Below are positions 1-32,518 of a DNA stretch of 32,518 nt, in pieces. This stretch comes from a virus: positions 1 through 32,518 of IMG/VR virus record IMGVR_UViG_3300030060_005884; one strand, written 5' to 3'. The notes under the pieces were generated by a model, which saw nothing but the letters and a program-made list of their open reading frames with translations, was not told the origin of the DNA and did not search any database. Within the stretch, counting starts at the first letter, position 1. Each line of letters starts with the position of its first letter. Both the position numbers and the translations under genes were made by a program.

Positions 1-255
1 CCAAGTAACGCTTTTGTAGTAGGTCGTCAATAGTTACGGGCTCAATTATTTTATTGTAAACCTCGTGTAAGCTCCTTTGTTTCCCTGTCCTTAATGGCGT
101 GGCCGTTGCCCCTATAATAAAAGGATCGTGCGGGCTGTCCTTGTATTTTAAAATAATTTTGTCAAAGGTTTGTTTGTGCGCCTCGTCAATTATAATTAAG
201 TCCACGGCTGGCAGCTCCCGCCTTGTTAAGGTGTCAACGCTTGCCAGGTAACAAT
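1..255. repeat. Left copy of the contig-end overlap
   Basis: Bases 1-255 align without gaps to 32264-32518 (offset 32263) with 14 mismatches by hand count. Twelve mismatches fall in the same codon phase, which is the third position of the helicase reading frame on the minus strand. This looks like a circular or terminally redundant genome whose ends were assembled from two related strains. A tandem, diverged second helicase gene in a larger genome is the alternative. Confidence 0.85.
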
Positions 256-519
256 TATTTTTTAGTTGCTTATGTCCTGGGGCTATAATGGTGGGGTAAA
301 GCCCGAGGCGGTTTAAATTGTATTCGGCTTGGCCTATTCTTTACGGTCGCAAATAATCATAACTTTTTTACCGTTAGCAATTGAAAGGCTGGTTAAAGTT
401 GTAAAAATTACCGTTTTTCCCCCTCCCGTTGGTACGCAAAGAATAACCGATTTAAGGCCCTGGCTAAACGCTTGGCGAATTAAAAAAACGCTTTCTGTTT
501 GGTAGTTTCTTAGCTTCAT
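1..519 (-). CDS. SF2 DNA helicase, N-terminal part, frameshifted; continues at the other end
   Basis: This is the start of a superfamily 2 (DEAD/DEAH, restriction-helicase-like) ATPase that would unwind or translocate on DNA during phage replication. The first 61 residues, from the ATG at 519, carry the Walker A motif (PTGGGKT, residues 30-36) and end in DRKE at a TAG at 334-336. In the -1 frame the protein resumes at once with IGQAEYNLNRLG and continues to base 1 through the DEAH box (IIIDEAH) and motif III (GATATP). One extra A at about 337 would give an unbroken DRKEIGQAEYN, so I read this as a one-base loss (mutation or homopolymer undercall at the contig edge), not a gene end. The start overlaps the stop of the preceding gene as ATGA. 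The rest of the protein is at 31437-32518; joined, it would have about 448 residues. Confidence 0.8.
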
Positions 520-710
520 ATTTCGTATTTCTCGCGGTAAATTAAAGCGGTTAACTTGGCGTTATTTGAAACGGTTTCTTTTATTATTTCCTGAGCCTCG
601 GGGCTTTTTATAATCCTATTTTTATTTACTATTACGCGGCCCGTTTTTGCCCTTTTAAATAGTTTTTTTTCGATAAAGTAAATTTCGTAAAATCTGTTGT
701 TTGGTCCCAT
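516..710 (-). CDS. Small protein of unknown function; possible -1 frameshift extension of the upstream ORF
   Basis: A 64-residue basic protein that I do not recognise. Its stop overlaps the helicase start as ATGA, so the two are probably translationally coupled. The first 26 codons overlap the end of the upstream 115-residue ORF in another frame, which is an unusually long overlap. The upstream frame contains A_AAA_AAC at 719-713, and a -1 slip there enters this frame at Leu-Met-Gly-Pro, just before this ATG. It may therefore be a separate gene, a programmed frameshift extension, or the true C-terminus of the upstream protein if one A was lost from the A run. Confidence 0.55.
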   Translation of the reverse strand: MGPNNRFYEIYFIEKKLFKRAKTGRVIVNKNRIIKSPEAQEIIKETVSNNAKLTALIYREKYEI

Positions 711-979
711 GAGTTTTTTATCCTTATTTGTGTATAATCGTTTGAAAATTCAATTTGCGGCTCGTCCGTATAAAAGCTGTAATTATTAATATAGTGCTTA
801 CAGTGAAAAATTAAAGCCTCTTTATTTTTTAGGCCAGGAATTTTTTTAAGCTCCTGTTTTTCCATTCCCCTGGGCTGTATCATTGTGCCAGGCTTAGGCG
901 TGTAAAGGGCAAAAACTCGCCCTTTGTTGGCCCTTATAAATTCGACGAGTTTTAAGTATTTGGGTTTGTTAAATTCCAT
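632..979 (-). CDS. Hypothetical protein, 115 residues
   Basis: I do not recognise this protein. The N-terminal half is basic with an alternating strand-like pattern (residues about 15-30 and 55-90), and there is no signal peptide or membrane segment. The start at 979 overlaps the end of the C5 methyltransferase gene by 11 bases, so it belongs to the same minus-strand operon. Its last 23 or so residues lie beyond the slippery-type A run described for the downstream ORF and may not be the real C-terminus. Confidence 0.6.
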   Translation of the reverse strand: MEFNKPKYLKLVEFIRANKGRVFALYTPKPGTMIQPRGMEKQELKKIPGLKNKEALIFHCKHYINNYSFYTDEPQIEFSNDYTQIRIKNSWDQTTDFTKFTLSKKNYLKGQKRAA

Positions 980-1616
980 TTTTTAGCTGTTTTTTTACGG
1001 TTGTTAAAATTTCTTTGCAAAGCTCAGGCGGTATTTTCGAGCGCTCATAATTTCCTTTTATTCCTTGCGTCCCTGTTTTACTGCCTCGGGGCGCCTCCTC
1101 GTGGTGGCAATTTTTATTGCCGTTAAAACATTTTGGGCGCGGTTGCCAGCCGTTTGGGTTAAACATATCTTTAATGTTATTACTCCAAATGTCTGTTGGC
1201 TTCATTCGTTTGTCCCCGTAGGTGCAATATGTTACCGTTACTCGATCCAGGCCCGTTATTTTTTTTCTCATCATTCCCCGAGGGTTTTCGATAAAGTAAA
1301 AGGCGTTTGGAAACCATTTTAAAACTTGTAAAGTTTTGCTTAGTATTTCCAAGCCCTTAACTGCCTCTTTTGTTTTTGGTGTCCCGTTTTCCCCCCAGTG
1401 CGTGCCAATACTTGCCACGCTGAAAGTAATACAAGGGGGCGAGGCCCAAATTATCGAGGGTTTTACGGGTATCATTTCTTTTTTTAGCTTTAAAATATCA
1501 ATTACAAGGTCGATTTTTTCAAAATTGTTAATATCAACACTAAAAACTTGAAACCCTAAAGCCTCGGCCTCTTTGCCTACGCTCCGACTGCCAGCAAATA
1601 ACTCTAATAAAACCAT
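969..1616 (-). CDS. DNA cytosine-5 methyltransferase
   Basis: Transfers a methyl group from S-adenosylmethionine to C5 of cytosine in a specific DNA sequence; in a phage this usually protects the genome from host restriction. Motif I is LFAGSRSVG (residues 6-14), the catalytic motif IV is SPPC with Cys62, and motif VI appears as ENPRG (110-114). At 215 residues it is shorter than typical bacterial enzymes (about 320-400), so the target-recognition part is small, but short phage forms are known. The C-terminal part has a Cys/His-rich stretch (CFNGNKNCHH) that might bind metal. The ATG overlaps the stop of the exonuclease gene as TAATG, indicating coupling. No partner endonuclease is seen, so it is likely an orphan. 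Target sequence unknown. Confidence 0.85.
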   Translation of the reverse strand: MVLLELFAGSRSVGKEAEALGFQVFSVDINNFEKIDLVIDILKLKKEMIPVKPSIIWASPPCITFSVASIGTHWGENGTPKTKEAVKGLEILSKTLQVLKWFPNAFYFIENPRGMMRKKITGLDRVTVTYCTYGDKRMKPTDIWSNNIKDMFNPNGWQPRPKCFNGNKNCHHEEAPRGSKTGTQGIKGNYERSKIPPELCKEILTTVKKQLKNGI

Positions 1617-2428
1617 TATTTACTTTTCAATTCAGTTAAACACTTATTAAAATACTCGTTTGCTGCCTTGTAAGCGCTTTTTATGTCCTTTACGTCCTCA
1701 GCGCTTAGCGTTATTTCGTCGCTCATGCTTATTCGCTTATTTGCGGCGTGTTTGTCCTCGATTCTATGGAGGTCTAAGTCCTCAAAGTCAGGGACGAGCT
1801 CGGCGGGTGTGTCGGTTATTACATAGCAAACAAAGGCTTTTTTTAACTTCCATAGTATTAAGTATCCTTTTTGCTGCCAGTCGTAGCCCGCCTCTTTTAC
1901 TTTTTTGTTTACGTCCTCTTTAAAAGCTGGGAAAGTTGAAATGTCCCAGGCGTTTTTTATATCAATAATAAAGCCCGCTTTTTTGTCCACAATATCGGCC
2001 TCCCCTGTTAACCAAGTAAGGCTTTTACGCTCTTCGTTTTTTACATAGGGCGCTTGATGTACTGAGGCCAGCGCTTTTATTGCCTCGTCCTCGTTTACAA
2101 TACCCTTTTCAAGGTATTTATTATCAATTCTTTTTGTGTAGCCGTAAAAGTTCTCTTTTGCCAGCTCCTTAATGTAAGTTTTGGCGGTTGTGGATAGCTC
2201 CCAGGCGTCTTTAAATGGCTCCAATTCGTTAGCCTGAGCGGTAAGCTGCCCGAGCTTTTCAAGTTTATTAATAGCCGTTTTTGTGGTCTTGTTAGTTATG
2301 GCCTCATATTTGGCGCTTTCCTCCTGTAACTTTATTACAGTGTCGGCGTAAATTTGGGCCTTGCTTTTTGTCTTAGGTCGGCCCATAATCTTATATAGGC
2401 TGCTACAGCGAATAATTAATTTTTGCAT
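1616..2428 (-). CDS. YqaJ-like PD-(D/E)XK exonuclease (viral recombinase type)
   Basis: Predicted lambda-exonuclease-like nuclease that resects double-stranded DNA for recombination or replication repair. The opening IIRCSSLYKIMG (residues 5-16) is characteristic of YqaJ-type enzymes. The catalytic core is GEADIV (Asp near residue 145) followed by IIDIKNAWD, the D...D-x-K arrangement of PD-(D/E)XK nucleases. The 270-residue length fits. It lies directly downstream of an SSB-like gene, the usual nuclease plus single-strand binding or annealing arrangement, although I cannot identify a RecT or Erf annealing protein nearby. Start chosen at 2428 because the conserved N-terminal motif begins there; MGRP further in is a less likely start. 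Confidence 0.8.
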   Translation of the reverse strand: MQKLIIRCSSLYKIMGRPKTKSKAQIYADTVIKLQEESAKYEAITNKTTKTAINKLEKLGQLTAQANELEPFKDAWELSTTAKTYIKELAKENFYGYTKRIDNKYLEKGIVNEDEAIKALASVHQAPYVKNEERKSLTWLTGEADIVDKKAGFIIDIKNAWDISTFPAFKEDVNKKVKEAGYDWQQKGYLILWKLKKAFVCYVITDTPAELVPDFEDLDLHRIEDKHAANKRISMSDEITLSAEDVKDIKSAYKAANEYFNKCLTELKSK

Positions 2429-2446
2429 TTTTTAGGGGGTTTAAAT

Positions 2447-2476
2447 GGGGGGCGGGTGCCCCCCGTGTGTGTGTGT
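2447..2476 (-). other. All-G/C hairpin followed by a (GT)6 tract between SSB and exonuclease genes
   Basis: A perfect 7-bp stem of only G/C pairs (2447-2453 with 2458-2464) and a 4-base loop sits in the 50-bp gap between the SSB stop and the exonuclease start, next to six GT repeats at 2465-2476. There is no T tract on the transcript side, so it is not a standard terminator. It may set mRNA stability or the SSB to exonuclease expression ratio. Confidence 0.5.
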
Positions 2477-2478
2477 AA

Positions 2479-3141
2479 TTAAAAAGGTATTTCCTCGCTT
2501 TCCTCGTCCTGGGTTGCTACAGCCTCAGGCGTTGCCTGTTCTTGCTGCCCCTCCCACTTAATCGAGTTAATAAGGTTTTCTAAAAACTCGAGCTGGTCGG
2601 TATCGTCCCAAGTGTTTTTCCCTTTTACTTTTATTTTTTTCATTTCGGGGTAGCCGTTCGGCTCCTCCTTAGTGTAAGCGGGTAAAACCTTGCCAGCCTT
2701 TGAAATTTCGCCCTGGTATGGTACGGCGTAATAGTTAGTAACTGCCTCGCCTTTTGAGTTGGTCCCGTCGATTGCGTAACCAACCAGGGCCACGTCCTTG
2801 GATAGGTCAATATTTGGCAGCTTTTTAAGTAGGCTTTTACCTGTGCTGTTAAATCGAAAATCGACGGCGAAAAATTCGGGGTTTAAATCGTCCTCGGTTA
2901 CGTCGATAAGTATTTGAAAGCTTTTCCCGTAGTCGCCCTCACGTACTTTAATTTCGACAATTTGGCCAGTTACCTGGTCCATAAATATCTCATAAATGGT
3001 TTTCCCAGTGTTGGGCCCTTGCTCCAATATTCGCGGCGTTGCGCCTTTGTGGTTTTCGCTTACTCGTCTTGTAAACTGTCCTTTTGAAAAGTTCCAATAT
3101 TTAACGGCGCTTTCCTGGGTTGCTTTCGCTCCTCTTTGCAT
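2479..3141 (-). CDS. Single-stranded DNA-binding protein, SSB-like
   Basis: Predicted to coat single-stranded DNA during replication and recombination. The protein has a strand-rich middle region compatible with an OB fold (residues about 45-150) and ends in a long acidic tail finishing EESEEIPF, closely matching the D/E-rich IPF tip through which bacterial SSBs dock partner proteins. At 220 residues it is longer than E. coli SSB (178). The fold assignment rests on the tail, the composition and the adjacent exonuclease gene; core identity is not obvious to me by eye. Similar proteins are common in Bacteroidetes phages next to YqaJ exonucleases. Confidence 0.65.
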   Translation of the reverse strand: MQRGAKATQESAVKYWNFSKGQFTRRVSENHKGATPRILEQGPNTGKTIYEIFMDQVTGQIVEIKVREGDYGKSFQILIDVTEDDLNPEFFAVDFRFNSTGKSLLKKLPNIDLSKDVALVGYAIDGTNSKGEAVTNYYAVPYQGEISKAGKVLPAYTKEEPNGYPEMKKIKVKGKNTWDDTDQLEFLENLINSIKWEGQQEQATPEAVATQDEESEEIPF

Positions 3142-3173
3142 AATATAAAAATTAGGGGGTTAGTAAATAAAAA

Positions 3174-3380
3174 TTAATTTGGTTGTAAAATCTTTACGAG
3201 CTCCTCAAGCTTGCTTAAAATTTCCTCGTCCAAAAGTCGGCCGTGTATTACGTTAGTAACTCGGCTTTTACTTTTGTAAGTGTTAAAACTTGGGTATTTA
3301 GTTACAAAAAGCGGTATTATGCTTTTTGGTAGTGCGGCCCTCGCTGCCTCCACTCGTTTAATAAATTCTATTTTATCCAT
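3174..3380 (-). CDS. Small hypothetical protein, possibly DNA-binding
   Basis: A 68-residue basic, helical protein. The stretch around residues 22-55 (LFVTKYPSFNTYKSKSRV followed by TNVIHGRLLDEEIL) resembles the recognition region of small phage helix-turn-helix proteins, where a V-x-x-V-x-x-G-R segment follows the recognition helix. If so, it could act on the divergent promoters at 3988-4054, but this is inference from fold resemblance only. It is tightly spaced with the gene before it, with one base between. Confidence 0.5.
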   Translation of the reverse strand: MDKIEFIKRVEAARAALPKSIIPLFVTKYPSFNTYKSKSRVTNVIHGRLLDEEILSKLEELVKILQPN

Positions 3381-3381
3381 T

Positions 3382-3633
3382 TTAAAGGGTTTTTGTTTGT
3401 TCTCGTTTTTCTCGCTGGGCCTTGGTTTCTATAAACTCGGTAAAGCTGCCCTTTCCTTTTAACGTAAGATCCAAAGATAAATAATTGTAATTTTCAACTT
3501 CGTTTGTAATTTCCTTAATAAAGGTATTTTTAATTTTAAAACCTTTTAACTGTCCTTTAATAAAAAGCGGCTTAGTGTTTACTTTCCATAAAGTAAAGTT
3601 ATTATTATTAAAGCTTATTTTTTGTTCTTCCAT
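3382..3633 (-). CDS. Hypothetical protein, 83 residues
   Basis: I do not recognise this protein. It shows a strand-rich first half and a strongly charged helical end (about residues 70-83, rich in Lys, Arg and Glu). The ATG at 3633 lies inside the 3' end of the upstream 40-residue membrane peptide gene, whose stop is at 3615-3617, so the two overlap by 19 bases. It is part of the leftward operon that starts at the promoter near 3990. Confidence 0.6.
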   Translation of the reverse strand: MEEQKISFNNNNFTLWKVNTKPLFIKGQLKGFKIKNTFIKEITNEVENYNYLSLDLTLKGKGSFTEFIETKAQREKREQTKTL

Positions 3634-3737
3634 TTCTTAATGTATAAGTATAATTTTTCTAAATAGTGTAAAGCCGAAATAAGCAAGGAAAATAAAACCA
3701 AAATCCACATAAATAAATTTAGTTTTAATTTTCTCAT
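3615..3737 (-). CDS. Single-span membrane microprotein, 40 residues
   Basis: A short ORF supported by exact ATGA overlap with the upstream gene (stop 3734-3736, start 3735-3737). The protein has a basic N-terminus (MRKLKLN), one hydrophobic segment of about 19 residues (LFMWILVLFSLLISALHYL) and a Lys-rich tail, suggesting an inner-membrane peptide with a short N-terminal extension. Function unknown; small membrane peptides made early by phages often alter host membrane processes or exclude other phages, but nothing here shows which. Confidence 0.6.
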   Translation of the reverse strand: MRKLKLNLFMWILVLFSLLISALHYLEKLYLYIKKWKNKK

Positions 3738-3940
3738 TTTTCGGTTATTTTTTTAAGTTCTTTAATTTGCAAATAGTGCACGGGCTTTTTACTCATATAA
3801 GTTTTTACAAAACTTTTTAATAACTCTTTGTCGTCCAATGCCACGACTAAGCGCCTTATTATTTTAAAGTCGATCTGTTCAAAACGTACATAACAACTAA
3901 AAAGCTCCTTATATAGTTGGTTTATTTCGGTGTTTTCCAT
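3734..3940 (-). CDS. Hypothetical protein, first gene of the leftward operon
   Basis: A 68-residue, mostly helical, Lys/Glu-rich protein that I do not recognise. It is the first gene downstream of the well-matched promoter at 3988-4019, so it should be the promoter-proximal product of the leftward operon. The 5' untranslated region would be about 40 bases. Its stop overlaps the ATG of the next gene as ATGA. Confidence 0.65.
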   Translation of the reverse strand: MENTEINQLYKELFSCYVRFEQIDFKIIRRLVVALDDKELLKSFVKTYMSKKPVHYLQIKELKKITEK

Positions 3941-3987
3941 ACCGCTAATTTAAGCCCATTTAAGAGAATAAAACAAAAAATTTAGTA

Positions 3988-4019
3988 CAAAGTTATTAAC
4001 ACAAAACTGTTGATACAAA
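3988..4019 (-). promoter_or_regulatory. Bacteroidetes-type promoter, leftward
   Basis: On the minus strand a TTTG (-33 element, bases 4019-4016) is followed after 20 bp by TAACTTTG (bases 3995-3988), an exact match to the Bacteroidetes -7 consensus TAnnTTTG at the expected spacing. It precedes the ATG at 3940 and should drive the leftward early operon. Confidence 0.75.
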
Positions 4020-4028
4020 AAGTTTTGT
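4001..4028. repeat. Inverted repeat between divergent promoters, candidate operator
   Basis: ACAAAACT at 4001-4008 is exactly repeated in inverted orientation as AGTTTTGT at 4021-4028, leaving 12 bases between. The repeat spans both -33 boxes (4016-4019 and 4024-4027), so one bound regulator could control both directions. No binding protein is proven. Confidence 0.5.
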
Positions 4029-4054
4029 TTTAATCTTCCTCGGTTGTATATTAG
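4024..4054 (+). promoter_or_regulatory. Bacteroidetes-type promoter, rightward, possibly giving a leaderless mRNA
   Basis: TTTG at 4024-4027 is followed after 19 bp by TATATTAG at 4047-4054, matching TAnnTTTG with one mismatch. With usual spacing transcription would begin at about 4059-4061, which is the ATG of the first rightward gene. The transcript may therefore lack a leader. Confidence 0.6.
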
Positions 4055-4058
4055 CGAA

Positions 4059-4262
4059 ATGGAAAAACAATTTAAACCCCCGAGCTGGGAATATAGAAAC
4101 GCAAAGGCCAAGCGTTTAATAAAGCTTTTAAAAGAGGGCCAAAAAGTTAGCCGCTGGGAATTGTACCCCGTACGCTTTATATGTTTAAATTTAGCAAAGG
4201 ACGACGAGGGCCTAAAGCATGAAATTAATTTATTAATTGACGAGGCCAAAGCCTCCCTTTAA
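4059..4262 (+). CDS. Small basic hypothetical protein, first gene of the rightward operon
   Basis: A 67-residue Lys-rich, helical protein of unknown function. I place the start at the ATG at 4059; an upstream TTG at 4044 lies inside the predicted -7 promoter element and is unlikely. The opening MEKQFKPPSWEYRNAKAK and the two amphipathic helices that follow suggest a small soluble or nucleic-acid-associated protein. It leads the rightward operon, with 10 bases to the next start. Confidence 0.6.
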   Translation: MEKQFKPPSWEYRNAKAKRLIKLLKEGQKVSRWELYPVRFICLNLAKDDEGLKHEINLLIDEAKASL

Positions 4263-4272
4263 ACCTATAAAA

Positions 4273-4485
4273 ATGTACCCTATCCAAATTTTAAACTGCA
4301 TAGACGAAAAAATTTTACTTCACGAGTGCGTGGCAAGTGTCGAAATAGACGGGAAAACCTACAATTTAAACCGTTGCAAAAGAATAGCAAAAACAGACGC
4401 CCGCAAAATTTTAGCCCTGGCCGACTTCTTAGAAATTAGCGAAAGGGCAAAGGATCGCTTAAACTATATAATTAACACTTTTTAG
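4273..4485 (+). CDS. Hypothetical protein, 70 residues
   Basis: I do not recognise this protein. An N-terminal strand-rich part (about 1-35, with EIDGKTYNL resembling a beta hairpin) is followed by a helical part (about 36-70). The ATG at 4273 is preceded by an A-rich stretch, as in other genes here; the longer frame from a TTG at 4237 would overlap the preceding gene by 26 bases and is less likely. Two bases separate it from the next gene. Confidence 0.6.
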   Translation: MYPIQILNCIDEKILLHECVASVEIDGKTYNLNRCKRIAKTDARKILALADFLEISERAKDRLNYIINTF

Positions 4486-4487
4486 AT

Positions 4488-4736
4488 ATGAAAACAGAAA
4501 TAAAACAACTTACAGCCCACGAGCTTATTTTAAAGCTGCAAGAGGCGGGAATTACTAACGAATACGTTAATAAAATACTTAACGAGGTTAAAATTGAAAA
4601 GCAAAAGGAATACGAAAACGGCCGAAAACATGGCTTTACTTACGCCTTAAACCTGGTTTACGACAAATTTAAAACCGCCCATAATTTCAATACTCAGTAC
4701 TTAAAAGAGTGGCTTACAAAACTAAGTTTAAAATGA
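4488..4736 (+). CDS. Hypothetical helical protein, 82 residues
   Basis: A charged, helical protein without recognisable motifs or membrane segments; residues about 25-50 could form a short coiled coil. The reading frame is bounded by a close upstream stop (two bases before the ATG) and an ATGA overlap with the next gene, so both ends fit the operon. Function unknown. Confidence 0.65.
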   Translation: MKTEIKQLTAHELILKLQEAGITNEYVNKILNEVKIEKQKEYENGRKHGFTYALNLVYDKFKTAHNFNTQYLKEWLTKLSLK

Positions 4737-4849
4737 GCTATTTTATTGAGGCGCTAAACGCTACGAGCTGGGCCAGGCTTTTATTTTATACTGTAACGCT
4801 TTTTTTAATACTGGCCGCCATTAAAAACATAATAACCCCCGAAAAATGA
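4733..4849 (+). CDS. Single-span membrane microprotein, 38 residues
   Basis: A short ORF held between two ATGA junctions: its ATG overlaps the stop of the previous gene (4733-4736) and its stop overlaps the ATG of the exonuclease gene (4846-4849), which strongly supports translation. It has a polar N-terminus of about 14 residues and one hydrophobic segment (RLLFYTVTLFLILAAI). Function unknown; it is co-translated with a nuclease and is one of three comparable membrane peptides in the early regions. Confidence 0.65.
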   Translation: MSYFIEALNATSWARLLFYTVTLFLILAAIKNIITPEK

Positions 4850-5619
4850 TAAAATTAAAACGCCCCCTTATTGTGTTTGATTTAGAAACTACGGGCCTGG
4901 ATTTCCACAAGGACCGTATTATACAAATAGCAATAATAAAAAAATTCCCAGGAACAAATAAAAAACCCCTTGAGGTTGTGCGATACGTAAACCCAGGCTT
5001 TAAAATACCGCCTGAGGTTACGGCTATACATGGAATAAAGGACGACGACGTAAAGGACGCCAAAACTTTTAAGGAAATGGCCCCAGGAATAGCCAAATTT
5101 ATAAAAGGCTGCGACGTAGTAGGCTACAATTCAAACCGCTTCGACGTTCCATTTTTACAAAGTGCCTTTGAACGTGCCGAAATTTACGACGCACTCAACG
5201 ACGTTGAATTTATCGACGTGTTCAACCTCTATTGCAAGTTTAACCCTCGCACGCTTTCCCAGGCCTATGCCGACTACTGCGGAAAACATTTAGAGGCCCA
5301 CAAAGCCGACGCCGACGCAAAGGCCACTATTGAGGTTTTAGAGGCTATTATCGACGAGCACAAGGACGAAATTAAGGCCCATAATTTAGAGGGGCCGACG
5401 GTTAAAACCTTGGCGGAAATGTCCCAAAAAACAAAAAAAATTGATATATTGGGGCGTATCGTGGAAAATGAAAAGGGCGAGGCTGTTTTTTCATTTGGTA
5501 AACACAAAGGAAAGGCGGTAACCTCTCAGCGTAACTATTGCAAATGGTTACTTGATAACGACGCTTTCACCGTGAATACTAAAGAAAAAATTAAACAAAT
5601 ATTAAACGCAAAAACATGA
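4846..5619 (+). CDS. DnaQ-family 3'-5' exonuclease with ExoX-like C-terminal segment
   Basis: Predicted metal-dependent exonuclease removing nucleotides from DNA 3' ends, possibly for proofreading, resection or nucleotide recycling. All DEDDh motifs are present: Exo I FDLETTG (Asp12, Glu14), Exo II with Asp100 in GYNSNRFD, and Exo III HKADAD with His152 and Asp157. After a linker, residues about 217-245 (FSFGKHKGKAV, then YCKWLL) resemble the small C-terminal domain of exodeoxyribonuclease X-type proteins. Length 257 fits a two-domain form. It is the only recognisable enzyme in the rightward operon; the next gene overlaps its stop as ATGA. There is no phage DNA polymerase, so any proofreading role would involve the host polymerase. 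Confidence 0.88.
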   Translation: MIKLKRPLIVFDLETTGLDFHKDRIIQIAIIKKFPGTNKKPLEVVRYVNPGFKIPPEVTAIHGIKDDDVKDAKTFKEMAPGIAKFIKGCDVVGYNSNRFDVPFLQSAFERAEIYDALNDVEFIDVFNLYCKFNPRTLSQAYADYCGKHLEAHKADADAKATIEVLEAIIDEHKDEIKAHNLEGPTVKTLAEMSQKTKKIDILGRIVENEKGEAVFSFGKHKGKAVTSQRNYCKWLLDNDAFTVNTKEKIKQILNAKT

Positions 5620-5819
5620 ACCCCGCCCCCAAAAAATTACAGGATAAAATCGAAACAGGAACCTACAAAAATTATGATTACGCCCAGGCAATTGAGACCG
5701 ATCCCGTATATATACAGGATAAAATCGAAAACTACGGCCTAATATTGGACGAAATTGCAAAAGCTTATTTTGACTTCCATTTAAACCGCTCCTTAGGGCT
5801 TAACTTTAATATGTATTAA
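5616..5819 (+). CDS. Hypothetical protein, 67 residues
   Basis: A small protein of unknown function with two related segments (LQDKIETGTYKNYDYAQAIE, then IQDKIENYGLILDEIAKAY), hinting at an internal duplication of about 25 residues. It starts on an ATGA overlap with the exonuclease gene and is directly followed by another microprotein ORF. Confidence 0.6.
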   Translation: MNPAPKKLQDKIETGTYKNYDYAQAIETDPVYIQDKIENYGLILDEIAKAYFDFHLNRSLGLNFNMY

Positions 5820-5912
5820 ATGGATAAAATTATTTTAAAAATTTGCTTTGTTTTTATTGCTTTGGCGATTGTGGCAATTAAGATAAAAGCAAAAAACAAA
5901 AGGGGCTATTAA
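5820..5912 (+). CDS. Single-span membrane microprotein, 30 residues
   Basis: The ATG at 5820 immediately follows the stop of the previous gene. The product is a hydrophobic helix (about residues 4-22, IILKICFVFIALAIVAIKI) with a Lys/Arg-rich tail, ending inside the terminator stem at 5910-5912. It is short, so coding is less certain than for the 38-residue peptide, but its placement and Lys-flanked membrane segment fit the operon style. Confidence 0.5.
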   Translation: MDKIILKICFVFIALAIVAIKIKAKNKRGY

Positions 5913-5926
5913 TAGCCCCTTTTTTC
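5899..5926 (+). terminator. Intrinsic terminator of the rightward operon, probably bidirectional
   Basis: A perfect 10-bp palindromic stem (5901-5910 with 5911-5920) is followed by six T on the plus strand. The opposite strand also has a T-rich run after the same stem, so it may also stop leftward transcripts. It lies between the rightward operon and the end of the leftward lysis genes. Confidence 0.85.
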
Positions 5927-5933
5927 TTACCCC

Positions 5934-5960
5934 TAAAAAAGTTGAAAGTTAAACTTTCAA
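5934..5960 (-). terminator. Intrinsic terminator of the leftward lysis and tail operon
   Basis: On the minus strand an 8-bp stem (5960-5953 with 5949-5942) with a 3-base loop is followed by C and six T. It overlaps the last codons and stop of the membrane protein gene ending at 5949. Confidence 0.7.
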
Positions 5961-6233
5961 ATTATCTTTATCCTTTATTTGGACTTGTTTAATTTTCTCG
6001 CTCAGCCCTACAGCTAACAAAGTACCGATTAAAATACAACCAATTCCACTATAAAGGGCTATTGTGTTTTGCTCGTCCGCTGCCTGGTTTAAAAATTCAA
6101 TTCCCGTATATATTAAGGAACCCCCGCCGCCAAGCTTAAAAATACGTTTTGAGCTCAATTTTTTGTCGTGGTCCTGTAAAAAAGAGGGTATTATTTTTGT
6201 AAGGCCCTCCGTAATTTTTTCAAATTTAATCAT
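5949..6233 (-). CDS. Small membrane protein, possible holin accessory
   Basis: A 94-residue protein with a charged N-terminal half and two hydrophobic segments, near residues 36-49 (LGGGGSLIYTGIEF) and 58-78 (IALYSGIGCILIGTLLAVGL), followed by a Lys/Asp-rich tail. I chose the ATG at 6233 because it overlaps the upstream stop as ATGA; the longer frame from 6359 would lie entirely inside the neighbouring gene. Small membrane proteins directly after an endolysin and another membrane protein are often lysis components, but no family is recognised. Confidence 0.6.
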   Translation of the reverse strand: MIKFEKITEGLTKIIPSFLQDHDKKLSSKRIFKLGGGGSLIYTGIEFLNQAADEQNTIALYSGIGCILIGTLLAVGLSEKIKQVQIKDKDNLKV

Positions 6234-6613
6234 TTTTTTATGTTTAGGCGTTTCTTTATTATTGGCAATATAAGGTTTTCCAAGCATTTTATTAAGTCGT
6301 AGCCTAAAAAGCCGATTATATAATCGTAAGCAAAGGACCAGGCTGCAAATTCGGGGCAATATTTCGGGCCTAAAATTAATAAAAAAATTTCGGGCAAAAC
6401 CAGCAATAAAACAACCGCCGTTAAATAATGGCCCGCCCAGCGTATTATGTGCTTTTGGTCAAAGTATTTTTTAATTTTAAAGCTTTGGCCTTTTACATAC
6501 ATTTTATAAGCTTTATAGCGTAAGACTATAAAAAGCCTAACGGTTGCCGCCAAAATGATTAAAACAAAGTCCCAGGCGCTTACATAATCAAGCGGCGTTA
6601 ATTCCTCAACCAT
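6230..6613 (-). CDS. Multi-span membrane protein, holin candidate
   Basis: A 127-residue protein with hydrophobic segments near residues 15-32, 62-82 and about 95-115, separated by Lys/Arg-rich loops. It overlaps the endolysin gene by 8 bases and the next small membrane gene as ATGA, making a three-gene lysis-like cassette. In such cassettes the multi-span protein usually forms the membrane hole that releases the amidase. Sequence motifs of known holin families are not evident to me, so the name rests on context and topology. Confidence 0.6.
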   Translation of the reverse strand: MVEELTPLDYVSAWDFVLIILAATVRLFIVLRYKAYKMYVKGQSFKIKKYFDQKHIIRWAGHYLTAVVLLLVLPEIFLLILGPKYCPEFAAWSFAYDYIIGFLGYDLIKCLENLILPIIKKRLNIKK

Positions 6614-7211
6614 TACAAAAAGCGTAAATAGTCCGTAAATGTGCTTGAATTACTTTTTTAATTGCCTCGGGGGTTGTCATTTCTTGGGCCTCCTCCAAAT
6701 TATCCATAAAAAAAGACTCGGTTAATATTGCGGGGCAAATGGTATACTTTAAAACATAAAAATTAGCCTCTTTGTCGCTGTCCCCGTCGCTGTAGTCCTT
6801 TCGTCCCCTACGCTCAGGAAATGCCTGGGCCATAAAGTCCATAAAATTACTGGCTGCCTTATCGCTTGCCGTTTCCCCTGGGCTCGTGTAAACCTCGTAA
6901 CCGTGGCCCCCTCCCGCGTTTGCATGGATTGAAACGTAAAGCGTATTTTGTGGCCCCGCCACAGCTGCCAAAGCGTTGGCCCAGTCAACTCTATTTTTTA
7001 AGGGAATATCCTTTTGACTGTTTACGATGTCGTCAAATTTTACCCCCGCACTTGTTAAAGCGTCCTTTAAGCCCTCAACTATAAGCCTGTTATAAACCCC
7101 CTCGTAAATTGTAAAGCCGTCGGGGTGTTTATACATTTTTTTGGGGGCCGTTACATACTGCCCGTTTATAATTCCCCCGTGGCCAGGATCTAATAAAATA
7201 AGTTTTTCCAT
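6606..7211 (-). CDS. N-acetylmuramoyl-L-alanine amidase (Amidase_3), endolysin
   Basis: Cuts the amide bond between muramic acid and the stem peptide of peptidoglycan at the end of infection. The zinc ligands and catalytic residues of Amidase_3 are all visible: His11 in DPGHGG, Glu37 in YEGVYN, His96 in SIHANA and Glu165 in LTESFFMDN. At 201 residues it consists of the catalytic domain only, without a cell-wall-binding repeat or signal peptide, so it should depend on a holin to cross the membrane. The gene starts seven bases after the stop of the upstream appendage gene and leads the lysis cassette. Confidence 0.92.
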   Translation of the reverse strand: MEKLILLDPGHGGIINGQYVTAPKKMYKHPDGFTIYEGVYNRLIVEGLKDALTSAGVKFDDIVNSQKDIPLKNRVDWANALAAVAGPQNTLYVSIHANAGGGHGYEVYTSPGETASDKAASNFMDFMAQAFPERRGRKDYSDGDSDKEANFYVLKYTICPAILTESFFMDNLEEAQEMTTPEAIKKVIQAHLRTIYAFCNG

Positions 7212-7218
7212 TTTCTTT

Positions 7219-7881
7219 TTACATTACTAAAAAAAAGTCGCCGCCGCTTCCTCCTGAGCTTGCCAGCCCTTTTATTTCTGTTCTGTCAAGCGTTAAACTC
7301 CCAAAGGTTGCCGTGGCTCTTAAATTTATAGTGCCCGCACTGTGGCCAGCGTCTGCGCTTATTGCGCCCGTTGCTACCTGTCTATTAACGTTATGAGTTA
7401 CGAAAGTTCTATTTATCCCCGTTGGTATTTGTTGCGTTAATATTTGATTTACCGAAACTGATTGCGTCATTATAAGAGAGTCTTGAGAAACTGTTAAACT
7501 CGAATTATGAGGGGTAGCCGTGCCCCCAGTCCTTAGACTGTTTCCAATTCCCCCTGAGTCCGTAAAGCTGCGGGCGTGCACGCTTATAGGATTCCAGACC
7601 GTACTACTAAAATTTACTCTAAGAGTATTGCTACCAGTTGGCGGGTCAACTAAATAAAATAAAGCCATTCGCTGGGAAAGTCCGCCCCTCACTATACTAT
7701 ATAACTGAGTCATGGCCACGCCGTTATATGTCGCGCCCGTGTAACTTCTAATTTGATTCATAGATAAAAGCACGACTAAAAGCCTGTTATTACCCGCGTT
7801 TTGGTTGTGGCTAAACTGGTAAAAGTTAGCCCCAGGCGTTGGGTTTGCGTTGGTTGTATTTCCTTTCGTGGGTGCTGCCAT
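7219..7881 (-). CDS. Predicted virion appendage protein with jelly-roll-like domain
   Basis: A 220-residue, Ser/Thr/Asn-rich, strand-rich protein. The segment from about residue 30 to 95 (NNRLLVVLLS, then YNGVAMTQLYS, FYLVDPPTGSN and LRVNFS) follows a pattern I recognise from many phage and secreted proteins thought to form carbohydrate-binding beta sandwiches. With its position between tail-fibre genes and the endolysin, it is probably a surface-exposed fibre tip or adhesion protein. The C-terminus is Gly/Ser-rich and hydrophobic (GGSGGDFFLVM). Ligand unknown. Confidence 0.55.
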   Translation of the reverse strand: MAAPTKGNTTNANPTPGANFYQFSHNQNAGNNRLLVVLLSMNQIRSYTGATYNGVAMTQLYSIVRGGLSQRMALFYLVDPPTGSNTLRVNFSSTVWNPISVHARSFTDSGGIGNSLRTGGTATPHNSSLTVSQDSLIMTQSVSVNQILTQQIPTGINRTFVTHNVNRQVATGAISADAGHSAGTINLRATATFGSLTLDRTEIKGLASSGGSGGDFFLVM

Positions 7882-7884
7882 TTT

Positions 7885-8163
7885 TTAAAGGTCGTTTACG
7901 TTGGTAATTTCTACAAGTCCCAAGCCCTCCACGGTGTCCACTTCGGTGCGTGCCTCGTTTACGTGGTCCGTAGTTTCAAAAAAAACGCTTATGCTAACTT
8001 CGCCAAGGTTTAATTTTGTCCTATTCTCGCCCAAAAACTTGCCGAGGGTTGCGTCGAAACCCTCGTTAATTTCATTTTTTACTGCCTCGTCCGTTGTAAA
8101 TCCTACGTCGGTATATTTCAACGAGTCCGCCCCCTCAAGTTCAATTTTGCTTATTATTACCAT
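7885..8163 (-). CDS. Hypothetical protein, 92 residues, acidic
   Basis: An acidic, strand-rich small protein (for example GEVSISVFFETTDHVNEARTEV cut by no motif I know). It lies between the fibre genes and the jelly-roll protein with a spacing of only three or four bases on each side, so it is probably a tail or appendage accessory protein. Function not recognised. Confidence 0.55.
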   Translation of the reverse strand: MVIISKIELEGADSLKYTDVGFTTDEAVKNEINEGFDATLGKFLGENRTKLNLGEVSISVFFETTDHVNEARTEVDTVEGLGLVEITNVNDL

Positions 8164-8167
8164 TTTT

Positions 8168-8539
8168 TTATTCTGTTTCCTCGGTTTCCTCCTCCTGTAC
8201 TAAAGTAACTTTATCCAATTCAAGCCCGAAAGTGTCCGCAATTATTTTCTTTTGATCCTCCTTATAAGTCGCCCAGCTCCACGAGGGTACGCCCTCAACA
8301 CTGTAAGTAAAATTTACTATTCTTTGCCCCTCGTTTTCAGCCTTAAAAAAGTATTTTCCACTTTCGTAAGCCTCAGCGCTTATATAAATATTATACTCGC
8401 AATTTAAAAGCCCTGAGCTTTCAACGCCCGCGCTCGAGGTTGAAATTTTAATAATTGGATTTGTAACCGTCTGCCCAAAATCGGCGCTTATCTCGCCGTC
8501 AATTTTGTAATACTCTTTGTTTTTTATCATTTCTAACAT
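8168..8539 (-). CDS. Hypothetical tail-region protein, 123 residues
   Basis: The protein starts MLEMIKNKEYYKIDGEIS and has strand-rich repeats through residue 90, ending in an acidic stretch of nine Glu/Thr residues (EEETEETE). Either ATG (residue 1 or 4) could be used. It sits directly downstream of the long tail-fibre gene, consistent with a fibre accessory or chaperone, but there is no motif to prove it. Confidence 0.55.
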   Translation of the reverse strand: MLEMIKNKEYYKIDGEISADFGQTVTNPIIKISTSSAGVESSGLLNCEYNIYISAEAYESGKYFFKAENEGQRIVNFTYSVEGVPSWSWATYKEDQKKIIADTFGLELDKVTLVQEEETEETE

Positions 8540-8557
8540 ATTTTAATAATTAATATT

Positions 8558-10276
8558 TTAAGCCTCCTCCTGTACGCTTACGACGTCCCATTTTGTGTCT
8601 GTGCTGTTATATTTACAACCAACGTACAAAAGCTTACTTGCCGTCGTTGTTGTTGGTAAAGTTACCCCTATGGCCCTAAAAATAGCGTTCCAAGTTATAC
8701 CCCTGGCCGTTCCGTCGTCCTTAAATCTGAAAACTAAACTTTGACTTTGCACGGGCGTACCTGTTGGCGCTGCTATTGTCGTAGCTGCGGCCATTGCTGT
8801 TAAAACCCCGTCGCTTTGCTCGTCTGCATTTATTGTAAAAGTTGCCGAGCTTGCCGCCTCCTGTACGCTTGGCAATATAATGGCGTCCTCAATTTTTGCG
8901 GCGTTATATCCTTTTAACTTTCCATTATCTAAAAATTCCCAAGTTTTTGCGGGCGTGCTGTCGTTGTCGTATAAAGCCAAAGTTACGCCCGTTCCTGTCC
9001 CCTCGCCTTTAATTAAAGTTGAGCTTTGCAAGCTTATTTTTTCGGTTGCAATTGCTGAGGTGTTACCTACTATAAATTTATTGGTTGCCAAAGCTCCCGC
9101 CGCTTTTAAAAAGTAGTGCGGTACATTGGCCCCTATTTGTGTATATTGGTCGCTAAATTGGTTTGAAAATTTTATATAAGAATTAGTCCCAGAAAAACCG
9201 CGCATTGTAATGGCTGTTTTTGGCCCCACGTCCATGCCACTGCGAAAATATCCGACGGCGTACGCTGCATTTTCAAAACTGTCCCTATTAATAGAGTGTA
9301 TTTTTGTCCCAAATTTGTCATAATGGTCTACAATCATTCCCCCGACTGGGGTATTATTATAAAAACTTTCTATACGGTCCGAGTTGGCTGTTAGTTTACA
9401 CCTAAAAATTAATTTATGGCTGTTTAGCTCGTGGTTTCTGTCCCCTGTAAGTTGTAAATCTGAGTTACCAAAATTCCCAGCTCCCGCCGCTGTAAGGTTT
9501 CCCCCCGTAACTGTTAACCCCGTTCCAATTCCCAGCTCCTCAGGCTGTCCGTTTGTATTTCCGTACCAAATTTTATTTGCTGTTATGTTTGGCAAGCCCG
9601 CGGCTCGTGCCGTGTTGTAAATTAATATTTCCCCCGTGCTGGCGTGGCTTTTTAAAACTTTAGCTATCCTTTGAACTATTGAACCCCCGCCCGTTGGCCT
9701 CGTGGTTGTAAGTCCTCCCGCTGAGGTTGCTAAATAAAGGTCGTTTCCAACTGTAAAACTGCTTGTATCTATTCCCGTAAGCTTTCCAAAAGTAATAATG
9801 CTTTTACTGCTTGAGGCGTCGAAAGCCTCAGCCGTAAACCCTATTACTGGGGTTGTTCCCGCTGCCGTTGCGTTGGCCTCCTCTACGGTGTGCAAATCAT
9901 TGTTAAAGCCCACTAAGTAAACAGGCTTACCCTTGGCAATAGTCCCAGCGCTGGCCTTTTTTCCGCTTATAATAACGTTTGATTGCTCGGCGAATAGGTC
10001 CCAGTCTGCCGTGTTAAAAGCCCCTGGGGTTGTGTCCTTATTGGCAAAGTATAACGATCCGTTATAATTTACCCCTTGGCTAACTTTGTAAATAACTCCT
10101 GAGTCGTAAGCTTTTAAACCCACGAGGGCGTTATCCGTTGTTTTATTAAAATTACTTTCGGCCAGGTTTTCGGCCATTTCCCGCACGTCCTGGGGGCTTA
10201 TTGCCTGGGTTGTATTGTCGGCCAAAGTTGTGGCCGCTTGGGTTATTAAGTCCGCTTTACTTTTATTTACTGCCAT
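8558..10276 (-). CDS. Tail fibre protein, 572 residues
   Basis: Probable long tail fibre or receptor-binding subunit. The N-terminal 60 residues are helical (TQAISPQDVREMAENLAESNF), a typical attachment segment; the rest is rich in Gly, Ala, Ser and Thr with repeated short strands (about 100-450), as in trimeric beta-structured fibres. The last 90 residues (TINADEQSDGVLTAMAAATT, later WDVVSVQEEA) resemble terminal domains of other Bacteroidetes phage fibres. The gene starts in the shared AAAATTATGG context and follows the gpX-like baseplate gene, where Mu-like and P2-like phages place fibre genes. I cannot predict the receptor. Confidence 0.75.
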   Translation of the reverse strand: MAVNKSKADLITQAATTLADNTTQAISPQDVREMAENLAESNFNKTTDNALVGLKAYDSGVIYKVSQGVNYNGSLYFANKDTTPGAFNTADWDLFAEQSNVIISGKKASAGTIAKGKPVYLVGFNNDLHTVEEANATAAGTTPVIGFTAEAFDASSSKSIITFGKLTGIDTSSFTVGNDLYLATSAGGLTTTRPTGGGSIVQRIAKVLKSHASTGEILIYNTARAAGLPNITANKIWYGNTNGQPEELGIGTGLTVTGGNLTAAGAGNFGNSDLQLTGDRNHELNSHKLIFRCKLTANSDRIESFYNNTPVGGMIVDHYDKFGTKIHSINRDSFENAAYAVGYFRSGMDVGPKTAITMRGFSGTNSYIKFSNQFSDQYTQIGANVPHYFLKAAGALATNKFIVGNTSAIATEKISLQSSTLIKGEGTGTGVTLALYDNDSTPAKTWEFLDNGKLKGYNAAKIEDAIILPSVQEAASSATFTINADEQSDGVLTAMAAATTIAAPTGTPVQSQSLVFRFKDDGTARGITWNAIFRAIGVTLPTTTTASKLLYVGCKYNSTDTKWDVVSVQEEA

Positions 10277-10288
10277 AATTTTATTTTT

Positions 10289-10573
10289 TTAATTAAATCC
10301 TGTAAAATCAAAACCGCTTGTGAAACCGTTACCCTGTAAAGGCGTGGTTATATCTTTGGTCCCTGGTTTTACTGATTCATTAATATAAAAATTTGTTATA
10401 TTATTTCCTTTTTGTTTCGTGTATTTTATAACGGTTCCCGCGGGTATATTGTTAGCCACGTAGCCAAGTGCTGGGTTATCTGTTAGCAATTTAACCATAT
10501 TACTGGTATTTCCATACAATAAGTTTGATAAATCAAAAATATTTTGGTTCTCTATCGTTATATATTCGTCCAT
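10289..10573 (-). CDS. Tail protein X-like (LysM-type baseplate hub component)
   Basis: A 94-residue protein whose middle follows the LysM-like pattern of P2 gpX: an N-terminal NIFDLSNLLYGN, then MVKLLTDNPALG and IPAGTVIKY (residues about 12-52). In phages such proteins join hub and tube and bind peptidoglycan or structure the baseplate. The C-terminal 35 residues are an extra Gly/Thr-rich tail. It starts in the AAAATTATGG context and lies between the gp25-like protein and the tail fibre. Confidence 0.6.
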   Translation of the reverse strand: MDEYITIENQNIFDLSNLLYGNTSNMVKLLTDNPALGYVANNIPAGTVIKYTKQKGNNITNFYINESVKPGTKDITTPLQGNGFTSGFDFTGFN

Positions 10574-10577
10574 AATT

Positions 10578-10898
10578 TTATTTTATTATTCGCTCCCCAG
10601 TTACAAAAACTTGCTTATTTTTTACCGCTATTTTTTGCGCTTTGTAGCCGTCGGCTTTCAATGCAATTTGTATTCTACTTTTAAGCTTTTGCAAATTTCC
10701 CGAGCTGTTAACATATTTCTGAGCCCCCACGCCTAAAGTTGGGTTTTCTTTATACCAGCCAACAAAAGAAAAAATTAAGTCCTTTACGTGCTGCGTGTCG
10801 CTGTCGGCGGCTAAAATGTCGCCTGTTATTGGATCAACAAAAAGCTCGTCCACTCCTGAGGCCGTCGCTGTTAGTTTTATGTCTTTTACGTTAGCCAT
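10578..10898 (-). CDS. Baseplate wedge protein, gp25/GPW (Mu gp46) family
   Basis: Predicted baseplate component related to T4 gp25, which links the inner baseplate to the first sheath disc. Visible marks are DPITGDILAADSDTQHVKDLI (cut here as two parts in the protein, residues 22-42), a central WYKENPTLGVG (53-63), and a basic C-terminus with two strands (KIAVKNKQVFVTG). The 106-residue length fits the family. It overlaps the spike gene by 8 bases in the order expected from Mu (45 then 46). Confidence 0.75.
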   Translation of the reverse strand: MANVKDIKLTATASGVDELFVDPITGDILAADSDTQHVKDLIFSFVGWYKENPTLGVGAQKYVNSSGNLQKLKSRIQIALKADGYKAQKIAVKNKQVFVTGERIIK

Positions 10899-11415
10899 GT
10901 TTTACGTTTTCGTTTTCTAAATCACTCTTTAAAGTCGTTGGCAATATTGGAACCTCAGGGGCTACAGTTGGCGCCGTTGGTATTGGTGGCCCTGGTAAAG
11001 GTATGGACGGCGCTATGTATAAATGCGTATGCGTGTTAAATTTTGTTATCAAGTCGTTAACTTTATTTTCAAGCCTGTTAAACTTATTTACTGCCTCCTC
11101 AACTTTTACAAGTCCGCCCAGGTCGCCCCCTCTTATTTCCACGCTTTCAATTTCTGAGTATAACGAAATAAAAGCCGTATTACGGCTTAAAAACGTGGCA
11201 ATAACCGCCGAGCCAATAACGGGGGTAATTAATAAAGGCGTTTCACTTGCCCCAGCTATTAAACGTACCCCTAATAAATTAGGATCGCCGTTTAATGGCT
11301 CAAGCTCGGCCAAATTATCCGAGTCAATAGAAATTACTTTACAAGGCAAGCTATAAACCTCCTCGCCATTTTTTGCAAGTTGTTTTATTAAGTCGCCTAT
11401 GTTTTGCGTATTCAT
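10891..11415 (-). CDS. Baseplate spike protein, gpV/Mu gp45-like
   Basis: Predicted membrane-piercing spike under the tail tube. The first 90 residues are strand-rich, compatible with the OB fold of gpV/gp45 proteins; about residues 90-120 form a helical or heptad-like link, followed by NTHTHLY, the HxH signature by which spike apices bind iron, and a proline-rich end (PSIPLPGPPIP). Length 174 is within the family range. It overlaps the hub gene by 4 bases (ATGA) and the wedge gene by 8, the conserved hub-spike-wedge order. Confidence 0.75.
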   Translation of the reverse strand: MNTQNIGDLIKQLAKNGEEVYSLPCKVISIDSDNLAELEPLNGDPNLLGVRLIAGASETPLLITPVIGSAVIATFLSRNTAFISLYSEIESVEIRGGDLGGLVKVEEAVNKFNRLENKVNDLITKFNTHTHLYIAPSIPLPGPPIPTAPTVAPEVPILPTTLKSDLENENVKHG

Positions 11416-12443
11416 TCCCCTAATGCTTTTTGTATAAAGTTGCCGTTTGCGTCCTCCACTAAGTCGTAAACTTTTTGTTTTATATAAATTCGTTGTCGTC
11501 CTCCTGTGCTGTAGCCAAAACGAGTAAAAACCCGAGTTACTAAATAAGCGCCCGACTGCTCGGGAATAGTTCTATTAACAAGCTCCACTATGTCGCCGTG
11601 ATTTACCAAAGGGCTTACAAAAGTCGTAAAATTCCCCTCATATCCTGAGTATTTTAATTCGTCCTTTAAGCGGTCGGCCGTGGCTTGTAAATCCGTTAAA
11701 CTATAATTATTAAAATAAAGCGTTCTTGTTTCACCGTCGGCGTCCCCAGCGGTGGCCTCTAAAGTATTATTTTTATTGTCTATACTTTTACAAACGACTT
11801 TTATTTTTCGCTCGCTTTCGTCTATAAATTTGAGGCTGTCCCCGTTTATTAAACTGGTCGTGTTAAACTCAAAACGGTAAACGCTTTGTAATTTCGGGAC
11901 CACGGAAAGGCCAACAAATAAAACGCCATTTCTAAAAAAACTAAAAATACCGTGCTTAGTTCTTAGCTCGTCAAGTATTGCCGCCGTGCTTGCGTTTTTA
12001 ATTCTAAACTGTCCCAAATTTTGCTCCGCCGTTACTTCATAGCTTACGCCCTCAGGAATAATTTTTTTTAATAACTCGCTTAATTTAGGGTTGTCTAAAC
12101 TTAAATTTAACCTGTTCTTTTTTAATTTATATACTTGGTCCTCAACTTCAAATAAAATAGGAAATTTTGTTCTTACGGCTTTAATATAGCCAGTAAAAAA
12201 TTTTGTAATATTTGCATTATAACCAACGGAAACCTCCACGGCGTCGCCAGCTTTAAAAAGGGCGTTTGTGCCTTGGGTAATATTTGGGACGTCCTGGCCG
12301 TCCTGGTCAACGTATCTTATTCGCTTGGGTATTATAATTTTTCCCGAGTCTAAAAGGTTGTCATAGCTTGAGTCAATTGTAACCTCGTTACAAAAGGTAA
12401 AAACTTGCGTGTTTAATTTTATTTCGCTATCAAGCCTTAACAT
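11412..12443 (-). CDS. Baseplate hub protein, gpD/gp27-like (Mu gp44)
   Basis: Predicted trimeric hub that joins the tail tube to the spike. It is strand-rich along its length and contains the hub-typical elements: an early GDAVEVSVGY segment (residues about 67-76), an FTGYIKAV strand, and a C-terminal ADRLKDELKYSGYEGNF helix with the later IYIKQKVYDL strand. The 343-residue length is near that of Mu gp44 and P2 gpD. It lies between the DUF6046-like gene and the spike, with a one-base overlap upstream and ATGA downstream. Confidence 0.75.
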   Translation of the reverse strand: MLRLDSEIKLNTQVFTFCNEVTIDSSYDNLLDSGKIIIPKRIRYVDQDGQDVPNITQGTNALFKAGDAVEVSVGYNANITKFFTGYIKAVRTKFPILFEVEDQVYKLKKNRLNLSLDNPKLSELLKKIIPEGVSYEVTAEQNLGQFRIKNASTAAILDELRTKHGIFSFFRNGVLFVGLSVVPKLQSVYRFEFNTTSLINGDSLKFIDESERKIKVVCKSIDNKNNTLEATAGDADGETRTLYFNNYSLTDLQATADRLKDELKYSGYEGNFTTFVSPLVNHGDIVELVNRTIPEQSGAYLVTRVFTRFGYSTGGRQRIYIKQKVYDLVEDANGNFIQKALGE

Positions 12444-13072
12444 TAATTAATTTCGTTTATTGTTAATTCAATAGGATTGTCACTAATTGCCTTTATTTCA
12501 AAAAGTTGTACGTTTTCCGTGCCCTCAACTTGGGGCAAGCTTACGCTTTGAATAGTTAAATATTGAATATTAAAATTATCATTTAAAAACCTCGAATAAA
12601 TTTTAATCGAGTCGGGGACCTCGCAATATTCCACGAGCTGCAATACTTCCTCCTCGGGGTATCTTTGGCCGCTTTCGTCTACAAGTGCCCCCCTTATTGT
12701 TATTTCGTAGTCGTTTTGTGAAATGTATTCTTTTACTGAGCCATTAACGCCTTGTATGTTTGTTGTAATTATTTGCTTTGTAATTGTAACGTCGCATAAA
12801 ACAGTGTCAATTTTAAACCCTGAGTCGTCGGCGGTGTTTGTAAATAGTTGCCCGTATTCAATAGTTTTATTATTTCGGTCTACGTAAGCGCCAGGGCTAA
12901 ATTCTACATTCATAAAAACAGGCGTGCCAAGGTATGAAACCCCCCTTTGTGTGTCTGCCTCCTCCTCGCCAAAGTCGTAAAGCTTAGTTTTCAAAGCCTG
13001 TAAACCAAAACCCTTTAAAATTAAAGAGGGTTTAACCTTTGGAAATTTACCCGTTAAGTCTTTTACTGCCAT
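12443..13072 (-). CDS. Tail assembly protein, DUF6046-like
   Basis: A 209-residue protein that I associate tentatively with DUF6046, found in Bacteroidetes phages. Recognisable parts are a conserved centre with DSGFKIDTVLCDVTITKQII (about 93-112) and DYEITIRGALVD (about 132-143), and the end PIELTINEIN. It occupies the slot between tape measure and hub that Mu fills with gp43, so it may cap the tape measure, initiate the tube or bind the hub. Start in the shared AAAATTATGG context. Molecular role unproven. Confidence 0.6.
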   Translation of the reverse strand: MAVKDLTGKFPKVKPSLILKGFGLQALKTKLYDFGEEEADTQRGVSYLGTPVFMNVEFSPGAYVDRNNKTIEYGQLFTNTADDSGFKIDTVLCDVTITKQIITTNIQGVNGSVKEYISQNDYEITIRGALVDESGQRYPEEEVLQLVEYCEVPDSIKIYSRFLNDNFNIQYLTIQSVSLPQVEGTENVQLFEIKAISDNPIELTINEIN

Positions 13073-13076
13073 AATT

Positions 13077-14777
13077 TTAAACTCCCGCTATATTGTTAAC
13101 ATTATTAACCGCACTAAATAAAGCCTGGGCCACTTGGTCCTTTATTTGCCCCGTTAAGTCCTCCACGTCCGTGGCGGTAATATTCATATTTTCAATAAGT
13201 TTTCCTATGTCAATATTAATATGAGTAGGGCGCCCGCTTTTTATGCCGTCTACGCTCGTGCTGCTTTGCTTTCCTCCTTTGCCGTCGCCTCCTAAAAATT
13301 TAAACTTGCCAAAGGTTTGAGTTTTACCAGTTAAAGAGGTTTCTTTTTTGTCGCCCATTTCTGGGCCTGAGCCTCCAACGGTTTTAATTTTTCCCATTAA
13401 GGCCTTAATGCCACTTTTTACGCTCAAGTCTTTATCCATTGTTTCAGAAAATGCCTGGGCCGCCGCCGCTCCCGCGCCTTTCATTCGTGCAAAACCTTTG
13501 CTTATTAAATCCGAGTCTAAAGTAAAGGCGCCCCGTAAAATTTCAGCAAGTCCCGCGGCCTCCTCTTTTATAAATGTAAATACAAATTTAATAACTGCAA
13601 ATAAACTTTGGAACGCTATTATTATAGAGTCAACAACAAAAATTAAAACCCTTGTAACTCCTCCGAAAATAGTACCTAAAACTTTACCCCATATTTTTAC
13701 TATTGGGATCATAATTTGAAAATATTTTCCTAAGCCAATTAAAACGGCTCTAAAAAGCTGCCCTAAGGTTACGCCTTCGCCAAAGTCGGGTAACATACTT
13801 TTAAAAGCCTCCCCCATTGCTCTAAATTGTGTGATAAAGGCCTCTTTCATTGGGTTTATAAAATTGTCCATTATCATTTTTTTATGAGCCATTAAAAAAT
13901 TGACAAATTGAACGAAAACGGTCATTACTTTATTAATAACGGGTAATAAAACTTTTCCAAGTTTTAACTTTAATTCTAAAAAGGTGTTATTAAATCTATT
14001 TAACTGGGCTTGAGAGCTGTTTACTGCCTTAGGTAGTGCCGCGCCGAAAGTTTTTTCTAATTCAGCCCCAAAACGTGGTAAAAATTCTTCGGCTCCTATT
14101 TTACCTTGTTGTAACATTTTTTCGAGCTCGCCGCCGCTTACTCCCACGGCTTTGGCTGCCAATTTCATGGCCCCAGGTAAACGCTCGCCAAGTTGTTGGC
14201 GTAATTCCTCGCTTGATACCTTGCCTTTACTCATCATTTGACTAAGGGCCAAAAATACCCCTTTTGAGTTTTCGGCGCTCAAGCCCATGGCTGTAGTGGC
14301 CATTGAAACTTGCTTAAAAATCCTGTTTGTTTTTTCGCCTTGTAACTTAGTACCCAAAGCCGCCGCGCTAAACTGCTTAAACCCCTCGGTACTGCTCAGT
14401 AAATCCGTTCCGAGTTGGTCGGCTGTTTCACGTAAAAAAGCCATGTTTTTGGCTCCCGCCTCGGCTGAGCCGCTGGCAAAGTTAATAGCATTTTCAAGGC
14501 TTTCAAAGTTACGCGCCGCCCGTATTGAGTCGCTGGCAATTGAAAAGGCTTTCAAAGCTGCCGAGGCAATAGCAATGGGGCCCAACAATTTGGTAAACAT
14601 TCCGCCCATGGCTCCCAGGCCTTTACTGGCCCCGCCCATGCTTTTGGTAGTTCTGCCAAGGCCGCCCCTGGTTTTTTTCATTTGCCTATCAAAGCCAATT
14701 GAGTTGGCAACCGCTTTTTTAAGCCCTGGGCTTAGCCTGTCGTTTAACTCAATAGTGTAAATAGCCTTATCGCTCAT
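13077..14777 (-). CDS. Tail tape measure protein
   Basis: Sets tail length and is later ejected with the DNA. Residues about 85-270 form the conserved tape-measure domain seen in many phages (ETADQLGTDLLSS, GLSAENSKGVFLALSQMMSKG, SSEELRQQLGERLPGAMKLAAKAVGV without interruption in the protein). Several hydrophobic segments at about 300-400 may form membrane channels during injection. The Gly/Ser/Lys-rich part near 470-520 is a flexible linker. At 566 residues it predicts a short tail of roughly 80-90 nm by the usual 1.5 angstrom per residue rule. Gene order chaperone, tape measure, then baseplate is standard. Confidence 0.9.
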   Translation of the reverse strand: MSDKAIYTIELNDRLSPGLKKAVANSIGFDRQMKKTRGGLGRTTKSMGGASKGLGAMGGMFTKLLGPIAIASAALKAFSIASDSIRAARNFESLENAINFASGSAEAGAKNMAFLRETADQLGTDLLSSTEGFKQFSAAALGTKLQGEKTNRIFKQVSMATTAMGLSAENSKGVFLALSQMMSKGKVSSEELRQQLGERLPGAMKLAAKAVGVSGGELEKMLQQGKIGAEEFLPRFGAELEKTFGAALPKAVNSSQAQLNRFNNTFLELKLKLGKVLLPVINKVMTVFVQFVNFLMAHKKMIMDNFINPMKEAFITQFRAMGEAFKSMLPDFGEGVTLGQLFRAVLIGLGKYFQIMIPIVKIWGKVLGTIFGGVTRVLIFVVDSIIIAFQSLFAVIKFVFTFIKEEAAGLAEILRGAFTLDSDLISKGFARMKGAGAAAAQAFSETMDKDLSVKSGIKALMGKIKTVGGSGPEMGDKKETSLTGKTQTFGKFKFLGGDGKGGKQSSTSVDGIKSGRPTHINIDIGKLIENMNITATDVEDLTGQIKDQVAQALFSAVNNVNNIAGV

Positions 14778-14793
14778 ATTAGCCTAAATATAT

Positions 14794-14817
14794 AAAAAAA
14801 GAGGCTTAAAAGCCCCT
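14794..14817 (-). terminator. Hairpin with T tract between tail chaperone and tape measure genes
   Basis: On the minus strand an approximately 8-bp stem (14817-14810 with 14807-14800, one G-T pair) is followed by a run of T. It lies three bases after the stop of the frameshifted chaperone and 17 bases before the tape measure ATG, so it may partly end transcription and lower tape measure levels. Confidence 0.6.
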
Positions 14818-14818
14818 T

Positions 14819-15381
14819 TTAGTCCTTGGTTTTATACTTGCTGTTTTCCATTTCAATAACCCATGTAAGTTGGGCGGCAAGTTTAAAATACTCGTTATCG
14901 TTTAACTCCTCAGGGTTTATTTTAAAATGGTAACGTAAAAGCGCGTCCATTTGTTCCAATTCGCTGCCCTCGAGCTGCTCCCTGTGCTTGTCAATATTGT
15001 GTTTTAAAAACGAGCTTTGAGAAAATCGTAAAAAACTATTTGCAAGCTGTAAATCTAAGCCCTCGAGCTCGTTTACAGCTTTTGAACGTTTCCCGTTTTT
15101 ACGCTTATAATTTCAATAATCAACTCAGCCGCCGAGCGTAGGGCGTCAAAGTCTTTTATTACTGGCTCGGGATCGCCTTTAACTGTTAAGCTGTTTAAAA
15201 AAAACTCCACGCCTTGCATTTCGTTTTTCTGAATTATTTTACTTCCTATGTCAAAATTTTTTCTATCGACTTTTTTTAAAATTAATTCTGTTGTCGTGTC
15301 GTCGCTCATTGGAATATCTAATTTATAAAGCGGTCCAAATTTTGCCTTTAATTCGTCAATAGTTAAGTTTTCTTTTACCAT
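14819..15381 (-). CDS. Tail assembly chaperone, long form (gpGT-like) made by -1 frameshift
   Basis: Predicted fusion product joining the 98 first codons of the short chaperone to 89 codons of the -1 frame, about 187 residues. The -1 frame is open from the slippery heptamer GGGAAAC (15094-15088) to a TAA at 14819-14821 and encodes a well-formed helical protein (LDLQLANSFLRFSQSSFL, HREQLEGSELEQMDALL, LAAQLTWVIEMEN). In lambda the gpG and gpGT pair binds the tape measure and recruits tube protein. Order tube, chaperone, tape measure is the same here. The heptamer is followed by an 8-base spacer and a perfect 8-bp stem, the full set of frameshift signals. Without frameshifting this 250-bp stretch would be empty in a very compact genome. 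Confidence 0.8.
15046..15094 (-). promoter_or_regulatory. Programmed -1 ribosomal frameshift signal
   Basis: In the 0 frame of the short chaperone, G_GGA_AAC occupies 15094-15088. After 8 bases a stem pairs 15079-15072 with 15053-15046 (8 bp, no mismatch), with an 18-base loop. The 0-frame stop at 15075-15073 is within the first arm. Confidence 0.8.
15073..15381 (-). CDS. Tail assembly chaperone, short form (gpG-like)
   Basis: A 102-residue protein that should bind the tape measure during tail assembly. It begins MVKENLTIDELKAKFGPLYK and has the small alpha/beta character of phage tail chaperones (KIIQKNEMQGVEFFLNSL is typical of a tail chaperone middle). I prefer the ATG at 15381, which has the AAAATTATGG context shared by other structural genes, over the upstream TTG at 15408. 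The 0 frame ends at TAA 15075-15073, just after a canonical slippery site, so most ribosomes make this form and some the longer one. Confidence 0.75.
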   Translation of the reverse strand: MVKENLTIDELKAKFGPLYKLDIPMSDDTTTELILKKVDRKNFDIGSKIIQKNEMQGVEFFLNSLTVKGDPEPVIKDFDALRSAAELIIEIISVKTGNVQKL

Positions 15382-15413
15382 AATTTTAGTTTTAAATATT
15401 TGGTCCAAGTTAA

Positions 15414-15442
15414 TAAAAAAAACCTTTGCTGTTAAACAAAGG
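15414..15442 (-). terminator. Short hairpin with T tract after the tail tube gene
   Basis: On the minus strand a 6-bp stem (15442-15437 with 15428-15423), loop 8 bases, is followed by eight or nine T. It lies in the 111-bp gap between the tube gene and the chaperone. It could partly terminate transcription, leaving sheath and tube transcripts more abundant than downstream ones. Confidence 0.65.
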
Positions 15443-15492
15443 CTTTAAAACTCCAAAACTAAAACTCCACGAAATAGACTTTTAAATATTTT

Positions 15493-15927
15493 TTAATTAT
15501 TCCAGTCAATATGAGATACTGCAAGGTCAAGCTCAGCAATTACGTTGCTGTCCCCCTCGCTCGCTCCTCCGACTGCGTTTTTAAAACGACAATTTCGTAA
15601 AACGTCCGTTCTTGGTGTTGAGCCCTCAGGGACGTAGTTTACTTCAATGTCGAACTCAGGAATATTTTGCAAGCTTTTACCTGGCGCCGCGTCAATAATT
15701 GCCGCAAATTCCGCCTTGTCGATGCTTATTTTTGCCTCAGCCTCAATTTTTCCAAGCCCTCGGCTTACTACAAAGCGCCCAGCGCCGTAGTTTTCCGTGA
15801 TTTCTTGAGTCTGTGAATATTCAACCGACGTAATGCCCGCCACGGGTACGCCTAAAACTGTGGTTATAATATCGGCGTAGCTGTAAGCTTGGCCGTTAAT
15901 TAATGGTGGGTTATCTGCTAATGCCAT
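15493..15927 (-). CDS. Tail tube protein
   Basis: Predicted major tail tube subunit, forming hexameric rings inside the contractile sheath. It is 144 residues, close to Mu-type tube proteins, and strand-rich, with a typical tube-core pattern: VEYSQTQEITENYGAG (about 36-51), then RGLGKIEAEAKISI and a C-terminal NVIAELDLAVSHIDW strand pair. It comes directly after the sheath gene, the conserved order in contractile-tailed phages. Confidence 0.8.
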   Translation of the reverse strand: MALADNPPLINGQAYSYADIITTVLGVPVAGITSVEYSQTQEITENYGAGRFVVSRGLGKIEAEAKISIDKAEFAAIIDAAPGKSLQNIPEFDIEVNYVPEGSTPRTDVLRNCRFKNAVGGASEGDSNVIAELDLAVSHIDWNN

Positions 15928-15938
15928 AATTTAATATT

Positions 15939-17114
15939 TTAAAGTTTCGGTGTAAATCCGATATTAATAACTATTTCCCTTGCCACTCCTACAGGAACAA
16001 TTTTAACGCTTAACTCAAGTTTTGAGGTGCTCACTACATTTTGAGCCGCGTTGATTGTTACCTCGCTCGCGCTTACTTCCCCGTCCGCTTCCATTTGTAA
16101 AAGCCCCTTTTCAGCTAATGCCTTAAAGGTTGCTATTGTGTCCGTTCTCAATGTCCCGTCTGTGTTAACTCTTAAAGGGCTGCCAAGCTTTGGTAAAATG
16201 TAAAAACGTAAAAGCCTTTTTGCTTTGTCAATTGTTCTGTTATTCTCAATAGTACTCAAGTCGTTAGTTACTGAAACGCTCGTATAAGAGTCGTTGTTGT
16301 ATGTCCCCGTAAAGCCGCTTTCTTTATACAAAAATAAATATCCTTTTGTATCAATTGCATTTACTAAAGTACTGCTTAAACTCGTATAACTGTCGCCGTT
16401 TGCAAAAGCTGCGGTGTCAAATTCGGTGCCGTCCGTTACCATATTAAAACGCTCAAGCCAGCTTATAGACTCGTTTACTTTTGCCGCTGCCACTGCTCCC
16501 AGTTTTGCGCCTAAATCTGTTATACTGTAAGCTTTCGACGTAAAAAGGGCTTTACCTTTTCCCGCTCCGTCCTGTCCAATACACACTGAAACCTGGGGCG
16601 CTGTTAGTGCCGTAAGGTCGCCAAGTGTTGAAAGGTTACTTACTCCCGAGATGTCGCCCCCGTATAAAATTGAGGTGTATTTATATTCGCTTTGTAAGGT
16701 TGTTACGACTGCTTGTAAAGCCGTTACTTGAGCCGTGGCAAATGCTGAGCTAATAAAATAAACTCCTATTTGTCTAAGCTCGCCCAAGGCTGTGCTTTGT
16801 AGTGTTGCCACGTCTGTAAATGTCGGCGTTCCTGTTGGAACCGCGAAATAACCTATCCAAAGCTCCCCGCTTGGTTGCTTTTGGAAAAATTCGTTTATAT
16901 GGTACCATTCCACGGCGTGCGCCGCTGTTCCCTCAACTATTCCCAAAGCCTCAGCCTCCGCAAGGCTAAAAACTTGCTTTATCCTATCTGAGGCGCTAAA
17001 GCCCGAGGGTAAAGTATTATTATAGTAAACTATCCCGCTTTTGTGGTCCGAGCTTGCCAAAGGTGTGCCCAGCCCTGCGGTGTTTACATTAAAAGTAAGC
17101 TTGTTTAGTGCCAT
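15939..17114 (-). CDS. Tail sheath protein, DUF2586-like
   Basis: Predicted contractile sheath subunit. The 391 residues show the sheath layout: a variable N-terminal half (YYNNTLPSGFSASDRIKQVF, WYHINEFFQKQPSGELWIGYF), a Rossmann-like centre (about 110-260), and a conserved C-terminal region (about 285-391) beginning NDLSTIENNRTIDKAKR and ending with strands that interlock with neighbours (IVPVGVAREIVINIGF). Presence of this gene is what makes the virion a contractile one. The tube gene follows after 11 bases. Confidence 0.85.
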   Translation of the reverse strand: MALNKLTFNVNTAGLGTPLASSDHKSGIVYYNNTLPSGFSASDRIKQVFSLAEAEALGIVEGTAAHAVEWYHINEFFQKQPSGELWIGYFAVPTGTPTFTDVATLQSTALGELRQIGVYFISSAFATAQVTALQAVVTTLQSEYKYTSILYGGDISGVSNLSTLGDLTALTAPQVSVCIGQDGAGKGKALFTSKAYSITDLGAKLGAVAAAKVNESISWLERFNMVTDGTEFDTAAFANGDSYTSLSSTLVNAIDTKGYLFLYKESGFTGTYNNDSYTSVSVTNDLSTIENNRTIDKAKRLLRFYILPKLGSPLRVNTDGTLRTDTIATFKALAEKGLLQMEADGEVSASEVTINAAQNVVSTSKLELSVKIVPVGVAREIVINIGFTPKL

Positions 17115-17117
17115 TTT

Positions 17118-17285
17118 TTACTTTTTTTTGGGTTGTTTATATTCTTTTATTTGTTGCCCCGTTTTGTCCGAGTGCTTAACTGCAAAAGGTTTTTCTAAAA
17201 ACACGCAACCGTCGGGCGTAGCGTAAACCACGCCCCCAGGCTTGCAATATTTTAAAGCTTTCGCTTTTAAATCCTTTTCAGTCAT
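17118..17285 (-). CDS. Small hypothetical protein between capsid and sheath, 55 residues
   Basis: A short ORF with an ATG at 17285, three bases after the capsid stop, and a TAA three bases before the sheath start. The product (MTEKDLKAKALKYCKPGG, then VVYATPDGCVFLEKPFAVKH) is small and basic at both ends with strand-like centre. Mu-like phages often carry such a small gene just upstream of the sheath. I do not know its role, but the tight spacing and open frame support it. Confidence 0.6.
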   Translation of the reverse strand: MTEKDLKAKALKYCKPGGVVYATPDGCVFLEKPFAVKHSDKTGQQIKEYKQPKKK

Positions 17286-17288
17286 TTA

Positions 17289-18191
17289 TTAAACCGCTTG
17301 GATTAATGAGTAAACTCCTTTCTCGTCGGATCTTCCAGCCGTTCCCCCAGCCCTTACAAGTCCGTTAAAAATTGAACCTAAGTAAAGAGGGTTTTCAATG
17401 TCCGCGTAAAGTTTTACTGCTCCCTCCGCTCGTCTTACATATGAGTCGGACCAAGCTAAAATAGAAAGTTTATCCGTTGCCGCTCCCGCTGCTCCGACTG
17501 CCTTTTTAACGTTTGAGTTATTGAAAACTGTGTTTCTTGAGCGCTTAAATACTTTCATTCCGAAAATTTCCCCGATTTGCCCGTCTACTACTGGCTTACG
17601 GTTTACATAATCAAAATTGATAAAAGACTCAATGTTTAAAAGTTCCTCGTATTGAGCCGCCGAAATTAAAATATTTCTTTCGTCTGAAAGACAATCGTCT
17701 TTATCAAACATAACCGCCAATTTTGCAAGGTCTGCCCTTGTTAGTCCTTTTCTGTTTCCAGTTGCCGACGGTGCCGCCGCCGCTACGTTTGCCCCAGTTG
17801 TAAAAATCTTATTCGATGCCGCTGTAACTGCCCAAATAAAGGCCATTTCGTCCGCGATTCTTGTATTAAGTGCCTTTACGTGGTCCTTAATGATGTCCTG
17901 GCGCTTTGAGTAGTTAGTCATTGCCTCGTTTACGTCCTCAATATGAATTGGATTAGTTGCAAAAGCGTCCACGTTGTACTCTAAAACGTCGTCAGTTCTT
18001 TGCGAAACCGATAAAGGAAAAGAGGACGGATTTTTTACTACTGTAGGCGTGGCCCCAGCTTGTGGAACCTGTACAACTCCAAATTGTGCGCTTACGTTCG
18101 CGTCTAATTTTGATTGTTTGTAAAATTCGTTTACAGGAAATAAGTTTTCTTGTATTTCTTTGCTAAATAACTTTGTGATTTGTTCAGCCAT
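17289..18191 (-). CDS. Major capsid protein
   Basis: Main shell protein, probably HK97 fold. At 300 residues it starts with a helical segment, has a strand-rich portion at about 30-80 (VQVPQAGATPTVVKNPSSFP) and a P-domain-like centre with DYVNRKPVVDGQIGEIFGMKVF (about 190-215), a pattern common in Bacteroidetes phage capsids, followed by AYSDSYVRR-like strands. It lies right after the protease/scaffold gene. No cleavage motif can be seen with certainty, but with a ClpP-type protease upstream, processing of scaffold or capsid is likely. Confidence 0.8.
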   Translation of the reverse strand: MAEQITKLFSKEIQENLFPVNEFYKQSKLDANVSAQFGVVQVPQAGATPTVVKNPSSFPLSVSQRTDDVLEYNVDAFATNPIHIEDVNEAMTNYSKRQDIIKDHVKALNTRIADEMAFIWAVTAASNKIFTTGANVAAAAPSATGNRKGLTRADLAKLAVMFDKDDCLSDERNILISAAQYEELLNIESFINFDYVNRKPVVDGQIGEIFGMKVFKRSRNTVFNNSNVKKAVGAAGAATDKLSILAWSDSYVRRAEGAVKLYADIENPLYLGSIFNGLVRAGGTAGRSDEKGVYSLIQAV

Positions 18192-18221
18192 TTTAATAAA
18201 TTTTAATTAATAAATAAATTT

Positions 18222-18722
18222 TTAGTCGTTAATATAATTATTTAAAAGCTCCTCGAATTTTTCGGGCTGCTCGTTTTTCATTTTTTCCAATTCTTTTGGC
18301 GCGTCCTGGCTCCATTGTTGAAAGTCCCACTCTTTGCGGTTTTCTGTTTCTTCGGGTTTAATTTCCTCCTCGATTTCCTCAGCCTTTACCGTTACGCTTA
18401 AAGAGTTTAAAAGCTCCTTTGTTTCGTCCAAGTTGTTAACTGCTAACTTTTGCCACGCTTCCACGCTTTCGGCCTTAATTAAACCGCTTTTAACTTTCTC
18501 GTTAATCAAGTCGTAAGCTGCAAGGTTTTTTAAGTCCTTAACTTTGTTTTCCAATTCCTCAGCCTCTTTTTTCGCAATTTCTAAAGCCTCGGTTTGTTCT
18601 TTTAAAGAGTTCGTTAACTCCTCAATTTTTAAAGCCTCGTTTTTAAGCTCCTTTACTGAGTTTAAAACTTGCTCCTCGTTGGCCTCGTTTTTGAGCCCTA
18701 AAAAAGTAATTACCTCTTTCAT
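18222..18722 (-). CDS. Candidate nested scaffold gene inside the protease gene
   Basis: An in-frame ATG at 18722 (residue 209 of the protease ORF) follows an A-rich stretch like those before other starts here. Initiation here would give 166 residues containing only the coiled-coil-rich acidic scaffold part. This parallels the lambda C/Nu3 pair. Whether it is used cannot be told from sequence. Confidence 0.4.
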   Translation of the reverse strand: MKEVITFLGLKNEANEEQVLNSVKELKNEALKIEELTNSLKEQTEALEIAKKEAEELENKVKDLKNLAAYDLINEKVKSGLIKAESVEAWQKLAVNNLDETKELLNSLSVTVKAEEIEEEIKPEETENRKEWDFQQWSQDAPKELEKMKNEQPEKFEELLNNYIND

Positions 18723-19346
18723 TTTATTTGATTTATGATTATTCAAAAAATTGTTTGCTAAAATATAAAGTTCGTCAATTGTATTATTTGCGTTTAATTT
18801 TACGGCTGCGCCGCTGCTTTCGATACGGTCAAAAAAACCAAGGTTTAAAGCTTCCACGGCTGTAAATAAATTTTCGCCGTTTAAAAGTTTTTCGCTTTCC
18901 TCGTCAGTTATTCCCGCTTTGCTTTTTAAAATCGTTTTTAACGATCCTTTCATTATTTCAATAAGCTTTTTATCTGCCTTGGCTCCGCTTGGGACCTGGG
19001 GCCCGTGGGTGTGGAATAGTCCGTAGTCCATAATTACGCGCTCGTCCCCCGCCTGGCTTATCATTCCCGCCATGCTTGCCGCTATTCCAATAACTCGGGT
19101 TGTGGTTTTTCCTGGGTAGTCCTTAATTGATTGAAAAATTGAAAAGCCCTCCTTAATATTTCCGCCTTTGCTGTTAATATCAATAATAACCTCCTCAACT
19201 CCCGCGCTCGCCAAAAATTCCATTTCACGGGCGAAAGTGTCGCCGTTTATTCCCCTGTCGGGGTTTGCATCAATTGGACGGCGTAAGCTCATTTTTACGG
19301 CTTTGTCCTCCTTTTTGTAGTTGGTTATGTATTCAAAATTTTTCAA
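18222..19346 (-). CDS. ClpP-like head maturation protease fused to scaffold
   Basis: Predicted S14-type serine protease that processes the prohead. The nucleophile is Ser91 in GIAASMAG and the His is in LFHTHG (112 or 114), with DINSKGGN at 56-63 as the ClpP substrate strand. Residues about 215-374 are acidic coiled coil (EELTNSLKEQTEALEIAKKE and later Glu-rich stretches), a scaffold that would guide capsid assembly. The first codon appears to be TTG at 19346; the first ATG, at 19292, would remove residues of the first strand (DKAVKMSLRRPI), so TTG is more likely. Only 80 bases upstream lies the divergent RHH gene. Confidence 0.8.
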   Translation of the reverse strand: MKNFEYITNYKKEDKAVKMSLRRPIDANPDRGINGDTFAREMEFLASAGVEEVIIDINSKGGNIKEGFSIFQSIKDYPGKTTTRVIGIAASMAGMISQAGDERVIMDYGLFHTHGPQVPSGAKADKKLIEIMKGSLKTILKSKAGITDEESEKLLNGENLFTAVEALNLGFFDRIESSGAAVKLNANNTIDELYILANNFLNNHKSNKMKEVITFLGLKNEANEEQVLNSVKELKNEALKIEELTNSLKEQTEALEIAKKEAEELENKVKDLKNLAAYDLINEKVKSGLIKAESVEAWQKLAVNNLDETKELLNSLSVTVKAEEIEEEIKPEETENRKEWDFQQWSQDAPKELEKMKNEQPEKFEELLNNYIND

Positions 19347-19400
19347 TATCTTAATATTAGTTTATTTTGTTTTATAAATGTTAGTTATATTTATAAAGTT

Positions 19401-19420
19401 GGCCCAAAATGGCCCAAAAA
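19401..19420. repeat. 10-bp tandem repeat, candidate operator of the RHH gene
   Basis: GGCCCAAAAT at 19401-19410 is followed directly by GGCCCAAAAA at 19411-19420. It lies 8 bases before the RHH gene ATG and between that gene and the protease gene. Ribbon-helix-helix dimers commonly bind direct repeats about one helical turn apart, so this is a natural operator. Confidence 0.55.
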
Positions 19421-19428
19421 ATTAAATT

Positions 19429-19572
19429 ATGGCAATAAAAAAAGAGTTTAAAGTCTGGTTGCATGGTCGGCGGCGCTTGCTGTTTGAACGTACAAAAAAA
19501 GAAAAGGGGCTAAGTAACGCCGCTTTTCTTCGTTTATTAATAGACTTTTATTTTGACAAAAAGAAAAATTAG
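19429..19572 (+). CDS. Ribbon-helix-helix (Arc/CopG-like) DNA-binding protein, 47 residues, antisense to the late genes
   Basis: The only plus-strand gene I can support in the whole structural region. MAIKKEFKVWLHG would be the N-terminal strand, followed by a basic helix (RRRLLFERTKKEKG) and LSNAAFLRLLIDFYF, the turn and second helix typical of Arc/CopG/MetJ-type repressors. It starts in the same AAATTATGGC context as structural genes, and its TAG overlaps the TAA of the converging fibre gene by two bases. Directly upstream is the tandem 10-bp repeat. It may autoregulate itself and control leftward transcription of the protease and capsid genes; this is inferred from fold and position only. 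Confidence 0.65.
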   Translation: MAIKKEFKVWLHGRRRLLFERTKKEKGLSNAAFLRLLIDFYFDKKKN

Positions 19573-20612
19573 GGGGTTACGTCCATAAAAAATTTATTAA
19601 AAATGTAGTTATACGTAAAAGCTGAGCTTGTCCCTGTAATAACCTTTTCAATGAATAAAATAATTTCGCCCACTGGCCAAGGGTTGCCAGGTCGTGGCCT
19701 CAGGGTTAAAACTCCCGCGCCTGTAACTGTTAAAACGTAGTCGCTGTAATAGTTGGCCCCGTCCTTTACCATGCAATTAATAGGCAGCTCGCCCGTAAAG
19801 CTCAAGTTTTCGGCGGCCATTGTTCCAATAGTTACCGCATTTGTCCCAGCGTTAAAAGTCCTTTTTACGACTCCCGCCAATTCCGTTTGGCCATTTGGTA
19901 AAACTCGGCTTTGTAATTTTCCGCCAAAAAAGTTGGTATCTACAGCCCAACCAGTGCCTAAGCTCCCCACGTCAGTAAAAGCCGCCAAAGTTGTGGCCCC
20001 TCCCAAGTCAATAAGCCCGAGGGCTGCGTCAATTGTGCAATATTTTTCCGTAAAACCGTTAAAACCTGCGTTATCCCCCAAGATTATAAAAATAAAATCC
20101 TTTGTAAGGTCGGCGCTTGACAAGGGCTCAGTAATAGGGCCTACGCTGTTTGTATCGCTTAAAAGCGTGTTTACTCCATACTCAACTTTAAATTCTTTAC
20201 TTGAGCCGTCCGCAAAAACTCGGCTTTCACTCAGGGCCGCCCCTTTGCTCAAGTATAGAAATTTTTGAACCGATCCGCTTGTTATGTTAAAAGTACCGCC
20301 CGCATAATAACAAACCTCCCCCTCCAACAAAACAAAGCCAGGGTTTACCACTATGGCCGAGGCGCTGGCGTTGTTATATGTAAGGCCGCTTAGTATTAAG
20401 CCCATTCCGTGCATTTTTTCCGCTGGGTTTATACCCCTGTAATACTCGTAAATAGGTAAACGCCGCCTTAAATTTTCGTGTGTGTTTATAAAGTCGGCCT
20501 TTGCGTTTATTTGTAGCCCGAGAATATCGTCCCCCCAAAAAGGTGCCCCGCCAATGTCGGTTTTATTTGCAATGTTTTTTAAGTCCTTTACTTTTGTTTT
20601 ATAAGTTGCCAT
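19569..20612 (-). CDS. Tail fibre or baseplate-attached appendage protein, 347 residues
   Basis: A strand-rich protein with a helical N-terminus (KTKVKDLKNIANKTDI, then INAKADFINTHENLRRRLPIYEYY) suited to baseplate attachment and a Gly/Thr-rich remainder. Residues about 235-320 (LPNGQTELAGVVKR, YYSDYVLTVTGAGVLTLRP) resemble terminal domains of phage fibres. It follows the gp48-like gene, the slot Mu uses for its fibre gene. Receptor unknown. A second, longer fibre gene is at 8558-10276. Confidence 0.6.
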   Translation of the reverse strand: MATYKTKVKDLKNIANKTDIGGAPFWGDDILGLQINAKADFINTHENLRRRLPIYEYYRGINPAEKMHGMGLILSGLTYNNASASAIVVNPGFVLLEGEVCYYAGGTFNITSGSVQKFLYLSKGAALSESRVFADGSSKEFKVEYGVNTLLSDTNSVGPITEPLSSADLTKDFIFIILGDNAGFNGFTEKYCTIDAALGLIDLGGATTLAAFTDVGSLGTGWAVDTNFFGGKLQSRVLPNGQTELAGVVKRTFNAGTNAVTIGTMAAENLSFTGELPINCMVKDGANYYSDYVLTVTGAGVLTLRPRPGNPWPVGEIILFIEKVITGTSSAFTYNYIFNKFFMDVTP

Positions 20613-20613
20613 G

Positions 20614-21114
20614 TTAGTATGAAATTACAATATAATTTGTTGAATAAGGCCGCAAGCGGTCAACCTCAGCCCTTATTTTTGCTTCGCCGTTAGCTGAGTA
20701 AATCGCTGCGGGTACGTAAACAATAAAATCGTTATTTGCTTGGGCCTCGCTTTGGTTGTAAAAGGTCGCCGCTGGTTGCCCCTCGCTTTGGTTGTAAAAT
20801 GTTATTTGTGGGTAGCCCTCAAATTGGTTAAAAAATGTTATCGGTGGCTTGTCGTCCCCCGTGTTATCAATATAAATTAAAGCTGGGGCCGTAGTATTAA
20901 AAACCTCGTTTAAAACTGCCTCCAATATTATTTTTTGGCCGTTGTGCTTTGTTTTTGCCAAAACCTCAGGCCTGTAAGTTGTAAAAACTGCCTGATGTAA
21001 AGTATTTACAGGGGTTAAGTTGGCCCCAATAAAAGCTTTCATTATTGGCCCCCGCTTGTCAGGGGGTAAAAACTCGTTTATAAAAATGTCATAATCTAAA
21101 TTGTAAACGCTCAT
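20614..21114 (-). CDS. Baseplate-associated protein, Mu gp48-like position, with three short repeats
   Basis: A 166-residue protein placed directly after the baseplate J gene, where Mu has gp48 (tail protein I-like). Its most striking feature is three tandem 12-residue repeats at residues 92-127: ITFFNQFEGYPQ, ITFYNQSEGQPA and ATFYNQSEAQAN. The remaining sequence is unremarkable alpha/beta; the last 35 residues (IRAEVDRLRPYSTNYIVISY in part) match the ends of baseplate proteins of this class in style. Assignment is mainly by order. Confidence 0.55.
   Translation of the reverse strand: MSVYNLDYDIFINEFLPPDKRGPIMKAFIGANLTPVNTLHQAVFTTYRPEVLAKTKHNGQKIILEAVLNEVFNTTAPALIYIDNTGDDKPPITFFNQFEGYPQITFYNQSEGQPAATFYNQSEAQANNDFIVYVPAAIYSANGEAKIRAEVDRLRPYSTNYIVISY
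20734..20841 (-). repeat. Three 36-bp tandem coding repeats
   Basis: Three consecutive 36-bp units encode the FxNQxE-type 12-residue repeat of the gp48-position protein. Copies two and three are most alike at both DNA and protein level, pointing to recent duplication or copy-number change. Confidence 0.7.
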
Positions 21115-21116
21115 TT

Positions 21117-21971
21117 TTAAGTGTTTAAAGTCATTGTTATAGTGTCGTTAAACGTGCTCCCGCTCGTGTCCTCCTCAATAATATAGCCCGCCGCCGTTAC
21201 GTAGGACCTGGCCACTGTAGTAACTGCCCCAGTAAGTGGAATACTTGAGGGCCGAGCAATTAAAACCACTCCCAAAGTATTTACGCCCGTTACGCCCTCA
21301 ACTGCTTGTATGGCGTCAATAATTTGCTCCCGTACAATTGTGCCGTCGAAATTAGTTATTGAAACGCTTGATAAATAATTTTTTATTGCTACAATAATAG
21401 CCGCTTTTACGGTTGCCTCTACGTATTCGCCACTATAAAAAACCTCGCCTGTAAACTTTAAACGGTCCGCAAATAAACTTGAGGTGTCGATTGCAATACC
21501 TACAAATCCAATTTTATCCAAGTAAGATATAAGCGCGTTTATTTCTTGAGCTGCCAAAGGCGTAAGCCCGCCGCTGCCGTCGTCCTTGGCCACTTTTACA
21601 AGTACCCTGTTATTTACTTGCTCAACTATTGCCGCCCTTGTAATTATTCTTTTTGTTGCATCAACTACAGGGTAGGCCGCTTTCCCGTCAACTACGCTAA
21701 TAACTTGAGGGTTTGCCGCGTCGTATTGAAATTCTAAAACCCTTTTTTGTAGCCAGTCCGCCGTTCCTGGGACCGCCTCCCGTGCTATTTGCTCAAGCTC
21801 AGCTTTGAAAACGTCCCAAAGTTGTTCCTGGGTTTCAATGGCTGAGGCTGTTATTCTCGTCCAAAGCCTCCAAATTGCCACGGCGCTGGGGCTATTAAGC
21901 GCGTTTAGTGTCGCGTCCGCTGTTTTTGCTGCTATAATCTCGTTTTGTATTTCGGTTACTGTTCTCGCCAT
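21117..21971 (-). CDS. Baseplate J-like protein (Mu gp47 type)
   Basis: Predicted baseplate wedge protein. N-terminal helices (residues about 1-75) contain AIWRLWTRITASAIETQEQLWD, frequent in J-like proteins of Bacteroidetes phages. A central strand-rich part (about 100-170) is followed by AIIVAIKNYLSSV and REQIIDAIQAVEGVTGV (about 195-235), the typical gpJ C-terminal pattern in which two helices flank an IVREQI-like core. Length 284 is slightly short. It is followed two bases later by the gp48-position gene. Confidence 0.75.
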   Translation of the reverse strand: MARTVTEIQNEIIAAKTADATLNALNSPSAVAIWRLWTRITASAIETQEQLWDVFKAELEQIAREAVPGTADWLQKRVLEFQYDAANPQVISVVDGKAAYPVVDATKRIITRAAIVEQVNNRVLVKVAKDDGSGGLTPLAAQEINALISYLDKIGFVGIAIDTSSLFADRLKFTGEVFYSGEYVEATVKAAIIVAIKNYLSSVSITNFDGTIVREQIIDAIQAVEGVTGVNTLGVVLIARPSSIPLTGAVTTVARSYVTAAGYIIEEDTSGSTFNDTITMTLNT

Positions 21972-21983
21972 TGCTTTATTTTT

Positions 21984-22538
21984 TTAATCGTCGTTTACGT
22001 CCTTGGCTGTCCTTATTCCTGGCTTAGTGCTTGGGTTAATTACTACGTCGTCCGTAATATCCAAGGCCGTTATTTGGTGCGTAGTTGCCCCGCCGTCTAT
22101 ATATTTAGTGTCGTCCAGTATGTCGGTTGTATAGTCTTGAATAAAAACATAGTAGTTAGTTCTCGCCTCGTCCGTTTCCTCGTATCGCCTTTTTAGCGTG
22201 TTAAATCCGTTGGCTTTATAGCCTTGAAAAGTTTTATAAACCTTTTGTTTAAGATCCAGCAAGTCCAAAACGGTTGTATTATTGCTTGCCCTCCCTTTTG
22301 TTAAGCTTTTGGCTATGTAAAACCGTAAAACCACTTCGCTGGTTTTTTGCACTCCCGCGCCGCCGTCGTCGTATGTTACGCCCTCAGGAAAACCAATAAA
22401 CAAGGCGGGAAATTTAATAATGTCCGTAAGTCCTTGCTCGTTTTTGTTAAAGTCGTCGTTAAATAAAGCCACGGTTTTAAACTCAGGTAAAGCCGTGTTT
22501 ACTTTATTGATTATGTCCTCAATTAAAAATCTAAACAT
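21984..22538 (-). CDS. Tail completion or terminator protein (gp37-like)
   Basis: A 184-residue alpha/beta protein. The opening (MFRFLIEDIINKVNTALPEFK) and the following strand FPALFIGFPEGV, then SEVVLRFYIAKSL and LLDLKQKVYKTFQGY, follow the layout of tail-terminator proteins that cap the tube below the head. The gene is one base past the gpG-like virion morphogenesis gene, in the head-tail joining section. The family name is less certain than the role. Confidence 0.6.
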   Translation of the reverse strand: MFRFLIEDIINKVNTALPEFKTVALFNDDFNKNEQGLTDIIKFPALFIGFPEGVTYDDGGAGVQKTSEVVLRFYIAKSLTKGRASNNTTVLDLLDLKQKVYKTFQGYKANGFNTLKRRYEETDEARTNYYVFIQDYTTDILDDTKYIDGGATTHQITALDITDDVVINPSTKPGIRTAKDVNDD

Positions 22539-22993
22539 TATTTAAAGCCTTTTTTAATTTTCTTTTTTATTAAGTTAACAATTCTTTTGTCAGTTGTATG
22601 GCTTGGGCCCAAAAATTGGCGCTTTGGCATTGTAAAACCTTTTCCCCTCCCAGCCCTTAAACCGTGGTTATGGACTCCCGCGTAAACTGCTGGTTTTCCC
22701 TTGCTGCCTATTGTTACCCGTTTATTACTAACACTTATTCGACGTATTGAGCGCCTCAAAGCTCCACTTTTTACGAGTATAGCCCTAATTTTCGGGTTTT
22801 TGTCCTTTCGCTTTCGAGGTTTCCAACGTTTAACGCTCCTATCCATAAACCCCTGGCGCTTAAAGTTGGTTTTTGCCTCGTTAATGGCAATATTTCCGAT
22901 TAACTTCATTATACCCACAAACTGCTTTACTACGCCCCTAGCGTCCTCTTTCATTGCCTTGCTTAACGGGTTTTCCCCTCTATAAGTTGCCAT
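22538..22993 (-). CDS. Virion morphogenesis protein, Mu gpG-like
   Basis: A strongly basic 151-residue protein matching the phage virion morphogenesis family (Mu gpG, P2 gpS), needed for stable head-tail joining. Typical marks are the C-terminal MPKRQFLG (residues about 121-128), an ILVKSGALRRSI centre (about 72-83), and a basic WKPRKRKDKN stretch. The C-terminus is Lys-rich. It directly follows the portal-MuF fusion with no gap, the order in Mu-like head modules. Confidence 0.8.
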   Translation of the reverse strand: MATYRGENPLSKAMKEDARGVVKQFVGIMKLIGNIAINEAKTNFKRQGFMDRSVKRWKPRKRKDKNPKIRAILVKSGALRRSIRRISVSNKRVTIGSKGKPAVYAGVHNHGLRAGRGKGFTMPKRQFLGPSHTTDKRIVNLIKKKIKKGFK

Positions 22994-25084
22994 TTACTTG
23001 GGTTTTTCTGCCCCCTTAGGGAAAGGTAAATTAAAATTTTTATCCTTTAACTCCTTAAATTGGTCCTCTACTATAAAATAGGGGTGTTTAGGTCCAAATA
23101 AAACTTTTTTCTTGCCTACGTTTAATTCCATACTCGGCGGCACCTCAGGCAATTTAACCGCTCCCAAGTCGCTGGGCGTTGCCTCCTCGTCCTCCTGGTC
23201 TACGTCGCATCTACAGCGCCAGCCATTTGGCGGGTAGTAAGTGTCCCAAAATGGATCGTCCACGGGACGGGTAACGCCGTCAAGTGGTCGGTGTGATTCC
23301 CTTACTCGCTCGTCCCCTACGGTGCTATAAGTTAAAAAGGGTAGTACGTCCTTGTCCTCCTCAATGTCCTGCCACTTGCTGGCCATGGTTGCCGAGTTCT
23401 CAGCTTGAAAAATTTCAGTTTTTAAGTATGTTTCGTTAAAGTCGTCGAAAATTTCCCGTGCTTTGGCCTCGTATTCCTTGAAAGGTACGCGGCGGCCTTG
23501 GTTGTCGGCTATAAAGTCACTCATTAAGCGCACTTCTTGGAAAGTTTTTGCCCCACTAAACACGTGGGCGTTATGCTTTAAACTACGTATAAAATCCTTG
23601 TCGAAAGTGTCGGCGTCCTTGCCTACGGCCTTGAGGCCTTTATCCATTCCCTTGGTTAATTCCTTGGCAATTCTATAATATACGCTTTCGGGCAAGTTTT
23701 CGACGGTGTATTTACCACTGTAAACGCCCTGTATCATATCGGAAATAGTAACCTCGTCCCAATTAATTGGCGGGACGTCCTCCTCGCCTAAGTTGTTGAG
23801 GTCCTCAATAGTTCCGCAGCATACGCCGCAAAACGGCTCATTTTCTAAAAGGGAAAGGGCTTTTTTTTTTGACTCTAAAGAGTTGGTTAAATTTTCGGGC
23901 TCGGCCTCAGTTTCGGCCTCCTGGGTTTCCTCCAATGGCGTGCCGTAAGTTTCGGTTATATAGTCCCCAGGTATTTTATATTTACCCGTTTGAATTAGTT
24001 TAATATCTCGCTCGAATTGCTCGGCCTTGCTTACTTTTTCGGCGTCGTCCCATTTCCAAAGCCCTGTTATATTAAAGCCGTGGTTTTTGTTTAGCCAAGG
24101 GATTAACTCGTTGTTTACAATTTCTTGAATAAATAAACTATCCTCTTTGTCGATTGCCTCTAATGTCCTTTCGTGTACTTCCGCTTGGCTTCTTGAGCTG
24201 CCCGAGTCCATAACCATTGTAGAGCCTAAAATAAGCTTTGAAATTTCACTGTTTGCCCGCTCGATTAATTTGTCGTAAACCTCGTAAGCGTCCGTTTTTT
24301 TGTCCCCTATAAATTCGAGGTCGTCGTCATGGTTGAAAACCCCGTAAGCATTGCGGCCCATGTTTTCAAGCATATAATACATATTGTCCCTTAGGTCCTC
24401 GTTTCGTATGTCGGTTTTTCCAAGCCTAAAAGGTGCCCCGAAAAGCTCCGAAAACTCAGCCCAAGCCGCCTGCGTTGTTTTCTTGTATATCATCATAGGC
24501 GCGGCCTTAGCAAATAGGCCCAAGTCGTCGCCCCTACGCCCTACAAATTGAACCCAGGGGGCAAATTTACCGCTCTTAATAGGAATTAAGGGCTGGTTAC
24601 TAAAAGCGCTTTTACGTACCGCCATTTTTTGGGGGTAAACATATTCACGTGGAACCAATTTAACATAATCAAAGCCATTTTTTACCCTGTCCCCGAATTG
24701 TATGAGCGAATAACCATAAAAACGGCTGTCTAATGCAAATTTTATATAATCTCTAAACCAAATCGAGTTGAAAATGTCGCTTTGCTCGTCTATTTTCTCG
24801 CCGTCCTGGTCAATTACTTTATAATCCTTTGAAAGGGTGCGGCTTTTACGGGTTTCAACTGCCGCCGTTAAATGCGGATCGAGTGCAATATCATTGTAAA
24901 CCCTTATTAATTCCGCCGTCGTGGGGTTGTTTACGTCCTCCCAGCTTTCAAGCCCTATTTTCCAGTTTGAAATTTCCATACCGAAACGGCTTAGCTGAGT
25001 GTTAACCACTTTCCGCATAATTTCGCGGGCCTTTCGCGTTTCCGCTTTTACTGCCTTAGTTTTAAAAATGTCTAAAAACCCCAT
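22994..25084 (-). CDS. Portal protein fused to MuF head morphogenesis domain
   Basis: A 696-residue fusion of two proteins that are separate in Mu. Residues about 1-390 match the DUF935/gp29-type portal, the ring through which DNA enters and leaves the head (LIRVYNDIALDPHLTAAVETR at about 59-79, then LVPREYVYPQ, MYYMLENMGRNAYGVFN and LILGSTMVMDSG). A linker with a CGVCCG Cys cluster (about 408-413) precedes the MuF part (about 450-660), ending in ERVRESHRPLDGV and PPNGWRCRCDV, the hallmark of gpF-like minor head proteins. No stop or start separates the two. It follows the gp36-like gene by two bases. Confidence 0.88.
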   Translation of the reverse strand: MGFLDIFKTKAVKAETRKAREIMRKVVNTQLSRFGMEISNWKIGLESWEDVNNPTTAELIRVYNDIALDPHLTAAVETRKSRTLSKDYKVIDQDGEKIDEQSDIFNSIWFRDYIKFALDSRFYGYSLIQFGDRVKNGFDYVKLVPREYVYPQKMAVRKSAFSNQPLIPIKSGKFAPWVQFVGRRGDDLGLFAKAAPMMIYKKTTQAAWAEFSELFGAPFRLGKTDIRNEDLRDNMYYMLENMGRNAYGVFNHDDDLEFIGDKKTDAYEVYDKLIERANSEISKLILGSTMVMDSGSSRSQAEVHERTLEAIDKEDSLFIQEIVNNELIPWLNKNHGFNITGLWKWDDAEKVSKAEQFERDIKLIQTGKYKIPGDYITETYGTPLEETQEAETEAEPENLTNSLESKKKALSLLENEPFCGVCCGTIEDLNNLGEEDVPPINWDEVTISDMIQGVYSGKYTVENLPESVYYRIAKELTKGMDKGLKAVGKDADTFDKDFIRSLKHNAHVFSGAKTFQEVRLMSDFIADNQGRRVPFKEYEAKAREIFDDFNETYLKTEIFQAENSATMASKWQDIEEDKDVLPFLTYSTVGDERVRESHRPLDGVTRPVDDPFWDTYYPPNGWRCRCDVDQEDEEATPSDLGAVKLPEVPPSMELNVGKKKVLFGPKHPYFIVEDQFKELKDKNFNLPFPKGAEKPK

Positions 25085-25086
25085 AA

Positions 25087-25506
25087 TTAAAAACTTTGAT
25101 TACCTTTTTTTGTTTGACTTCCCCAACGTAGTGGCCAGCCTTGCTCCTTTGCCTCGTCGTTAGTTGTTAGCGTTACATTTAAGCGGCCTTTAAAAACGTC
25201 GTCGAGCCATTTTTCGGCCTCCTGGTGTGCAAATTCTCGGCCCTCGGGTAAAACGTCAATGTGGACTCTTTGGAACAAATTAAAAATAGCCAAATTTATG
25301 GCGCATTTCATTAAGCCGCGGTGCCTATTTGTTCCCGTTTTTGCGTATTCCGTTGTAAGGTTATAACGTGGGCTTATTTTTTCCCTTATTCTGTCCTCGG
25401 CGTCTGCTATTGCCTCGGTAACTATTGAGTCGGTCGAGTCGGTCAACTGGTCAATTGTTGACTGCTCCAAATATCTATATAAATCAGTTTTAATAATAAA
25501 CGCCAT
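25087..25506 (-). CDS. Mu gp36-like (DUF1320-type) head-tail protein
   Basis: A 139-residue helical protein with the usual opening of the family (MAFIIKTDLYRYLEQSTIDQLT), a long helix with ADAEDRIREKISPRY (residues about 36-50) and a conserved NLAIFNLFQRVH helix. In Mu, gp36 is a small protein of the head-tail connector; here it lies between large terminase and portal instead of after the capsid. I place the start at the ATG at 25506, which has the AAAATTATGG context; an upstream TTG at 25542 would run 32 bases into the terminase gene. Confidence 0.65.
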   Translation of the reverse strand: MAFIIKTDLYRYLEQSTIDQLTDSTDSIVTEAIADAEDRIREKISPRYNLTTEYAKTGTNRHRGLMKCAINLAIFNLFQRVHIDVLPEGREFAHQEAEKWLDDVFKGRLNVTLTTNDEAKEQGWPLRWGSQTKKGNQSF

Positions 25507-25510
25507 AATT

Positions 25511-26974
25511 TTAGTATGATTTGCGCCGTTGCCTTGTTCCAAATATAGGCTTTTTTGTTATTCCGCCGCCTATAAAGTCCAAATATTGGCTTTTTAGTAT
25601 TTCAATAAATAAATAGTCGTTTGCGTCTGAGGTGTGGCCGTACTTTTCAAAGCTCACGCCGCTCCTTTTGTCCCTTTCCTTTTTTTTAAATTTCGTCCCG
25701 TCGCTGTCCTCCTGTAAGTTAAAATAGTCGCTTATAGTATTGGCGCAATTCTCGCCGATCACTATTTTAACGCCCTTTACATTGCCAGCGAATACCTGGC
25801 TTATAAACTCGCCCCGACTTTTAACTCCTGGGTTTTGACTTGGTAAACGAGTAGCGGGCCGAAATTGTTTTAAGTAATTAGCGGCCAGGGTAAAAAAGTT
25901 TTCGCCCTTTTCTAATTTGCTGTCCTGTTTCTTGCTCGTCCTGTCCCCGTAAATATAAAGCCCCTCGGTGTGTTTTTCGTAAATACTAATAAACTTTTTA
26001 CAAGTGTCTTTAAGCGTGTTAAACGGGCTTAATAAACATATTTCGTCTATTTGCTCAATTACTACAGCGCCCCCCTCGTTGCTTACTTGGTGCACTGTTA
26101 GGGTTAAATAGGGGTTTACGTTCTCGTCCATGCTTATATGTAAAGCCTTGCTTGGATCGTAAGCCGTGGGCTTTACTTGCTCGTGGCTAAAAGTTTTATA
26201 AAAGCGGCTTCCTACTTCCTTATTTCCCCACTCCCCCAGCGTGTAAACTGTAAAATAATACGGGTTTGTCCTTTTTAGGTCCTCGTAAGTTGCCTTAGTA
26301 ATGGCGGGTAAATGGGGGTTGTCCTTAAACGTGCTGTGTATTGAGCTATAAGAATAATTAACATTTTCTTTTTTGCCGTCAATTTCAACCTCCACGGCTG
26401 TAGTACTGCGAAAAGTTTTTTTACTTTGGCCAGCGAAAAACTTTTTATATATCCAAAAATCCGAATAGTTGGCCGTGTCGGCCTCAGGGTTAAAGCTGAA
26501 AATTTCCTGTAAATAGTCCGCTTTATTACTTCGTACCGTTGTCGTAACCGTGTTAAAATCCTCCTCGGTCATGTCGTTGCCCTCTTCGTACCATATAAAG
26601 GTGGGGTTATCAACTCCCTTTATTTTGTCGGCCTTGTCCAAGCCCCTGGCTATAATACGGTTTTTATTTATGCAAGTAATGGAAAGGGGCGACGTTCTAA
26701 AAGTAAACAAGCTTTCGAGGCCCATATTATAAACCTCGGTTTTAATACCCTCAAATTGACTCTCTTTGATAGTGTCGTAAACTTTTCTTACTAAAACGCC
26801 CTTGAAATAAGGCGCCGTTAACATTCGCACAATTATTTTTTTTATTGTCGAGTCCGTTTTTCCTGAGCCTCGCCCGCCCCACAATAGTATATAGCGGTCC
26901 TTGTTGTCTAAGAGATCCACAAAAGGGGCGTTTACCATGTCCTCCCAGGCGGGAAAGTTTACAGTAATGGCCAT
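25511..26974 (-). CDS. Terminase large subunit
   Basis: DNA packaging motor and headful or site-specific nuclease. The ATPase part has Walker A GGRGSGKT (residues 33-40), Walker B TFIWYEEGND (125-134) and a coupling-like SFNPEAD. The nuclease part (about 275-460) has the RNase H-like acidic positions, Asp283 in ISMDENVNPYLTL and Asp344 in YIYGDRTSKK. Length 487 is normal. It begins right after the small subunit and overlaps nothing downstream except a four-base gap. Packaging strategy (pac or cos) is not visible; circular closure of the contig is compatible with pac. Confidence 0.92.
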   Translation of the reverse strand: MAITVNFPAWEDMVNAPFVDLLDNKDRYILLWGGRGSGKTDSTIKKIIVRMLTAPYFKGVLVRKVYDTIKESQFEGIKTEVYNMGLESLFTFRTSPLSITCINKNRIIARGLDKADKIKGVDNPTFIWYEEGNDMTEEDFNTVTTTVRSNKADYLQEIFSFNPEADTANYSDFWIYKKFFAGQSKKTFRSTTAVEVEIDGKKENVNYSYSSIHSTFKDNPHLPAITKATYEDLKRTNPYYFTVYTLGEWGNKEVGSRFYKTFSHEQVKPTAYDPSKALHISMDENVNPYLTLTVHQVSNEGGAVVIEQIDEICLLSPFNTLKDTCKKFISIYEKHTEGLYIYGDRTSKKQDSKLEKGENFFTLAANYLKQFRPATRLPSQNPGVKSRGEFISQVFAGNVKGVKIVIGENCANTISDYFNLQEDSDGTKFKKKERDKRSGVSFEKYGHTSDANDYLFIEILKSQYLDFIGGGITKKPIFGTRQRRKSY

Positions 26975-27367
26975 TTACTTGGTTTTTGTTCCCATTATCA
27001 CGTTTATCATTGCCTTGGTGCTTTCGTCGTTATTAAAGGCCCCAGTGTGTCGGGCCAATAGCTCAAGCGCTTTTATTTTGTCCTTGATTTCCAAGCGTGT
27101 AAAGCCCTCTATTTGGTCCTCAGTGCCAAAGCCAATTTTTGCCAATTCTTTTACTACGTTGTCCGCTGTTATTTGCGTCCGCTCGGCTCTTTTTGCTGTT
27201 AATTCAGATATTTTTTTTTGTAATTGAGGTTTTCTGAGGTTTTCGGCTCCACTTGCGTAAGCTGTTTTTTTACTATACCCCGCCGCAATAGCCGCGCGGG
27301 TTGCGTTAAAATCTTTAATGTATTCCTTACAAAAAATTTTTTGTTTATCTGTTAATTTAGTACTCAT
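26975..27367 (-). CDS. Terminase small subunit
   Basis: DNA-recognition subunit for packaging. It has the Terminase_2 opening LTDKQKIFCKEYIKDFNATRAAIAAGYSKKTAY (a helix-turn-helix, residues about 5-38 in two parts), a helical oligomerisation region (about 40-85) and a C-terminal segment (LELLARHTGAFN) typical of the family. Its stop abuts the ATG of the large subunit. It starts the leftward head operon, downstream of a 78-bp gap with a possible terminator and a poor promoter match. Confidence 0.88.
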   Translation of the reverse strand: MSTKLTDKQKIFCKEYIKDFNATRAAIAAGYSKKTAYASGAENLRKPQLQKKISELTAKRAERTQITADNVVKELAKIGFGTEDQIEGFTRLEIKDKIKALELLARHTGAFNNDESTKAMINVIMGTKTK

Positions 27368-27395
27368 TTTTTTAAATTAAAATAACAAAAGTTAA

Positions 27396-27420
27396 AAAAC
27401 AAGGCAAAAGCCCAGTTTTT
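27396..27420 (-). terminator. Possible terminator of the D12 methyltransferase gene
   Basis: On the minus strand an imperfect dyad (5 bp, 2-by-2 internal loop, 3 bp, loop AAAA/TTTT) lies at 27419-27396 and is followed by T-rich sequence. It falls between the methyltransferase stop and the small terminase start and is weaker than the other terminators in the window. Confidence 0.35.
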
Positions 27421-27445
27421 AGCTTTTTGTTGTAAACAATATGGC

Positions 27446-28159
27446 TTAGGTCTGTGCATTAAATAAAGTTTCTTGCTTACCAGTCGTAATAATATTTTTT
27501 CCCCACCCTTTTAAAAAAACAGATTCTGTGGTGTTTGTTTGTGCCATACCTTGTATCTTCTTTAATGGTTTTAATTTTATCCAATCTGCTTTAGTGTTTT
27601 CGCAAACTATAATTTCGCCATTTAAACCATAAATCCAATCTTTCAACTTAGTGTAATCTATTTGTTTATGAATGTAATATTTGCCACCAAATTGGTAAGG
27701 CGGGTCAATAAACCAAGTAGCTTCTTTATTTTCAATATCTGTATAATCACAACATCTAATATCCCAATGTTTTATTTTATGTAAATTATTTAGTATGTTT
27801 TTTTTCGCAGTTACTTGGTTTCTCACACCTGCTTCTGTGCAAGTTAATCTTGGTGCGTTAACTCCTGCTTGTATCATAAAACCTAACAAGTCTTTTTCTT
27901 CTTTGCATACAAATTTAAAATTGTTTAGGTTTTCTCCTTTTTTTAATATTGGTAATTTTTCAATGTCTTTTATGCTTGCGTTTTGCAAGTACAACCATAT
28001 ATTAACAAGCCTTTCATACTTATCGCATATAATCACATCATTATCCCAATATTTTAAAGCGTATTTTGCACTTCCTGCAAATGGTTCTATTATCAATCCT
28101 TTTGTCGGTTTTGGATAGTAATTTACTACCTTACTTTTACTTCCGTAGTAACTCCACAT
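27446..28159 (-). CDS. DNA adenine-N6 methyltransferase, D12 class (Dam-like)
   Basis: Methylates adenine N6 in a DNA target. Motifs are YYGSKSK (residues 4-10), the SAM-binding EPFAGSAKYA (25-34) and the catalytic DPPY (152-155), as in Dam-type enzymes. Length 237 is close to the family. The gene looks foreign to its surroundings: two sampled lines of it have about 32-35% G+C by hand count against about 43% in a sampled line of the hub gene, and it uses GAT for Asp more often, where the phage genes prefer GAC. It sits alone between an unusual dyad and a weak terminator. Probably a late-acquired gene protecting against restriction or regulating by methylation; target unknown. Confidence 0.85.
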   Translation of the reverse strand: MWSYYGSKSKVVNYYPKPTKGLIIEPFAGSAKYALKYWDNDVIICDKYERLVNIWLYLQNASIKDIEKLPILKKGENLNNFKFVCKEEKDLLGFMIQAGVNAPRLTCTEAGVRNQVTAKKNILNNLHKIKHWDIRCCDYTDIENKEATWFIDPPYQFGGKYYIHKQIDYTKLKDWIYGLNGEIIVCENTKADWIKLKPLKKIQGMAQTNTTESVFLKGWGKNIITTGKQETLFNAQT

Positions 28160-28268
28160 ATTCTGTTTGTTTTGCTTCGTGCCTCAGCAATTTGCCAACG
28201 CACAAAAATATTATTACTTAGTTTCGTTCTTTAATCAAAAGATAGTGCCTTAAAGTCGCCATACAGTG

Positions 28269-28331
28269 TACAACAATGTATATACGCAATGCTTCCTATT
28301 GTCAGCACTTCGCATATACTCGTCCGTTATA
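28269..28331. repeat. Long imperfect dyad, attC-like
   Basis: TACAAC at 28269 and GTTATA at 28326-28331 bound two arms that are imperfect inverted copies, including GTATAT at 28278-28283 paired with ATATAC at 28314-28319 and GCAATGC-type inner arms around a short central region. The right edge overlaps the stop codon of the VRR-NUC gene. Such bulged dyads ending AAC/GTT resemble integron attC sites, but the core boxes do not fit RYYYAAC/GTTRRRY exactly. Confidence 0.4.
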
Positions 28332-28695
28332 GCAAATAATTATAAATTATCCGTGCCGCGTCCTCCGCATTGTCGGCCCATTCCACTAAGTTGCCCGCAT
28401 TTTTTAAACGGTCCATTTGTTTAACTTGCTCAGCCCTCGGCTTTTCCCCTGGCTTTTTAAGCTCCAAATATAAAGCGCCAAAGCCTTTTTTACTTACTGC
28501 GAGCGTTAAATCTGGATTCCCTTTAATTAAACCCATGGCCACAAGCTGGGCGCCTTGTATCTTATTGCGTGGGTTGTTAAAATTATGATACAGTAAACCC
28601 CTGTGCTCTTTGTATGTATTCCAAAACCATTTTATTAAAGCCGCTTGGTGTTGGCTTTCGGTTTTATATTTCGTGTTGTCAAGATCCATAAACAT
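28327..28695 (-). CDS. VRR-NUC domain nuclease
   Basis: Predicted PD-(D/E)XK nuclease of the VRR-NUC family, small stand-alone phage forms of which are associated with recombination or branched-DNA cutting. The core is GNPDLTLAV (residues 59-67), then ALYLELKKPGEKPRAEQ (74-90), with the D, E-x-K and Q positions expected. NFNNPRNK upstream is also typical. The 122-residue length fits. Start at ATG 28695 or two codons in. It is the last gene upstream (in transcription order) of the odd dyad and lies next to the iteron field. Confidence 0.82.
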   Translation of the reverse strand: MFMDLDNTKYKTESQHQAALIKWFWNTYKEHRGLLYHNFNNPRNKIQGAQLVAMGLIKGNPDLTLAVSKKGFGALYLELKKPGEKPRAEQVKQMDRLKNAGNLVEWADNAEDAARIIYNYLL

Positions 28696-28743
28696 AGTGT
28701 TTAAAATACTTAATTTTTGTAAAAGTAACGCCCTTTTTAAAAA

Positions 28744-28991
28744 GGTAACACCTTAAAAAGGTGTGTTACCGCCTTAGAGTCAACAGGGGCGGGGGTTTCC
28801 TCAAAAAGGTAACAGGTCTTACAGCCTCCCCATATAAGGGGTATTAAGGGGGCAATAAAAACGGGGTGCGTTTTTTTTTAAAAAGCTGAGGGCTGCTAAA
28901 ACGAAATTTAGTAAAGTGTGTTACCTTTTTATAGAAACCCTCGCCCCCACTGGCTCCAAGGCGGTAACACCTTAAAAAGGGGGTTGTTACC
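28744..28991. repeat. Large imperfect inverted repeat within the iteron field
   Basis: The block 28764-28814 is repeated in inverted orientation at 28919-28969 with 42 of 51 bases identical by hand alignment, nearly all differences being transitions. The flanking GGTAACACCTTAAAAAGG pieces at 28744 and 28963 extend each block to about 71-73 bp. The 104-bp spacer (28815-28918) contains a CCCC...GGGG hairpin and long T and A runs. Confidence 0.75.
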
Positions 28992-29010
28992 TTTTTGGAC
29001 CAAAACGGCT

Positions 29011-29100
29011 TAACTGTCTGATTTTCAAGCATGGCGGGTTTACAGATACGGGAAAACTCGTATGTTACCTTTTTTGAGGCTAACTGTCTGAAAATCAAGC
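29011..29100 (+). repeat. Two 20-bp direct repeats with a reversed core
   Basis: TAACTGTCTGATTTTCAAGC at 29011-29030 and TAACTGTCTGAAAATCAAGC at 29081-29100 lie 70 bp apart. They differ only in three central bases, so that the middle GATTTTC of one is the reverse complement of the middle of the other. They flank one iteron and may be a second protein-binding site of the origin. Confidence 0.6.
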
Positions 29101-29129
29101 TAAGTCGGTAACACACTTTTACAAAATTT

Positions 29130-31376
29130 TTAGAATGGAAAATCACCCGTTTTTGTAAAGTCCGTTTTTTTTTCGTTTTCGGGGTATAGAGCCTTACAGC
29201 GCTGGACTTTGTCGGTTTTTATAATTGTGTAAAATCGCCCGTTTTTACCAAATACCTTTCTTTGCTTAGTCGTAAACCCCAGATTCTTAAGTTCTTGGCT
29301 CATTTTCCATTGGTTTATTTTTGCATTTCCTGTAAGCTGTTCTTCAATGTAATTTTGTATTTCCGTCGCCGTCATAAATTCCTCCTGGTCCCCGCTTTCC
29401 TTAAATTCGACATTTTTAAAGAATTGGTTTATTAATTCCCTTTCCCTGTTAATGGTTTCAAAATTTAAAGTATTTCGGTTTAATAGGTCTATTTCCTCGC
29501 GTGTTAAATGATGGGTAAACCCTGAGGCCCAAAGGTTGTAAACTTCAATAAATAGCTCCTTTTTATTTATCGAGTTATAAACGCCGTGATTTATGCTTTT
29601 AACGTTTAGCGGAATTATACGGCGGTTTCCTGTTGGATCATTTAGTACTGCGTCGTCGTTTGTTGTTCCCCCAAGTACTGCCAAACGTTTTAAAGTAACA
29701 TTTTTACGCCCGTACGGCTCCCTTAGTGTAAAGTCCGCCTTGCTTGTAAGCTCCTTTAATCGCTTGGCCTCCTGTTTACTTTTCCCCCCGAGTTCGTCGT
29801 CTATTATTAATAGTTTTTGAGTCATTAAAATTTCGTCGTCCTTTCCCGCGTCAAGTTTTGACTCGGCGTAATATTTCCCCAGCTCCTTGGGTAGTAACCG
29901 CCTAAAAAATTCCGTTTTCCCTGTCCCTTGTCCTCCACAAAGGGCCAAAAATAGGGGGCTATGTTCCCAATGGGCTGCGCTAACTATTCCTATTAGCCAT
30001 TTAGTTATAAATATATACTTATAAGAGGGGTTTAAATCATTTATTCCCGTGTCCGTGTCTATTGAGTCGCAAAGCTTAGTAATTAAGCCCTCAGGCTTTA
30101 AATGTGCGTTATTATTAAAAAAGTCCTGTATGGGGTTGTAAGACTCTATAAAGTCCGAGCCGATTAATTTCTCTACAATTTCAAAGCTTGTTTTTTCGCT
30201 TACTATTCGCCGAGCTTGTAGCCAAACGGAATTTATAAAAACACTGTCCACTTCCTGGCCGTTGTTTTCTATGTAGCGGGTTACGTCGTTTCTTTTAAGG
30301 TTGTAATTATTTTTTAAAAATAGCTCCACTTGCTCCAGGTGGCTAAGTTCCTCCGTTAATCGTAAGTCCGTTTTTGAGTCGTAAATTTTATTTACTATTT
30401 CGGTGGAAAATTTCGGCTCTATTTTATCGACTTGCTCAAGTAATTTTATTACGTCCTCCCGCTTTCGTGCCCCTCTTTTCCCCATTTTAGAAACTGCTAC
30501 CACGTGTTTGGTTTCCTTGCTTACAAGGTCTAAATTTGCCTCCTTAGCGTAATAAAATAAAGTTGCTATTTTAACGCCGTTACCTTTTGACTTAATACAA
30601 TGGTCGTATTGTTTCTCGCAAACGTCGTTTTTATATTTTTCGCTGTAGTAGCTTATCGCGTGGTAATATTGGCGCCCTCCCGCTCCATACTCCGAGGCAA
30701 TGGCGAAACCAATTTCAAGCCAAATATGATAAGAGGACCGCGTAATATCAATTTTACGCTCGTTTATTTGCTCAATTATATATTCAATATCCTTTTGCCC
30801 TGTTATTATGTTAGGCAATTTTTGAACTATTTCGCTTTTCTTGAGGAAGTTTGAATAAGTGGCCGCCTTGGGGTTTATATATGCGTTTGGATCGTAAGAA
30901 ACAAAGCGGGGCCGCGTAACGTCTTTACAACTTTTATCGAGTATTATTTGGAATTTTTCTAAATAATAACGCTCTAAAGCCAAAAAGCTTTCAAGGTGCT
31001 TTTTTGGGTTTATCTTAATTAAAACAGCTATGCCAAGCCCCGAGGCGCTTTTAAAAGCCCCGTATGTGTGTTTATCCTGGGTTACGTTGTCCCAGTCCTT
31101 TCCAAGGTCGGCGCTGTCGTCAATATCAAGGCAAATAAAGCCACTGTGTTTTTTAAGGCCCTCTTTGTTTCTTATCTCAGGATAAAGCCCCGAGATTGTC
31201 ACGTATGGAAGTGTATTTTCTTTTAAAGTTTTACGCTTTTTTTTGTTCGGCTCGTTATTTATTGGCTCGATTAGGTGTTTAAAGGTGCCATGCTTTACGC
31301 TGTTTAAAAACTCAATTATTGTAGTTTCTCGCTCAGGATTATGGGCGAAAATTTTGGGGAAAAAAGAAATATTCAT
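29130..31376 (-). CDS. Primase-helicase (BT4734/VirE-N primase, PriCT and VapE-type ATPase)
   Basis: Predicted replication initiator that primes and unwinds phage DNA. Residues about 50-190 form the BT4734/VirE-N (archaeo-eukaryotic primase-like) domain: YVTISGLYPEIRN, HSGFICLDIDD (acidic metal site at 84-87) and TRPRFVSYDPNAY. Residues about 195-280 resemble PriCT (WLEIGFAIASEYGAGGRQYY, ATLFYYAKEA). The ATPase follows with Walker A GGQGTGKT (481-488), Walker B LLIIDDE (522-528) and a sensor-like GGTTNDD. The last 90 residues (NAKINQWKMSQELKNLGF) look like a winged helix. The stop is 17 bp from the iteron field, the expected place for its origin. Confidence 0.88.
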   Translation of the reverse strand: MNISFFPKIFAHNPERETTIIEFLNSVKHGTFKHLIEPINNEPNKKKRKTLKENTLPYVTISGLYPEIRNKEGLKKHSGFICLDIDDSADLGKDWDNVTQDKHTYGAFKSASGLGIAVLIKINPKKHLESFLALERYYLEKFQIILDKSCKDVTRPRFVSYDPNAYINPKAATYSNFLKKSEIVQKLPNIITGQKDIEYIIEQINERKIDITRSSYHIWLEIGFAIASEYGAGGRQYYHAISYYSEKYKNDVCEKQYDHCIKSKGNGVKIATLFYYAKEANLDLVSKETKHVVAVSKMGKRGARKREDVIKLLEQVDKIEPKFSTEIVNKIYDSKTDLRLTEELSHLEQVELFLKNNYNLKRNDVTRYIENNGQEVDSVFINSVWLQARRIVSEKTSFEIVEKLIGSDFIESYNPIQDFFNNNAHLKPEGLITKLCDSIDTDTGINDLNPSYKYIFITKWLIGIVSAAHWEHSPLFLALCGGQGTGKTEFFRRLLPKELGKYYAESKLDAGKDDEILMTQKLLIIDDELGGKSKQEAKRLKELTSKADFTLREPYGRKNVTLKRLAVLGGTTNDDAVLNDPTGNRRIIPLNVKSINHGVYNSINKKELFIEVYNLWASGFTHHLTREEIDLLNRNTLNFETINRERELINQFFKNVEFKESGDQEEFMTATEIQNYIEEQLTGNAKINQWKMSQELKNLGFTTKQRKVFGKNGRFYTIIKTDKVQRCKALYPENEKKTDFTKTGDFPF

Positions 31377-31436
31377 AAATTAATTTTTAGGGCCGCTGAG
31401 TTGCGGGGGGTTATAAATGTAATAAAAAAAAAGGTG

Positions 31437-32518
31437 TTAAATTTTGGAACGTTGCTTTAATTGTACGTAAACCCAAGCGGGTTTATAGCCCTTTTTAAGG
31501 GCGTAAATTTTAAGCTGCTCTTTGGTTGCTGTGCGTAAGTTTATTTTTTGCTCAGCCCCTCGCTGGCTATTTCTAAGGCCCTTTTTAACCTCTATAAAGT
31601 CGCCTTGCAAAAGTGCTTTTGCTTTTATTTTAAAGGGCTCTTTACACTCAAAGCAAATGCGGGCGCTGGCGTGGTTCATAGCCTCACACACGGGGCAAAG
31701 TTTTACGGGGGCCACGCCGTTGGTTTTCTTTCGCTCTTTAATTAGTTGCCAGGTCCTGGGCTCCTCCCAGAGTCCAAACTCGTAAACATTGCTTCCCATA
31801 TCTAAAACAATAAAATTGCTTTTGTTCTCGTGTATTCTTGATCCTCGCCCAGTCATTTGCAAGTAAAGGGGTAGGCTTTTTGTTGCCCTGTTAATTATTA
31901 CAGCTTCAATACTTGGCTCGTCGTACCCCGTTGTAAGTACTGAGCAATTAGATAAAATCAAAAATTTACCGTTTTTAAAGTCCTCCAAAATTTGCGCCCG
32001 CTCCTTTTTTGGCGTTGCCCCGTCCAAGTGCTTAGCGCTGTAGCCAGCGGCCAAAAACTCAGCAACCATTTTTTTACTATGTTCAATATTTACGTTAAAA
32101 ACAATTGTTTTTTTACCCTCGGCGTGTGTTTTGTACTTTTCAATTACGCCAGCGTAAAGCCTTGATTTATTGAACTGCTCGTATAAGGCCGCATTATTGT
32201 AGTCGTTACCTGTTATTTTTACCTGGCTAAAGTCCTCCTTTGCCGCGTAGGTTATGCACGGGACCAAGTACCCCTTTTCCAGTAGGTCGTCAATAGTTAC
32301 GGGCTCAATAATTTTATTGTAAACCTCGTGTAAGCTCCTTTGTTTTCCTGTCCTTAATGGCGTGGCGGTTGCTCCTATAATAAACGGATCGTGCGGGCTG
32401 TCCTTGTATTTTAAAATTATTTTATCAAAGGTTTGTTTGTGCGCCTCGTCAATTATTATTAAGTCCACGGCTGGCAGCTCCCGCCTTGTTAAGGTGTCCA
32501 CGCTTGCCAGGTAGCAAT
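31437..32518 (-). CDS. SF2 DNA helicase, C-terminal part, cut by the window edge
   Basis: The main body of the helicase whose N-terminus lies at 1-519. It has the DEAH box (VDLIIIDEAH), motif III GATATP, motif V region LSNCSVLTTGYDEP and motif VI QMTGRGSR, then a C-terminal four-cysteine zinc-ribbon-like CPVCEAMNHASARICFEC. The frame is open to the right edge: a GTG at 32501 sits within ASVDTL and is an internal Val codon. It lies 60 bases after (downstream of) nothing else on the minus strand and 60 bases before the primase gene start. The last 30 residues are basic (GYKPAWVYVQLKQRSKI). Probably acts at forks or origins during phage replication. Confidence 0.88.
   Translation of the reverse strand, partial: CYLASVDTLTRRELPAVDLIIIDEAHKQTFDKIILKYKDSPHDPFIIGATATPLRTGKQRSLHEVYNKIIEPVTIDDLLEKGYLVPCITYAAKEDFSQVKITGNDYNNAALYEQFNKSRLYAGVIEKYKTHAEGKKTIVFNVNIEHSKKMVAEFLAAGYSAKHLDGATPKKERAQILEDFKNGKFLILSNCSVLTTGYDEPSIEAVIINRATKSLPLYLQMTGRGSRIHENKSNFIVLDMGSNVYEFGLWEEPRTWQLIKERKKTNGVAPVKLCPVCEAMNHASARICFECKEPFKIKAKALLQGDFIEVKKGLRNSQRGAEQKINLRTATKEQLKIYALKKGYKPAWVYVQLKQRSKI
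32264..32518. repeat. Right copy of the contig-end overlap
   Basis: The last 255 bases match bases 1-255 with 14 mismatches and no gaps. This copy reads DDLLEKGYL where the left copy reads DDLLQKRYL. Twelve of the differences lie at third codon positions, so both copies look like functional, selected alleles. Confidence 0.85.

Follow-up and report, generated by a model that had tools for sequence, protein, structure and literature searches.

Positions 28,744 to 29,113 of the window, by which we mean the whole 32,518-bp stretch analysed here (an IMG/VR virus record), are with a probability of about 90% the replication origin of this phage: the wing of its primase-helicase would bind the heptamer GGTAACA, and two mirror-image sets of these iterons would load two helicase rings on the centre between them. 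The region is best explained as an origin of the type known from the SaPI/PICI satellites, in which iterons lie directly 3′ of the gene for a VapE-type primase-helicase, here found in a tailed phage. The sites, their mirror layout and its conservation, the linkage to the primase and the covariation between iteron bases and protein residues were all computed in this work.

The phage genes lie mostly on the minus strand, and the repeat stretch is flanked by the stop codon of the primase-helicase gene and the start of a VRR-NUC nuclease gene. The primase-helicase, the presumed initiator (748 aa; 29,130–31,376, minus strand), is identified by Pfam and PHROG matches, Foldseek and AlphaFold, with a further helicase gene at 31,437–32,516. 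The VRR-NUC gene (28,327–28,695, minus strand) is recognized by PHROG matches, its Pfam score being below the cut-off. Downstream of it follow a D12 methyltransferase, the small and large terminase and the portal, the terminase genes lying approximately 1.3 kb from the field, and this gene order places the repeats between the replication genes and the packaging genes. An open reading frame of 100 aa within the repeat stretch (28,844–29,146) matched no family, and the Rfam search gave no match. A search for a Rep_3 or RepA_N initiator gave no Rep family match; the gene adjoining the iterons is the primase-helicase. GC skew does not switch at the field, and the neighbouring genes are all on one strand.

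The first-pass annotation had listed eight exact copies of GGTAACA/TGTTACC in this stretch, and all eight are present. They fall into two flank types, A (TGTTACCGMCTTRG) and B (AAAAAGGTAACA). Type B sites occupy 28,744–28,750 (+, outer left), 28,808–28,814 (+, innermost left), 28,919–28,925 (−, innermost right), 28,985–28,991 (−) and 29,063–29,069 (−); type A sites occupy 28,764–28,770 (−), 28,963–28,969 (+) and 29,107–29,113 (+). The order is B+ A− B+, centre, B− A+ B−, and then an additional B− A+ module nearer the primase gene, the last site of which is 16 bp from the gene end. Each 51-bp module has a GCC/GACTTAG-flanked site at one end and an AAAAA-flanked site at the other. At the density of shuffled sequence, 370 bp would contain 0.05 copies of the heptamer, as against the eight observed. 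The whole window holds 14 copies (shuffle mean 4.2, maximum 9 among 100 shuffles); the heptamer is not common elsewhere in it, as the remaining six are scattered over 32 kb. The three pairs said to be spaced by 44 bp are exact, and TGTTACC-N37-GGTAACA is found nowhere else in the record; the 20-bp and 22-bp pairs are exact as well. The accompanying claim that most sites face the same side of the helix holds only roughly, because 44 bp correspond to 4.2 turns of 10.5 bp.

Two arms, 28,763–28,814 and 28,919–28,970, form an imperfect 52-bp inverted repeat (83% complementary), and this match delimits the predicted core origin at 28,763–28,970. The dyad centre between them (28,815–28,918), which is the presumed melting region, is marked in the sequence by A/T tracts and CCCCATATAAGGGG; its 104 bp are 59% A+T, equal to the window mean and not above it. 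Mirror triplets of iterons flank this centre, in the two-set manner of PICI origins, and the first iteron is met 16 bp after the primase stop codon, immediately 3′ of the gene as in PICIs. A second repeat, TAACTGTCTGA(TTTT/AAAA)TCAAGC, lies between the iteron modules at 29,011–29,030 and 29,081–29,100, 70 bp apart, and is also present in the close relatives L004–L006. A minus-strand hairpin, ACACCTT-TTT-AAGGTGT with TACCTTTTT behind it (28,748–28,764), overlaps the two outermost left iterons and could be a terminator.

The domain structure of the initiator provides insights on how such a field could be read. The protein comprises a BT4734-like N domain, PriCT_2, a VapE/DUF5906 helicase and a C-terminal winged helix. 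A VapE-like Pfam match (1e-29) together with DUF5906 places the helicase in the VapE/D5 type. The best Foldseek match is PriRep1 with dsDNA (PDB code 7pds; E 6e-15, and 4.5e-7 by phmmer), and this SaPI-type protein is the structure closest to the helicase half. The AlphaFold model (pLDDT 83) places the winged helix at residues 664–720, a domain that we also modelled alone, with strands at 665–668, 703–708 and 711–720 and helices at 670–680 and 689–698. Predicted structure and covariation (see below) point to its codons (29,217–29,387, minus strand) as those of the iteron reader; the wing codons 707–714, delimited by covariation in the L074 clade of relatives, lie at 29,235–29,258 (minus strand) and encode K707, N712 and R714. 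The top structural neighbour of the isolated C-terminal domain is RFX5 (PDB code 8zjr; rank 1, Z 7.8, rmsd 3.2, 77 residues aligned), and RFX1 (PDB code 1dp7) aligns with Z 6.7 and rmsd 3.2 over 71 residues; the likeness is limited to the reader domain, a Z below 8 is a middling match that may reflect the common fold only, many unrelated winged helices score within 1 Z unit, and we claim no relationship. RFX1 reads DNA with its wing.

Relatives of the primase-helicase are numerous, with approximately 190 related loci largely on viral contigs. According to a detector that requires an over-represented hexamer and an inverted central gap of 80–150 bp, 161 of the 193 distinct loci have an iteron field 3′ of the primase gene, compared with 258 of 3256 control stretches (7.9%) from the same loci; the window itself counted as positive after the T-run mask was removed. 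As the field adjoins the primase-helicase in most of these loci, this arrangement is widespread outside satellites. Where a field is present, its first site is mostly within 20 bp of the primase stop codon. The next gene after the field is VRR-NUC-like in 24 of the 49 distinct loci with a callable next open reading frame, and otherwise a helicase, a methyltransferase or another gene. The field goes with the primase-helicase, which is its constant neighbour, and VRR-NUC is not a constant part. The layout extends beyond a single lineage: an inverted central gap of 82–84 bp with flanking sites occurs in the streptococcal satellite Javan325 and in Lactobacillus phage phiJB, and a field of GGTAACC sites in Flavobacterium phage mumin6-4. 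The detector returned no field in about one-sixth of the relatives (~17%), which retain the winged helix (L025, L028, L049 and L065, for example); in some of these the origin must lie elsewhere or be degenerate. No clear field was seen 3′ of the primase in Nonlabens P12024L, Cellulophaga phi46:1 or Bacteroides BT566P2.

The repeat itself changes from relative to relative (CTGTAAC, CCTTAAC, CCTTTAC, GGTAGTA, GTGGTAA, TGGACCA, TGCACCA, GGTTGCA and others), and the spacing is kept even where the heptamer has changed. This persistence, together with the rarity of the heptamer elsewhere in the window, supports the first-pass proposal of an origin. Pair distances were first compared with a null model of random placement, which they exceeded throughout all trials for direct pairs at 7–11 bp and inverted pairs at 40–47 bp, and not in the bins for inverted pairs at 19–25 and 97–109 bp; offsets from the innermost site, measured over 52 region clusters without sequence similarity, then took the place of this model. 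Inward-facing sites lie 8–11 and 17–20 bp from the innermost pair and again at 63–68, 72–77 and 84–86 bp, with almost none at 21–62 bp, and outward-facing sites peak at 42–44 and 51–53 bp. Lineages with different iterons share a layout with a centre of about 105 bp (a length that is partly selected, because the detector rewards the presence of a gap; the other distances are unaffected), an outward site 42–53 bp out and inward sites at 63–86 bp. The window, with offsets of 44 and 64–66 bp and a gap of 111 bp, fits this common layout. The best-fitting period over 51 unrelated fields is 11 bp, with a strength of 0.49 as compared to at most 0.21 in jittered controls evaluated at 10.2–10.8 bp. The four closest sequences agree with each other in 51 of 56 site columns, compared with 249 of 394 spacer columns; in L004–L006, the three closest relatives compared, the sites are retained and the spacer varies. 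The centre averages 72% A+T in relatives, against 65% for the whole region and 59% for the centre of the window.

The iteron sequence covaries with the wing. When motif and protein domain were correlated across the full set of 160 loci, the signal was weak (partial 0.10 for the wHTH and 0.19 for the ATPase), probably because distant motifs cannot be aligned, and this approach was abandoned; the relationship is clear only within clades. For the L074 clade (70 loci) the partial correlation of the wHTH is 0.23, with other domains at or below 0.085, and the correlation with the iterons is strongest at residues 697–720, the wing, beyond overall relatedness. The winged helix also has the highest partial correlation in the window's own clade (0.48 over 15 loci, with the top segment at residues 681–692), and the partial Mantel p is 0.001 in both clades. 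Several protein regions correlate in clades 1 and 2, so that these correlations alone do not single out the wing.

Individual bases can be assigned to individual residues in the 70-locus clade. Base −5 is T where residue 707 is R or K, C where it is G, and G with other residues. Bases −4/−3 follow residue 712, being GA for K after S, AC for K after Q, TG for I or V and AT for L. Base −1 follows residue 714, with A for T or M, C for R or L and T for A. The variable iteron bases agree with residues 707, 711/712 and 714 in 70 of 70 loci, a count that includes three placements corrected by hand (the registers of L155 and L157 and the strand choice of L140) because the core was present but misplaced automatically; placement also used eight known cores as templates. 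When 364 variable protein columns were scanned, 707 ranked first for base −5, 712 for −4/−3 and 714 for −1. On a tree built on residues 1–640, which is only approximate given phage recombination, the core and its positions −5 and −4/−3 change approximately 18–25 times each; since the core itself changes about 25 times, the match with the wing is not one inherited coincidence. Tested against the raw fields, the 5-mer predicted by the rule scores above all other known cores in 67 of the 68 loci. Only a few loci make up the held-out set, and further relatives were mostly the same contigs. Here L162 and L343 fit the rule, L348 fits on inspection by hand, and L273 is uninformative, as two known cores occur in TTGCATCA. 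Residue 712 of L073 falls outside the rule.

The wing-iteron covariation strongly implies that the wing of the winged helix reads the iterons. For the window, K707, N712 and R714 are putative code positions carried over from the L074 clade, whose proteins are only 36–39% identical to that of the window. L015, a relative that also reads GGTAACA, has N at 712 as the window does, and the GGTTACA readers of the window's own clade have T, K or P there, which is consistent though the cases are few. Recognition of iterons by the C-terminal domain is a feature of PICI-type initiators, and for the protein of the window it is predicted from the strong covariation. In agreement with the earlier suggestion that the primase-helicase binds these heptamers, both the covariation and the analogy with SaPI Rep (PMC7581432) argue for it.

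Comparison of close pairs provides insights on how wing and origin switch. L117 and L122 share 99% identity over residues 1–640 and differ in three wing residues and in their iterons, L117 being of the TGGACA type and L122 of the GTTGCA type. Their DNA is approximately 95% identical up to the wing codons, mostly 40–50% identical through the field, and again approximately 95% in the next gene; the drop spares the (CA)n-rich centre. This pattern suggests a joint exchange of wing and origin, as one unit. Between L161 and L163 about 80% of the spacer is kept, T714 is replaced by R, and most visible sites read GTTGCC instead of GTTGCA. As the reader is encoded at the gene end and the origin lies directly behind the stop codon, within a few hundred bp, joint exchange by recombination is easy, and this ease may be the reason why the gene-origin arrangement is so constant. 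In the L074 clade (for example L117, L122 and L161) the origin centre consists of an extended (CA)n tract bordered by TATATA, some 130–170 bp after the primase stop, and it is conserved even where wing and iterons were exchanged.

Several other functions could be considered for such a field. A transcription regulator might bind the heptamers as operators or promoter elements that serve the VRR-NUC, methyltransferase and terminase genes; with respect to transcription the next gene indeed begins shortly after the field, and inverted repeats are also used by regulators. But the field stays with the primase as the next gene varies, promoter-like matches in it are no more frequent than in shuffles, and covariation with the winged helix of the primase is unexpected from a separate regulator, all of which makes this reading improbable. 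Alternatively, the small terminase or a partition protein might bind the repeats as a site for packaging (pac/cos) or partition, which would suit the proximity of the terminase genes. This is more improbable still, as a PICI and a Lactobacillus phage whose downstream genes are different likewise have such a field next to their primase gene, and the sequence of the field covaries with the primase. That the repeats arose by chance or recombination and have no function is hardly credible in view of the site count, the conservation of sites amid changing spacers, a geometry that is fixed while the sequence changes, and the co-switching with protein residues. A less distant alternative gives the same sites two uses, as origin and as autoregulatory operator, with the primase-helicase also restraining read-through into the late genes. 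Iteron plasmids commonly use the same sites in both ways, the field separates replication from packaging genes, and the terminator-like hairpin overlaps the outer sites; terminator-like matches, however, are close to the shuffle level (three found, shuffle mean 1.9), and we regard this dual use as possible though on balance doubtful.

For the preferred reading, a replication origin, the two-set organisation of PICI origins and the structural match to PriRep1 lead us to propose a ring-loading mechanism. The primase-helicase would bind both mirror sets of GGTAACA iterons through its wings, and one helicase ring would be assembled on each side of the centre. The central region would then melt and the rings would be loaded on the opened centre, where the protein's own primase domain would prime both forks for bidirectional replication. 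Actual binding, melting of the centre, the two rings and the bidirectional forks are what we infer from the computed features.

Short repeats bound by an element's own initiator are known from iteron plasmids (Rep_3/RepA) and from P4 (alpha and ori-crr), and Streptococcus thermophilus phages have origins near a primase gene. Rep_3 initiators, in contrast to the window's protein, are not helicases, and the window has no such domain; P4 differs in having two separated cis sites. The closest parallel is the rep-ori region of SaPIs and PICIs (SaPI Rep, SaPI5 PriRep1, E. coli PICIs), where the origin is immediately 3′ of rep as in the window (PMC6092414, PMC7581432). In every PICI origin two sets of iterons enclose an AT-rich region (PMC6092414), and the C-terminal domain of SaPI Rep recognizes iterons directly downstream of its gene (PMC7581432). 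The window shares the two sets of short iterons, around a putative melting region, and the VapE/D5-group helicase initiator, with a C-terminal domain predicted to read DNA; its initiator is an AEP-type primase fused to a helicase, as also described for SaPI5 Rep. The mirror layout of the satellite Javan325 is comparable. Unlike a PICI as a whole, the window encodes its own terminase, portal and tape-measure genes and is a tailed phage, not a satellite. SCCmec Cch2, a helicase that loads itself and uses its C-terminal domain to bind short repeats located directly behind its gene (PMC7581432), resembles the window in the downstream repeats and in the C-terminal reader (predicted in the window), but it has three iterons only, no mirror arrangement described, and a separate polymerase-type primase. 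In the archaeal plasmid pRN1, the single protein ORF904 carries a primase, an SF3-type helicase and a winged helix, and an essential region follows its gene immediately on the 3′ side (PMC4234260), a domain set and gene-element order that the window shares; the pRN1 origin element is a stem-loop, whereas that predicted for the window consists of iterons.

Phage VapE-type primase-helicases probably read their origins by a modular three-position wing code (707, 711/712 and 714) within a PICI-related layout phased at about 11 bp, with reader and origin switching together, as a cassette or in a concerted manner, to yield a private origin that perhaps escapes co-infecting phages and satellites. The open-access papers searched yielded no earlier report of a fixed layout or spacing or of a wing code, and no paper on such origins in Bacteroidetes phages. 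A fixed layout, a changing repeat and a three-position code would make origin recognition predictable from protein sequence and the co-evolution of initiator and origin directly testable, and would offer a simple route to locating origins in uncultured phages.

Some individual loci deserve mention. In L025, L028, L042, L049, L056, L064 and L065 the winged helix is intact and no field is visible 3′ of the primase gene; relocation of these origins is possible, and in L028 the sequence AAGATTG occurs eight times at the opposite end of the locus. In mumin6-4 (L086) a nuclease gene at 5037–5945, annotated by similarity to PF10544, lies between the primase and most of the field; a few GTTACCT sites remain directly behind the primase stop, and the nuclease gene looks inserted into the origin. 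The main plus-strand gene run of the window, the rest of which reads from the minus strand, is at 4488–5819 and contains a DnaQ-like exonuclease (RNase_T) at 4846–5619. Two DNA methyltransferase genes are present, at 969–1616 and 27,446–28,159; the latter encodes a short product of 237 aa, and its match to the D12 family covers the first part only.
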